Shown here in pieces: positions 1-39,992 of a DNA stretch of 39,992 nucleotides. Each line of letters starts with the position of its first letter. Within the stretch, counting starts at the first letter, position 1. Origin of the DNA: a virus. The notes beneath the pieces are model-generated. The model worked only from the letters and a program-made list of their open reading frames with translations. It had not been told where the DNA came from and did no database searches. The position numbers and the translations under genes were made by a program. The stretch covers positions 1-39,992 of the IMG/VR virus record IMGVR_UViG_3300023083_000008. One strand, given 5' to 3'.

Positions 1-1
1 C

Positions 2-241
2 GCGGTGCAGTCCGGCTCGGCGACGACGCCCTACGCCTACGCCTGCAACGCCTGGCGGTCCGACATCATCGACCCGGCGACGTTCCGCATCCGTTGGGCG
101 CTCGACGCCGCTGCCGCGTACCTCGACTTGGAGGCCCGCGTCTCGTCCCCGGCCGGCATCACCGGAACCGCGCAGCTCGGCATCGCCGACATCTCGTTCC
201 GGAACCTGACGACCGGGCAAATGCTCCTCGACGCCGCCTGA
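2..241 (+). CDS. Minor tail protein / tail fibre, C-terminal end (start outside window)
   Basis: The frame is open from the first complete codon of the window and ends in TGA at 239-241; no start codon or ribosome binding site precedes it, so the gene begins before the window. The 79 visible residues are rich in Ala, Thr and beta-prone stretches (for example the run ITGTAQLGIADISFRN), as in the beta-sandwich ends of phage tail fibres. It sits directly upstream of the lysis genes, where actinophages usually keep their last tail gene. The gene at 39161 is a tail fibre lacking its end, so the two are probably halves of one gene (inference). Function by context: receptor or cell-wall contact at the tail tip. 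Confidence 0.6.
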   Translation, partial: AVQSGSATTPYAYACNAWRSDIIDPATFRIRWALDAAAAYLDLEARVSSPAGITGTAQLGIADISFRNLTTGQMLLDAA

Positions 242-495
242 TGTCAGGACGCGACGAGTGGGTCGACCTGAGCTACTACGACGGTCTCGACGTAGTCGAT
301 GAGTTCGATGATGAACCCGCCAGGACAGAATCTGACGCCAAATCGGACGACGTTCTGGGGGTCTTCCTCCCCGGCGGCGAGTCCCTCTATCTGGACCTCG
401 TCCGTGACGTCGATCAGGTCGTCGTCATGCAGGGCTGGTCCACCGGAAGGCCAGTTGGTCAACGCCTCGTTCGGGTCCCTGCGAGACCGGCCTGA
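241..495 (+). CDS. Hypothetical acidic protein, 84 aa
   Basis: The ATG overlaps the stop of the preceding tail gene (TGATG), which suggests translational coupling. The protein is strongly acidic in its first half (many Asp/Glu, for example DVVDEFDDEP) and has a short beta-like region after it. No family was recognised. A terminator-like hairpin follows at 534-558, which makes this the last gene of the tail transcript. An antisense frame (244-531) is also open with fair third-position GC, so strand assignment is not certain; the coupling and the downstream terminator favour the plus strand. Confidence 0.5.
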   Translation: MSGRDEWVDLSYYDGLDVVDEFDDEPARTESDAKSDDVLGVFLPGGESLYLDLVRDVDQVVVMQGWSTGRPVGQRLVRVPARPA

Positions 496-533
496 CCCGG
501 CGTCATCCACCCCATAAGGCGCACCCACCACCC

Positions 534-561
534 AGCCCCGTCGAACATCGGCGGGGCTTTG
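534..561 (+). terminator. Intrinsic terminator-like hairpin after the tail operon
   Basis: A perfect 7-bp stem, AGCCCCG (534-540) with CGGGGCT (552-558), encloses an 11-nt loop and is followed by a short T run. It separates the tail genes from the lysis genes. The T tract is short, so termination may be partial. Confidence 0.5.
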
Positions 562-584
562 CGCATGCCACAGCAGGAGGCCCT

Positions 585-884
585 GTGTTCGATCTGATCT
601 TCAGCCTTCGAGGCGTTCTGTTCGTCGGCGGAATCATCGCCCTCCCGCTATACGCGCACATTGTTGGCACGAAGTTCTTCAACCACGGATGGTCATACCG
701 GTTCACCGCCCTCGGCATCGGCGGCCTGATCGTCTACGTCACCGCGGTCCAACGCAAAGCCCAAAAAGCTGACGCCCCGTTCGACGGCTACTCCTGGATC
801 GGATTCACCGCCGTGATCTTCCTCGTGATCGGACTCTCGCTCTACGTCGTTACGCGATCGGGTGACTCGACAGATGGGACCTGA
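585..884 (+). CDS. Small membrane protein, 3 TM segments (lysis region)
   Basis: 99 aa starting at GTG, with a good AGGAGG ribosome site at 575-580. Three hydrophobic stretches are visible at about residues 8-25, 41-55 and 71-90, joined by a short basic loop (around 57-62), so it is an integral inner-membrane protein. It is followed after 2 bp by a one-TM protein and lies upstream of the endolysin and holin. Actinophage lysis cassettes often hold several such small membrane proteins; it could be a second holin or holin regulator, but no specific family was recognised. Confidence 0.7.
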   Translation: MFDLIFSLRGVLFVGGIIALPLYAHIVGTKFFNHGWSYRFTALGIGGLIVYVTAVQRKAQKADAPFDGYSWIGFTAVIFLVIGLSLYVVTRSGDSTDGT

Positions 885-886
885 TC

Positions 887-1108
887 GTGTCCGACCAGAT
901 CATCGTTTCGCTGATCTCCTCCGCAGCAGCGATCGTCGTGTCCCTGATCGCCGCATGGTCCGCGTCGGGGCGAGCGACAGCCGCAGCAACAGCCCCACTG
1001 AACGCGAAGATCGAGGAGCAGCGGGACCACATCACCGAGCAAGGCGTATTGATCCAACGCCTCCGCGAAAAGGTCCTCGAGCTGAGGGGCGATCCCGATG
1101 ACGCGTAA
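887..1108 (+). CDS. Small membrane protein with TM and coiled coil, holin-like
   Basis: 73 aa from GTG, 2 bp after the preceding stop. One N-terminal TM (about 4-24) is followed by an Ala-rich linker and a charged heptad-like helix (about 38-67, with regularly spaced Leu/Ile), so a membrane-anchored coiled coil is expected. It overlaps the next gene by 11 bp, which implies coupled translation. Proteins of this layout are common beside actinophage holins. A holin accessory or antiholin role is inference; it could also organise the envelope around the lysis complex. Confidence 0.65.
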   Translation: MSDQIIVSLISSAAAIVVSLIAAWSASGRATAAATAPLNAKIEEQRDHITEQGVLIQRLREKVLELRGDPDDA

Positions 1109-1859
1109 GCACCAGCCGTCCATGCGATTCGTCCTGATCGGCATCGCAATTCTCGTCGGATTCAGCTCGGTCAACTTCTACCGCGGCTACTCCAACGAGC
1201 GCGGCGAGAAGGAAGACGCCGTCGCGGTCGCCGTCGACGAACAGGGCCAGAAAAAGGCGGTCGTGTCTGAGGCCGAGATCCTCGCCCAGCAAGCCACCGC
1301 CGCATGCGCGGAGGCCACCGGCAAGACACTGTCCACGCTCCAAGGCGCCGGGTTGTGCCGTCAGGCGAACAAGACTCAGGACACGATCGAGAAGGCCACC
1401 GACAACGACCAGAAGACCCCGGTCGTGACCGGGCCGTCGCAGGCGCAGGTCAACGCAGCGGTGCGGCTGTTCCTGTCCCGGCTGAACCTCACTGGCGCTA
1501 CCGGCCCGGCCGGTCCGGCACCGACAACAGCCCAAGTCGCTGCCGCAATCGCCGCCTATTGCGCAGCCCGCGACCAATGCCGCGGGCTGACGGGGGTGGC
1601 AGGCTCTGCTGGCGCCGAGGGTGCCAACGGAAAGGATGGCTCGCCTGGTTCAGCGGGTGAACGCGGCGCTGCTGGCGCCGATGGCGCTCCGGGCACCCCT
1701 GGTGCCGATGGCGCGCCTGGCGCCGACGGCAAGGACGGCGTTAACGGTCGGGGCATCCAGTCCGTGTCCTGTGGCGACGACGGCGCATGGACTGTCACTT
1801 ACGACGACGGCACCACGCAGACCGTCGACGGCCCCTGTCGCGCAACCCTGCTGCCCTGA
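1098..1859 (+). CDS. Membrane-anchored collagen-like protein
   Basis: 253 aa. Order of parts: a short basic N-terminus; one TM (about residues 10-28); an acidic and helical region with Cys70 and Cys87; a brief Gly-x-y patch (132-140); a Cys pair (155, 161); an uninterrupted collagen-like run of 18 Gly-x-y triplets from Gly163 to Gly217; and a short beta-like C-terminus with Cys225 and Cys247. Collagen-like repeats are known in phage fibres, where they form trimers, but those proteins normally lack a TM. Its place between small membrane proteins and the endolysin argues for a host-envelope role (inference): a trimeric stalk from the membrane into the cell wall during lysis or lysogeny. A structural tail protein is the alternative. 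Confidence 0.75.
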   Translation: MTRKHQPSMRFVLIGIAILVGFSSVNFYRGYSNERGEKEDAVAVAVDEQGQKKAVVSEAEILAQQATAACAEATGKTLSTLQGAGLCRQANKTQDTIEKATDNDQKTPVVTGPSQAQVNAAVRLFLSRLNLTGATGPAGPAPTTAQVAAAIAAYCAARDQCRGLTGVAGSAGAEGANGKDGSPGSAGERGAAGADGAPGTPGADGAPGADGKDGVNGRGIQSVSCGDDGAWTVTYDDGTTQTVDGPCRATLLP

Positions 1860-1922
1860 CTCGCCCCTACCCCAACCCGCCGTCACCGACGTCGGGCACC
1901 TTGTCGACCCCAGGAGACCCGC

Positions 1923-3155
1923 ATGGTCCGTCCGATCTCGACCGCAGTCGGCGTCAGCTTCGCCTACGGCATCAAGTACAAGTCCGGCGTCATCCACAAG
2001 GGCGTCGACTTCTCCCGTGGCCGCGAGGGTGAGCCGGTGCTCACGATGTACGCCGGCACGATCACACACGCGGGCTACGGCGGCTGGGGTCCGGCCTACG
2101 GTCAGCACGTCATCATCCGCTCGACGTTCAACGGCAAAACGAAGTGGCACCTGTACGGCCACCTGAAGACCGAGAACGTCAAGGTCGGCCAGTCGGTCAA
2201 GGCGGGCCAGCAGATCGGCACGTCAGGCGGACGCGCAGGCCAGCGTTACTCCGGCAACAGCACCGGCCCCCACCTACACGCCCAGGTCGGCTACCAGAAC
2301 CGCTACGACCGCTATGAGGACCCGTGGCCGATGATCAACGCCGGGACCAGCGCACCGAAGCCGACGACGCCACCCAAGGGGCAAGAGGTGTGGGCGAGCG
2401 GTCTGTTCTGGAACCTCGCCGCATCCGACAACGTGTACGGCAAGGCGTCATGGGACAAGCGCATGCCCAAGATCATCGAGGCGCTGCGGTACTACGACCG
2501 CGACTTCCTACACCTCGTCGAAGTCGAAACCGAAGGCGCGCAGGGACGAGCGTTCGAGGCCGCGCTGAACAAGGCCGGGTGGGTCGTCGCCGTCGCCGAC
2601 AACCAGCGCATGATCGCCGTCAAGAAAGCATGCAAGGTCGGCCACACCAAAGTCATCACCCTCGACGACCACGGCCCAGCGAAAGACGACAAGCAGATCG
2701 TCATGGCCGAAGTCTGGACGCCCGGCGCCACCAACGCACTGGCTCTCGAGGCCGGCCATTTCGAGTACCGCGACGGTGCCGCCTACGACAAGACCCGCGC
2801 CAACCAGGCCAAGCAGACCAAGGCCGACACCCTCGCATGGGCCGGACGCAACGACATCCCTGCCAACCGTGTCGTGTTCGCCAACGACGAGAACGCGCGC
2901 GTTGGCAACGACAACGCCTGGGGCACCACGTTCCCGAGCATCCGATCCCGATCAAACGTCGTCTACGGAAACGCCAGCTACTCGACCCTCTGCGGCTGGG
3001 ACGGGAAGGCCGACAAGTCGTCCAAGCCCTACGACCCCGACAAAGTTCGCGTCTCCAAGGACCGCCCCATGATCGGCGGCTCCACGTCGCTGAAGTGGCT
3101 CGGCGAGGACATCAGCGACCACCTGCCTGTCCTCTACACGCTCGCCAAGCACTGA
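1923..3155 (+). CDS. Endolysin: M23 peptidase fused to endonuclease/exonuclease/phosphatase-fold domain
   Basis: 410 aa, preceded by AGGAGA. Residues about 20-135 are an M23 (LytM) zinc peptidase: His25-x3-Asp29, His77/His80 and His117-Leu-His119 match the HxxxD and HxH motifs, which would cut peptidoglycan cross-bridges. A Pro/Lys/Thr linker (141-155) follows. Residues about 157-408 carry the signature of the endonuclease/exonuclease/phosphatase superfamily in order: Trp163-Asn164, the DFLHLVE strand ending in catalytic Glu200, His279, Asp322-x-Asn324 and a final Ser398-Asp399-His400. This second domain hydrolyses phosphodiesters (DNA, phospholipid or phosphosugar) in its family; the substrate here is unknown. 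No signal peptide is seen, so export depends on the holin. The holin gene follows after 35 bp. Confidence 0.85.
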   Translation: MVRPISTAVGVSFAYGIKYKSGVIHKGVDFSRGREGEPVLTMYAGTITHAGYGGWGPAYGQHVIIRSTFNGKTKWHLYGHLKTENVKVGQSVKAGQQIGTSGGRAGQRYSGNSTGPHLHAQVGYQNRYDRYEDPWPMINAGTSAPKPTTPPKGQEVWASGLFWNLAASDNVYGKASWDKRMPKIIEALRYYDRDFLHLVEVETEGAQGRAFEAALNKAGWVVAVADNQRMIAVKKACKVGHTKVITLDDHGPAKDDKQIVMAEVWTPGATNALALEAGHFEYRDGAAYDKTRANQAKQTKADTLAWAGRNDIPANRVVFANDENARVGNDNAWGTTFPSIRSRSNVVYGNASYSTLCGWDGKADKSSKPYDPDKVRVSKDRPMIGGSTSLKWLGEDISDHLPVLYTLAKH

Positions 3156-3190
3156 ACCGCTTCATTCACCCGCATAGAAGGAGAACGCTC

Positions 3191-3397
3191 ATGGAGAACG
3201 TCCTGCACTACACCAAGGCTCTCGCCGCACTCGTAGCCGCGATCGCCACCTCGCTGCTGACAATCTTCGGCGACGGCGACGTTGCCAAGACGCTGACCGT
3301 CATCATCGCTGTTGCCGGCGTGCTGTCGGTCTACCAGTTCCCCAACGCCGAGGCCGGACCCGACGAGTGGGACCATCTGGACGACGAGCCGGTGTAG
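3191..3397 (+). CDS. Holin (r1t-like, two TM)
   Basis: 68 aa, ATG with AAGGAGA-type ribosome site about 7 nt upstream. Two hydrophobic helices (about 8-26 and 33-49) are separated by a short turn (GDGD) and followed by an acidic tail containing the PNAEAG stretch typical of the actinophage r1t-like holin family. Such proteins assemble in the inner membrane and open holes that let the endolysin reach the wall. It lies directly downstream of the endolysin. The family call rests on TM layout and the tail motif. Confidence 0.8.
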   Translation: MENVLHYTKALAALVAAIATSLLTIFGDGDVAKTLTVIIAVAGVLSVYQFPNAEAGPDEWDHLDDEPV

Positions 3398-3399
3398 TC

Positions 3400-3675
3400 G
3401 TGTGTCAGCCGCACCACAGCCACAGGAGCGAAGACAACTGCTACCTGTGCCGTGCTGTCGAAGCCGTCGCAAATGAAAGCCGCCATTCCGAGACGAAAAT
3501 GTTTGCGAAGACGAATCCCGGCGGAATGACGGCTTTTAACGAGGATACCACTGAGGCGCCGAGACCCGGAGTCGGCGTGACCGGCTTCATCCGCAACATG
3601 GTCAACTTCTACGCCGTGCTGCTGGCCGACCTCCTCGACGAAGCGCGACATGTTGCTGAGTCGCGACGAGGCTGA
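3400..3675 (+). CDS. Small Cys/His protein with hydrophobic C-terminus; start uncertain
   Basis: 91 aa if it starts at GTG 3400, just after the holin stop. The N-terminus has Cys2 and a Cys21-x2-Cys24 pair with His residues (5, 6, 8), resembling a small zinc site; the C-terminal part has one hydrophobic helix (around FIRNMVNFYAVLLADLL). The middle is unusually AT-rich and carries a 17-bp inverted repeat (3474-3538). An in-frame ATG at 3499 lies in the loop of that repeat, so translation could instead begin there, giving 58 aa and losing the zinc-like part. Third-position GC is high after about 3540, so at least that part is coding. No family recognised. Confidence 0.5.
   Translation: MCQPHHSHRSEDNCYLCRAVEAVANESRHSETKMFAKTNPGGMTAFNEDTTEAPRPGVGVTGFIRNMVNFYAVLLADLLDEARHVAESRRG
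3474..3538. repeat. Long imperfect inverted repeat, 17-bp arms, 31-nt loop
   Basis: Arms at 3474-3490 and 3522-3538 pair over 17 bp with one C/A mismatch and one G-T wobble. The loop (3491-3521) holds two GACGAA copies and the ATG at 3499. The right arm ends in GGCTTTTAA, so it might also act as a terminator for the lysis transcript. Confidence 0.75.
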
Positions 3676-3679
3676 CCGG

Positions 3680-3753
3680 ATGCGCCCATGTTCCAAGGCC
3701 GGCGAGTTGGTCTCCAAAACCGACTGAGGCAGGTTCGATTCCTGCGGCGTATG
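3680..3753 (+). tRNA. tRNA-Trp (anticodon CCA)
   Basis: A 74-nt cloverleaf can be drawn. The acceptor is ATGCGCC (3680-3686) with GGCGTAT (3746-3752), including one G-U pair. The anticodon stem is TTGGT/ACCGA with loop CTCCAAA (3712-3718), anticodon CCA at 3714-3716. The variable loop is 5 nt, and the T arm is GCAGG-TTCGATT-CCTGC (3729-3745). The 3' CCA is not encoded. The D arm is poor: GG is present at 3697-3698 but only about three pairs form, a degeneration seen in some phage tRNAs. It lies between the lysis genes and a strong terminator. Confidence 0.75.
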
Positions 3754-3763
3754 CAATAAGACG

Positions 3764-3798
3764 ATGCCCCACCTGACTTCGGTCGGGTGGGGCATTTC
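3764..3798 (+). terminator. Strong intrinsic terminator
   Basis: A 14-bp stem (3764-3777 with 3782-3795, one T-G wobble) closed by a TTCG tetraloop and followed by TTTCGT. It ends the transcript that carries the lysis genes and tRNA-Trp. Being nearly symmetrical, it could also act on leftward transcription. Confidence 0.9.
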
Positions 3799-3825
3799 GT
3801 CGTTGACGGCGGCTACGATCCCGGC

Positions 3826-4188
3826 ATGCGCGACGAGGATGGCATCAGCAGAGACGCCAACGGGTACGCCTACGACCGTGGCATCACGTCCGAGATCGCA
3901 CGCCACCAAAGAGTCCTGAACCAGTCGTGGCCACAGCAAGACGCGAAGGGCTTCCACGCCCGCGGCATCCGACCAGCACGGCACGACGACGGCAGCCTAT
4001 GGACCATCGACGTCCTAGTCCGCCTCGACCTCTCCGTCGACGGCGAAGTCATCATCGAAGGACGCGCTGAACGATGGACCGCCACTCACGTCTACGTCGT
4101 CGTCAACGATCCGCGCGTGCCCGGACGACAAGTGTGGGTCAGAGCGCAGGACGTCAAGAGGCGCGCACCCGCAACCGAGCATCCCTGA
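3826..4188 (+). CDS. Hypothetical protein, 120 aa
   Basis: The ATG at 3826 follows the terminator by about 28 bp, so the gene needs its own promoter; none is obvious. The protein has a charged helical N-terminus, then a region of alternating beta-type residues (for example DVLVRLDLSVDGEVIIEG and THVYVVVNDPRV) and a basic end. No family was recognised. Its 3' end overlaps the 3' end of the leftward DUF3263 gene by 35 bp. Confidence 0.6.
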   Translation: MRDEDGISRDANGYAYDRGITSEIARHQRVLNQSWPQQDAKGFHARGIRPARHDDGSLWTIDVLVRLDLSVDGEVIIEGRAERWTATHVYVVVNDPRVPGRQVWVRAQDVKRRAPATEHP

Positions 4189-4387
4189 CCCGACGCAGAC
4201 GATTCACGGTCGTCGCGTCGAACTCCAACGCAGCCTCCATGTCGAGAAGCTCGTTCAGCCGCTGTGTGGCCGGCCACTGACGCATGCCCGTCGCCTCGAA
4301 CACTGCCGACTCGCGTGCGCCGGGATACTGCCAGGTTCGGGCGTAGATGGCTAGGAGGGCTTTGTCGGTGGGGGTTAGGGCGGGCAT
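4154..4387 (-). CDS. DUF3263 domain protein
   Basis: 77 aa on the minus strand. The pattern of Leu-Thr-Pro at the start, a Trp-x-Tyr-x-Gly-Ala motif (TWQYPGAR), then a helix-turn-helix-like region (TGMRQWPATQRLNELLD) and a basic Arg-rich end matches DUF3263, a small family in actinobacteria and their phages that looks like a DNA-binding protein. It is transcribed away from attP and the integrase and converges with the 3826 gene. A role in phage regulation is inferred only from its HTH-like look and position next to attP. Confidence 0.75.
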   Translation of the reverse strand: MPALTPTDKALLAIYARTWQYPGARESAVFEATGMRQWPATQRLNELLDMEAALEFDATTVNRLRRVRDARLRVRAS

Positions 4388-4428
4388 GGGTCTAGGGTCT
4401 CGCTTGGTACCGACAGAACCGATGGACT

Positions 4429-4457
4429 CCGCTGGGCGACGCCGGACGCCGCTGGGC
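4429..4457. repeat. Two direct repeats CCGCTGGGC, 20 bp apart (attP left arm)
   Basis: Exact 9-bp copies at 4429-4437 and 4449-4457, spaced two helical turns apart, just outside the tRNA-like attP core. Spaced direct repeats beside a core are typical of arm-type integrase or excisionase sites; the assignment is inference. Confidence 0.5.
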
Positions 4458-4463
4458 CAAAAA

Positions 4464-4480
4464 GGCTAACTGAATGGCTA
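4464..4480. promoter_or_regulatory. Candidate arm-type site, left copy (GGCTAACnnnATGGCTA)
   Basis: GGCTAAC (4464-4470), three variable bases, ATGGCTA (4474-4480). The same 14 defined bases recur at 4629-4645 on the other side of the attP core. Candidate binding site of the integrase N-terminal domain. Confidence 0.5.
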
Positions 4481-4498
4481 GCATTTCGAGGACGATCT

Positions 4499-4546
4499 GA
4501 GCCGCCTGTCGGAATCGAACCGACGACCTTTTCATTACGAGTGAAC
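4499..4546 (-). other. attP: attP core: 3' half of a tRNA-Thr(CGU) gene
   Basis: Read on the minus strand this is the 3' half of a tRNA: the anticodon loop CTCGTAA (anticodon CGT, complement of 4537-4539), the 3' anticodon stem, the T arm GTCGG-TTCGATT-CCGAC, the acceptor strand AGGCGGC and discriminator T. No 5' half with D arm or pairing acceptor (GCCGCCT) lies beyond it, so it is not a functional tRNA. Tyrosine integrases of actinophages commonly use such a tRNA 3' end as the crossover core, which restores the host gene on integration. The integrase starts about 95 bp away. Expected attB: the host tRNA-Thr(CGU) gene. Confidence 0.88.
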
Positions 4547-4576
4547 GGGTCGGGTAGAATATGGGGTAGATCTGGC

Positions 4577-4588
4577 CTGCAATTGCAG
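4577..4588. repeat. Perfect 12-bp palindrome CTGCAATTGCAG
   Basis: Fully self-complementary, between the attP core and the integrase start. Possible operator for integrase expression or part of the intasome; a TAGAAT box (4555-4560) lies just upstream. Confidence 0.4.
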
Positions 4589-4628
4589 TGTTTAGTACGC
4601 TGGAGGACGACCGCGACCGACTGAGGAT

Positions 4629-4645
4629 GGCTAACGACATGGCTA
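4629..4645. promoter_or_regulatory. Candidate arm-type site, right copy, overlapping integrase start
   Basis: GGCTAAC (4629-4635), three bases, ATGGCTA (4639-4645). It contains the preferred integrase ATG, so binding there could also control integrase translation or transcription. Confidence 0.5.
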
Positions 4646-5844
4646 CAGCGAAGAAGCGAAGGCAGTACGGCAGCGGCAGCGTCCATGAACGCAAGACTGA
4701 TGGGCGTTGGATCGGCACCATTGAGGCCGGCTGGACTGCCAATGGAACGCGCCGCCGTATCACCGTCTCCGCCTCCACCGAGAAGGCTTGCCGCGACAAG
4801 CTCAAGGCGCGCAACGAGGAGATCATCCGCGACGGCATCCCCATCGCGTCGGTTCGCACGAGCGTCAAGACCTGGGCCGAGGACTGGCTCAAGACGACAC
4901 AGAACGAGATCCGCCCCAAGTCGTGGAACGCGAACCGGTCCGCGGTGCGGCAGTGGATTATCCCGGCCATCGGTCACGTCAAGGTCTCCGCGCTGACCTC
5001 CCACGACATTGAGCGGTTTAAGCTGGCGATGATCGACGGCGGCCTCGCCCCGTCCTCCATGAGCCGTAATCACAACGTGTTGAACAAGATGCTGGGAGAC
5101 GCGCTCATCGCCGGCTTCCGCATTCATGCCGGGGTGTTCAAGGTAAAGAAGATCCCGGCAGGCAAGACGCCGTTGACGGCGATCCCGTTGTCGCTCGCGC
5201 TCGAGCTGCTGCCGTACATCGAGAAAGAGGCCGATCCGTCTCGCTGGGTCGCCATCATGCTGAACGGCATGCGGCAGGGCGAGCGGCTCGGGCTGCGGTG
5301 GCAGGACGTCGACTTCGACAAGAAGATCATCCGCGTGCAGCGCCAGTTGCAGGAACTGCCTTACCGCGACAACCAGAACAAACACCTCGGTTTCCGCGTT
5401 CCGGTCGGTTACGACACCGTCCAACTTGTCGACCGTTGGCACCTCGTGCCCGTTAAGACAGACAGCGGCGAGCGCATCATCCCTATGACCCGATGGATGG
5501 AGGACTCGCTTCGGCTCCAGCATGCGCGGACGAAGGACTCCCGCTTCGGCCTCGTCTGGTGCACAGATGACGGCATGCCGATCGACCCGAAGAACGACCG
5601 GCTGGGGTGGGCCGACCTGCAGGTGCGGTCAGGCATCGCGGAGAAGGCCGGCAAGACGTTCGGGGTCCAGGAGGGTCGCCACACAACGATCACATTCCTG
5701 AAGGAGCTCGGCGTGGAGAACGAGGTGATCGAGCAGATCGTCGGGCACTCCAAGTTAGTGGAGTCCTACGTCCACGCCGACCTCTCGCCCAAGGTGCGCG
5801 AGGCGATCGATCGCCTCGCCGGTCGGCTCCAGCTGGCTGGCTAG
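4639..5844 (+). CDS. int: Tyrosine integrase
   Basis: 401 aa from ATG 4639, chosen for the GAGGA box at 4623-4627; an in-frame ATG at 4627 and GTG at 4588 are alternatives. Parts: a basic N-terminal arm-binding region (about 1-60, RRQYGSGSV start and GRW motif), a core-binding SAM-like domain (about 72-165) and the catalytic domain (about 178-395). Catalytic residues visible: Arg212 (GMRQGE), Lys273, Arg347-His348 (GRHT), His370 (VGHS) and the nucleophile Tyr377 (ESYVHAD). The first His of the usual HxxR box is Gln344. It integrates and excises the phage at tRNA-Thr through the adjacent attP. It converges with the ImmA-like gene, overlapping by 4 bp. Confidence 0.96.
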   Translation: MATAKKRRQYGSGSVHERKTDGRWIGTIEAGWTANGTRRRITVSASTEKACRDKLKARNEEIIRDGIPIASVRTSVKTWAEDWLKTTQNEIRPKSWNANRSAVRQWIIPAIGHVKVSALTSHDIERFKLAMIDGGLAPSSMSRNHNVLNKMLGDALIAGFRIHAGVFKVKKIPAGKTPLTAIPLSLALELLPYIEKEADPSRWVAIMLNGMRQGERLGLRWQDVDFDKKIIRVQRQLQELPYRDNQNKHLGFRVPVGYDTVQLVDRWHLVPVKTDSGERIIPMTRWMEDSLRLQHARTKDSRFGLVWCTDDGMPIDPKNDRLGWADLQVRSGIAEKAGKTFGVQEGRHTTITFLKELGVENEVIEQIVGHSKLVESYVHADLSPKVREAIDRLAGRLQLAG

Positions 5845-6245
5845 TCGGCCTCGCGCGCCACGGGAGGGTGCGTCCGGTCATGCCAACGTTGCCATCCGAG
5901 AACCAGCCGTGGTGTGACGCCAAGATGCCTGGCGATCGCGCCTGGGTGCGGACCGTAGATGCCTTCGGCGATCTCGTATTCGCGCTCGGTTACGACGTAG
6001 GACCCGCCGATCTCGTCGGCGCGTTTGCAATTGGCCGTCTTGGCGTCTTCGCAGTAGACGGCATGCCCAAACTCATGCGCCAGAGCTGAGAGCAACTGGT
6101 CCTGTCGGCATCGCGGGTTGAGCCGGATCAGGTCGGGGTGCGTGTAGTCGCCGTGCCGCTTTGGGCCGAGGTCAACATAGTCGACCATCACGCCCATCTC
6201 GGCGCAGTGCTGGAAGAGGACGTCAGCGCGTGGGTCTTGGATCAA
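5841..6245 (-). CDS. ImmA/IrrE-family metallopeptidase
   Basis: 134 aa, minus strand. The zinc-binding motif HEFGH is at residues 57-61 within a hydrophobic helix (LLSALAHEFGH), the hallmark of the ImmA/IrrE (COG2856) family. The start overlaps the repressor stop (ATGA), so both are made from one message. In ICEBs1-type systems the ImmA peptidase cleaves the partner repressor after DNA damage, inducing excision; by position this gene probably does the same to the repressor at 6242-7069. The repressor here has an unusual acidic C-terminus that could be the recognition or cleavage region (inference). Confidence 0.88.
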   Translation of the reverse strand: MIQDPRADVLFQHCAEMGVMVDYVDLGPKRHGDYTHPDLIRLNPRCRQDQLLSALAHEFGHAVYCEDAKTANCKRADEIGGSYVVTEREYEIAEGIYGPHPGAIARHLGVTPRLVLGWQRWHDRTHPPVAREAD

Positions 6246-7069
6246 CTCTCGTCATGGTCACTTCCTCCGGGCTCTTCGTCGAGACCTTCAACGGTGTCGA
6301 GTGCTGCCGGAGCGACTGTCTCATCCTCGTCGGACACTTCCTGATCCCTGAGTGCCCGACGCTCCTCTAGCTCACTCTTCTGGGTCGACGCTTGCGTGCC
6401 ATCGTCGCCACCTACCTTCCTGTGTTGATTGAGTAGTCGTTCTGTCGGCGTCGGAGGCGCCGCTGTGGTGTCGCCCAGCGATCGGGTGATCAGTCCGCCA
6501 CGGCGGATAACTTCGACAGTGTCCGGCAGGTCTGGGTGGACATCCGGCGTGATGGAAGCGATCGCACCCGATCCGAACAAGATGTCCACGATGCCACCGA
6601 GGATCTTGTGAATCGTCCGTGCATTGAGTCCGAGATCCGCCGCAGTCTGGGCGAAACTCGTCGCCTCGTCCGCCTGCTGAACTAGCAGGACCAGTTGCCG
6701 CGTCCGGTCTAGAAGTTCATCTCGCGTCCCTCCCTGGAGTGCCTGATGGGACTCGTGAATCACCTTGGCCAGTTCGTTGACTGTTGATTCGGCGAGAAGC
6801 ACATCGTTGAGGAATCGCTGCTCCTCCTCGTTTCCCGCTGGGTCGAGCAGGTCGTAGAGCGGCCCGGGATCTCCGTCGAGCAGCTGGTCCGCCACGGCCT
6901 GCAACGTCTTCGGGCCTACCGGCTCTCCTCGCTCCAGCCCGCGCGCCTGCCTCGTCGAACGCTTAATCGCAGCCGACCACTCGGCGAGGTCGGCGAAACC
7001 GGCGCTCAGGCGCCGACGCTTGATCCAGGCGCCGAGCGTCTTCCAGTTCTCTTCCGGGTACTTGTTCAC
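6242..7069 (-). CDS. Immunity repressor with N-terminal HTH
   Basis: 275 aa from GTG (7069). Residues about 10-72 form an XRE-like helix-turn-helix domain (KTLGAWIKRRR, then LERGEPVGPKTLQAVADQLL). A long helical middle (about 80-165) follows, then a short hydrophobic stretch (about 155-175, KILGGIVDILFGSGAIASI) and a disordered, strongly acidic tail (about 215-275). It is coupled to the ImmA-like gene and divergent from the Cro-like gene across a 191-bp control region, the standard layout of a lysogeny switch. No LexA/CI-type Ser-Lys autoprotease motif was found, which fits inactivation by a separate peptidase. Confidence 0.82.
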   Translation of the reverse strand: MNKYPEENWKTLGAWIKRRRLSAGFADLAEWSAAIKRSTRQARGLERGEPVGPKTLQAVADQLLDGDPGPLYDLLDPAGNEEEQRFLNDVLLAESTVNELAKVIHESHQALQGGTRDELLDRTRQLVLLVQQADEATSFAQTAADLGLNARTIHKILGGIVDILFGSGAIASITPDVHPDLPDTVEVIRRGGLITRSLGDTTAAPPTPTERLLNQHRKVGGDDGTQASTQKSELEERRALRDQEVSDEDETVAPAALDTVEGLDEEPGGSDHDES

Positions 7070-7091
7070 GTCCCCATCGTGCGGGAAGAAG

Positions 7092-7217
7092 AGCGGAAGA
7101 GTCTAGGCGGGGTTCGAAGAGGTAGTAACCCTCAGAGCCAGAAACCGAAGCGCGTAATTACACCGGTGCAAGATGCTCTGACCTGCACTTATGTCACTTT
7201 TCTTCCTATCTTCCGCT
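7092..7217. promoter_or_regulatory. Lysogeny switch control region with inverted repeats
   Basis: Between the divergent repressor and Cro-like genes. It holds AGCGGAAGA at 7092-7100 and its exact reverse complement TCTTCCGCT at 7209-7217; a 14-bp near-palindrome TTACACCGGTGCAA (7158-7171, one mismatched pair) at the centre; and GTGCA-13 nt-TGCAC (7166-7188). These are candidate operators for repressor and Cro. No convincing leftward promoter was found. Confidence 0.6.
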
Positions 7218-7224
7218 TTCGCTC

Positions 7225-7253
7225 TTGCCTTCTGCTCGAACCTCTCCTATTCT
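7225..7253 (+). promoter_or_regulatory. Rightward promoter of the Cro-like gene
   Basis: TTGCCT (7225-7230), 17-bp spacer, TATTCT (7248-7253). The expected transcription start falls on or next to the ATG at 7261, and there is no ribosome binding site, so the message would be leaderless, as is common in actinobacteria. Confidence 0.65.
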
Positions 7254-7260
7254 CTTCCAC

Positions 7261-7497
7261 ATGAGTTCCACGACGAAGAGGCAGAACGGCCTCACCATCC
7301 GGCACCTGCGGATCAAGAGCGGCATGAAGCCGGGTGAGTTCGCGACCAAGGCCCTGATCAGTTACTCGACGCTCGACAACATCGAGAACGAGCGCAAGAA
7401 CGCGAGCCCCGAGGTGCTCCACCGCATCGCAAAGGCGCTCGACGTTCCGGTCCACGCGATCATTCGTGACTCCGCACTGTTCGCGGACGCAGCGTGA
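7261..7497 (+). CDS. XRE-family Cro-like regulator
   Basis: 78 aa from ATG 7261. Residues about 13-66 are a compact five-helix HTH (TIRHLRIKSGMKPGEFATK, then YSTLDNIENERKNASPEVLHRIAKAL), typical of XRE/Cro regulators. It is the first gene of the rightward early operon, divergent from the repressor, and is read from the promoter at 7225-7253 apparently without leader. By position it should repress repressor synthesis and favour lytic growth. Its stop overlaps the start of the excisionase-like gene (GTGA). Confidence 0.88.
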   Translation: MSSTTKRQNGLTIRHLRIKSGMKPGEFATKALISYSTLDNIENERKNASPEVLHRIAKALDVPVHAIIRDSALFADAA

Positions 7498-7679
7498 CAG
7501 CCGCATACTCGCGTGCCGCAGCGTCCGACGCTTCCGGCATCAGCGAAGACATGCTCGACCGCGCCATCAAGAAGGGCGCCCTGAGAGCGAAGCAGCTCGG
7601 ACGGCGCGTCCTCATCCGCCCCGAGGATCTCGATGCGTACATCGAGTCTCTGCCCGATGTCGAGGTGAAGGCCGGATGA
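7494..7679 (+). CDS. Excisionase-like winged-helix protein
   Basis: 61 aa from GTG 7494. The pattern ISEDMLDRAIKKGALRAKQL, then GRRVLIRPEDLDAYIESL, matches the MerR/excisionase-type HTH_17 family: a recognition helix, a basic wing (Arg37-Arg38) and a Glu-Asp-Leu-Asp-Ala-Tyr helix. Such proteins bend attachment-site DNA and steer integrase to excision. It is the second gene of the early operon, separated from int, so it would be made only in lytic growth. A plain transcription factor is the alternative. Confidence 0.8.
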   Translation: MTAAYSRAAASDASGISEDMLDRAIKKGALRAKQLGRRVLIRPEDLDAYIESLPDVEVKAG

Positions 7680-7945
7680 GCCCGCCAACTTTTGAGAGCG
7701 ACACCTGCCCCAACCTCCGGGCCAATGGAGAGACGGACTTCTTGTCCCCCCGCATTCTGATGCGCGAGGCGTCGAAGGTCTGCGACGACCTCCACCTGAA
7801 CATCCGGGGTGCGCGCCTCCGAACCCTCGTCGACAGATTCCTCGAGCACGGGCGAGCCGACGTCGACTTCCGCACCTGGTTTATCTCCTACGCCGACCCG
7901 ACTGGCGAGTCCGCTGTCCGCAACGTGATGCGCGGTGCCCGATGA
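7676..7945 (+). CDS. Hypothetical protein, 89 aa
   Basis: ATGA overlap with the preceding gene fixes the start. The protein looks helical, with an Arg-rich helix (RGARLRTLVDRFLEHG) and a conserved-looking WFISYADPTGES segment near the end. No family recognised. Its position between regulators suggests an early regulatory or host-interaction role. Confidence 0.65.
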   Translation: MSPPTFESDTCPNLRANGETDFLSPRILMREASKVCDDLHLNIRGARLRTLVDRFLEHGRADVDFRTWFISYADPTGESAVRNVMRGAR

Positions 7946-8352
7946 AGTACGCGCCGTCGAAGCGGTTCGGCGAGTACGTCCGCAAGCTCATGGCTTGCGG
8001 CCACTGGGATGACGCCGAGAGGTCGGATGGCGATCACGTCGCGTGGATCCGGCACAAGGCCACCGGTCTAGAGCTGAGTTACCAGCTGCATGACGGCGGC
8101 AACGACACGAACTCGCCTCGCAACATGGCCCGCGCCGCACAGGACATCTGCGGCTGCAAGTTTATCGAGGCCCGCGGGCGCAAGAGATCCCGCAAGCGGA
8201 TCGAGCAGTACGAGCGCACGCCGCGATCGGCGAAGTCCGAGTTGAAGCGTCTCGCTGAGTTCGAAGCTCGCCGAGAACGCGAGGCCCTCCAACGGGCTAT
8301 CGACCAGCGCAACAGAGACCTCAACAGCATCCGCCGCCTCATGGGCGGCTGA
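7942..8352 (+). CDS. Hypothetical protein with possible HicA-like fold
   Basis: 136 aa, ATGA overlap with the upstream gene. The first 75 residues alternate helix and strand around DHVAWIRHKATGLELSYQLHD, somewhat like the small RNA-binding fold of HicA (a conserved His before beta strands), but the HicA glycine-serine-His signature is absent, so this is only a resemblance. The C-terminus (about 80-135) is a long, highly charged coiled coil rich in Arg and Glu, suited to nucleic-acid binding. No adjacent HicB-like partner is seen. Confidence 0.6.
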   Translation: MKYAPSKRFGEYVRKLMACGHWDDAERSDGDHVAWIRHKATGLELSYQLHDGGNDTNSPRNMARAAQDICGCKFIEARGRKRSRKRIEQYERTPRSAKSELKRLAEFEARREREALQRAIDQRNRDLNSIRRLMGG

Positions 8353-8377
8353 CCCTTGTATCCGATCGGAGCACCTG

Positions 8378-9187
8378 ATGACCGTCGTCAACCACGAGAC
8401 CGGCGAGATCCTCGAGTTCGACACCGCAGCAGCCGAGCGTCGCGCCGAGCGGATCACTCTCCGACTCGACGCCATCGCTGAGAACTACGCACGCGTTCTG
8501 CCCCTAATCCGTGAAGCGATCGAGAAGCGCGACGACATTGCCCTCGGGTACCGCTCCCCCGGCGAGTACGTGTCCGATCGCTTCGGCCAGTCCCTCGCGG
8601 GTCTCGGCGTCGAGGTCCGGCGCGCTGTAGTCGGCGAACTGACAGAGGCCGGACTGTCGACGCGAGCCATTGCTCCCGTGGTCGGCACGTCTCACATGAC
8701 CGTCAAGGCGGACCGCGACGCAGGTGTAAAGCCCTTTACACCTGCACCACAGGCACCCCCGGCCGTGTTGCCCGAGACCAAGGGTCAGGGAGTCGACCAG
8801 CACAAGGCGACTGGGGAGGACTCGCCCACGGTTGGCGAGTCGATGACGCAGGACGGGGAGGACTTCGGGAACCCCCGTCCTGCGATCACCGGCATCGACG
8901 GCAAGACGTACACGCCGCCGAAGCCGCGCCTTGCGCCCGTCGCCAACAGCGCCGAGTGGGACGACCAGGACCGGGCCGAGGAGCTGGCATCCAACCTGGC
9001 CCGCAACCTCTCGCTGACCTACGCGCTGACCAACGCCGATCGCCGAGCCGAATACATCGCCAACTGGTCGCGCGGCATCAAAGACCGCCCGGTTCTCGGG
9101 CACAACTTCGTCACCCCGAAACACATGCGGGCCATCGCCGATGCCCTGCGCACCTTCGCCACCGAATGGGAGCAAGCCAATGTCTGA
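8378..9187 (+). CDS. HTH DNA-binding protein, ParB-like
   Basis: 269 aa. An N-terminal helical region (about 15-90, with GYRSPGEYVSDRFG) is followed by a clear HTH at about 93-113 (LSTRAIAPVVGTSHMTVKAD). Next come a Pro-rich linker and a Gly-Asn-Pro-Arg-Pro region with GIDGKTY, then a helical C-terminus. The GIDGKTYP-like box after an HTH is typical of actinophage ParB-like/HTH proteins. It is an early DNA-binding protein, perhaps for partition, replication or transcription control. The gene contains a perfect inverted repeat just after the HTH codons (8720-8745), which might be its own binding site. Confidence 0.72.
   Translation: MTVVNHETGEILEFDTAAAERRAERITLRLDAIAENYARVLPLIREAIEKRDDIALGYRSPGEYVSDRFGQSLAGLGVEVRRAVVGELTEAGLSTRAIAPVVGTSHMTVKADRDAGVKPFTPAPQAPPAVLPETKGQGVDQHKATGEDSPTVGESMTQDGEDFGNPRPAITGIDGKTYTPPKPRLAPVANSAEWDDQDRAEELASNLARNLSLTYALTNADRRAEYIANWSRGIKDRPVLGHNFVTPKHMRAIADALRTFATEWEQANV
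8720..8745. repeat. Perfect inverted repeat, 11-bp arms, 4-nt centre
   Basis: GCAGGTGTAAA (8720-8730), GCCC, TTTACACCTGC (8735-8745), inside the HTH gene. The half-site TTACACC also occurs in the central near-palindrome of the lysogeny control region (7158-7164). Confidence 0.7.
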
Positions 9188-9686
9188 ACTCGTCAGCATC
9201 GCATTTCAGGATGCCGTCATCGCTGAGTACCGCAAGGCCGTTGCCAGTCGCGGCGACCGCGCCGAAGGCATCAACCGGCAGGATGCTTTCGCCTTCGCGA
9301 ACGAGGCGATCAGAGAGCGCATTCACTCCGGTGAGATCGAGATCCCGATGGATGACGCCATCCATGCTGCGCTCGTGGCAGCCGACAGTCGCGAGGGCCA
9401 GCAGGCCGACAACATCCTCGCAAAGATCGCGCGTGGCGAGATCGGACTGGAGCTTCACCCCGACCCGGTCCTCGATGTAGTCGTGACGCTCGGCGCTGGA
9501 CGTCGCAAGCCCTGGAAGTACGTCACGGCCGACGACATCGCCTCAATGCTCGAACTGCGAAAGCAGAACACCAACTCCGCTCGCCGGGCAGAGCGCCGGT
9601 TCATCAAGAACGCCGAGACCATCTACGACTCGCTGGTCACGGCGGGAACCGTCGGCCAGATGTTCACGGTGACGGCAGCCGCATGA
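9180..9686 (+). CDS. Hypothetical protein, 168 aa
   Basis: The ATG at 9180 overlaps the stop of the HTH gene by 8 bp. The sequence is helical and charged; a segment at about 108-150 (KPWKYVTADDIASMLELRKQ, then SARRAERRFIKNAETIYDSL) looks like a two-helix DNA- or protein-binding module. No family recognised. Its coupling to the HTH gene suggests a shared early function. Confidence 0.65.
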   Translation: MSELVSIAFQDAVIAEYRKAVASRGDRAEGINRQDAFAFANEAIRERIHSGEIEIPMDDAIHAALVAADSREGQQADNILAKIARGEIGLELHPDPVLDVVVTLGAGRRKPWKYVTADDIASMLELRKQNTNSARRAERRFIKNAETIYDSLVTAGTVGQMFTVTAAA

Positions 9687-9799
9687 CACCCCTCACCCTC
9701 ACCATCGCCGCCACCATCCTCGCGGCCAACGTCGCAGTGCTGACGTTTCTGGTCGCTTTCTACGCCTACGAGCTGCTCACCGGGAAGGCTCACTCATGA
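9683..9799 (+). CDS. Tiny membrane protein, 38 aa
   Basis: ATGA overlap upstream and ATGA overlap downstream bracket this 38-codon gene. It is almost entirely one TM helix (about residues 5-32, ending FLVAFYAYELL) with a short tail GKAHS. Probably a single-span inner-membrane peptide; role unknown. Confidence 0.65.
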   Translation: MTPLTLTIAATILAANVAVLTFLVAFYAYELLTGKAHS

Positions 9800-9960
9800 C
9801 CACCATCCCCACCCCCCACACCTGCCGCCACTGCCACCAGCCCATCACCCTGAACACGGACCGCAGCCGTAGGGCGAACCGTTGGGCGTCGTTGCGTATC
9901 AACCCGTTCACCTGCTTGGCGTCGTCGTCGCTGGTGCACGCGCCGGTTGGTGTGGCATGA
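9796..9960 (+). CDS. Tiny zinc-knuckle protein, 54 aa
   Basis: ATGA overlaps on both sides. Cys10-x2-Cys13 with His8, His12 and His14 form a zinc-knuckle-like start; a basic stretch (SRRANRWASLRIN) follows. The second Cys pair of a full ribbon is missing (only Cys40). Function unknown. Confidence 0.55.
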   Translation: MTTIPTPHTCRHCHQPITLNTDRSRRANRWASLRINPFTCLASSSLVHAPVGVA

Positions 9961-10289
9961 GCGCGCACGAGGTCCCGGCTGCTGCGGTCGAGGTTGCGGC
10001 GCGGGACCTACTGGAGTCCGACGCCATGACGGGCGCGGGTGGCGATACCCCGACGCATTACATCGTGGACCCGGAGAACGTCGAGTACCTCGTCAGCACG
10101 ATCATCACCGCCGCCCTTTCCGTCCTCCGCGAGACGTGGGAGGCGCCGATCCGGGCGCTGGTCGACAGCAAGTCGTTCGGTGTCGTGGTCCCTGGCGCTC
10201 GTGAGCGAGACCCGAGCCACAACGGAGCGCATGACGTCGTTTTGGTGTCTGATCTCCGCGCCCTCCTCACCTCGGAGGCGACCTCGTGA
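9957..10289 (+). CDS. Hypothetical protein, 110 aa
   Basis: ATGA overlap fixes the start. A helical N-terminus (AVEVAARDLLESDAM) is followed by a segment with HYIVDPENVEYLVSTIITAAL. The end is less ordered (SFGVVVPGARERDPSHN). No family recognised; part of the early operon. Confidence 0.6.
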   Translation: MSAHEVPAAAVEVAARDLLESDAMTGAGGDTPTHYIVDPENVEYLVSTIITAALSVLRETWEAPIRALVDSKSFGVVVPGARERDPSHNGAHDVVLVSDLRALLTSEATS

Positions 10290-10438
10290 GCGCGTGCGAG
10301 AAGTGCTGGTCCGAGGCGTACTTCCGAGCCCGGACCCGTGGCGGGTTCCAGGCTGACCACTACCGCGACCTGCTCGTCGAGAACGAGTCCAAGCATGCCG
10401 TGACCACCCCGACGACAACCAAGGGGGCGACCTCGTGA
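10286..10438 (+). CDS. Small Cys-x2-Cys protein, 50 aa
   Basis: GTGA overlaps at both ends. The start SACEKCWSEAY (Cys4, Cys7) and the stretch QADHYRDLLVE resemble a small conserved protein found in many actinophage early operons, often annotated only as hypothetical. One Cys pair plus His25 could form half of a zinc site. Function unknown. Confidence 0.7.
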   Translation: MSACEKCWSEAYFRARTRGGFQADHYRDLLVENESKHAVTTPTTTKGATS

Positions 10439-11460
10439 GCACCGACGACACCCGCGAGATCGCCGACCTGATCGACGCCTCGTGCGATGTGCGGATCAAC
10501 AGTTTCGACCGTGAGCGGATCGCAGCGAACGTGGCCGCTCATGTCGCTGCTGCGGTGGCTGAACGGGACGCCGAGATCGAGCGGCTGCGGTTCGAATCCG
10601 AGCAGGCGCGTCTGGCTGCGATCCACGCCGAGGAGTACGCGCGTCACACCGACACTCTGGTCGGGATCATTCGGGACTCGCAGGAGAGGTTGGCGCGGCC
10701 GGGACAACGCCTCGCAGACGTGAAGGAGATCCTTCACCGGCTTCCGCATGCTGCTCGTCAGGAACGGGAAGACCGCCAGCTACGGGACCGGGACAACACG
10801 CCGCTTGCGACGCGCATCGCAGAACGCGCTGACCTTGAGGCTGAGATTCTGCGGTTGAGGACCCTCATTGAAGAGGAGATCGAGACGCCGGCTGAGGCCG
10901 AGCGCGACGAGGCCCGTGCTGCGCTGGGTGCAGTCGCGGCGCTGGCGGACGAGTACGCAGCGAGCCCTTACGTCGAGTACCAGGGCTGGCGGGTCGACGC
11001 CGACCTCCGCGAACGCCTCGCTCCCGTGTCCGGTGCGGTCGCCAAGCCGGACGACGATCACACGAGCGATGGGCGCTGCAAGTACCCGAAGACGTGCGAG
11101 ACCGAGGGGCGTCACACTGCCGGCGCGGTCGAGGAGGCGGCGCCGGAGCTGCTCGTCCTACAGGTCTATCTGCGTGGCGAATGGGTCACGCAGGTTGGCT
11201 ACTCCTGGACTCCCGACGACTTCGCGAAGGCGCACGACGAGGCCGAGACTTCGGTGTTCACGGCGCGCGTGATCCCGGTCTACGCCGCGTCCACCCCGGT
11301 CGCCAAGCACGAGCAGGAGGTGGCGGCGGAGGAACGCGAGCTGGCCGACCTTGTGACGACGTTGCGCCGCCACACCTCCATGACCGGAGATGGCTTTGAC
11401 CGAACCATGCAACGGCTGCTCGAGATCGCCGCCCGCACTCCGGGGAGCGATGCCCGATGA
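10435..11460 (+). CDS. Coiled-coil protein, 341 aa
   Basis: GTG start overlapping the upstream stop. Residues about 25-165 are a long, highly charged coiled coil (many Glu/Arg, for example AERDAEIERLRFESEQARLA). About 200-225 holds a Cys/His cluster (CKYPKTC, then RH). About 235-280 is a beta-like segment (LLVLQVYLRGEWVTQVGYSW), followed by another charged helix. No family recognised. It may be a scaffold or host-interaction protein; the beta segment suggests a small globular domain flanked by coils. Confidence 0.65.
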   Translation: MSTDDTREIADLIDASCDVRINSFDRERIAANVAAHVAAAVAERDAEIERLRFESEQARLAAIHAEEYARHTDTLVGIIRDSQERLARPGQRLADVKEILHRLPHAARQEREDRQLRDRDNTPLATRIAERADLEAEILRLRTLIEEEIETPAEAERDEARAALGAVAALADEYAASPYVEYQGWRVDADLRERLAPVSGAVAKPDDDHTSDGRCKYPKTCETEGRHTAGAVEEAAPELLVLQVYLRGEWVTQVGYSWTPDDFAKAHDEAETSVFTARVIPVYAASTPVAKHEQEVAAEERELADLVTTLRRHTSMTGDGFDRTMQRLLEIAARTPGSDAR

Positions 11461-11618
11461 GCGCGAAGATCGACAACTGCCGGGCATGCGGGCACCTCAT
11501 CGCACTGGTCAACGTCGACAAGCTCCGAGGCGTCGTCGGGCTCAGCTACGGGTGGGTGCACGTCACCCGCACGGGCCGACTCGAACGGCGCCGCCACGTC
11601 CCGGTGGGTCCGTCATGA
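11457..11618 (+). CDS. Small zinc-knuckle protein, 53 aa
   Basis: ATGA overlaps on both sides. NCRACGH (Cys8, Cys11, His13) at the start, then a beta-like region (VGLSYGWVHVTRTG) and a basic end (RLERRRH). The Cys/His set could hold one zinc. Function unknown. Confidence 0.6.
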   Translation: MSAKIDNCRACGHLIALVNVDKLRGVVGLSYGWVHVTRTGRLERRRHVPVGPS

Positions 11619-11767
11619 GCGAGTCCGCGACACCGATCCCAGCCGAGATGTCGGACGACGACCTGCGCGCGGCGACGGGCGGATGCACCGAGTTGTCATG
11701 CATGTACCACCACGAGTTCGTTGCCGAGATTCGTCGCCGGAACTCCACTAAGGAGCGCCGGTCATGA
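11615..11767 (+). CDS. Small hypothetical protein, 50 aa
   Basis: ATGA overlaps at both ends. Acidic start (PAEMSDDDLRAAT), then Cys24 and Cys29 close to two His residues (CMYHHEF) and a basic end. A zinc site is possible. No family recognised. Confidence 0.55.
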   Translation: MSESATPIPAEMSDDDLRAATGGCTELSCMYHHEFVAEIRRRNSTKERRS

Positions 11768-11901
11768 CCACCTACATCCAGGCAGCCGTCCCCATGCTCG
11801 CCATCGCCGCTGCCTTCCTGACCATCTACGCCGTCTCGCACGGACTGGTGCGGGCGTGGGAGTGGTGGTCGGCAACCAGAGCCCCAGCGGCGCGGGAGTG
11901 A
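11764..11901 (+). CDS. Tiny membrane protein, 45 aa
   Basis: ATGA overlap upstream. One TM (about residues 7-28, AVPMLAIAAAFLTIYAVSHGL), then an amphipathic Trp-rich segment (VRAWEWW) and a short basic tail. Single-span inner-membrane peptide; role unknown. It ends the first tight block of the early operon; a 94-bp gap follows. Confidence 0.6.
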   Translation: MTTYIQAAVPMLAIAAAFLTIYAVSHGLVRAWEWWSATRAPAARE

Positions 11902-11948
11902 GTTCACCCTCCCCGCCGCTGGACCGCCACAGCTTCACCAAATGCAGA

Positions 11949-11975
11949 AGCCGAGACACCTCTAATGCCTCGGCT
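11949..11975 (+). terminator. Hairpin in early-operon gap
   Basis: AGCCGAG (11949-11955) pairs perfectly with CTCGGCT (11969-11975) around a 13-nt loop. No T run follows, so it may be a weak terminator, an RNA processing point or a 5' stabiliser. It lies about 10 bp before the AAGGAG ribosome site of the 11996 gene. Confidence 0.35.
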
Positions 11976-11995
11976 CCCAACAACAAGGAGTCTAG

Positions 11996-12163
11996 ATGAG
12001 CACCAACCACATCGACATCAGCATCGGACACGGCGACGTTGCCCGCGCGTACCCCGATGACAACGGTGGCGTCGTCATTGTGTCCAGAGCCGACGAGTAC
12101 CTGAGACTCGACGAGACCGTCGTCGACCAGATCGCCAAGCTCGCTTCTCAGAGGGCCGCGTAA
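11996..12163 (+). CDS. Small hypothetical protein, 55 aa
   Basis: ATG with a good AAGGAG site 7 nt upstream. Two beta-like segments (HIDISIGHGDVARAY and GGVVIVSRADEYLRL) and a C-terminal helix suggest a tiny folded domain. Its TAA overlaps the ATG of the methyltransferase (TAATG), so the two are coupled. No family recognised. Confidence 0.6.
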   Translation: MSTNHIDISIGHGDVARAYPDDNGGVVIVSRADEYLRLDETVVDQIAKLASQRAA

Positions 12164-12930
12164 TGGCGTCCCGGCAGAGGCTGCTGGACATGTTCTGCTG
12201 CGAAGGCGGCGCCGGTGTCGGGTATGACCGTGCCGGCTTCGATGTCTACGGCGTCGACATGGCCGGCAAGTTCGCCAAGCGTTACCCGTTCGCTTTTTAT
12301 CGCGGCGATGCGCTGGTTGTCCTGGCCGCATTGGTTGCGGGTGAGGGTATCGAGTTTGTCCGGCATGACGGAGTCGAGGAGACGCTTTATCTCTTCGACT
12401 TTGCAGCGATCCATACCTCGCCCCCTTGCCAGGGATACACGCGGGGAAATGCGGGTCGGGTCACCGATTGGCCGAAGCTCATTCAGCCCGTGCGCGCGCT
12501 GTTGCTTAAGACTGGACTCCCTTACGTCATCGAGAACGTCAAGGACGCCGGCCCCGAGATGGTAGACCCGGTCGGCCTCTGCGGATGCATGTTCGACCTA
12601 TCGGCCGTCGACACGGACGGCGTGACGATTCACCTCCAGCGCCTGCGCCTGTTCGAGACGAACTGGGGCATGACTGCTCCGAGGGTCTGCGATCACTCCA
12701 CCCACGAGTGGGTGGCTGGCGCTTACGGTGGCGCTCGCCGCGACAAGTACGAGGCGAAGTACGTCCGCAAGGGCGGCTACGTCCCGCGCGACAAGGACGT
12801 GGTGAAGCGACTCCTCGGCGTCGAGCACGACATGACGTGGAACGGGCTGTTCGAGTGCATCCCGCCTGCGTACTCAGAGCACATCGGGTCGCAGTTGCTG
12901 GCGCGGATCACGAGCGAGGTGGCCGCATGA
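12163..12930 (+). CDS. C5-cytosine DNA methyltransferase
   Basis: 255 aa. Motif I is at about 7-26 (LLDMFCCEGGAGVGYDRAGF, the SAM pocket); motif IV is SPPCQ at 86-90 with catalytic Cys89; motif VI is VIENV (Glu124, Asn125). QRLRLFE resembles motif VIII, and EHIGSQLL near the end resembles motif X. It transfers methyl groups to cytosine C5. At 255 aa it is short, with a small target-recognition region, as in many phage enzymes. No restriction endonuclease lies nearby, so protection of phage DNA from host restriction is the likely role (inference). Its stop lies next to the stop of the leftward RHH gene. Confidence 0.9.
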   Translation: MASRQRLLDMFCCEGGAGVGYDRAGFDVYGVDMAGKFAKRYPFAFYRGDALVVLAALVAGEGIEFVRHDGVEETLYLFDFAAIHTSPPCQGYTRGNAGRVTDWPKLIQPVRALLLKTGLPYVIENVKDAGPEMVDPVGLCGCMFDLSAVDTDGVTIHLQRLRLFETNWGMTAPRVCDHSTHEWVAGAYGGARRDKYEAKYVRKGGYVPRDKDVVKRLLGVEHDMTWNGLFECIPPAYSEHIGSQLLARITSEVAA

Positions 12931-12931
12931 C

Positions 12932-13081
12932 CTACTTGTGCCGCTTCCCGTACCGCTCCAGGAACTCGCGGACGGCCTGTGAAACGGACTCGCCGCGCTT
13001 CTCTGCTGCCACCTTCGCCGCATCCCACGTCTCGTCAGGGACGCGGATCGCACGGAGGGGAACCCGCCCGTCGTCAGGCAT
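12932..13081 (-). CDS. Ribbon-helix-helix DNA-binding protein, 49 aa
   Basis: Minus strand, from the ATG at 13081, which overlaps the stop of the upstream leftward gene. The pattern VPLRAIRVPDETWDAAKVAA, then KRGESVSQAVREFLERY, is a classic RHH (MetJ/Arc/antitoxin) fold: a short strand that reads DNA followed by two helices. RHH dimers bind palindromes. Two identical perfect palindromes lie in the promoter of this same two-gene cassette (13255-13290), so autoregulation is very likely. Such proteins often serve as antitoxins; the partner here (13074-13238) is not a recognised toxin. Confidence 0.85.
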   Translation of the reverse strand: MPDDGRVPLRAIRVPDETWDAAKVAAEKRGESVSQAVREFLERYGKRHK

Positions 13082-13238
13082 TGATGACCGACCGGAAGCC
13101 AGCGAGGTAGTCAGCGTCGGTGCCGTCGTGGGCCTCCATGGCGGCGAGGCGTTCGGCTGCGAACTGGGCGTCGATGTCGAGCCCAATCTCAGCGGCTTCG
13201 ATTCCCTTGGCGAACTGCATCTTCTGGTACTCGTTCAT
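13074..13238 (-). CDS. Small partner protein of the RHH regulator, 54 aa
   Basis: Minus strand; start at ATG 13238, about 17 bp downstream of the nearest palindrome, with a GAGAGG-like ribosome site. The protein is helical and acidic (KGIEAAEIGLDIDAQFAAERLAAM is mostly helix; read as two runs of under 20 residues). No toxin fold or family recognised. First gene of the leftward cassette, overlapping the RHH gene by 8 bp. Confidence 0.6.
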   Translation of the reverse strand: MNEYQKMQFAKGIEAAEIGLDIDAQFAAERLAAMEAHDGTDADYLAGFRSVINA

Positions 13239-13254
13239 GGTCTTGCCTCTCAGT

Positions 13255-13266
13255 CGGTATATACCG
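13255..13266. promoter_or_regulatory. Operator O1, perfect palindrome CGGTATATACCG
   Basis: 12-bp perfect palindrome directly downstream of the proposed leftward -10 box, so it covers the expected transcription start of the RHH cassette. Confidence 0.8.
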
Positions 13267-13295
13267 AGAGTAGTGCATCGGTATATACCGCGCAA
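13267..13295 (-). promoter_or_regulatory. Leftward promoter of the RHH cassette
   Basis: On the minus strand: TTGCGC (13295-13290), 17-bp spacer, TACTCT (13272-13267). The boxes match consensus only in part, but the spacing is ideal and both palindromes are placed to block it. Confidence 0.5.
13279..13290. promoter_or_regulatory. Operator O2, perfect palindrome CGGTATATACCG
   Basis: Identical to O1; centres are 24 bp apart. It sits in the spacer between the proposed -35 and -10 boxes. Confidence 0.8.
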
Positions 13296-13324
13296 GGGCT
13301 CGACGGAAGAAAGATGGCCAACTC

Positions 13325-13660
13325 ATGACCCGCCTCGACCTGCACACCAACACACCCGACCAGGCCGCAGCCTACGAACGCGCCAACGCCCACGACGACA
13401 GCCCCGGCATGGGTGACGTGGTGGACGAGTGGCCGAGTGTGCGTGACCCGAGAACGCGGGTGTGCGTCGCGCGGTGGGTCAGTCATGGCCGGGTCGAGTT
13501 CGAGTGCTGCGACTACTGCCAGGGGCGCAAGCCGGTCTGCTACTGGGCCGGACGCGATCGCTGCCAACACCATCGCTTCATCGACGATCCCGGCGTCGCA
13601 TTCGACCCGATCGCACGCCGCTTCTACTGCGACGTCTACGAGCAGCAAGTGGCGTCATGA
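13325..13660 (+). CDS. Cys/His-rich protein, 111 aa
   Basis: Rightward transcription resumes here. The protein has Cys47, then FECCDYCQGRKPVC, then CQHHRF and a last Cys near the end (FYCDVYEQ), enough ligands for one or two zinc ions. Trp residues in DEWPSV and ARWVSHG suggest a small folded core. It may bind DNA or protein. No family recognised. ATGA overlap with the next gene. Confidence 0.65.
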   Translation: MTRLDLHTNTPDQAAAYERANAHDDSPGMGDVVDEWPSVRDPRTRVCVARWVSHGRVEFECCDYCQGRKPVCYWAGRDRCQHHRFIDDPGVAFDPIARRFYCDVYEQQVAS

Positions 13661-13761
13661 GCTGGCGATGCCCTCACTGCGGCTACGGGATCAACCAGCA
13701 CCCCGAATCGCGCGGCGCCACCATCTGCCCGCCTGACGACGAACCGAAGGACGACGAATGA
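13657..13761 (+). CDS. Tiny zinc-ribbon peptide, 34 aa
   Basis: ATGA overlaps on both sides. SWRCPHCGYGINQHPESRG, then CPPDD: Cys5-x2-Cys8, His15 and Cys24 look like a minimal zinc ribbon. It is coupled to the exonuclease gene that follows, so a role in recombination is possible but unproven. Confidence 0.6.
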   Translation: MSWRCPHCGYGINQHPESRGATICPPDDEPKDDE

Positions 13762-14588
13762 CTCTCACCGAATACCCCCAGATAGAGCAGGGAAGCGATA
13801 AATGGCACGACCAGAGACGAGGACTGGTCACGGCATCGGTCGTCGGCAAGCTGATCGCGAGCCGCACGCTCGGCGCGATCGACTTCGACTGCCCGTCGTG
13901 TGCCGAGCCGCCCGGTCGGCCGTGCGTGAGCAAGGCCAAGAAGGCTGGCGAGGCACCCGCACCGATCAAGACGATGCACGCCGAACGATCGGCTCACGCG
14001 AAAGAGCGAGCCGTCAAGGTCCTCGAGCCAGCCGACACCGACGAGTCTCGCGGCCTCACTGCTCTCCTGGTCGCGGAACGCATCACCGGCTGGACCGACC
14101 CGACCTACATGTCCGACGACATGTATCGAGGTCACCTCATCGAGCCGATCGCCCGCGACCTCTACTCCGAGAAGTACGCGCCGGCCAAGGAAATCGGGTT
14201 CATGGTCCGCAGCGAGCCGGATTGGACTCTGGGCTACTCCCCCGACGGTCTGATCGGTGACGGCGGCCTGCTGGAAGTGAAAGCGCCAAGGGCCAAGACG
14301 CACCTGAGAACGATCCTGTCCGGCGAAGTCCCTACCTACCACATGCCGCAGATCCAAGCCGGGTTACTCGTGACGGGCCGCAAGTACCTCGACTTCGTCA
14401 GCTACTACGGCGGGCTCCCGATGTTCGTGAAGCGCGTCCTGCCCGATCAGGACTGGTTCGACGCCATCACCGACGCCTGCATCGCCTTCGAGCAGACCGC
14501 CGATCGGATGCTCGCCGACTACGAGAACAAGACCACCGGATTCGCTCAGACCGAGCGGTTCATCGACGCCATCGAAATCAGGATCTGA
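13758..14588 (+). CDS. YqaJ/lambda-exonuclease-type recombinase nuclease with zinc-finger insertion
   Basis: 276 aa. PD-(D/E)xK nuclease of the YqaJ viral recombinase family: the N-terminal QGSDKWHDQRRGLVTAS box, RGHLIEP (Glu129), SPDG with Asp163, LLEVK with Glu173-Lys175, and the MPQIQAGLL helix with Gln198. It would digest one strand of double-stranded ends to start single-strand annealing recombination. Between the first helix and the catalytic core, residues 45-77 carry Cys45-x2-Cys48-x7-Cys56-x17-His74, matching the small phage zinc-binding module with a CPxC, PGxPC and HxxR pattern; this is an insertion in the nuclease. Coupled to the next gene, probably its annealing partner. Confidence 0.87.
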   Translation: MTLTEYPQIEQGSDKWHDQRRGLVTASVVGKLIASRTLGAIDFDCPSCAEPPGRPCVSKAKKAGEAPAPIKTMHAERSAHAKERAVKVLEPADTDESRGLTALLVAERITGWTDPTYMSDDMYRGHLIEPIARDLYSEKYAPAKEIGFMVRSEPDWTLGYSPDGLIGDGGLLEVKAPRAKTHLRTILSGEVPTYHMPQIQAGLLVTGRKYLDFVSYYGGLPMFVKRVLPDQDWFDAITDACIAFEQTADRMLADYENKTTGFAQTERFIDAIEIRI

Positions 14589-14589
14589 C

Positions 14590-15162
14590 ATGGACATCTC
14601 TGAGACCCTCGCCCCCAAGTCTGACCAGCTCGACGCGGTTGACCTCCTCGGTAAGCCACCGCGCATCTTCACCATAGAGAGCGTCTCGCGCGGCAATAGC
14701 GAGCAGCCGGTCAACGTCCACCTCGCCGAGTTCCCCAGAGTCTGGAGACCCGGCAAGTCGATGCGCCGAGTCCTTGCTCATCTGTGGGGCGCCGACGCAT
14801 CGCAGTGGACCGGGCGTCGCGTCGAGCTCTACTGCGACACCGAAGTCATCTTCGGCGGCGAGAAGGTCGGCGGGACGCGCATCAGCCGGCTCAGCCACAT
14901 CGACGGACCCAAATCGGTGCCGATCATCATCAAGAAGGGCAGGAGCGGCGGCTACAAGGTCGACCCACTCCCCGACGCACCAGTCACCACCCCCGAGCCC
15001 ATCGAGTCCCGCACCCCCAAGGCCGTTGACTGGTTCGCGACCAAGGGTGTCAGCCAGTCGAATCTCGAGGCCCACGTTGGTCGACCGCTCGCTGAGTGGA
15101 CGCACGCGGACTTGGACGAGCTGCTGGCCAACGCTGAGCAGATCGCGGGTGGTCAGTCATGA
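14590..15162 (+). CDS. Conserved partner of the exonuclease (possible ssDNA-binding protein)
   Basis: 190 aa, starting 1 bp after the exonuclease stop. The central part (about 45-110) is beta-rich with conserved-looking motifs: VHLAEFPRVWRPGKSMRRVL, then GRRVELYCDTEVIFGGEKVG and GTRISRLSHID, an OB-like pattern of strands with basic residues. A disordered Pro-rich linker and a small helical C-terminal domain follow. The position suits a RecT/SSAP or SSB function, but I do not recognise a RecT, Erf or Red-beta signature, so this is inference from context. Confidence 0.6.
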   Translation: MDISETLAPKSDQLDAVDLLGKPPRIFTIESVSRGNSEQPVNVHLAEFPRVWRPGKSMRRVLAHLWGADASQWTGRRVELYCDTEVIFGGEKVGGTRISRLSHIDGPKSVPIIIKKGRSGGYKVDPLPDAPVTTPEPIESRTPKAVDWFATKGVSQSNLEAHVGRPLAEWTHADLDELLANAEQIAGGQS

Positions 15163-15314
15163 GCGTCCACGATCCGAAGCTCATCAAGAAGAACGTCGCC
15201 TTCATCGGCGCAAGGTTCACGCTGACCTGCCGGTGCGAGAACGTGCCCGGTCGCTGGCTGGATCACTCCGAGGCTCGTGAAGAGATGCAGCGGCACGAGG
15301 TGAGCGGGTCATGA
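15159..15314 (+). CDS. Small hypothetical protein, 51 aa
   Basis: ATGA overlaps at both ends. A beta-like start (KKNVAFIGARFTLTCRC, Cys24 and Cys26) then a helix with His and Glu residues. The Cys-x-Cys with later His residues could hold a metal. No family recognised. Confidence 0.6.
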   Translation: MSVHDPKLIKKNVAFIGARFTLTCRCENVPGRWLDHSEAREEMQRHEVSGS

Positions 15315-15673
15315 GCGCCGAAGCAATGGACGCCTGGTCAGCCCAAGATGAGTTCAAAGGCATCATGACGGTCGGCCCCGAGCATGCCGGCAACCGTCCG
15401 GTGATGAGTCGCCCGCCTCGGTACATCGCGACGAAAGATTTCGTGCGCGAGGTCGCCGTGATGCTCGAACGCGACAACACTGCCGAGGCCGTAGCCGACT
15501 GGGCCATCGACAAGATGGAGCGATTCGGCGCGCTCATGGCGGAACCGATGTTCACGATGGGCGGTGTAGGACCAATCTGCTCATGGTGGAAAGAGCTTTG
15601 GCCGCTTTGTGGTCATCAGCATCAGTCGCAGCGGATCCACGAGCCTGATATCGCCGATGGGGTGACCCCATGA
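15311..15673 (+). CDS. Hypothetical protein, 120 aa
   Basis: ATGA overlap upstream. The middle (DFVREVAVMLERDNTAEAVA) is helical; the end contains ICSWWKELWPLCGHQHQSQ with two Cys and several His/Trp. No family recognised. It lies in the recombination/nucleic-acid part of the early operon. Confidence 0.6.
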   Translation: MSAEAMDAWSAQDEFKGIMTVGPEHAGNRPVMSRPPRYIATKDFVREVAVMLERDNTAEAVADWAIDKMERFGALMAEPMFTMGGVGPICSWWKELWPLCGHQHQSQRIHEPDIADGVTP

Positions 15674-15852
15674 GCGCTCTCGATCTGGAAGCCGTCATTA
15701 ATCGCCTTTGTGGTTGCGCGCCGGATTGCGTCGAACGAATCACCTGTGACGTCGTTGGCGGTGTCGGCCACTTTCAGTGCGGCTGGTGCGGCGATCACGA
15801 TCTCCCACGCCATCGCTGCGGGTGCGTCGCCACCGAACGGATCGCCTCATGA
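15670..15852 (+). CDS. Cys-rich zinc-finger-like protein, 60 aa
   Basis: Seven Cys in 60 residues: LCGCAPDC, ITC, FQCGWCGDHDLPRHRCGC. The CGWCGDHDLPRHRC part looks like a treble-clef or ribbon zinc site. ATGA overlaps at both ends. Function unknown; DNA or protein binding is plausible. Confidence 0.6.
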   Translation: MSALDLEAVINRLCGCAPDCVERITCDVVGGVGHFQCGWCGDHDLPRHRCGCVATERIAS

Positions 15853-15986
15853 CCACTACCGTCACCATCCTCGACACCCACGGCAACCCGACCCGCGCGC
15901 ACGTCCACTACGCAGGAGTCACCCAAGACGGTCGGCAGGCGCTCACGATCGACGGGCGGCTGTATGTCGTGGAGGTAATCGTATGA
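15849..15986 (+). CDS. Small beta protein, 45 aa
   Basis: ATGA overlaps at both ends. Alternating beta-type residues throughout (TTTVTILDTHGNPTRAHV, then LYVVEVIV), probably a tiny beta-barrel or beta-meander. No family recognised. Confidence 0.55.
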   Translation: MTTTVTILDTHGNPTRAHVHYAGVTQDGRQALTIDGRLYVVEVIV

Positions 15987-16225
15987 GCGACGAGATTGTC
16001 GACCTCGGCCCCGCTGTCGTCTTCTGCGGCCGGGAGATGCGCGAATACTCCCGCCGCTCGATTGGTGTCCGTTGGTGCTTCACGCATCGCAAGCGCGAAG
16101 AGTTCTTCGACGTCGTCTACGAAGAGGTCGAGCCGTCCTACTGGGGTCCGACCGCAGCCGTCGAAGGACCGGCGCGCGAGTGCCGAGACCTCTTCCCCGG
16201 CTGGTATCGGGAGGTGAGCGAATGA
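15983..16225 (+). CDS. Hypothetical protein, 80 aa
   Basis: ATGA overlaps at both ends. Contains Cys15, WCFTHRKREEFFD (Cys32, His35) and a late Cys (ARECRDLFPGW); a single zinc site could be formed. The central FFDVVYEEVEP segment is acidic and beta-like. No family recognised. Confidence 0.6.
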   Translation: MSDEIVDLGPAVVFCGREMREYSRRSIGVRWCFTHRKREEFFDVVYEEVEPSYWGPTAAVEGPARECRDLFPGWYREVSE

Positions 16226-16542
16226 GCACCGCTTCGGACGGCGCCAGAAGAGAGCGTCGTGTCCGCGACGAGATGATCGAAGCTGGCTGGTCGTTCATCA
16301 TGCGAGCCGCAGCATCCAAAGGGCCGGCCGACCTTGCGATGGCTCACCCCGACCACGGGCTCGCGTTGGTGCAAGTCGGCTCCAAGTCCAAGACGCTCGG
16401 CCCCGCAGACCGTGAGCGACTTTGCGCCGCTGCCGACCTCTGCTCCGCGCTCCCCTTGCTCGCCATCGTGCGACACCGGGAGACGACGCAGACATGGCTC
16501 GTCGACCGTGGCAAGCCTGCTGGATGGGCGGTCTGGCCATGA
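16222..16542 (+). CDS. Holliday-junction-resolvase-like (PD-(D/E)xK) protein with altered active site
   Basis: 106 aa. The arrangement of an N-terminal basic helix (RRERRVRDEMIEAGW), then IMRAAASKGPADLAM, then LALVQVGSKSK and a final strand (LLAIVRHRE) follows the archaeal-type Hjc/VRR-NUC nuclease fold: R-x-x-x-SKGPxDL supplies the first Asp (Asp37), and the next strand should carry (D/E)-x-K. Here that position reads Gln-Val-Gly, so the metal ligand and Lys are not in place unless the GSKSK lysines substitute. It may be a junction-binding protein with low or no cleavage, or a divergent resolvase. Confidence 0.65.
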   Translation: MSTASDGARRERRVRDEMIEAGWSFIMRAAASKGPADLAMAHPDHGLALVQVGSKSKTLGPADRERLCAAADLCSALPLLAIVRHRETTQTWLVDRGKPAGWAVWP

Positions 16543-16691
16543 CCGCCGCCCGAGACCAACACGACACCATCCACCGCCACCCCGAGCACATGACCTGCGT
16601 CGCGTGCATCGTCGCCGGCATCGACGTCGCACCTACCGAGGCACAGGCGGCACAGATTCGGCTTGCTGGACGTGTGCGGGAGGTGGCGTGA
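16539..16691 (+). CDS. Small Cys-x2-Cys protein, 50 aa
   Basis: ATGA overlap upstream. HRHPEHMTCVACIVAGIDVA: His13/His17 region plus Cys20-x2-Cys23 may form a zinc knuckle; a helical tail follows. No family recognised. Its TGA overlaps the ATG of the next gene (TGATG). Confidence 0.55.
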   Translation: MTAARDQHDTIHRHPEHMTCVACIVAGIDVAPTEAQAAQIRLAGRVREVA

Positions 16692-16981
16692 TGAGCATGC
16701 CGAGGCTCGACTTCGCCTTCATCGCCCCAACTAGTCCGGCGAGCGACGTCGACGCACTGAAGGACGGCCACTGGTCAACAGGTCTCGTCCGCGTCTGGGT
16801 CAAGCACGAATGCGAAGACTGCGGCAACCACCTACTCCCCGGCGACCGCTGCGACACGTGCCTGACCTGGGCCGTGAAGAACGCCCGCGACTTCGAGTGG
16901 GCGCGCATCTCACGAGCCAACCGCGACCGCATCTGGGACGTCCTCGAACTACGACACGAACAGGAGCTGATGACCGCATGA
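16691..16981 (+). CDS. Zinc-ribbon protein, 96 aa
   Basis: A clear zinc ribbon with two Cys pairs is present at about 41-56: CEDCGNHLLPGDRCDTC. It is preceded by a beta-like region (TGLVRVWVKHE) and followed by a charged helix rich in Arg. Ribbons like this bind DNA, RNA polymerase or other proteins. Coupled to the HTH gene downstream by ATGA overlap. Confidence 0.65.
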   Translation: MSMPRLDFAFIAPTSPASDVDALKDGHWSTGLVRVWVKHECEDCGNHLLPGDRCDTCLTWAVKNARDFEWARISRANRDRIWDVLELRHEQELMTA

Positions 16982-17259
16982 CCCCCGAAAAAGCCCAAGC
17001 TCTCCTAGACGACTACACCTTCATGCGCGACACCGGCGAGACCCGCGAGAACGCAGCACGCCGCTTCGGATGCTCGCTGAGCACGCTCGACGGGAGGCTT
17101 GCTCGGGCGCGGAAAGTGGTCCGAGAAAGCGTGTCCGCGACCCCGGAAAACGCCTCGAATGACGGTAGAATATACGTGACAACTAAAGACGGCTCCGGCC
17201 ATGTGGTGGAACACATGGGGAACCCGGAGCCTGACCACTATCAAGGAGTGGCTTCGTGA
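16978..17259 (+). CDS. HTH protein, sigma-region-4-like, 93 aa
   Basis: Residues about 5-45 form a compact HTH (AQALLDDYTFMRDTG, then NAARRFGCSLSTLDGRLAR), like sigma-70 region 4 or a small transposase-type HTH. The C-terminal half (NDGRIYVTTKDGSGHVVEHM) is beta-like. Its mRNA is unusually AT-rich around 17165-17185. GTGA overlap with the methyltransferase gene that follows. Likely an early transcription or replication regulator. Confidence 0.65.
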   Translation: MTPEKAQALLDDYTFMRDTGETRENAARRFGCSLSTLDGRLARARKVVRESVSATPENASNDGRIYVTTKDGSGHVVEHMGNPEPDHYQGVAS

Positions 17260-18029
17260 ATCATACGCCCTATTTCTCAGACGAGAGCGTGACTCTCTAC
17301 CTCGGCTCGTGCGAGGAAATCCTCCCCGCACTCGAGCCGGTTGACCACATCATCACCGACCCGCCGTACAGCGCCCACGTCCACGGCAACGCACGTTCAT
17401 CCCGCATGGAGTCTGCCAACGAGCGAGGCGGTCAGTACGAGTCCGACACTCGCCGCAACGTCGACCTGGGTTTCGAGCACCTGTCGACCGAGCTCCGGGC
17501 ACTCTGTGCCGAGCAGTTCGCCCGCCTCGCTAGAAGATGGGTGCTTGTCTTCTCTGACGTTGAGTCCGACTATCTCTGGCGCGAGGACATGGTCGCAATG
17601 GGGCTGGACTACGTGCGAACCGGAGCGTGGCACAAGGTCGGCTCGACGCCGCAGTTCAGCGGCGATCGGCCCGCGACCGCCTTTGAGGCCATCACCATTT
17701 GCCACCCCAAGGGTAAGAAGAAGTGGAACGGCGGCGGGTCGCACGCATGGTGGTCGGTGCCGATCGTGCTGGACCGCTCACGCAAGGGCAGCGGTCGCCT
17801 GCATCCCACGCAGAAGCCGCTACCTCTCATGGAGGCGTTGGTCGACCAGTTCACCGACGCTGGCGACACCATCCTCGACCCGTTCGGCGGGAGCGGCACG
17901 ACCGCACTCGCAGCGGCCGAAGCGGGGCGCAAGTGCATCGTCATCGAACGCGATGAGAAGCACGCCGAGACCATCACCAAACGCATCCAGCAGAGACGGT
18001 TCGCGCTGGACTTTGGGGGTGTCGCATGA
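17256..18029 (+). CDS. DNA N6-adenine/N4-cytosine methyltransferase (DPPY type)
   Basis: 257 aa from GTG. The catalytic motif IV, DPPY (35-38), comes first, and the SAM-binding motif ILDPFGGSGTT (206-216) near the end, the order of beta-class enzymes. HPTQKP (183-188) is the typical motif X before the SAM site. It methylates an exocyclic amino group in DNA; the target sequence cannot be read here. No restriction partner is near. With the C5 enzyme at 12163, the phage carries two orphan methyltransferases, likely for anti-restriction. ATGA overlap with the next gene. Confidence 0.92.
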   Translation: MNHTPYFSDESVTLYLGSCEEILPALEPVDHIITDPPYSAHVHGNARSSRMESANERGGQYESDTRRNVDLGFEHLSTELRALCAEQFARLARRWVLVFSDVESDYLWREDMVAMGLDYVRTGAWHKVGSTPQFSGDRPATAFEAITICHPKGKKKWNGGGSHAWWSVPIVLDRSRKGSGRLHPTQKPLPLMEALVDQFTDAGDTILDPFGGSGTTALAAAEAGRKCIVIERDEKHAETITKRIQQRRFALDFGGVA

Positions 18030-18193
18030 GCACCGTTCACACAGTCCCCGTTAATGACCTCATCGAGCACTTGGACGAGGACTGCCCGTGCGGCCCGGAC
18101 GTTGAACCAGTGTTCCGCGACGACGGCAGTAATGGATGGCTGGTCAGTCACCACAGCCTCGACGGACGCGAAGCCAGGGAGCGTGACGCCTGA
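18026..18193 (+). CDS. Small conserved phage protein, 55 aa
   Basis: Overlaps on both sides (ATGA, TGATG). The sequence PVNDLIEHLDEDCPCGPDVE, then DDGSNGWLVSHHSLDGRE, belongs to a small family I recognise from many actinophage genomes but which has no known function; Cys20-Pro-Cys22 and the His-His pair could bind zinc. It commonly sits next to replication genes. Confidence 0.75.
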   Translation: MSTVHTVPVNDLIEHLDEDCPCGPDVEPVFRDDGSNGWLVSHHSLDGREARERDA

Positions 18194-19206
18194 TGGCCCG
18201 CACCCACGGACGTACTGCCACAGCCATCTGGTCGGACCCGGACTTCATCACCCTGTCCGAGGGCGCTCAGCGGATGTACCTATTCCTGTGCTCTCAGTCC
18301 GACCTCTCACACGCCGGACTTGTCCCGCTGCGGGGTCGACGGTGGGCGAAGAAGGCTGCCGAGATGTCGCCGGGAACGGTTCAGGATCGCCTCGACGAGC
18401 TTTCAAGAACGCGCTACATAGTGGTCGACGAAGACACCGAGGAAGTCCTAATCCGCACGTTCGTCCGCAACGACGGCGTCTACAAGCAACCGAAGGTCAT
18501 GCTGCGGATGCGCGAGGACGCCCGTCAGATCGAATCGCCGCGTCTCAGAGCCGCTTTCCGGGCCGAACTGGACCGGCTCCCGCTCGACGAATTGTCTGAT
18601 ATTCCGGGCGGTCCGAACCGTGACCAGCCTTCGACGCGACAGGTTGTGCAGGATGTCGTGGATACCCTTCGCGCCGACTTCGCAGACGCTGACGGATACC
18701 CATCCGAAGGGGTATCCGATACCCATCCCGATACCCCCCACGTGCGCGCGGGCGCGTTCCCCCTACCCCCTACCCCCTACCCCCAGCCACCATCCCCCGC
18801 CCCCACCACCAACCCCCGCGCCGCTTCGCGGACGCTCTCGGCTGACGCCGAGATGTCATTCACGGCGTTCTGGGATGTCTACGGAAAGAAGGTCGCGCGG
18901 CCTGACGCTGAGCGGGCATTCGCAAAGGCGCTACGGAAAACAGACGCAGCCACCATCATCATCGCTGCCGCCGAGCACCTCGCTTGGCAGCAGCGGTCGG
19001 GCAACGACCCGAAGTTCATACCGAACGCGGCCACATGGCTTAACGGCGAGCGATGGAACGACGAAAGACCGGAGCCGTCTACGCAGTCCAAGCCCGCCAA
19101 CAAGGCCGAGGAGCGCATGCGAGCCAACCTCGCCGTCGTTGAGCAACTGCGCGCCGAGGAAGAGCAGTGGTCCAGTCACCTCCGAGCGATTGAGGGCCAG
19201 CGATGA
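18193..19206 (+). CDS. Replication initiator (HTH, DnaD-like helicase recruitment domain)
   Basis: 337 aa. N-terminal winged-helix-like domain (about 10-110: TLSEGAQRMYLFLCSQSDLSHA, then MSPGTVQDRLDELSRTRYIV). A disordered Asp/Pro-rich linker spans about 150-220. The C-terminal domain (about 222-285) has FTAFWDVYGKKVARPDAERAFAKALR, then FIPNAATWLNGERW, the typical end of phage replication proteins. It should bind the origin and, with the loader encoded next, place host DnaB helicase. The linker-coding DNA holds repeated GATACCC motifs and a G-quadruplex motif (18661-18784), like the lambda O gene, whose origin lies within it. ATGA overlap with the loader gene. Confidence 0.8.
   Translation: MARTHGRTATAIWSDPDFITLSEGAQRMYLFLCSQSDLSHAGLVPLRGRRWAKKAAEMSPGTVQDRLDELSRTRYIVVDEDTEEVLIRTFVRNDGVYKQPKVMLRMREDARQIESPRLRAAFRAELDRLPLDELSDIPGGPNRDQPSTRQVVQDVVDTLRADFADADGYPSEGVSDTHPDTPHVRAGAFPLPPTPYPQPPSPAPTTNPRAASRTLSADAEMSFTAFWDVYGKKVARPDAERAFAKALRKTDAATIIIAAAEHLAWQQRSGNDPKFIPNAATWLNGERWNDERPEPSTQSKPANKAEERMRANLAVVEQLRAEEEQWSSHLRAIEGQR
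18661..18736. repeat. Iteron-like GATACCC repeats inside the initiator gene (candidate origin)
   Basis: Four direct copies of GATACCC (18661-18667, 18695-18701, 18718-18724, 18730-18736) and one inverted copy GGGTATC (18710-18716). GGATACCC (18694-18701) and GGGTATCC (18710-18717) also form a perfect 8-bp hairpin. Copies are read in two different codon frames and both orientations, so protein repetition does not explain them. Confidence 0.65.
18759..18784 (-). repeat. G-quadruplex motif: CCCCCTA tandem repeat
   Basis: Four runs of five C separated by TA on the plus strand, that is four GGGGG runs with 2-nt loops on the minus strand. It lies 22 bp after the last GATACCC repeat, within the initiator linker. 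Confidence 0.85.
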
Positions 19207-19925
19207 ACGTCTCAGACACCGCGATCTTGCTGACCTACGCGGCACTCGGCGACAACCGGACCGTGACCCGCGAGACGGCCGCGTTCTGGGCCGAGGTGCT
19301 GCGACCAGACATCAGCCTGGACGAAGCTCGCTCGGCTGTCTCGGCGCACTTCGCCAACTCGACCGAGTACCTGACCCCGGCGCACGTCAACGCTGAGGTC
19401 ACTCGTCAGCGCGAGGTGCGCAAGCGGCTGGTTCCCGATGTCATCCCACCTCGCGAACTGGCCGACCATCCTGAGCGCGGCTGGCAGTGGACGAAGGTCT
19501 GGCAGGACGCAGTGATCGCCGGCCACACCGAGGACCAAGCTCGTGCCATTGCGAACCACCGCTTTGAGATCGACGAGGACCTGACACCGCTGGCAATCGA
19601 GTCGTCGGAGCAAGTCGCACGGGTCGAATCGCTGGCTCAGATCATCGCGTCATCGAAGCCCGCACCTCGCAAGCGTGGACCCGTCATGCGAGTGCCCGCT
19701 CTCTGGGCTGCGGACGACGGCATCCAGATCCTCGACCCGGACGGCTGGCGAGACGCGGGTATCGACTTCCGCGCGCCGTGCACTCAGGAGGTCTACCGCG
19801 AGCTGGTGGCCACGTCGACCACCGGACCGTTCGAGCGACGCACCGAAGCAATCCCCACGCCGACACTCGCTCGGCATCAGAGCGGCAATGACGACGAGAG
19901 CACGACTACCGAGGAGAAGGCATGA
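19203..19925 (+). CDS. Helicase loader-like protein (G39P-type)
   Basis: 240 aa. The first 70 residues (TAILLTYAALGDNRTVTRETAAFWAEVL, read in parts; then DEARSAVSAHFANSTEYLTPAHVNAEV) match the helical domain of phage helicase loaders such as SPP1 G39P: a start on ageing residue counts, a Trp in the second helix, and a final Pro-x-x-V/I motif. The rest is a charged linker with KPAPRKRGPVMRVPALW and an acidic tail. It follows the initiator with ATGA overlap; together they would load host DnaB, as no phage helicase is present. Confidence 0.72.
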   Translation: MNVSDTAILLTYAALGDNRTVTRETAAFWAEVLRPDISLDEARSAVSAHFANSTEYLTPAHVNAEVTRQREVRKRLVPDVIPPRELADHPERGWQWTKVWQDAVIAGHTEDQARAIANHRFEIDEDLTPLAIESSEQVARVESLAQIIASSKPAPRKRGPVMRVPALWAADDGIQILDPDGWRDAGIDFRAPCTQEVYRELVATSTTGPFERRTEAIPTPTLARHQSGNDDESTTTEEKA

Positions 19926-20248
19926 CCTACACGACCCGACCGAAACCGACCTCGATGGTCGTCTGCGATCTGTGCGACGAGGAGATTGATCCCGAGGCGG
20001 ACGGCAGCCAAGGGCGCGCCAACCTCATGACCCGAGTGAGCCCGATCGCGCAAGTCACCGAGAGCACACATCACGGCATCCTCTCCTGGGGCCGTCGTCG
20101 AATCAGCCCCGAAGCCGACCCGATGCCCAGCGCCTCCTACGACTTCCACGGTCGCTGCATCGCCGAGCTCATAGAACGCGAGATTGCCATCCGCGAAGAA
20201 CTCGCACCCACGACGGCTGACGACGAGACGAAGGAGACGACGGCATGA
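19922..20248 (+). CDS. Zinc-binding hypothetical protein, 108 aa
   Basis: ATGA overlap upstream. VVCDLCDEEIDP (Cys15, Cys18) and DFHGRCIAEL (His76, Cys79) form one zinc site of treble-clef type. The C-terminal helix is acidic. No family recognised. Confidence 0.6.
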   Translation: MTYTTRPKPTSMVVCDLCDEEIDPEADGSQGRANLMTRVSPIAQVTESTHHGILSWGRRRISPEADPMPSASYDFHGRCIAELIEREIAIREELAPTTADDETKETTA

Positions 20249-20478
20249 GCGGATCACCGATGGAGACAAAGCACGAGGTCATGACCTGCCCAGCGTGCGG
20301 GTTCAAGATCATGGCGACGGTCACGATCGAACCAAATCTCGGGGTGGCGACACTCGGCGAAGACGGAACCGCGGTCGTGCCGATTAAGCCGACGATCGAG
20401 CGGTTCGTCATCAACCACCACTGCTCAGGACGACCCGCGAACGCTGTGGCTGGGGACGCTGACGGGGGTGCGGTGTGA
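20245..20478 (+). CDS. Zinc-ribbon-like protein, 77 aa
   Basis: ATGA overlap upstream. MTCPACGFKIMATVTI (Cys15, Cys18) begins a beta-ribbon; a later His-His-Cys (VINHHCSG) completes a possible zinc site. The middle has a run of beta residues. Function unknown. Confidence 0.6.
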   Translation: MSGSPMETKHEVMTCPACGFKIMATVTIEPNLGVATLGEDGTAVVPIKPTIERFVINHHCSGRPANAVAGDADGGAV

Positions 20479-20789
20479 GTGCCTTTGACGAGGTGCGTGA
20501 CCTCTTGGCATCGACGCCAGACAGTGGCGGGTGGACCTATGGCGGCGTTCATGGAGCACGAACGAATGCCGTTCTGATGCGAGAGGCGCGCAAGGAGCAA
20601 GAGGCAACCGTCGCTGCTCGCGAGGCGATCGCTGCATATCTGATCGAGCAGGCCGCGCTCAGATTCGACACGCACGGGCCATACGACGCCCGCGGTGCCG
20701 CATTTTGGGACATCGCAACCGGAATCCGCGAAGGACGCATCCCCACCACCCCACCACTGGCCGACGACACGACTGACGAGGAGAGCTGA
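20475..20789 (+). CDS. Hypothetical protein, 104 aa
   Basis: GTG start with GTGA overlap. A helical protein with a charged central helix (LMREARKEQEATVAAREAIA) and an acidic end. No family recognised; its TGA overlaps the ATG of the next gene. Confidence 0.6.
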   Translation: MSAFDEVRDLLASTPDSGGWTYGGVHGARTNAVLMREARKEQEATVAAREAIAAYLIEQAALRFDTHGPYDARGAAFWDIATGIREGRIPTTPPLADDTTDEES

Positions 20790-21142
20790 TGAGCGCCGAA
20801 CGATTAAGGGCTGCGGCGACGTTGCTGCGGGAGAGGGCCGAGGGCGCGACTGAGGGCAATCGGCGCGTTACTCACGACCCGTTGGGAACGCATGTCGAAA
20901 CGGACCTCGACGCAATGGGCCGCGTCGTGTTCGGGTCTTCGCACGATCGGGGACCGGAGCGCGTCGAAGGTGATGCGGCCTACATCGCGCTCATGGCTCC
21001 ACCCGTTGCGCTGGCACTGGCTGACTGGCTGGATGCGATGGCGGTGTTTGTGGACTCGGGCAACGACGTCCCGGGGATGCGAGGGCGCGGACTGACCGAA
21101 GCACTCGCCGTCGCCGACGCCATCCTCGGGACCCATCCATGA
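20789..21142 (+). CDS. Conserved hypothetical protein, 117 aa
   Basis: TGATG overlap. An N-terminal helix (AERLRAAATLLRERAEG) and a later helix (DAAYIALMAPPVALALADWL) resemble a small protein family often found in actinobacteria and their phages, in which the ALMAPPVALALADWLDA-like helix is conserved; no function is known. ATGA overlap with the next gene. Confidence 0.65.
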   Translation: MSAERLRAAATLLRERAEGATEGNRRVTHDPLGTHVETDLDAMGRVVFGSSHDRGPERVEGDAAYIALMAPPVALALADWLDAMAVFVDSGNDVPGMRGRGLTEALAVADAILGTHP

Positions 21143-21369
21143 CCGCCGCACCCGACCACGATGGTCGCGAGGGGCTGCTGGCGGATGTTGGGGTCTGGGA
21201 CGTGAGCGATCCGGTGACGAAGGTTGTTGCGGGGACGTTGGTGGCGAAAACACGATCTGAGGGCCTTGGGATTTGTGTGAGTGCTGGCGGTCATTCGGAC
21301 GACTCGACGGCTTACAGGGGCGCAGGGAGCGTCTCTGACGATGGAACTAACGGGAGCGGGACGGCATGA
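21139..21369 (+). CDS. Hypothetical protein, 76 aa
   Basis: ATGA overlaps at both ends. The first half (WDVSDPVTKVVAGTLVAKTR) is beta-like, the end is Gly/Ser/Asp-rich and probably disordered. No family recognised. Confidence 0.5.
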   Translation: MTAAPDHDGREGLLADVGVWDVSDPVTKVVAGTLVAKTRSEGLGICVSAGGHSDDSTAYRGAGSVSDDGTNGSGTA

Positions 21370-21635
21370 GCATGGAACCTTGGCCCGTCGTCGGCGAGTG
21401 TTTCAGCCGATACGTCGATGGACACTCCTGCCCCCAATGCGACGGCAGCCACAAGCACGCTTGGGCGGCATGGCTCGACGCGCCACATGCCGGATCGAGC
21501 AGTGGCACAACCGTCACGGGTGGCACAAGCGGCCCTGGCCTCCCTGTTCGCTGCAAGACCTGCGGCGGACGCAAATGCGACATGGCGACCTGCCTGCTGC
21601 GACGACACCACGGAGGTAACCATGAGCACTACTGA
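21366..21635 (+). CDS. Cys/His-rich zinc protein, 89 aa
   Basis: ATGA overlap upstream. Two candidate zinc sites: HSCPQCDGSHKHAW (Cys22, Cys25, His29, His31) and VRCKTCGGRKCDMATCLL followed by HHGGNH. A Gly/Ser/Thr linker separates them. The gene overlaps the next by 14 bp. Confidence 0.6.
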   Translation: MSMEPWPVVGECFSRYVDGHSCPQCDGSHKHAWAAWLDAPHAGSSSGTTVTGGTSGPGLPVRCKTCGGRKCDMATCLLRRHHGGNHEHY

Positions 21636-21798
21636 GCCCACGCCCATCCCAGTCGTGATCGACCAGCTCGCGGACGCGATACGCAACGGCAACGATCCCG
21701 AGGCTGTCCGGTTCAACCTCGACACACTCGTCGATCTCTGTCACCGGCTACACACCACAGCGGCGACGTACCGCGACATTGCGGGGCTGAACGAATGA
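21622..21798 (+). CDS. Small helical protein, 58 aa
   Basis: ATG with a strong GGAGGT site 6 nt upstream, inside the end of the preceding gene. Two helices (PVVIDQLADAIRNGND and FNLDTLVDLCHRLHTT). No family recognised. ATGA overlap with the next gene. Confidence 0.6.
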   Translation: MSTTEPTPIPVVIDQLADAIRNGNDPEAVRFNLDTLVDLCHRLHTTAATYRDIAGLNE

Positions 21799-21896
21799 CC
21801 ACCCACGCAGCAACCGACCGCTGGACCTGCACCTGCGGGCGACGATTCCCCGTTGCCTCGCTACTGGCTGACCACTTGAGAGGGATGGGCGAATGA
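21795..21896 (+). CDS. Mini zinc-finger peptide, 33 aa
   Basis: ATGA overlaps on both sides. WTCTCGRRFPVASLLADHL: Cys12, Cys14 and His27 recall half of a C2H2 finger with its hydrophobic core (Phe, Leu). Coupled to the next DNA-binding gene. Confidence 0.5.
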   Translation: MTTHAATDRWTCTCGRRFPVASLLADHLRGMGE

Positions 21897-22765
21897 CAAT
21901 CGACCTTGGACTCGACATCGCGCAGAGCTTGACCGCGATCGTCATCCTCTACCGCGACCTCGAGGACGAGGCGCTGCACAGATTCGCCGACAAGGAGCTG
22001 CCGGGTGGTGACGCGCTCGTGGCTATCGGACCAGTCGCGAACATGGAGGCATACGGCTACCGGCAACTGTCCGACCTGATGGGCCGCACCAACACCAAAG
22101 GCGGGATCGAGGATCCAGAGACGGACGACGCACCACCGCTACTGGTCCTCGCGTCGTGGCATGACGTGATCCGTGAGCACCGTGGACTTGCGCCATCGGA
22201 GAAGCGAGCGGCCATCACTCGTGAGGCTGACGGCATCAGAGCCTCGATCGACTGGATGCTGGCCGAGGACAAGGACGGGATGCCGAACTTCCTACCCGCC
22301 GACGAACTCGCCAAGGATCTACGCCGAGTCGTGGCCCGACTAGAGAATGTACTCAAGGCCGGCGATAGGCCCGACCGGATCAAAGCCGAGTGCATGTCCT
22401 GTCCGCCCGCGCCCAAACTCTCGGTCAAGCACGGCGACAACGAAGACCATAGCGACGACTCGTGGTACTGCGGCAACTGCAACGCGGCCTACGACATCGC
22501 AGGTGTGCGTGCGTGCTGGCGGCAGATGCTCGTGAAGCGTGGCGATCCGCCCGAGTGGGTCACCGTCATGCAGGCATCGACCGCTCTGGCACGCAGCCCT
22601 AAGTCCATCCGCAACTGGCTGAAGGATGCCAACGATCTCGGCATGCCGATCAAGCCCAAGGTCGCGAGCCGCACCGAGAACGGACGCATCGAGGTCAACT
22701 GGATCGACGCCCGTGCTGCTGACGACACGACACAGCGACGAGGAAGGTATAAGCAAATGGCATAG
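21893..22765 (+). CDS. DNA-binding protein with zinc ribbon and HTH, 290 aa
   Basis: ATGA overlap upstream. The N-terminal helical domain (1-160) is of unknown type. Cys167-x2-Cys170 and Cys193-x2-Cys196 (CMSC and WYCGNCNAAYD) form a zinc ribbon. Residues about 223-255 (VTVMQASTALARSPKSIRNW, then LKDANDLGMP) are a clear HTH that selects DNA. It is the last gene of the early operon, right before the early/late junction hairpin, so it is a candidate activator or antiterminator of the late genes (inference from position). Confidence 0.7.
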   Translation: MTIDLGLDIAQSLTAIVILYRDLEDEALHRFADKELPGGDALVAIGPVANMEAYGYRQLSDLMGRTNTKGGIEDPETDDAPPLLVLASWHDVIREHRGLAPSEKRAAITREADGIRASIDWMLAEDKDGMPNFLPADELAKDLRRVVARLENVLKAGDRPDRIKAECMSCPPAPKLSVKHGDNEDHSDDSWYCGNCNAAYDIAGVRACWRQMLVKRGDPPEWVTVMQASTALARSPKSIRNWLKDANDLGMPIKPKVASRTENGRIEVNWIDARAADDTTQRRGRYKQMA

Positions 22766-22779
22766 CGGCCATGCCTATC

Positions 22780-22788
22780 TGGTATCGT
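22780..22788 (+). promoter_or_regulatory. Candidate extended -10 promoter of the late operon
   Basis: TGG-TATCGT (22780-22788), an extended -10 pattern without a convincing -35, seven bases before the strong hairpin. If used, the transcript would begin with the hairpin. Confidence 0.3.
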
Positions 22789-22794
22789 TAGAGC

Positions 22795-22833
22795 CAACAC
22801 CGCGCTACTTGGCATCCCCAAGGCGCGGTGTTG
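22795..22833 (+). terminator. Strong hairpin at the early/late junction
   Basis: CAACACCGCGC (22795-22805) pairs perfectly with GCGCGGTGTTG (22823-22833). Inside, CTTGG (22808-22812) pairs with CCAAG (22818-22822), giving 16 bp interrupted by a TA bulge. No T run follows, so it may be a Rho-independent-like end of the early operon, an attenuator or a protected 5' end of the late mRNA. Confidence 0.7.
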
Positions 22834-22854
22834 TCGTCTCACGAGGAGGTCGCC

Positions 22855-23034
22855 ATGCGATCTGTTGAGTCGATGGATGACGCTGAGCTTGATGCCCGAC
22901 TCACGCGCTTGTACCGACAGCACGCGTCCGCACCACAGGTGAACCGCGCTGGCTGGCACACGCTGATCTCTGCCGTACTCGATGAGCAGAAGGTTCGGCG
23001 TGATGCTTGGTTGGCTGAGGGTGCGCGGGTGTGA
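22855..23034 (+). CDS. Small hypothetical protein at start of late operon, 59 aa
   Basis: ATG with an excellent GAGGAGGT site 5 nt upstream. A helical protein (SMDDAELDARLTRLYRQHA, then WHTLISAVLDEQKVRRDAWL). No family recognised. GTGA overlap with the HNH gene; a packaging-related role is possible. Confidence 0.65.
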   Translation: MRSVESMDDAELDARLTRLYRQHASAPQVNRAGWHTLISAVLDEQKVRRDAWLAEGARV

Positions 23035-23363
23035 GTCAGTACCACAAGCGGATCGACGGACGCACGAGACAGCGCATCAACCGCGCCATCCTTGCAGCGT
23101 CTGACATCTGCCACCTGTGCGGTCACCCCGGTGCTGATGCTGTGGACCACGTCATCCCACTGTCGCGAGGTGGCAGCGAAGAGTTGAGCAACAAGAAGCC
23201 GGCACATCACGACGTCGAGTGCGAGACGTGTGGGCATCGTTGCAACCGCGACAAGGGTGCACGCATCATCGCGCCCGTCATGCCTCGGTCGTCGTCTCTG
23301 ACTCGACCTCGAGGTGGGGGCCAGGCCCCTCCCCCGCCCGTTGCTACGGACCTACGGGGCTAG
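23031..23363 (+). CDS. HNH endonuclease
   Basis: 110 aa from GTG. Cys27-x2-Cys30, DHVIPLSRGG (Asp39-His40) with a following Asn, ECETCGHRCNRDKG (Cys64, Cys67, Cys71) match the zinc-HNH family: two Cys pairs hold zinc, and the His-Asn-(His/Lys) set cuts DNA. HNH proteins next to terminase genes (HK97 gp74 type) are known to be needed for DNA packaging with the terminase. The Pro-rich tail (GGGQAPPPP) is probably disordered. Confidence 0.88.
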   Translation: MSQYHKRIDGRTRQRINRAILAASDICHLCGHPGADAVDHVIPLSRGGSEELSNKKPAHHDVECETCGHRCNRDKGARIIAPVMPRSSSLTRPRGGGQAPPPPVATDLRG

Positions 23364-23407
23364 GGACTATCTCTCTCCGCATTTTTTCCACACAGGAGGT
23401 GGCTGCG

Positions 23408-23713
23408 ATGACTGCTCGCAAGACCACTCTCCGCGCTGTTGGAGAAGGCGAATCCGTTCCCCCTAAGCCGCCATCGACGGTCACAGCCGCGGCCACCAAG
23501 GGGACCATGCGCGACCTCCTCGCCGCGATGCGCGACCGGGTCGCCAAGGACGTCGAGAACGAGAACACGCCCGCTCGAGACCTGGCTGCTCTGACCAAAC
23601 GGCTGATGGAGATCGTGCGGGACATCGAGGCGATTGACGCCCGCGCCGAGCAGGAGGCCGACGAAGATGCCTCCGAAGTCGAAGACGGCGAGTTCAACGC
23701 CGCGTCTGTCTGA
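23408..23713 (+). CDS. terS: Terminase small subunit
   Basis: 101 aa, with an AGGAGGT site 9 nt upstream. A basic, Pro-rich start is followed by two long helices (TMRDLLAAMRDRVAKDVE and LAALTKRLMEIVRDIEAID) and an acidic tail, as in small terminases of actinophages. It would recognise phage DNA for packaging. The end overlaps the large-subunit start by 47 bp. The call rests mainly on context and helical layout. Confidence 0.75.
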   Translation: MTARKTTLRAVGEGESVPPKPPSTVTAAATKGTMRDLLAAMRDRVAKDVENENTPARDLAALTKRLMEIVRDIEAIDARAEQEADEDASEVEDGEFNAASV

Positions 23714-25175
23714 ATACGCCCGCTCATTCGTCTATCCGGCTGGGATCAAGAAGACGGTTTGGCCTCGCGTTGAAGCCAAGGGCAAGGAACTTGGGCTTGG
23801 CTTCGACTGGTGGCAGTCACAACTCGGAACCGTATGTCTCGGGTACGGCGACGACGGGCAGTATGTCGCCACGGTCGGCGGTATTGGTCTTTCGATCCCC
23901 CGGCAGGTCGGAAAGACGTACTTCGTCTTGGCGATGCTCACCATTCTCTGCATCCTGTTTCCCGGATTGCAGGTCGTTTGGACGGCGCACCACCTCCGCA
24001 CCTCCACCAAGACGTTCACGACCCTGCGCGGCATCTGCCGGCGCCCCAAGATCGCCCCGCACATCAAGTCGATGCGGTCGGCGAACGGTGAGCAGCAGGT
24101 CGAGTTCGCGAACGGTTCTACGATCATGTTCGGTGCGCGTTCGCAGGGCTTCGGCCGTGGCTTCGATGAGATCGACGTCGAGGTGTTCGACGAGGCGCAG
24201 ATCCTCGACGCCAAGGCGCTCGAGGACATGATCGCAGCGACGAACCAGGCCCGTCATGAGCATGGCGCGCTGCTGTTCTTCATGGGCACGCCGCCGCGGC
24301 AAACCGACCCGTCTGAAGCCTTTTCGACTCGTCGAGCTGATGCCAAGTCTGGCGACTCAGACGATTCAATCTGGCTCGAGATTGGCGCACGACCCGACAC
24401 TGACCCGGACGACCGGTCGCAGTGGCCGCTCATGAATCCTTCGTTCCCGAAGCGAACGCCGCTCACTTCGATCCTGCGTCTACGCAAGAACCTCAGCGAC
24501 GAGGACTCGTGGAACCGCGAGGGGCGCGGAATCTGGGACGCCATCAGCAACAACGGCGTTATTCCCCCGCCGACATGGGCAGAGCAGGGCCAGGGGCACT
24601 CCCTAGCCGTCGACCGCTTCGCTCTCGGCGTCGAGTGCGGCCCGGACCTCGCGTGGGCGTCTGTCGCTTTCGCTGGCGAGCGCGCTGACGGCGATTGGCA
24701 TCTTGAGCTAGACGAGGATCAGAACACGAAGGGCCGCGGGACAGCATGGCTAGTCCCGCACCTTGAGTACCTGCTGGCGAACAACTCGCAGATCCGCGCA
24801 GTCGTGGTTGATGTCGGCGGACCTGTCGCAGCCATGCTCGAGCAGCGTGCGAACTACCGCTGGTACTTCAAGGGCAGCAACATCGAGGCGACGCCCGTCA
24901 AGGTATCCGAGCTTGGTGTCGGGTGCGCGCAGGTACTCGACGGCATCATCTCAGGCTGGCTGCATCACATCGACCAGCCGCAGTTGAACGCCGCCGCACT
25001 GTCGGCCGGCAAGCGGCCCTTGGGTGACACGGGCATGTGGGTTTGGTCGCGCAAGATGGCCGAATCGGATATCACCCCCATCCAGGCGGGAACTCTGGCG
25101 CTGATTGGCGCGCAGAACACGATCGTTAGGACGCCGACCCTAGAGGTCGGCGGGCGGAGGGTGGTGACGTTCTGA
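23667..25175 (+). CDS. terL: Terminase large subunit
   Basis: 502 aa from ATG 23667 (AGGAGG at 23652). ATPase domain: Walker A-like IPRQVGKTY (77-85), Walker B VEVFDEA (171-177, with Asp175-Glu176), and a coupling motif LLFFMGTPP. The C-terminal RuvC/RNase H-like nuclease begins near LGVECGPDLAW and continues with AVVVDVGGPV; the first acid is Glu where many relatives have Asp. It pumps DNA into the procapsid and cuts headful or cos ends; its lineage (HK97/Gordonia-like) cannot be set without a search. The TGA overlaps the portal ATG. Confidence 0.95.
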   Translation: MPPKSKTASSTPRLSEYARSFVYPAGIKKTVWPRVEAKGKELGLGFDWWQSQLGTVCLGYGDDGQYVATVGGIGLSIPRQVGKTYFVLAMLTILCILFPGLQVVWTAHHLRTSTKTFTTLRGICRRPKIAPHIKSMRSANGEQQVEFANGSTIMFGARSQGFGRGFDEIDVEVFDEAQILDAKALEDMIAATNQARHEHGALLFFMGTPPRQTDPSEAFSTRRADAKSGDSDDSIWLEIGARPDTDPDDRSQWPLMNPSFPKRTPLTSILRLRKNLSDEDSWNREGRGIWDAISNNGVIPPPTWAEQGQGHSLAVDRFALGVECGPDLAWASVAFAGERADGDWHLELDEDQNTKGRGTAWLVPHLEYLLANNSQIRAVVVDVGGPVAAMLEQRANYRWYFKGSNIEATPVKVSELGVGCAQVLDGIISGWLHHIDQPQLNAAALSAGKRPLGDTGMWVWSRKMAESDITPIQAGTLALIGAQNTIVRTPTLEVGGRRVVTF

Positions 25176-26596
25176 TGTCGGTTGGCACCCTTGAGACGAT
25201 CGGCGTCCCGGACCTCACGCACCAGGAGCAGTCGTCGCTGGACGAGCTTGTGATGCAGTGGCGCGCCAAGCGTCCGCGCAACAACCTGCGGACGGCGTTC
25301 TACGACATGACCAACTCGGAGCGGTCGTTGATGAGCGGGCAGATCCCCGAGGTCATCCGTCGCCGCAAGTTCGTTCTGGGCTGGTCGGCCATCGCCGTCG
25401 ACAAGCTGAACCGCCGCTGCAATCTTGACGACTTCTACGACGCGGGCGGTATTGATCTCGACTCGCTCGGGCTCGACGCCTACATCAAGGACAACCGCCT
25501 GGCGTCTGAGGTGTCGCAGGCTGGCGTCTCTTCACTCATCCACGCGGTGTCGTGGCTAGTGACGACCCAGGGCGACACGCAGTCCGGCGAGCCCGAAGTG
25601 TTGACGCTAGCGAAGGACGCCACCTCCGCCACAGGGATCTGGGATGTCCGTCGTCGCGCGTTGCGATCCTTCCTGTCCATCACGGATCTCGATGACGGCG
25701 GCGAGCCCACCGCGATGACCATGTACCTGCCGAACCTCAACATCATCATGACGAAGAAGATCGGCACTTGGACCGTTGAGCGTCGCGCGCACATCTACGG
25801 CGTGCCCGTCGATCCGATGCGCTACAAGCCTCGCCTTGGACGCCCGTTCGGTTCGTCGCGCATCTCCCGTGCGGTCATGTCGTTCCACATCCAGGCGCTG
25901 GCCGCGATGATCCGAGCCGATGTCAACGGCGAGGCGTATAGCCTTCCGCGTTACGTGATGCTCGGTGCTGGCGAAGAAGCGTTCAAGAACGCAGACGGGT
26001 CCCCCAAAGCCGCCTGGCAGGCCGCTTGGGACGCGGTCTGGGCGATCGGCGACGATCTCGCGTCCGCAACCGTCAATCCGTCGTTGGGCCGCGCAGACGT
26101 CAAGCAATTCCATGGCCAGTCTCCCGAGCCGCAGAACGCGCATCTCCGGATGCTCGCGCAGATGTTCTCAGGCGAGACCGGAATCCCGATTGGCGAGCTC
26201 GGCATCATCGGCGATGCGAACCCGACCAGTGCGGAGGCGCTCAAGACATCGCGCGACGACCTGATCTCCGAGGCGGAACGGACGACGGACGACTGGACCC
26301 CCGACCTGTCGTCGGCCGCGACCCGCGCCCTGACGATGCTCAATGCCGGCGACGTGCCCGACAATCTAGACATTCGGCCCGCCTGGCGCAGCCCGATGCA
26401 CGAGTCGCGCGCACAGGCTGCGGATGCTGGCTCCAAAATCCTCGACAAGTCTCCGTGGCTCGCAGAGACCGACGTCGGACTCGAGCTTCTGGGCCTCACG
26501 CCCGATCAGATCCGGCGCGCGAAGGCTGAGCGGACGCGAGCCAATGGGCGCAACGTGCTGAACCAGATCGTCGAGCGCCGCAATGGCAACGCCTGA
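25175..26596 (+). CDS. Portal protein (SPP1 gp6-like)
   Basis: 473 aa, coupled to terL (TGATG). A long helical-beta protein with RRKFVLGWSAIAVDKLNRRC near the start, central RLGRPFGSSRISRAVM, and an MFSGETGIPIGELGIIGDAN segment, all typical of SPP1 gp6-like portals of actinophages. The dodecameric ring sits at one capsid vertex and is the docking site for terminase and tail connectors. The last 14 bp overlap the MuF gene, as usual for this gene pair. Confidence 0.93.
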   Translation: MSVGTLETIGVPDLTHQEQSSLDELVMQWRAKRPRNNLRTAFYDMTNSERSLMSGQIPEVIRRRKFVLGWSAIAVDKLNRRCNLDDFYDAGGIDLDSLGLDAYIKDNRLASEVSQAGVSSLIHAVSWLVTTQGDTQSGEPEVLTLAKDATSATGIWDVRRRALRSFLSITDLDDGGEPTAMTMYLPNLNIIMTKKIGTWTVERRAHIYGVPVDPMRYKPRLGRPFGSSRISRAVMSFHIQALAAMIRADVNGEAYSLPRYVMLGAGEEAFKNADGSPKAAWQAAWDAVWAIGDDLASATVNPSLGRADVKQFHGQSPEPQNAHLRMLAQMFSGETGIPIGELGIIGDANPTSAEALKTSRDDLISEAERTTDDWTPDLSSAATRALTMLNAGDVPDNLDIRPAWRSPMHESRAQAADAGSKILDKSPWLAETDVGLELLGLTPDQIRRAKAERTRANGRNVLNQIVERRNGNA

Positions 26597-27311
26597 CGAG
26601 GTCCGCACCGCACTGGGGGCCGTCACTGCCACCGCAGCCGGCGAACTGGCTGCTGCTGCGGAGCCAGCCGAGACCGCCGAGGACCTGCGGACGCTGCTGT
26701 TCTTAGCCGCCCCGATCATCGTCAGCGACTACTCGGACGGCGCTGCGGCGCTCGCTCTGGACTGGTACGAGGAACTGCGGGAGATCGCGGCCCCTCGCCG
26801 ACCGTTCGCTCCTGAGCCGATCCGTCTTGTGACCGACGACTACGTGCGCTCGGTCATTGCGGCATCAACTGCGGCGCTGGCCGGAAACCCCGCGGGTGCG
26901 CCAACCGAAACCTTCGATGTGGCGCTCAGGCTGGTCGTCGACAGCATTCCCGAGATCGTCGCAGACGGCTTCCGGGACACCATCACGACCAACGCGATCA
27001 ACGATCCTGCGTCGGCGGGCTGGAAGCGCTTCGCCCGCCCCGGCGCTTGCAAGTTCTGTTTGATGCTGGCGGCTAAGGGCGCGGTCTTCACGGAAAAGAC
27101 TGCTCGGTTCGCAGCTCACGGCGCCGTCATGAACGGCAACCGCAAAGGCGGCGACTGTCGGTGCGTTGCCGGCCCAGAGTTCGGTAGCCCGGACGTCTGG
27201 GTGGAAGCGACGCCGATGCAGTACATGGCCTCGCAGCGCAACCGCACAGCGAAACAGAAGGCGAAGCTCCGCGAGTATCTCGCCGAGAACTTCGCCGACG
27301 CGCCCGGTTAG
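26583..27311 (+). CDS. MuF-like minor capsid protein
   Basis: 242 aa, start overlapping the portal gene. Helical N-terminal region (1-140), then the MuF-type module: WKRFARPGACKFCLML (Cys156, Cys159), HGAVMNGNRKGGDCRCV (His179, Cys192, Cys194), a zinc-like cluster that is well conserved in actinophages. It is ejected or placed inside the capsid near the portal in relatives. No fused toxin or protease domain is seen at the C-terminus, in contrast to some MuF proteins. Confidence 0.88.
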   Translation: MATPDEVRTALGAVTATAAGELAAAAEPAETAEDLRTLLFLAAPIIVSDYSDGAAALALDWYEELREIAAPRRPFAPEPIRLVTDDYVRSVIAASTAALAGNPAGAPTETFDVALRLVVDSIPEIVADGFRDTITTNAINDPASAGWKRFARPGACKFCLMLAAKGAVFTEKTARFAAHGAVMNGNRKGGDCRCVAGPEFGSPDVWVEATPMQYMASQRNRTAKQKAKLREYLAENFADAPG

Positions 27312-27387
27312 GCGCCCACGATCTCCCGTCACAAGACGGGCCTACGCCCACGCTCGGCGGTAACGAGCGGTCCCGAAGGAGCATCAG
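27312..27387 (+). promoter_or_regulatory. 76-bp gap before the scaffold gene, two small hairpins
   Basis: CCCGT-CACAAG-ACGGG (about 27325-27340) and GCTCG-7 nt-CGAGC lie between the MuF and scaffold genes; a GAAGGAG ribosome site follows. Possible RNA processing or weak attenuation point before the most strongly expressed capsid genes. Confidence 0.3.
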
Positions 27388-27927
27388 ATGAGCGACGCAG
27401 CAACGAGCACGGACACGTCGAACACGGACGGCAATCAGACCAGCGGGCCCACGTCCACCGCTGGCGACGAGTTCAAGCCGATCACATCCCAGGACGACCT
27501 GAACAAAGTCGTCGCAGACCGAGTGCAGCGCGAGCGCGCCAAGTACGCGGACTACAAGGACGTGAAGACCAAGGCGGCCGAGTACGACAAGCTCGCCGAG
27601 GCCAACAAGTCGGAGATCGACAAGGCGATGGACCGGGTGACCAAGGCTGAGGCCGAAGTCGCTGCCGTCCCGTCCAAGGTCGCTGACGCGCTGCGTGCCC
27701 ACCTCGTCGCCCTGCACGAGATCGACGCAGACGACGCGGAACTGTTCCTGACCGCGAACGACCCCGAACTCCTGCTCAAGCAGGTGTCCCGCCTGACAGG
27801 CAGGGAGTCCGAGCGAACGGCCGACCAGAAGAAGGTCGGCAATCACGTGCCCAACGAGGGCAAAAATCCATCTTCCGCCGACAACGGTGAGCGCCAAGTG
27901 GCGCGCGCGTTGTTCGGCGGCTCCTAA
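27388..27927 (+). CDS. Capsid scaffolding protein
   Basis: 179 aa, GAAGGAG site upstream. Low-complexity Ser/Thr/Asp start, then FKPITSQDDLNKVVADRVQR and a long charged coiled coil (about 45-110), then LFLTANDPELLLKQVSRLTG, the pattern of scaffold proteins that precede the capsid gene in actinophages. It guides capsid assembly and is later removed. No protease motif was found. Confidence 0.88.
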   Translation: MSDAATSTDTSNTDGNQTSGPTSTAGDEFKPITSQDDLNKVVADRVQRERAKYADYKDVKTKAAEYDKLAEANKSEIDKAMDRVTKAEAEVAAVPSKVADALRAHLVALHEIDADDAELFLTANDPELLLKQVSRLTGRESERTADQKKVGNHVPNEGKNPSSADNGERQVARALFGGS

Positions 27928-27944
27928 CCGAAAGGATCACGGCA

Positions 27945-28862
27945 ATGGCCGTTATCGGAACCGGCAACATCACCCTGCCCAAGAACATTGCCGATGGCAT
28001 GTTCAAGAAGCCTCAGACCGGCTCTGCCGTCGTCGCCCTTTCGGGTGCCGAGCCGCAGAAGTTTGGCGAGGTCACCCACATGACCCTGACCGGCCGCCCC
28101 CGCGCGGAACTCGTCGGCGAGGCCGCGCAGAAGTCCAGTACCACCACGACCTTCGGAACCAAGGTCGTCACCCCGCACAAGTTCCAGGTGACGCAGCGGT
28201 TCAACCAGGAAGTCAAGTGGGCTGACGACGACTACCAGCTCGGCGTTCTTCGCACCCTCGCCGACGAGGGCGGCGAGGCTCTGGCCCGCGCGCTCGACCT
28301 CGGCGTCTTCCACGGCATCAACCCGCTGACCGGCGCCACCGCAGCTTCGATCGCCGCTGGTGATCGAATCGGGACCACGACCAACTCGGTCGAGATCACG
28401 ACCGCGACCCTCACCACGCCCGATCTGGTCATCGAGCAGGCCGCTGGCCTCGTCATCGCTGACGGCTACATTCCCAACGGCATCGCGTTCGACCCCACCT
28501 ACTCGTGGACGACCGCGACCGCCCGTTACGCAGACGGCCGCAAGAAGTACCCCGAGCTCGGCTTCGGCGCCAACGTCACTGCGTTCGAGGGCCTGTCGGC
28601 GTACTCCACCAGCACGGTCTCGGGCCTGCCCGAAATCGCGTCGAACAGCAACATCAAGGCCATCGTCGGCCAGTGGGACCTGCTGCGCTGGGGCGTCCAG
28701 GTGGCCGTGCCGGTCGAGCTGATCGAGTTCGGCGACCCGGACGGGCAGGGCGACCTCAAGCGTCAGAACCAGATCGCCCTGCGCCTGGAGGTCGTCTACG
28801 GCTGGGGAATCATGGATCTTGACGGCTTCGCGACCGTCAAGGACGCGGTGGCGAACGTCTGA
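27945..28862 (+). CDS. Major capsid protein (HK97 fold)
   Basis: 305 aa, AAAGGA site upstream. The protein has the expected size and layout: MFKKPQTGSAVVALSGAEPQ near the start, an E-loop-like segment (AELVGEAAQKSSTTTTFG), the spine helix (ADEGGEALARALDLGVFHGI), and P-domain/A-domain stretches (PNGIAFDPTYSW, then VAVPVELIEFGDPDG). It forms the icosahedral shell. The N-terminal delta domain is short, which fits the presence of a separate scaffold gene. TGATG overlap with the next gene. Confidence 0.93.
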   Translation: MAVIGTGNITLPKNIADGMFKKPQTGSAVVALSGAEPQKFGEVTHMTLTGRPRAELVGEAAQKSSTTTTFGTKVVTPHKFQVTQRFNQEVKWADDDYQLGVLRTLADEGGEALARALDLGVFHGINPLTGATAASIAAGDRIGTTTNSVEITTATLTTPDLVIEQAAGLVIADGYIPNGIAFDPTYSWTTATARYADGRKKYPELGFGANVTAFEGLSAYSTSTVSGLPEIASNSNIKAIVGQWDLLRWGVQVAVPVELIEFGDPDGQGDLKRQNQIALRLEVVYGWGIMDLDGFATVKDAVANV

Positions 28863-29005
28863 TGGGCACCTTTACCAGCCCCGCAGGCGTGACGTTCTCT
28901 GTCGATGACAGTAAGGACGACCGATACGGCGAAGGCTTCGAGCCTGTCGACGAGTCGAAGAAGACGCCGGCCAAGAAGGCAGCGTCCAGCAAGTCCGAGA
29001 AGTAG
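28862..29005 (+). CDS. Small basic-tailed protein after the capsid gene, 47 aa
   Basis: TGATG overlap with the capsid gene. A short beta-like start (GTFTSPAGVTFSVDD), an acidic middle, and a Lys/Ala/Ser tail (KKTPAKKAASSKSEK). The same layout recurs in the gene before the tail tube (31058). It could be a capsid-associated or decoration peptide, or bind DNA through its basic tail; no family is known to me. Confidence 0.65.
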   Translation: MGTFTSPAGVTFSVDDSKDDRYGEGFEPVDESKKTPAKKAASSKSEK

Positions 29006-29023
29006 TCGAGAGGCGGTGCGGCC

Positions 29024-29491
29024 ATGTACGTGACACCCGATGACATCGCGGTAGCACTAGGTCGCACCGCCCCCGACCCCGGCCAACCGGAGTATGAACA
29101 GTGGCTGGTGTGGATCAGCGACGCCGAGTTGCTGATCTCTGCACGCCTCGGCGACCTTGACCTGCTTGATGGGCCGAAGCTGAGCTACGTCATCCGCGAG
29201 GCGGTCGTCGCTCACATCCGCAACCCGGACGACGCCACACAGGTAGAAATCGCAGTCGATGATGCGCGCGCCTCGCGCACGTACAAGTCGAGCCGTGGTC
29301 GCGTCACCATCATCGACGAGTGGTGGAACCTCCTCAAACCATCCGACACCACGGGCGGCGCGTTCTCGTTCCGCCCGTCGAGCTACTGCGCATCGCACCT
29401 GCCCTGGTGTTCGCAGATGCTTGGCGCGTCCTATTGCTCGTGCGGCGTAGACATCGCGGGATACCCGATCTTTGAGTCGGACGAGCTCTGA
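29024..29491 (+). CDS. Head-to-tail adaptor with Cys-rich C-terminus
   Basis: 155 aa. The helical first 75 residues (YVTPDDIAVALGRTA, then WLVWISDAELLISARLGDLD) match the gp6/gp15-type adaptor that docks under the portal. The C-terminus departs from the usual length: SSYCASHLPWCSQMLGASYC, then SCGVD: four or five Cys in 25 residues, perhaps a metal or disulfide site. TGATG overlap with the next gene. Confidence 0.8.
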   Translation: MYVTPDDIAVALGRTAPDPGQPEYEQWLVWISDAELLISARLGDLDLLDGPKLSYVIREAVVAHIRNPDDATQVEIAVDDARASRTYKSSRGRVTIIDEWWNLLKPSDTTGGAFSFRPSSYCASHLPWCSQMLGASYCSCGVDIAGYPIFESDEL

Positions 29492-29919
29492 TGCTCGGCG
29501 ACGACATCGCGTGGGCGCTCCCCGAACTTCGCCGCGCGGCCGAGTCGAACATGACGGACGCCTGCACCATCACCCGCCCCGACCCCAACGCGGACCCGGT
29601 CGAGATGGACCCAGAAACGGGCCAGTACCCCGAGTCAGCGCGCATCACGGTCTACGTGGGCAAGTGCCGCATCCAGGCAAAGTCGGTCATCGCGTCGGGT
29701 ACTGATTCCAACGCGGGTGAGCGCGCGGGGACGACGCAGGAATTGGAGCTGCAACTCCCTGTCGCCGGCACTGAGGGCGTGTCTGTTGATGACGTGGTCG
29801 AGGTGACTGCGGCTGTCATGGACTCGTCGCTGGTCGGCCGCATCTACACGGTCACTGCGCCGCATGAGAAGTCGCAGGCCACCGCGCGCCGGCTGAGGAT
29901 CGAGAGGACGACGTCGTGA
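29491..29919 (+). CDS. Head-tail connector (head closure, DUF6093-like)
   Basis: 142 aa. Ends in a conserved-looking pattern ARRLRIERTTS after a beta-rich body (ELELQLPVAGTEGVSVDDVV, then GRIYTVTAPHEK); MTDACTITRPDP near the start is typical of the DUF6093 family encoded between adaptor and HK97-gp10-like genes. It stops DNA leakage after packaging. GTGA overlap with the next gene. Confidence 0.8.
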   Translation: MLGDDIAWALPELRRAAESNMTDACTITRPDPNADPVEMDPETGQYPESARITVYVGKCRIQAKSVIASGTDSNAGERAGTTQELELQLPVAGTEGVSVDDVVEVTAAVMDSSLVGRIYTVTAPHEKSQATARRLRIERTTS

Positions 29920-30302
29920 GTATCGAGTTCGACTCCTCCGAGGTCAAGCGGCTCGCCCTGGACTTGTCTGGCGCCCCCGGTCGGATCCAGCGCCGCGCAC
30001 CCAAGACTCTCCGCAAGGGCGCGTTCGACGTGAAGCAGCGGCTCCGTCGTGACGCTGAGGGACACGCCTACCTTCCCGGCCTGGCTGCGAAGGCGGCGTA
30101 CAGCGAGTTCACGCCGCTCTCCTACGAGATCGGCTTCGACAAAGGCTCAACCGGGTCGCTTGGCAACGTCGCTGTTTACGGCACGTCGAACAACGCGCCG
30201 ATCATGTCCAGTCCCGCCGATCACCTTCGGCTTGAGCTGCCGACGATTCTGCGCCACCTTGCAGACGACGGCGAAGAGTCTGTGCTCGGTGATGGCAAGT
30301 GA
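29916..30302 (+). CDS. Head-tail joining protein (HK97 gp10-like)
   Basis: 128 aa from GTG. An Arg-rich helix (PGRIQRRAPKTLRKGAFDVK) and LGNVAVYGTSNNAPIMSSPA followed by HLRLELPTILRHLAD are typical of HK97 gp10-like neck proteins. Acts where the tail attaches. GTGA overlap with the tail terminator gene. Confidence 0.8.
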   Translation: MSIEFDSSEVKRLALDLSGAPGRIQRRAPKTLRKGAFDVKQRLRRDAEGHAYLPGLAAKAAYSEFTPLSYEIGFDKGSTGSLGNVAVYGTSNNAPIMSSPADHLRLELPTILRHLADDGEESVLGDGK

Positions 30303-30733
30303 CAGCCGACGTCGACGTCCTCGCCAAGCTAGACGCCTCCCCCACGCTAGTCGTCGTCGCTGAGGGTAAGACGGGTGGGATGAACTCGGTCTATCGGGGT
30401 TTCCCGGCTGTCGATACGACGGTGAAGGTCATCACGCTCGCGTTGCCGTACTTGGTCTACGTGACCTCGCCCGGCTACGACCGCGACGAACGGTTTAGCG
30501 GTTCCGTGAGCGGGCGCGTGCTCGACTTCCAGCTAACCGGTGTCGGGCAGTCCGAGACGCAGGCCAAGTGGATTCTCGACCAGGCGCGCACGGTCCTGAA
30601 CCGCAAACGCCTGAACGGGTCGCTCATCAAGCGGTCGGACGACAACCAGTTCGTGCGCCGCGATGACGACTACACGCGATCTGGCGGGCTCCCGATCTTC
30701 TTCGGGGTCGACCGCTACTCCGTAGCGGTTTAA
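30299..30733 (+). CDS. Tail terminator protein
   Basis: 144 aa from GTG. Two beta regions (TVKVITLALPYLVYVTSPGY, then SVSGRVLDFQLTGVGQS) and the helix ETQAKWILDQARTVLNRKRL match tail terminator proteins of actinophages, which cap the tail tube and join it to the head. The last 4 bp overlap the end of the leftward moron gene. Confidence 0.78.
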   Translation: MTADVDVLAKLDASPTLVVVAEGKTGGMNSVYRGFPAVDTTVKVITLALPYLVYVTSPGYDRDERFSGSVSGRVLDFQLTGVGQSETQAKWILDQARTVLNRKRLNGSLIKRSDDNQFVRRDDDYTRSGGLPIFFGVDRYSVAV

Positions 30734-31029
30734 ACCACGTCCCACTGCATCTTGCAGTTGCCGCACGTCAACTGACGTGCCAACTCTTTGCGCGACAGGC
30801 CGGTAGCGGCTGCAGACAGGCCGCCTGTGAGTACCGCGCCCGCGGCCTTGCCGCCGCTAATCCCCGTCTTGCGGTCAAGAAGTCGGATCGTCACATGCCC
30901 ACGCTGCTGGCAATGCGGGCACACGATTTGGCCCGCTCCTACGTTCGCTTGAGCACCGCGCGACTCGCTGGCCTTCTTCCCCACAAAGAAGAAGCCGACC
31001 ACTCCCAGGATCACTAGAACCGTTGTCAT
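30730..31029 (-). CDS. Moron: membrane protein with split zinc ribbon, opposite strand
   Basis: 99 aa on the minus strand inside the otherwise rightward tail operon. An N-terminal TM (about 1-17, TTVLVILGVVGFFFVG), a charged stretch, CPHCQQRG (Cys37, Cys40), a hydrophobic Gly/Ala segment (about 57-78) and CGNCKMQWDV (Cys89, Cys92) complete a zinc ribbon. A TAGGGT box lies 6 bp before its ATG, which would give a leaderless message independent of the late operon. Opposite orientation and its own promoter are the marks of a moron expressed in the prophage, for example in superinfection exclusion or host envelope change (inference). Confidence 0.75.
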   Translation of the reverse strand: MTTVLVILGVVGFFFVGKKASESRGAQANVGAGQIVCPHCQQRGHVTIRLLDRKTGISGGKAAGAVLTGGLSAAATGLSRKELARQLTCGNCKMQWDVV

Positions 31030-31057
31030 CCCCGCACCCTACGCCCAAGGAGTCACC

Positions 31058-31294
31058 GTGTCTGACGATCATCCGTTCGTCCGTGTCAAGGACCCCATCT
31101 TCGGCCACTTCAGTACCCGCAAGCCGGGTGTCTGGAAGGACGCCGAGGTCACCGACGATCCCGCTGTGGACGTCAACGGCAAGCCACTTCCGGCCAAGCC
31201 CCGAGTCTCCGTAGCCAAGAAGGCCGCGGCCAGCAAGACCTCCACTAACGGCGACGAGCACGCCACTACGCCCGAGAGGGGCAATGCATCATGA
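31058..31294 (+). CDS. Small basic-tailed protein before the tail tube, 78 aa
   Basis: GTG start with AAGGAG 7 nt upstream. VRVKDPIFGHFSTRKPGVW, then a Lys/Ala/Ser tail (VSVAKKAAASKTS). The same Lys/Ala/Ser tail type is seen in the peptide after the capsid gene (28862). The DPxTGxxxS-like start of this family is common just before actinophage tail tube genes; function unknown. ATGA overlap with the tail tube gene. Confidence 0.65.
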   Translation: MSDDHPFVRVKDPIFGHFSTRKPGVWKDAEVTDDPAVDVNGKPLPAKPRVSVAKKAAASKTSTNGDEHATTPERGNAS

Positions 31295-31797
31295 CAGTCT
31301 CGATCCCGGACAGCGTGCTGGCCGAAGGAAACGTGAAGGTGGTTTTCGTTCCGACGCTTGCCACCGTCTCCGCCGTGACGCTGAACGCTGGCGTCGACAT
31401 CTCGTGCTACCTGATGGCCGACTGGGATGGACCGACCGCGGCGCAGAACACAGGCGAGTCGCGGCGCTTCTGCTCCCGCGAGTCCTTCCAGCGCCTGGGC
31501 CGTACCACGTGGACCATCGCCCCTTTGGTCTACACCTACGGGCCTCAGGATGACGCGGGCGACATCAACGCCGCTCGTGAAGCTCTCGCCGAAGGCACGG
31601 AAGGCTTCCTCGTCGTCGGCTTCGGCATCGAGCCCTCCGCGGACTTCGCTGCGACCGACATCGTCGACATTTTCCCGGTCGAAGCTGGCGTGCAGGTCAA
31701 GAACCCGCGCGGCGCCGATGAGTTCGCCCCGTTGACGATCACGCAGACCCTCGCCGTTACGAACCTGGTTCGCCAGGACGTCGCGGTCGTCGCCTGA
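31291..31797 (+). CDS. Major tail tube protein
   Basis: 168 aa. Beta-rich with SAVTLNAGVDISCYLMADWD near the start and ITQTLAVTNLVRQDVAVVA at the end, the typical end of siphophage tail tube proteins of actinophages. It polymerises around the tape measure. It is followed by a strong hairpin, then the tail chaperone genes, matching the need for much more tube protein than chaperone. Confidence 0.88.
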   Translation: MTVSIPDSVLAEGNVKVVFVPTLATVSAVTLNAGVDISCYLMADWDGPTAAQNTGESRRFCSRESFQRLGRTTWTIAPLVYTYGPQDDAGDINAAREALAEGTEGFLVVGFGIEPSADFAATDIVDIFPVEAGVQVKNPRGADEFAPLTITQTLAVTNLVRQDVAVVA

Positions 31798-31807
31798 TCC
31801 CACGATC

Positions 31808-31841
31808 GCGGGCGGCGGCTTTGCTCGAGGCCGCCGCCCGC
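31808..31841 (+). terminator. Strong hairpin after tail tube gene (attenuator)
   Basis: GCGGGCGGCGGC (31808-31819) pairs perfectly over 12 bp with GCCGCCGCCCGC (31830-31841), 10-nt loop, followed by TTCT. Probably a partial terminator or mRNA 3' stabiliser that lowers expression of the genes behind it. Confidence 0.7.
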
Positions 31842-31885
31842 TTCTGCACCCATCGAGCATTCGAGCATCGAGCGAAGGACACCTT

Positions 31886-32452
31886 ATGCCAAAGATCAGC
31901 CATCGACGATCCGCAATTGTTGAACTCGCACAGGGTGACGACGTCGCAGCGCTCAAGGCGCTCCGCGAGGAAATGGCGGAGATCAACGCTCTTGAGGTGG
32001 CGTCTGGAACTCGGTTCGGGGGCAAGTCGGGAGTTCCTGCAAAGGCCCGCGAGTTCGACAAGCTAAAGGCGAAGGCAAAAGCCGACGCAGCCAAGGTCGC
32101 GGTCTACGAGATCGCGTACAGCGACTACGGCCCATTGCAGGACCTCCACCCGCCGCGCGACGACGACGCGACCGACAAGCGAGTCGGGTACAACCGAAAG
32201 ACGTTCCCGGCTGCGCTGATGAAGGTCTCGCTCGTCGAGCCTGATACGGCGACAGACCTCGACGACCTCATCGCGAAGGGCGAGGCGGCTTTCGCGGAGC
32301 TGGGCGGCCTCTCGCAGATGCACTACACGAAGCTGATGAACGAGGCTTGGGAAGTGCACATGGGTGACGACAAGATCCCTTTCTACTCAGCAGAGTCGCT
32401 GGTCAAACAACTGAGGGACCCCGACTCCGCGCAGCGGCCAGATTCGCAGTAA
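31886..32452 (+). CDS. Tail assembly chaperone (short form, gpG-like)
   Basis: 188 aa. Charged helical protein with a Lys/Ala coil (FDKLKAKAKADAAKVAVYE) and a typical chaperone region (ATDLDDLIAKGEAAFAELGG, then YTKLMNEAWEVHMGDD). It sits between tail tube and tape measure, the fixed place of the G/GT-type chaperones. Near its end lies C-CCT-TTC (32377-32383), a canonical slippery heptamer, allowing some ribosomes to shift -1 into the 32383-32862 frame. It coats the tape measure during tail assembly. Confidence 0.87.
   Translation: MPKISHRRSAIVELAQGDDVAALKALREEMAEINALEVASGTRFGGKSGVPAKAREFDKLKAKAKADAAKVAVYEIAYSDYGPLQDLHPPRDDDATDKRVGYNRKTFPAALMKVSLVEPDTATDLDDLIAKGEAAFAELGGLSQMHYTKLMNEAWEVHMGDDKIPFYSAESLVKQLRDPDSAQRPDSQ
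32377..32383 (+). promoter_or_regulatory. Candidate -1 ribosomal slippery site C CCT TTC
   Basis: Fits X XXY YYZ in the zero frame (atC-CCT-TTC). The -1 frame is closed upstream by TGA at 32365-32367 and open onward to 32862, so a shift must occur between 32368 and the zero-frame stop at 32452; this is the only matching heptamer found there. Confidence 0.75.
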
Positions 32453-32862
32453 GCCCGTGGGTCTTTGACGGTGGCGACACCGTTGAGACCCACGAGCACT
32501 TCGATGAGAACGGAACGCTGACCGGAACCACCAGGGTCACCAAGCATTCCGAGTGGGACGAGTACACGAGGTCACGCGCCTTTGCGCTCATGGCCTACGA
32601 GTCGCAGCAGTGCCCCGGCTGCAGGAACTTCGGAACACTCGTGCCGCTCGACTCGGACCTGCGGCACGTCACGTGGGCTCAGCACGAGGGCCGAAAGGTC
32701 GAGGTCCGGCAGATGAGGTGCGTCGCGTGCGGCGCGGCCGATCTGGTGAAGAGGGACGCGGCCGAGAAGCACAAAGACGACAAGCCGACGACGGGTCATG
32801 CCGCGTGGGGCGATGGCCGCATGTTTGCGGCTGTACCGCTAATCGAGGACGAGGAGGGCTGA
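32383..32862 (+). CDS. Tail assembly chaperone, -1 frameshift extension (GT-like)
   Basis: Read after a -1 shift at 32377-32383, this adds 159 residues to the first 166 of the chaperone (about 325 aa in total). The extension includes WVFDGGDTVETHEHFDENG, EWDEYTRSRAFALMA, and a zinc-ribbon-like part: CPGCRNFG and CVACGAADL (two Cys pairs). There is no good independent start before ATG 32590, which has no ribosome site. In lambda-type tails the long form links the chaperone to the tail tip complex. Confidence 0.8.
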   Translation, partial: LLSRVAGQTTEGPRLRAAARFAVSPWVFDGGDTVETHEHFDENGTLTGTTRVTKHSEWDEYTRSRAFALMAYESQQCPGCRNFGTLVPLDSDLRHVTWAQHEGRKVEVRQMRCVACGAADLVKRDAAEKHKDDKPTTGHAAWGDGRMFAAVPLIEDEEG

Positions 32863-32866
32863 CCGG

Positions 32867-35800
32867 ATGGTCTCAGACCGGACAGTGATGACTCGCCTCA
32901 AGGCCGACATCTCGGACTTTCAGCGGGGGATGCTCGCGGCCTCGGCGAGCGCGAAGGCTTTCACCAAGGAACTCGACACCTCGACCGACCGCTCGACGAT
33001 GCTCACCCAGTCGCTGCTGGCGGTTGGTCCGGCCCTGGTCCCGATCAGCGCCGCTGCCATCCCGGCTATCTCGGGCCTGACGAATCAGCTTGGATTCGCA
33101 GTGGCGGGCGCGGGCGCTGCGGTGCTCGCGTTCCAAGGCGTCGGCGACGCCTTGCAGGCGACGAATGACTACGCCCTGGAGCCGACCGAAGCCAATTTGG
33201 CCAAGATGCGCGAGTCGCTGGCGGAGCTAGGACCCGCTGGGCGCGAGTTTGTGTCGTTCCTCCAGGAAGTCCGGCCCCACCTCCAAGGACTCCAGGATGC
33301 CGCGCAGGCCGGGCTGTTCCCTGGCATGGAGGACGGCATCGAGAGCCTCCTGACGCGCCTTCCGCAGGTGGAGCGGATCGTCGGTGAGGTGTCGGGCGCC
33401 ATCGGTGACCTGATGGCCGAGGCTGGCGACAACCTGGCCGATCCTCGCTGGGACGAGTTCTTCACGTTCATTGAGAACGAGGCACGCACCACCCTCACGG
33501 ACCTCGGTCACACGATCGGCAACCTCGGCGAGGGTTTCGCAAACCTGTGGATGGCATTCGACCCGCTGTCGGACAACTTCAGCCAATCGTTCCTCCAGAT
33601 GTCCCGCGACTTCGCCAAGTGGACTGACGGACTCGACCAGACCGAGGGGTTCCAGGAGTTCGTCGCATACATCGAGCGCGTCGGCCCGAAGGCTTGGGAC
33701 ACACTCGGCGCGCTTGGTAACGCCCTTCTCCAAGTTGTTGAGGCCGCTGCTCCCGTGGGCGAAGTCGCATTGCCGGTCATCGAAGCCGTAGCCGATGTCC
33801 TCGCGATGGTGGCAGGTTCGCCGGCAGGACCAGTGCTGATCGGTGCTGCGGCTGGCATCTCGGCGCTGTCTCGCGCTGTCTCTCTCTACAACGTGGCGAA
33901 CGGCGCCGCGCTGACAGGGACACTCGAGAAGCTCGGCGGCAAGGGGGCGGTCTTCCGATCCGCCGCAGCCGGCGCCGGCATCCTCGCGCTGTCCATGACC
34001 GATCTTGACGAGAAGATGGGCGTCAGCAACACGCTGATGGGCGCGATGGCGGGTTCAGTCATTCCCGGCTGGGGTACCGCAATCGGAGCGGCCGCGGGTC
34101 TCATGCTGGACCTGTCCTCGCAGACGGGCCGTGGCGCTGAGGCGCTGGCGGCCTTCCAGGAAGCGTTTGACGGGGCCACGACTTTAGAACAGCAGGAGTC
34201 GGTCATCTCCTCCCTGGAAGAGCGCATCAGCGCCCTCAAGGATCTGGATCTGGGTATTCTGAATGGCGACATTCAGGACCAGGTCGGCGCACTGTCCGAG
34301 GCCCTTTCTGAGATGACCGGTCAGCATCGGGATGCTGACCGAGCCGCGCAGGACCAAAGATTCGCAGAGGCTGGCCTCGGCGACCAGATGGCGGGCACGA
34401 CACAGTCGGCTCGCGATCAGACGGACGCGCTACTGACGCTTCTCGACGCCCGTAGGCGAGCCACCGAGGAAGCTCTGTCGTCTCGCGATGCTGAGCGCGC
34501 CTACGAAGCGGCGATTGACGACGCCGCGGAGTCCATCAAGCAAAACGGCCAGACCCTAGACGACGGCACCCCAAAGGGCCGGGCCAACGCGGCGGCGATC
34601 GACGGAATGATCCGGGCTTGGAATGAGCTGGATGCCGCCAGTCGCGAATCGAAGGGCGGCCTGTCGGCAGCGATCAACGAGGTGGTGCGCGCCGCCGAGA
34701 GCGCTGGGGCGAGCAAGCCGGAGATCGATGCTTTCGTCAGGTCGCTGGACACAATCGCGCCCCCTCCCCCGATAGCCATCACGGTTTCAGGCGTTCAGGC
34801 TGGCATCGACGCTGCAACCCGTCTTGGCATTGCTCTGAGCAACCTCCACGACAAGTCGATCACGATCACAACGAACCGGGTCGGCTCGTCTCCGGGCGGC
34901 ACGGGGACTACTAAGAGCGGCTATACCGGCATGCGTGTGCCGAACGGCTATGCGGACGGCGGCCGCATCCCCGGCACCCCACCGAGCGATCCGACCGAGG
35001 ACAACGTCTTCGCGATGACGGCCAAGGGCAATCCCCTGATGCTCCGCTCCCGCGAGTGGATCATCAACGAGCCCCAGTCGGACAAGAACGACCGTTGGCT
35101 GCGTGCGATCAACAACGGCCTGAACCTGGATGACCTGTTCGGCCCGATGACGATTCCCGGTTTCGCGTCGGGTGGCCGGTATGACGACTTCAAGGCCCTG
35201 ACCCGTTCTTCGAAGCTGGATCTTGCGCGCCAGGAGCAGCAGATCATCGACATTACGAAGTCGCTGAAGGAGAAGGAGACGGTCGGGAAGGGCAAGAACA
35301 AGCACACGCGCCTTGCCCTTCGCGGTCACGCCCGCGAGGTCGCCGAGCTGGAGTTGAAAGAGGCCAAGGCCGAGCTGGCGAAGATGAAGCGCGAGAACGC
35401 CGCGCTGAGGAACTACGGCACCGAGGGTGATGAAGAGCGCCTCAATGATGCCGAGGAGTTGCGCAAGAGCAACGAGCAGAAGGCGATTGACGAGGCTGAG
35501 CGCGTCGTCAAGGAGGCCGCCGACCGGTTCACCTCCACCAAGTCTTCGGCAGCCCAACTGTTCGAGATCGGCACCGCAACCTCGGCCGCAGCGGTTGATC
35601 GCAACCTGAACCGTCTGCTGGCTGATTCGTCCACGTTCCTCGGCTTGCTGGGTGACTTGAAGTCGAAGAACGCGTCTCCGTGGTTGTTGGGCGAGCTGGT
35701 GAAGGCTGGTCCGACGCCGGGTGCGATCAAGTTGGCGCGGCAGTACAACACCGATCAGAACGCGCTGAACAGCATCAACGCCCGCGCCTCCCAGATCGAC

Positions 35801-36019
35801 CAGTACACGAACGCCTACGCCGGCCTGGTGGGCAACTCCGCGTTCATGGCTCCGGGCGCGTGGAACTCGGGCGTCTCGTCCGCATCCCAGGCACCTGTTA
35901 CCGCGTCACTCGTAGGCGCAGAGGTGTCGGTCGGCCAGGACGGCCTGCTGCGATTCGTGAAGGGGCAGATCGTGGTCGCGCAGAACGACATGGCGATCGA
36001 AGCGAGGAACACGATATGA
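32867..36019 (+). CDS. Tape measure protein
   Basis: 1050 aa, the longest gene. N-terminal coil, then a hydrophobic segment (about 45-85, AVGPALVPISAAAIPAISG onward), an Ala/Gly-rich helical middle, and the conserved stretch GYADGGRIPGTPPSDPTEDN followed by GNPLMLRSREWIINEPQSD, characteristic of actinophage tape measures. A C-terminal coiled coil spans about 780-900. It sets tail length; at about 0.15 nm per residue roughly 155 nm is expected. No lytic transglycosylase or peptidase motif was found in it. ATGA overlap with the next tail gene. Confidence 0.95.
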   Translation: MVSDRTVMTRLKADISDFQRGMLAASASAKAFTKELDTSTDRSTMLTQSLLAVGPALVPISAAAIPAISGLTNQLGFAVAGAGAAVLAFQGVGDALQATNDYALEPTEANLAKMRESLAELGPAGREFVSFLQEVRPHLQGLQDAAQAGLFPGMEDGIESLLTRLPQVERIVGEVSGAIGDLMAEAGDNLADPRWDEFFTFIENEARTTLTDLGHTIGNLGEGFANLWMAFDPLSDNFSQSFLQMSRDFAKWTDGLDQTEGFQEFVAYIERVGPKAWDTLGALGNALLQVVEAAAPVGEVALPVIEAVADVLAMVAGSPAGPVLIGAAAGISALSRAVSLYNVANGAALTGTLEKLGGKGAVFRSAAAGAGILALSMTDLDEKMGVSNTLMGAMAGSVIPGWGTAIGAAAGLMLDLSSQTGRGAEALAAFQEAFDGATTLEQQESVISSLEERISALKDLDLGILNGDIQDQVGALSEALSEMTGQHRDADRAAQDQRFAEAGLGDQMAGTTQSARDQTDALLTLLDARRRATEEALSSRDAERAYEAAIDDAAESIKQNGQTLDDGTPKGRANAAAIDGMIRAWNELDAASRESKGGLSAAINEVVRAAESAGASKPEIDAFVRSLDTIAPPPPIAITVSGVQAGIDAATRLGIALSNLHDKSITITTNRVGSSPGGTGTTKSGYTGMRVPNGYADGGRIPGTPPSDPTEDNVFAMTAKGNPLMLRSREWIINEPQSDKNDRWLRAINNGLNLDDLFGPMTIPGFASGGRYDDFKALTRSSKLDLARQEQQIIDITKSLKEKETVGKGKNKHTRLALRGHAREVAELELKEAKAELAKMKRENAALRNYGTEGDEERLNDAEELRKSNEQKAIDEAERVVKEAADRFTSTKSSAAQLFEIGTATSAAAVDRNLNRLLADSSTFLGLLGDLKSKNASPWLLGELVKAGPTPGAIKLARQYNTDQNALNSINARASQIDQYTNAYAGLVGNSAFMAPGAWNSGVSSASQAPVTASLVGAEVSVGQDGLLRFVKGQIVVAQNDMAIEARNTI

Positions 36020-37287
36020 CCTTCACGGTGACCCCGCAGCCGGACAACGTCCCCCCTCGTGTCCGCATCGATATCGACACTGACGATCCGGCGAAGCCGT
36101 TCATGTCGCTCAGCATCATGCGGGATGGCAAGCCGTTGCGCGAGCAGCCTTACGTGGGATCTTCGCGCACTGTCGTGTTTGATTACGAGGCGCCGTTCGG
36201 CGTTCCGGTGACGTACACGGCAGCCGGCATGTCATCCGATTATGCGACCGTGATGAGTGAGTTCTGGACGAACCTCGCTGCTTGGTCGACGAGCATCGGC
36301 TCGCCCGGAGTCACGGGTGGCCGGTTCTACTCCCCGTCCGGCGCTGACGCCGAAGTGGTCCGCGTTGGACCGCTCCTCGCTGCTGGTCGGTTGACGGTCG
36401 GTCCTGCAATGTTCGCGAACTCGTCGGTGACGCTTGCGACAGCGGGCGGCGTGCCGCTCGTTGTCGCGGTGCCGAGCACGGGTGTCCCCCGCTTCTCCTA
36501 CGGTGGTCCATTCGTGTCGTTCGATTACGGCTCGGGCGAGGCGGTCGTGACGTTCGATAGCGGCAGCGCGACCGTCACGACCGCCAACGGATCATGGACG
36601 GCGCCCCGTGTGGCGTCCTCGGCTACTTCGCCGATGCTCCGGGTGCGCGCTTACAGTTCGGGGGGCCGAGTTCCCAGTTTGACCCTCGCCCAGCTCGGCG
36701 CGGGCGCGACCCCGTTCACTGCCACCGCGACAACCACTCTAGATGTTGCCGATGTGTGGCTGATTCACCCTTCGCAACCGGCGCTGTCGTGCCAGATCGA
36801 CCCCGGACCGGGAGGAGACCGTTCCCTGCGATTCATTGAGGCGTCTTCGGGCGAGGCGCGGGCATCGCAGGCGCAATCGACCATCCACCGCCCCGTTGGG
36901 CGGCGTCGTGCCGTGGTCATCACTTCGGGACCGCGTGCCGCTGATGAATGGACGCTCGTGGTCGGCGCGCCCACGATTGCGCAGAAGAACGCCGTGCGAA
37001 CGATCGTGGACGATCAGTCACCGCTTCTGTTGCGCTCTCCGGTCGATTTCGTGAGTGATCTCCCTGATGATTGGTATGCGGTTGGCGATGTGACTGTGCA
37101 GCGCCTCGAGGTTCCGGTCATCACCGAAGAAACTCTCATCACGCTACCGCTGACCCCCGTCGATGAGCCCATCGTGCGACAGGGCGCGTTGTGGACCTAT
37201 GGCGCCGACCTGCTGCCGAATCCGATCTACTCCGATTCGCGGACGATGTTCCCGACGTATCTGGATCGTTTGATGGGTGAGCAATGA
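36016..37287 (+). CDS. Minor tail protein (distal tail / Dit-like)
   Basis: 423 aa; start ATG 36016 overlaps the tape measure stop. An all-beta protein (FTVTPQPDNVPPRVRIDIDT start; SMSLSI-like and SPVDFVSDLPDDWYAVGDV near the end) that follows the tape measure, where the distal tail protein or its Gordonia/mycobacteriophage counterpart is encoded. It forms the ring at the tail tip. Family identity is by position and beta-rich composition. Confidence 0.8.
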   Translation: MTFTVTPQPDNVPPRVRIDIDTDDPAKPFMSLSIMRDGKPLREQPYVGSSRTVVFDYEAPFGVPVTYTAAGMSSDYATVMSEFWTNLAAWSTSIGSPGVTGGRFYSPSGADAEVVRVGPLLAAGRLTVGPAMFANSSVTLATAGGVPLVVAVPSTGVPRFSYGGPFVSFDYGSGEAVVTFDSGSATVTTANGSWTAPRVASSATSPMLRVRAYSSGGRVPSLTLAQLGAGATPFTATATTTLDVADVWLIHPSQPALSCQIDPGPGGDRSLRFIEASSGEARASQAQSTIHRPVGRRRAVVITSGPRAADEWTLVVGAPTIAQKNAVRTIVDDQSPLLLRSPVDFVSDLPDDWYAVGDVTVQRLEVPVITEETLITLPLTPVDEPIVRQGALWTYGADLLPNPIYSDSRTMFPTYLDRLMGEQ

Positions 37288-38387
37288 GGCCGGTCAGCGA
37301 GCGATTTAAGGCCGCTTTGGGTGTTTCGCACAAGCGGGCGTCCAGGATTACATGCACGGTTCCTGGCGGGGAACCGGTTGAATTGCGGTGGACGGCCGGC
37401 AGCGTATCGTCGTCGAACTCGACAGGGGTGCGCTACCAGGCGTCACTGACCCTAGCGCCGACTTATGGGTTTGACACCTACGCGCTGGTTTCCACTCCGG
37501 GAGCAATTTTCACGATCGAGCACGGCATCGACTACGGCGCTGGCGTTGTCGAGCTGATCGGTTGTGGCGTCTACGAGGCGGCGAAGGGTGCTGTCGACTT
37601 GGGCGGCGGCGATGTGGCGATCAGCCTCGTAGACCTTTGGCAGCGGGTGGAGCGATGCCGATTCCTATCGCCGTATTACCCCGCGTCGGGCAATCGTTCG
37701 GTGAAGATCGCCGAAGCCGTAACCGACGCAATGCCGGGAGTCGCCCTAGCTGGCACGGCTGACGGCGGTGTGTACGAGCAGGGCGACAGCCTGTGGGATC
37801 GAGATCGAACGAAATTCATCAACGACATGGCGACTGACGGTTCGCTGGATGCTGCGTTCGACGCGTCGGGCGCTTTCCGCATCCGACCCCAGCCGATACT
37901 CGACCCAGCCGCTGCGGTGTGGACGTTCCGCACGGGGTTGGCGGCGAATATTCTCGCCGCGGACCGCGAGCGTCCATTTGACCGGTTGTACAACACGGTT
38001 GTCATGGAGCCGCTTGATGCCACGCAGTCATGGGATCGGCAGGTCATCATCCTGTCTGACCCGGACCACCCGCGTCATCCAGACAAGATCGGGACTGTCC
38101 CATTTTTCTACAAGTCGCCCACGCTGGACACGCCCGAGCAGGTCACCGCTGCTGGCGTGACGATCATGCAACGCGTACTGGGGACGACGGAGACGGTGAA
38201 CGTCAGCGCGTTGGGCAACCCGGCGCTCGAGGTCGGCGATGTCGTGACGCTGATTCATGCCGCGACTGAAACGGCCCCCGGGTTCATGGCGACCCACATT
38301 ATCGATTCGTTCCAGATGGATCTACGAACAGGGTCGATGTCGTTGGCGACCCGCTCAACGGCCCTGGCGGACGTAGAGGAGTCCTGA
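37284..38387 (+). CDS. Minor tail protein (DUF5047-like, tail hub)
   Basis: 367 aa, ATGA overlap. The start RPVSERFKAALGVSHKRASR, then a beta region (TGVRYQASLTLAPTYGFDTY), a central LWDRDRTKFINDMATDGSLD and PFDRLYNTVVMEP, match the DUF5047 family of actinophage tail proteins, which look like gp27/Tal hub proteins. It anchors the tail spike or fibres to the tail tip. Confidence 0.82.
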   Translation: MRPVSERFKAALGVSHKRASRITCTVPGGEPVELRWTAGSVSSSNSTGVRYQASLTLAPTYGFDTYALVSTPGAIFTIEHGIDYGAGVVELIGCGVYEAAKGAVDLGGGDVAISLVDLWQRVERCRFLSPYYPASGNRSVKIAEAVTDAMPGVALAGTADGGVYEQGDSLWDRDRTKFINDMATDGSLDAAFDASGAFRIRPQPILDPAAAVWTFRTGLAANILAADRERPFDRLYNTVVMEPLDATQSWDRQVIILSDPDHPRHPDKIGTVPFFYKSPTLDTPEQVTAAGVTIMQRVLGTTETVNVSALGNPALEVGDVVTLIHAATETAPGFMATHIIDSFQMDLRTGSMSLATRSTALADVEES

Positions 38388-38388
38388 C

Positions 38389-38610
38389 ATGTCCCTGGTG
38401 ACGGAAATCCTCGGGCGCATCCCGCCGCGCCCTACGCGGCTGGTGACGGTGACATGTGTGTCGGTAACGCCTTTCACGGTTTACCTCGACGGCGATTCGT
38501 CGACCGCGGTTCCCGCCCGCATTCAGGCCGGGTCGACGTTCGACTCCGGCGACTCCGGGTGGGCCAACTGGACGGCGCCGTCGCTGCCGATCTGTTTCAA
38601 GACGACCTAG
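38389..38610 (+). CDS. Small tail protein, OB-like, 73 aa
   Basis: Starts 1 bp after the hub gene. Beta-rich (RLVTVTCVSVTPFTVYLDGD, then VPARIQAGSTF), like the small OB-type domain that fits at the tail tip in phages where it lies between hub and fibre genes. No clear family; an assembly or tip-closing role is inferred. Confidence 0.65.
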   Translation: MSLVTEILGRIPPRPTRLVTVTCVSVTPFTVYLDGDSSTAVPARIQAGSTFDSGDSGWANWTAPSLPICFKTT

Positions 38611-38617
38611 GAGCAAC

Positions 38618-39136
38618 ATGCCAACCACCTCCCACGGACTGCCCTACCCGGTGCTGTCCGACGACAACAACCCGCCCGAAGACATCCAGGCGCTGGCCCA
38701 GGGCGTCGACGCGGCATATGGCGGCAGCGTGGCAAACGCTGGCGATCTGCCCGCTTCGGGCGCGTTCCCCGGCCAGCGTGTATGGCTGGTCGATGTCAAG
38801 GGTTTCGCGGTCTGGAACGGCACGACTTGGGTGGCGGACACCAATCCTGTGAACCTGGCGCCCGCGAGTGGGTGGACGCTTGGCGGCCTCGGCATGCACT
38901 ACTCGCGCCGGGGCTCGGTCGGCTTCCTCTTCGCCCACCTGGAGCGGGCATCGTATTCCGCCTCCACACTCGTGGGCACCCTTCCTCCCGGGGTCCGCCC
39001 GACGCGGGCCATCCTCGCGACGGCGAAAGCCGGTACCGCGTCTGTGGCGGTGGTCATCAACACAGACGGGACTGTCGTGACCGGCGATCCCGGCACTTCC
39101 GGCCTCGTTTGTTCAGTGTCATTCCCGCTCGCCTGA
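38618..39136 (+). CDS. Minor tail protein, 172 aa
   Basis: ATG with AGGAG 6 nt upstream. The start (HGLPYPVLSDDNNPPEDIQA) is typical of actinophage tail-tip proteins that begin with a TxHGLPYP motif and a short helix LAQGVDAAYGG; a beta body with FPGQRVWLVDVKGFAVWNGT and a beta-sandwich end follow. The WLVDVKGFAVWNGTTW segment resembles a small carbohydrate- or fibre-joining module. Likely part of the receptor-binding apparatus. Confidence 0.8.
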   Translation: MPTTSHGLPYPVLSDDNNPPEDIQALAQGVDAAYGGSVANAGDLPASGAFPGQRVWLVDVKGFAVWNGTTWVADTNPVNLAPASGWTLGGLGMHYSRRGSVGFLFAHLERASYSASTLVGTLPPGVRPTRAILATAKAGTASVAVVINTDGTVVTGDPGTSGLVCSVSFPLA

Positions 39137-39160
39137 CCGAAATTCACCCCAGGAGTCCAC

Positions 39161-39992
39161 ATGGCTTTTCCCGCTGGCGTCATCACGCGCCCGGTTACGT
39201 TCGGTCCCGCGTTCGAGCTTGAAGACGGCGACGTCGCAGGCATGACGGTCGCGTTCAAGGCGACCCGTCCTGGCGTGCTGTGGATGGAGACCGGTTCGCC
39301 GGCCGTGTCGGTGGCGATCACCCGCAACGCCAACGATGGTGTTGAGCAGACCGTTTGGTTGCCGGTGACCGATCAGGCGGGCTGGGGCGACGGTGACGGC
39401 AACGAGATCGTCCCCGGTGAGGATGGGCACGTCTTCCTGTATTCCGTGTCGATCGTGTTCACGCAGGACGGCCGCACGATCCCTGGCGCACAGCCGCGGT
39501 CCAAGACGATCGCGATCCCGACCGGCGATTTGTCCCCGTTGGATCTGGACAAGATCATTCCGCTCACATCGCCTGGTGGCACCGTTGTGTCGGTGCCTGA
39601 CATCTGGTCGGGCCAGGTCGCAGCGGCTGAGGCTGCTGCGTTGGCGGCCCAGGCTGCGGTCATCGACTCTGCGGAGTTCGTCGGCGGCGAGCTGGCGGAC
39701 CCGGCGAGCCCGGCGCGGGAGGTCCTCGACCCGCTTCTTACTGCCAAGCAACTGGCGGGCCTGACATTGCCAGGTGACCAGCGTGATGCCGCTGACGCGC
39801 GCGTGCGCACGGTCGGTGACGCCCGGTTCGCCCGGCCCATGTCCAACCTGTCTGTGTCGCTCGGTGACTCGACCGTCGCGTACAACGGCATCGGCTCCCC
39901 GAGCGCGATGGGCGACAACTGGTTCAACCAGCTCTGCGCCCTGTCGAACGGGCGCATCCTCAACGGCGGCAAGTTCGCCACCGGGGGTTTCA
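39161..39992 (+). CDS. Tail fibre with SGNH-hydrolase-type domain (cut by window end)
   Basis: ATG 39161 with AGGAG at 39151-39155; 277 codons are visible and the frame is still open at 39992. Residues 1-130 are beta-rich (fibre attachment), about 155-175 is an Ala-rich coiled coil (QVAAAEAAALAAQAAV), and from about residue 235 SVSLGDSTVAYNG carries the Gly-Asp-Ser of SGNH-hydrolase block I; NGGKFATGG may start block II. Such domains de-acylate cell-wall or envelope sugars during attachment. The catalytic Asp-His near the C-terminus would lie outside this window or, if the molecule is circular, before the fragment at 2-241. Confidence 0.8.
   Translation, partial: MAFPAGVITRPVTFGPAFELEDGDVAGMTVAFKATRPGVLWMETGSPAVSVAITRNANDGVEQTVWLPVTDQAGWGDGDGNEIVPGEDGHVFLYSVSIVFTQDGRTIPGAQPRSKTIAIPTGDLSPLDLDKIIPLTSPGGTVVSVPDIWSGQVAAAEAAALAAQAAVIDSAEFVGGELADPASPAREVLDPLLTAKQLAGLTLPGDQRDAADARVRTVGDARFARPMSNLSVSLGDSTVAYNGIGSPSAMGDNWFNQLCALSNGRILNGGKFATGGF

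Follow-up and report, generated by a model that had tools for sequence, protein, structure and literature searches.

What does an endolysin gain from a second enzyme that may act on something other than peptidoglycan? The question is raised by the gene at positions 1923-3155, for which a sequence-only reading had proposed a zinc peptidase of the M23 type fused to a domain of the endonuclease/exonuclease/phosphatase (EEP) superfamily (DNase I/exonuclease III; PF03372). Our analysis shows that the fusion of an M23 and an EEP-type domain in this endolysin is real and unusual for an endolysin, and comparisons at the sequence level strongly support the assignment of the second domain to the EEP superfamily. 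What this domain may cut is a matter of probabilities, which are weighed below.

The endolysin gene and its phage

The window analyzed here is a whole IMG/VR record of 39,992 bases and encodes terminase, portal, capsid protease, major capsid, and tail proteins. Given these structural genes and an integrase encoded near a tRNA-Trp gene, it appears to represent a temperate tailed phage. When the two ends of the record (39161-39992 and 5-241) are put together, the reading frame is not continuous, which makes the record either a fragment or a sequence that is a few bases off. The nearest phages differ from protein to protein (Gordonia and Mycobacterium phages for the portal, Microbacterium phages for one tail protein, and Streptomyces, Brevibacterium, and Propionibacterium phages for another), and the host would be actinobacterial, with no finer placement. 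The lysin and its surroundings comprise the following features:

585-884, + strand: membrane protein with two predicted transmembrane (TM) segments, possible holin (hydropathy; no Pfam match)
887-1108, + strand: small protein with one TM segment, the remainder coiled-coil-looking (hydropathy; coiled-coil by eye)
1098-1859, + strand: collagen-like protein with an N-terminal TM anchor, upstream of the lysin (Pfam Collagen, E=1.6e-9; PHROG collagen-like minor tail; hydropathy)
1923-3155, + strand: endolysin gene, M23 peptidase plus Pro/Lys linker plus EEP-type domain, 410 aa (ORF, Pfam, EEP profile, residue check)
1992-2300, + strand: M23 peptidase domain, aa 24-126, with ligands His25, Asp29, and His119, along with His80 and His117 (Pfam PF01551, PDB matches)
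2331-2390, + strand: linker, aa 137-156, Pro/Lys/Thr-rich (read from the translation)
3191-3397, + strand: 68-aa protein with two TM segments, likely holin (TM prediction; no Pfam match)

Gene order and TM predictions give the lysin the placement of an endolysin, that is, a peptidoglycan hydrolase gene after the tail genes and next to small holin-like membrane genes. The collagen-like protein sits between two of the small membrane proteins and the lysin. The lysin frame runs from an ATG start to a TGA stop through 410 codons without internal stops, and GC content at the third codon position is 0.90 in the M23 half and 0.88 in the second half. Because both halves share the same coding bias, the frame is a single gene rather than a mis-joined one, which bears out the proposed fusion of an M23 peptidase and a second domain in one intact protein.

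Peptidase_M23 (PF01551) is the sole Pfam domain in the 410-aa ORF (aa 24-126; E=3.5e-18, 66 bits versus a cut-off of 28.7), and PDB sequence matches of this half include LytM and lysostaphin. The zinc ligand pattern HxxxD plus HxH is present as His25/Asp29 and His117-x-His119, exactly at the residue numbers first reported, with His80 as an additional histidine. An N-terminal M23 domain is likewise found in actinobacteriophage proteins annotated as lysin or endolysin, among them those of Gordonia phage OhMyWard, Rhodococcus phage BobbyDazzler, and Mycobacterium phage Oosterbaan (33% identity to the window lysin in the best of these three), but no match covers 80% of the window lysin, and the listed matches stop at about residue 200 or earlier.

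Membership of the second domain in the EEP superfamily

Alignments with EEP proteins place the following features in the second half of the lysin:

2391-3152, + strand: EEP-type domain, aa 157-410, approximately 250 aa (independent EEP profile)
2412-2414, + strand: Asn164, at the ExoIII Asn7 position (EEP alignments, residue check)
2520-2522, + strand: Glu200, at the ExoIII Glu34 position, metal ligand (EEP alignments, residue check)
2757-2759, + strand: His279, at the ExoIII Tyr109/DNase I His134 position (EEP alignments, profile alignment)
2886-2894, + strand: Asp322-Glu-Asn324, the GDxN motif, here N-D-E-N (profile alignment, residue check)
3039-3041, + strand: Asp373, at the ExoIII Asp229 position (EEP alignments, residue check)
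3114-3122, + strand: Ser398-Asp399-His400, the catalytic SDH (EEP alignments, profile alignment)

The signature residues originally listed, Trp163-Asn164, Glu200, His279, Asp322-x-Asn324, and Ser398-Asp399-His400, all occur in order and under those numbers. To these the alignments add Asp373, which lies in 'DPDKVRVS' and corresponds to the aspartate of the 'IDxxxxS' motif in other EEPs. The domain retains the catalytic N, E, H/Y, D-x-N, D, and D-H in EEP order and spacing and departs from the EEP consensus in having LVE for the canonical LQE and NDEN for GDxN. At what we take to be the catalytic positions of Escherichia coli ExoIII, the letters are N, E, Y, D, N, D, D, and H. The domain shares the same eight catalytic positions, their order and spacing, and an independent profile match with the PF03372 superfamily (ExoIII/XthA, YbhP, YafD, DNase I, and TDP2), but differs from its members in lying below Pfam detection, in the LVE and NDEN changes, and in sharing a phage protein with a peptidoglycan hydrolase.

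Of the 15 proteins behind the EEP profile, plasmids supplied eleven (from four records), E. coli K-12 supplied three (XthA, YbhP, and YafD), and a gut phage contig supplied one; neither the window lysin nor P0002, the lysin of a related phage described below, was among them. Extraction of the references required (G/A)D(F/M/L/W/Y)N plus (S/T)DH, a combination to which the window domain does not fully conform; loci L148 and L153 were dropped before profile building (motif extraction gave no sequence), and L154, below the Pfam cut-off, was left out. The profile scored the window domain at 21.8 bits, a value reached by none of 2,000 shuffled sequences (best, 13.3 bits). When 2,076 ORFs (120 codons or longer, 130 sources) were ranked by the profile, the window lysin came first (19.2 bits, E=1.2e-4) and P0002 second (13.8 bits, E=0.0055), followed by an ORF with E=0.33. 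With hhalign, the match between profile and window domain had a probability of 83% and a score of 43.8, whereas 200 shuffled sequences scored 19.6 at most; the runner-up among 66 window ORFs scored 20.7. Held-out reference EEPs scored between 39.9 and 221 bits, and the window domain is thus best regarded as a remote EEP member, because its score falls below every one of the 15. Profiles of XthA-like and other EEP subgroups were also compared on the window domain; neither clearly wins, and the subfamily therefore does not tell the substrate.

Direct searches were negative. The C-terminal domain alone had no Pfam match at E up to 10 (the PF03372 gathering score was not reached), no significant PHROGs match (best E=0.31), and no significant match among NCBIfam or PDB sequences; no homologue was found in phages (a single chance match, E=8), plasmids, viral_contigs, or genome_contigs, or when viral_contigs was searched with the whole 410-aa protein. 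Since EEPs are very divergent, such missing matches are not strong evidence against membership: a PDB search with E. coli YafD gave no chain up to E=0.1, and one with YbhP gave a single chain, at E=0.0056. A scan for an M23-linker-EEP pattern, non-exhaustive because the pattern fixed one proline codon, yielded at least 119 stretches, one of which carried the pattern in one open frame and was not M23 by eye; PF03372 occurred in 0 of 50 other virus records picked from these stretches. EEP domains are uncommon in phages. Three matches to the pattern (I/L/V)-(S/T)-DHLPV were judged to be due to chance.

Structure prediction was of low confidence. Two single-sequence AlphaFold2 runs gave mean pLDDT values of 32 and 35 (pTM of 0.30 for the latter model), and in these models residues 161-234 form strand-helix-strand-helix-strand-strand, which is the order of the first half of EEPs. 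A Foldseek search with the pLDDT 35 model placed TDP2 at rank 1 with E=0.026, with nothing at E≤0.001, and EEPs, including DNase1L3 and an AP endonuclease, made up 22 of the best 50 rows for this low-quality model. VIA-align on the low-confidence model put DAM methyltransferases level with TDP2 in a mixed list that also contained IF3, with matches mainly to model residues 1-87, and the full-length low-confidence model retrieved no EEP above rank 6. Overall, the EEP assignment put forward in the sequence-only reading holds up well at the sequence level, being supported by sequence profiles, conserved catalytic positions, and a parallel case in a related phage.

The lysin of a related phage

One close relative, IMGVR_UViG_3300023082_000259, is linked to the window by a tail protein with 65% identity and by downstream tail genes with 51-79% identity over the aligned parts; tail proteins retrieved from viral_contigs only this record and a distant relative, L007, and from genome_contigs none. 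The lysin slot of the close relative is occupied by P0002, a protein of 417 aa composed of an N-terminal domain, a Pro/Lys linker, and a C-terminal EEP domain. The N-terminus is M15-like by motif (HxxxxxxD, HxH) and has no Pfam match, and the C-terminal domain aligns to positions 2-207 of the 225-position PF03372 (Exo_endo_phos) profile, at E=0.013 against all of Pfam and E=5.3e-5 with few records searched, its 15.7 bits lying below the curated cut-off of 24.5.

By motif, the M23 front end has no relation to the M15-like one, and BLASTP and hhalign aligned the two C-terminal domains no better than chance. Both domains nevertheless retain the eight catalytic positions in the same order, with successive spacings (window/P0002) of 36/32, 79/74, 43/36, 2/2, 49/52, 26/25, and 1/1. 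P0002 resembles the window lysin in genomic slot, linker, C-terminal EEP domain, freedom from TM segments, and adjoining small membrane proteins, but differs in its front end, assigned by motif only, and in an EEP domain from another subfamily. The search for the same fusion in other phages, which the earlier reading had suggested, turned up this EEP-carrying lysin with a different front end. It is an evenly balanced proposition that some actinobacterial phages each acquired, independently, a different EEP phosphodiesterase to serve as the second endolysin domain, joined to different peptidoglycan hydrolases. No description of an endolysin-EEP fusion was found in the open-access literature, a body that excludes subscription papers and in which slashed family names are unsearchable.

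Two further matches to the EEP domain of P0002 were rejected as chance, namely lysin A of Arthrobacter phage Waltz (E=4), in which the match crosses stop codons, and a protein of Vibrio phage 15E36.1 (E=2), which reads as a terminase by eye. The N-terminal domain of P0002 is 37.8% identical to a hypothetical gene of Dulem virus 32 (L159:2372-3178) that is located shortly before an integrase gene, has similar His/Asp motifs by eye, and has a C-terminus too short for an EEP domain; the domain common to both is probably an unrecognized lysin domain. Upstream of P0002, positions 11941-13854 of the same record encode a tail protein that is SGNH-hydrolase-like by eye (GHS, GIHYN) and has no Pfam match. 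HNH_3 is absent from both the window phage and this relative.

Candidate substrates and role in lysis

We tentatively favor an endolysin made of two enzymes, an M23 peptidase and a divalent-metal-dependent EEP phosphodiesterase with DNA as substrate. The M23 domain would, judging from its family, cut the peptide cross-links of peptidoglycan. The C-terminal domain is likely to be catalytically active, because the eight catalytic positions are retained in two domains that cannot otherwise be aligned. Hydropathy predicts no TM segment in the lysin, and small membrane proteins surround it, as in the sister phage; on these grounds the lysin would probably wait in the cytoplasm and be freed in the ordinary holin-dependent manner by a neighboring small membrane protein. 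Once the cell opens, the EEP domain would cut up the host chromosome, making the lysate less viscous and releasing the virions. DNA is narrowly the best candidate substrate, closely followed by envelope polymers, for instance teichoic acids. It is favored because the presence of two EEP subfamilies in the same slot suggests a substrate that is alike in every host; most described bacterial EEPs are nucleases, and TDP2, a DNA-processing EEP that heads the Foldseek list for the low-quality model, may also count toward DNA. Against this, the cytoplasmic presence of a general DNase would put unpackaged phage DNA at risk; speculatively, the domain could be kept inactive there, for example through a requirement for Ca2+ or Mg2+ at extracellular concentrations.

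Less probable, though a real contender, is activity on a phosphodiester polymer of the envelope, be it wall teichoic acid, lipoteichoic acid, or a similar glycopolymer, which would be stripped so that M23 reaches the peptidoglycan. Such a wall substrate would spare phage DNA in the cytoplasm, and the domain follows a linker, where endolysins carry wall-directed domains. Bacillus subtilis PhoD acts on teichoic acid, and in the distant relative L007 a homologous DUF5047 tail protein (8200-10587; E=1.9e-25) bears at its N-terminus a PhoD-like phosphatase domain (PF09423, E=1.4e-19). No EEP enzyme is known to cut teichoic acid, and the occurrence of two unrelated EEP subfamilies in related phages speaks, if mildly, against a special substrate. 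The tail modules of enterococcal phages carry GDPD domains for which an attack on teichoic acid is proposed (PMC10194240). The tail lysins with GDPD or PhoD domains likewise place a phosphodiesterase domain in a wall-attacking or tail protein, but their folds are different and they are virion tail proteins, not endolysins. The phosphodiester of the mycolic/arabinogalactan envelope that the sequence-only reading had entertained is unsupported, because it depends on an unproven host; the best-matching phages span several actinobacterial genera.

It is improbable that the domain is an EEP derivative that is catalytically dead and serves cell-wall binding: it occupies the place of a binding domain and some consensus residues are altered (LVE, NDEN), but neither lysin has lost any of the eight catalytic positions, even though the sequences cannot otherwise be aligned. 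A phospholipase C or sphingomyelinase-like enzyme acting on the membrane during lysis is very doubtful. The EEP superfamily includes such enzymes, and the protein would meet the membrane once holins open it, but the holins open it already, and no membrane-binding hairpin was recognized by eye. Just as doubtful is a domain outside the EEP superfamily with a coincidental or convergent motif order, which would suit the lack of direct family matches (Pfam, PHROGs, NCBIfam, PDB sequences), the low-confidence model, and the other folds in the top VIA-align rows, but is contradicted by the profile, shuffle, and hhalign tests, by the EEP domain of P0002, and, as far as the models can be trusted, by the helix/strand order of residues 161-234.

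Classification of the enzymatic domains of endolysins follows the peptidoglycan bond that is cut (PMC8310338). If different EEP phosphodiesterases were indeed recruited independently, these lysins would form an endolysin class that cuts a non-peptidoglycan phosphodiester, in host DNA or a teichoic-acid-like polymer, at lysis. A lysin with such a second enzyme would widen the meaning of 'lysis enzyme', would offer a ready-made two-activity enzyme, and would raise the testable question of how the phage shields its own genome from a possible DNase. The window also carries two DNA methyltransferase genes (12163-12930 and 17256-18029; PHROG matches), which could bear on guarding phage DNA against a DNase.

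Follow-up and report, generated by a model that had tools for sequence, protein, structure and literature searches.

The segment at positions 18661-18784 of a virus record of 39,992 bases (IMGVR_UViG_3300023083_000008; this whole stretch is called the window in the following) is a candidate phage replication origin that lies inside the gene for its own initiator, and the sequence analyses give this reading a probability of roughly 0.78. That an origin is located within the gene was the core of the original prediction, and it was supported by the repeats, by their place in the linker-coding part of the gene, by the conservation of this place and of the order of elements among relatives, and by a signal that goes beyond codon and peptide composition. 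By gene content, the window represents a temperate tailed phage, in which integrase, terminase, portal, major head, and tape-measure genes were detected. Table 1 lists the features of the region.

Table 1. Features of the initiator gene, the candidate origin within it, and the adjacent open reading frame (positions in the window).
Feature	Position	Strand	Basis and remarks
Initiator gene	18193-19206	+	337 aa; PHROG matches, INPHARED relatives, AlphaFold model
N-terminal DNA-binding domain (predicted), residues 1-167	18193-18693	+	AlphaFold of the domain alone: mean pLDDT 92.7, pTM 0.87
Iteron 1, GATACCC	18661-18667	+	Exact match
Iteron 2, GATACCC	18695-18701	+	Exact match; other codon phase
Iteron 3, GATACCC, inverted	18710-18716	-	Exact match
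Iteron 4, GATACCC	18718-18724	+	Exact match
Iteron 5, GATACCC	18730-18736	+	Exact match; 12 bp from iteron 4
GC-rich spacer	18737-18758		12-nt alternating purine-pyrimidine run (18739-18750), p=0.063 in the window
C-rich tract, (CCCCCTA)3CCCCC, CCCCCTACCCCCTACCCCCTACCCCC	18759-18784	- (G-rich strand)	Four G5 runs, 2-nt loops; Tandem Repeats Finder
C-rich continuation	18780-18819		C-rich unit of 19-20 bp, present twice; Tandem Repeats Finder
C-terminal domain, residues 214-286, FWDVYGKK...ATWLNGERWNDE	18832-19050	+	PHROG 270/9474/9327, AlphaFold helices
Downstream ORF, overlaps the initiator stop codon	19203-19925	+	PHROG matches solely to families of unknown function

The gene had been taken to encode a replication initiator, and this identity was supported by profile matches and by the annotation of its relatives. 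The protein matches PHROG 3171 (E 2e-45, residues 1-279), PHROG 8064 (E 1e-38, N-terminal half), and PHROG 270 (C-terminal half), all of them named replication initiation protein, with E values ranging from 2e-45 to 9e-23. The C-terminal part is matched by PHROG 270, 9474, and 9327 (replication initiation, primosomal protein). Relatives were found in 338 phage records of INPHARED with almost exclusively actinobacterial hosts and are often annotated as "replication initiation protein" or "RepA-like replication initiator". No convincing Pfam or NCBIfam model was obtained for the window initiator or its family, and the Pfam RepA_N model (PF06970) matched neither this protein nor any of 32 family members at E<=1.

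An AlphaFold model built from 32 sequences divides the protein into an ordered N-terminal domain (residues 10-167), a disordered linker (residues 168-213, with pLDDT<50 at 168-191, 196-198, and 204-213), and a helical C-terminal domain (residues 214-286, helices at 217-286). Sequence and fold searches of the PDB identified no specific relative, just weakly scoring winged-helix regulators; the structures nearest to the N-terminal domain were mostly of this type, none at E<=0.001. For the C-terminal domain, recruitment of the helicase machinery is proposed, and the open reading frame that follows the gene is placed like a helicase loader gene such as lambda P or SPP1 gene 39, a role that its position might suggest.

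The five copies of GATACCC, four direct and one inverted, span 76 bp from the first base to the last, and those on the plus strand are read in two codon phases (GAT ACC and GGA TAC CC). Iterons 3 and 4 together form GGGTATC-C-GATACCC (18710-18724). Over the whole window, nine GATACCC were counted versus 2.03 expected from dinucleotide shuffles. The tract begins 22 bp after the last iteron, and number, orientation, codon phases, and distance had all been described correctly to the base. Repeats and tract had further been assigned to the segment for the disordered linker. This holds for iterons 2-5 and the tract, which encode residues 168-198, but iteron 1 encodes residues 157-159, which form the end of a helix in the AlphaFold model.

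The tract at 18759-18784 is the sole stretch of the window with four C or G runs of >=4 and loops of 1-4 nt, and its minus strand has the four G-runs and short loops on one strand that make up a G-quadruplex sequence motif. An AT-rich unwinding element was not found beside the window iterons, and the stability of the interval 18750-18849 exceeds the phage average, with z down to -2.3. GC skew over the whole genome had no clear turning point at 18.7 kb and was uninformative.

Chance expectations were derived with the protein held fixed. In 10,000 simulated genes for the same protein, with synonymous codons drawn from the usage of 15 other phage genes, a 7-mer present five times within 150 bp was seen in three genes, and at least four copies of GATACCC in none. 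The four-run C motif appeared in 3.6% of the simulated genes because the proline-rich peptide PLPPTPYPQPP is itself C-rich in its coding sequence. Permutation of synonymous codons within the gene gave p=0.003 for the iterons and p=0.007 for the periodic C-tract. As controls, 34 segments of other window genes (repeats in 0 and tracts in 1 at p<=0.05) and 107 segments of N-terminal domains of the family (3 for each at p<=0.05) were run through the same statistics, and the tests are therefore not over-sensitive; the repeat statistic requires exact 7-mers and misses degenerate iterons. Scores of the G4Hunter type, set against the codon usage of each gene, were discarded after mixed results, as the linker provides many of the proline and glycine codons of these genes.

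The conservation of the arrangement was followed in about 95 non-redundant relatives (phages, plasmid records, and actinobacterial prophages), which were collected by pattern-based scans and from phage and plasmid collections. They tend to one order, in which the iterons are followed by a G- or C-rich tract with a period of 6-7 nt on either strand. The viral relatives L002, L003, and L176 carry 5, 5, and 7 copies of GATACCC in the linker, with varying copy number and spacing. Common to all three is GGGTATC-N-GATACCC (with A as the spacer in L002 and L003), and L003 has the same spacing as the window, 15, 8, and 12 bp around the inverted copy. Near copies of GATACCC are present in L190 and in L241, a Cellulomonas prophage that has the most identical DNA-binding domain (68%), and four copies lie on the opposite strand in L205 (JonJames). 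The initiator gene was also found on plasmid records, namely from B. longum, with six GATACCC in the linker, and from P. equi.

More distant relatives have other repeats at the same place, mostly in steps of 11-12 bp, such as AACCCTT, GAACCCATCC, TGACCCC, TTACCCC, and GATGCCA. Spacing, orientation, codon phase, and encoded peptide of the repeats vary across the relatives, but their location within the gene stays constant, and this pattern would fit binding sites better than a feature of the peptide. Many relatives had no significant exact 7-mer cluster by the statistic used, and truncated relatives lack the linker. A search of viral contigs with the 15-base palindrome GGGTATCNGATACCC returned 94 stretches, and this probe was rejected as too unspecific. 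On a tree of the DNA-binding domain with few alignment columns, in which near kin add to the clustering of iteron types, these types were clustered (32 changes versus a shuffled mean of 42, with 0/200 shuffles as low), and so was the GATACCC group (6 changes versus 7.8, 5/500). The clustering suggests that the initiator domain and its presumed binding sites change together.

Tracts with a period of 6-7 nt and one G-rich strand lie right after the iterons in many genes. The strand as written is G-rich in GGGGTAGGGGAAGGGG, GGGAGAAGGGAGTAGGGAGCGGG, and GGTGTAGGTGTA, and the opposite strand is G-rich in CCCCTGCCCCTACCCC, CTCCTACTCCTGCTCC, and the CCCCCTA units of the window; on inspection, the orientation of the iterons did not account for the choice of strand. 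A second set, separate from the viral one, comprised 54 non-redundant prophage genes of bacterial genomes; in it, repeats and tracts each reached p<=0.05 in 20/54 genes (2.7 expected for each), with combined p values of 1.5e-10 for repeats and 1e-15 for tracts, in an analysis that was not blind, as the linkers were inspected before the tests were coded and had prompted the test for alternating runs. The repeats start ahead of the tract in 19/19 scorable genes of the viral and prophage sets. A permissive tract pattern was abandoned as non-discriminating, since it occurred in 78/95 linkers versus 68 +/- 3 after synonymous shuffling and is thus largely expected from the peptides; therefore, the stricter statistic carries the claim for the tract.

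Tracts with four G runs are found in many relatives, in some on one strand and in some on the other. Many relatives instead have (GGAGNA)n, (GGTGTA)n, or (GGTTGA)n, in which the runs are too short for a stable quadruplex, and L176 has CCACC units at the place that matches the tract of the window. G-run length is not conserved, and as judged from these sequences, it is strand asymmetry and period that are conserved in the tract and not the capacity to form a quadruplex. A G-quadruplex role, for which the tract offers a sequence match, is possible in the window and not general, because many relatives are devoid of long G runs. The tract had also been described as a telomere-like repeat unfamiliar from phage origins, and this needs correction in so far as such tracts recur among the initiators of the family, with either strand carrying the G-run, and are not unique to this phage. 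Alternating purine-pyrimidine runs reached p<=0.05 in 17/54 prophage genes, and several relatives have longer runs than the window near the same place. Among them, the linkers of L233, L234, L241, L247, and L289 (genes starting at 2501 of each locus) contain, next to the tract, alternating CG/CA runs that are 17-26 nt long and of a Z-DNA-prone type.

Other roles have to be weighed for these elements. The repeats might be operators by which the initiator represses or blocks its own transcription, with the origin located elsewhere. A winged-helix protein bound within the gene that encodes it could form a roadblock, and winged-helix repressors are the best structural neighbours of the N-terminal domain, with weak scores. 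However, no GATACCC was found upstream of the initiator gene near its start, and an origin is favoured by the location in the linker, by the order relative to the G/C tract, and by the occurrence on plasmid records, which makes operators alone an unlikely explanation; the two roles are non-exclusive. Still more improbable is an origin of repeats and tract as by-products of a repetitive flexible peptide (PDTP, PAPAP, GEGEG) that is kept for protein reasons. The disorder of the linker in the AlphaFold model would agree with it, as would the tracts of the permissive pattern, which follow mostly from the peptide. Yet, the iterons occur in two codon phases and in inverted orientation, the codon-preserving tests reject chance in the window as well as in the family, and Gly-Glu, Gly-Val, Pro-Thr, and Pro-Ala tracts are encoded with the same nucleotide pattern.

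For the tract alone, a functional G-quadruplex on the minus strand or an i-motif on the plus strand might aid initiation or stop the fork, and this would be compatible with an in-gene origin. Four G5 runs with 2-nt loops, as the only such motif of the window, and the four-run tracts of relatives argue for it, but the short runs of many other relatives and the CCACC units of L176 argue against it, and the explanation is regarded as rather doubtful, if somewhat less so than that by operators. It could also be considered that the repeats serve as an origin just for a plasmid-like prophage state, or as a partition or recombination site. The initiator gene does occur on plasmid records, but the phage of the window has an integrase gene, so plasmid replication is not needed, and no parA or parB was seen among a non-exhaustive set of window ORFs, leaving this explanation very improbable.

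For an origin inside the initiator gene, the winged-helix N-terminal domain would bind as a multimer to the GATACCC iterons. It would be connected by the flexible linker, itself encoded by the origin DNA, to the C-terminal domain, which would bring the host helicase, directly or via a loader, to DNA opened beside the iterons. Since the interval 18750-18849 is more stable than average and an AT-rich element is absent, the G/C-asymmetric short-period tract just downstream may be the likely site of strand parting or helicase entry. Sites within the gene would keep the origin and the matching initiator together as one inherited cassette. As a tentative extension, which is more doubtful than the in-gene origin itself, a G-rich, strand-asymmetric tract that follows the iterons with a period of 6-7 nt, and not an AT-rich element, might be the unwinding or helicase-entry module of the origins in these high-GC actinobacterial phages, common to a large initiator family, with an alternating purine-pyrimidine stretch in some members.

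Origins inside initiator genes are already known from lambda O, SPP1 oriL, and pSK41 RepA_N. In lambda and lambdoid phages, the iterons are located in the middle of gene O, with an AT-rich unwinding tract adjoining (PMC7466680). Compared by layout, the window likewise has its iterons midway in the initiator gene, but a GC-rich, strand-asymmetric tract takes the place of the AT-rich one, so that from the lambda-like layout assumed originally the position of the iterons remains, whereas the unwinding element beside them was not found (18750-18849). SPP1 gp38 binds direct repeats within its own gene 38 (oriL), and SPP1 origins have an AT-rich unwinding element (PMC6316719). Again by layout, direct repeats inside the initiator gene are common to SPP1 and the window, but the window has no such element. 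Because of its absence, the lambda and SPP1 subtypes are not claimed for the window, and the claim refers to the in-gene position. The closest analogy for the proposed mechanism is above all pSK41 RepA_N, in which a winged-helix N-terminal domain binds Rep boxes in the centre of rep, the origin encodes the linker, and the C-terminal domain contacts replication proteins (PMC5703833). However, the Rep boxes of pSK41-type plasmids have A+T-rich tracts within them and the hosts are Firmicutes, and the window protein has no match to Pfam RepA_N.

For cluster A mycobacteriophages, Wetzel et al. 2020 placed the suspected origin inside repA or beside it, and their search for repeats in the repA region found none (PMC7157519). 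The cluster A RepA proteins (Miko, Rachaly, Jeeves) bear the same database label as the family of the window. Miko RepA did not match the DNA-binding-domain profile of this family even with filters off, and iterons were absent from its linker. Phage records apply the label "RepA-like replication initiator" to at least two protein families between which no relation was detectable (Miko repA, L294:783-1682).

What differs from the known cases is the layout of iterons and GC-rich tract over a large actinobacterial phage family, together with the absence of the expected AT-rich opening site beside the window iterons. No description of an in-gene origin for this initiator family was found in the literature searched, which is weak evidence of novelty, with most subscription journals outside the scope of the search. 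For most actinobacteriophages, the lytic origin is not known to have been mapped. The rule that iterons are followed by a G/C tract in the initiator linker would predict origins in many sequenced phages and prophages of Gordonia, Mycobacterium, and Streptomyces. If the G-rich tract replaces an AT-rich unwinding element, this would bear on origin opening in high-GC genomes, and the pairs of initiator domain and iteron type could be material for studying a joint change of specificity.

Shortly after the tract, many relatives contain the motif GGTTACGTAAGTA with the palindromic core TTACGTAA (L176:3657-3667, L191:3660-3670, L199:3651-3661, L211:2663-2673, and L225:2136-2146). It is significant in part of the family and absent from the window, and well-matched copies are always in one reading frame; a peptide cause (GYVS) or a DNA origin of the motif is possible. 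In the plasmid relative from B. longum (L229:1954-2230), the tract after the six GATACCC has a similar period and is richer in AT, TATACCTAATACCTTATACCC, as though its base composition followed that of the host. The linker is also where three viral contigs break off (L002:3610, L003:3557, and L184:3602), in two cases inside the C-rich tract, suggesting that sequencing or assembly fails at this tract.

In the window, two DNA methyltransferase-like genes and a YqaJ/RecE-like exonuclease gene lie upstream of the initiator gene (12163-12930, 13758-14588, and 17256-18029), and a tRNA-Trp gene (3680-3754) is found about 0.8 kb from the integrase gene (4588-5844). In plasmid phiM2 of Streptomonospora litoralis (L228:1477-2115), a relative of the N-terminal domain is fused to an HNH-endonuclease-like domain, which replaces the linker and the C-terminus of the initiator.
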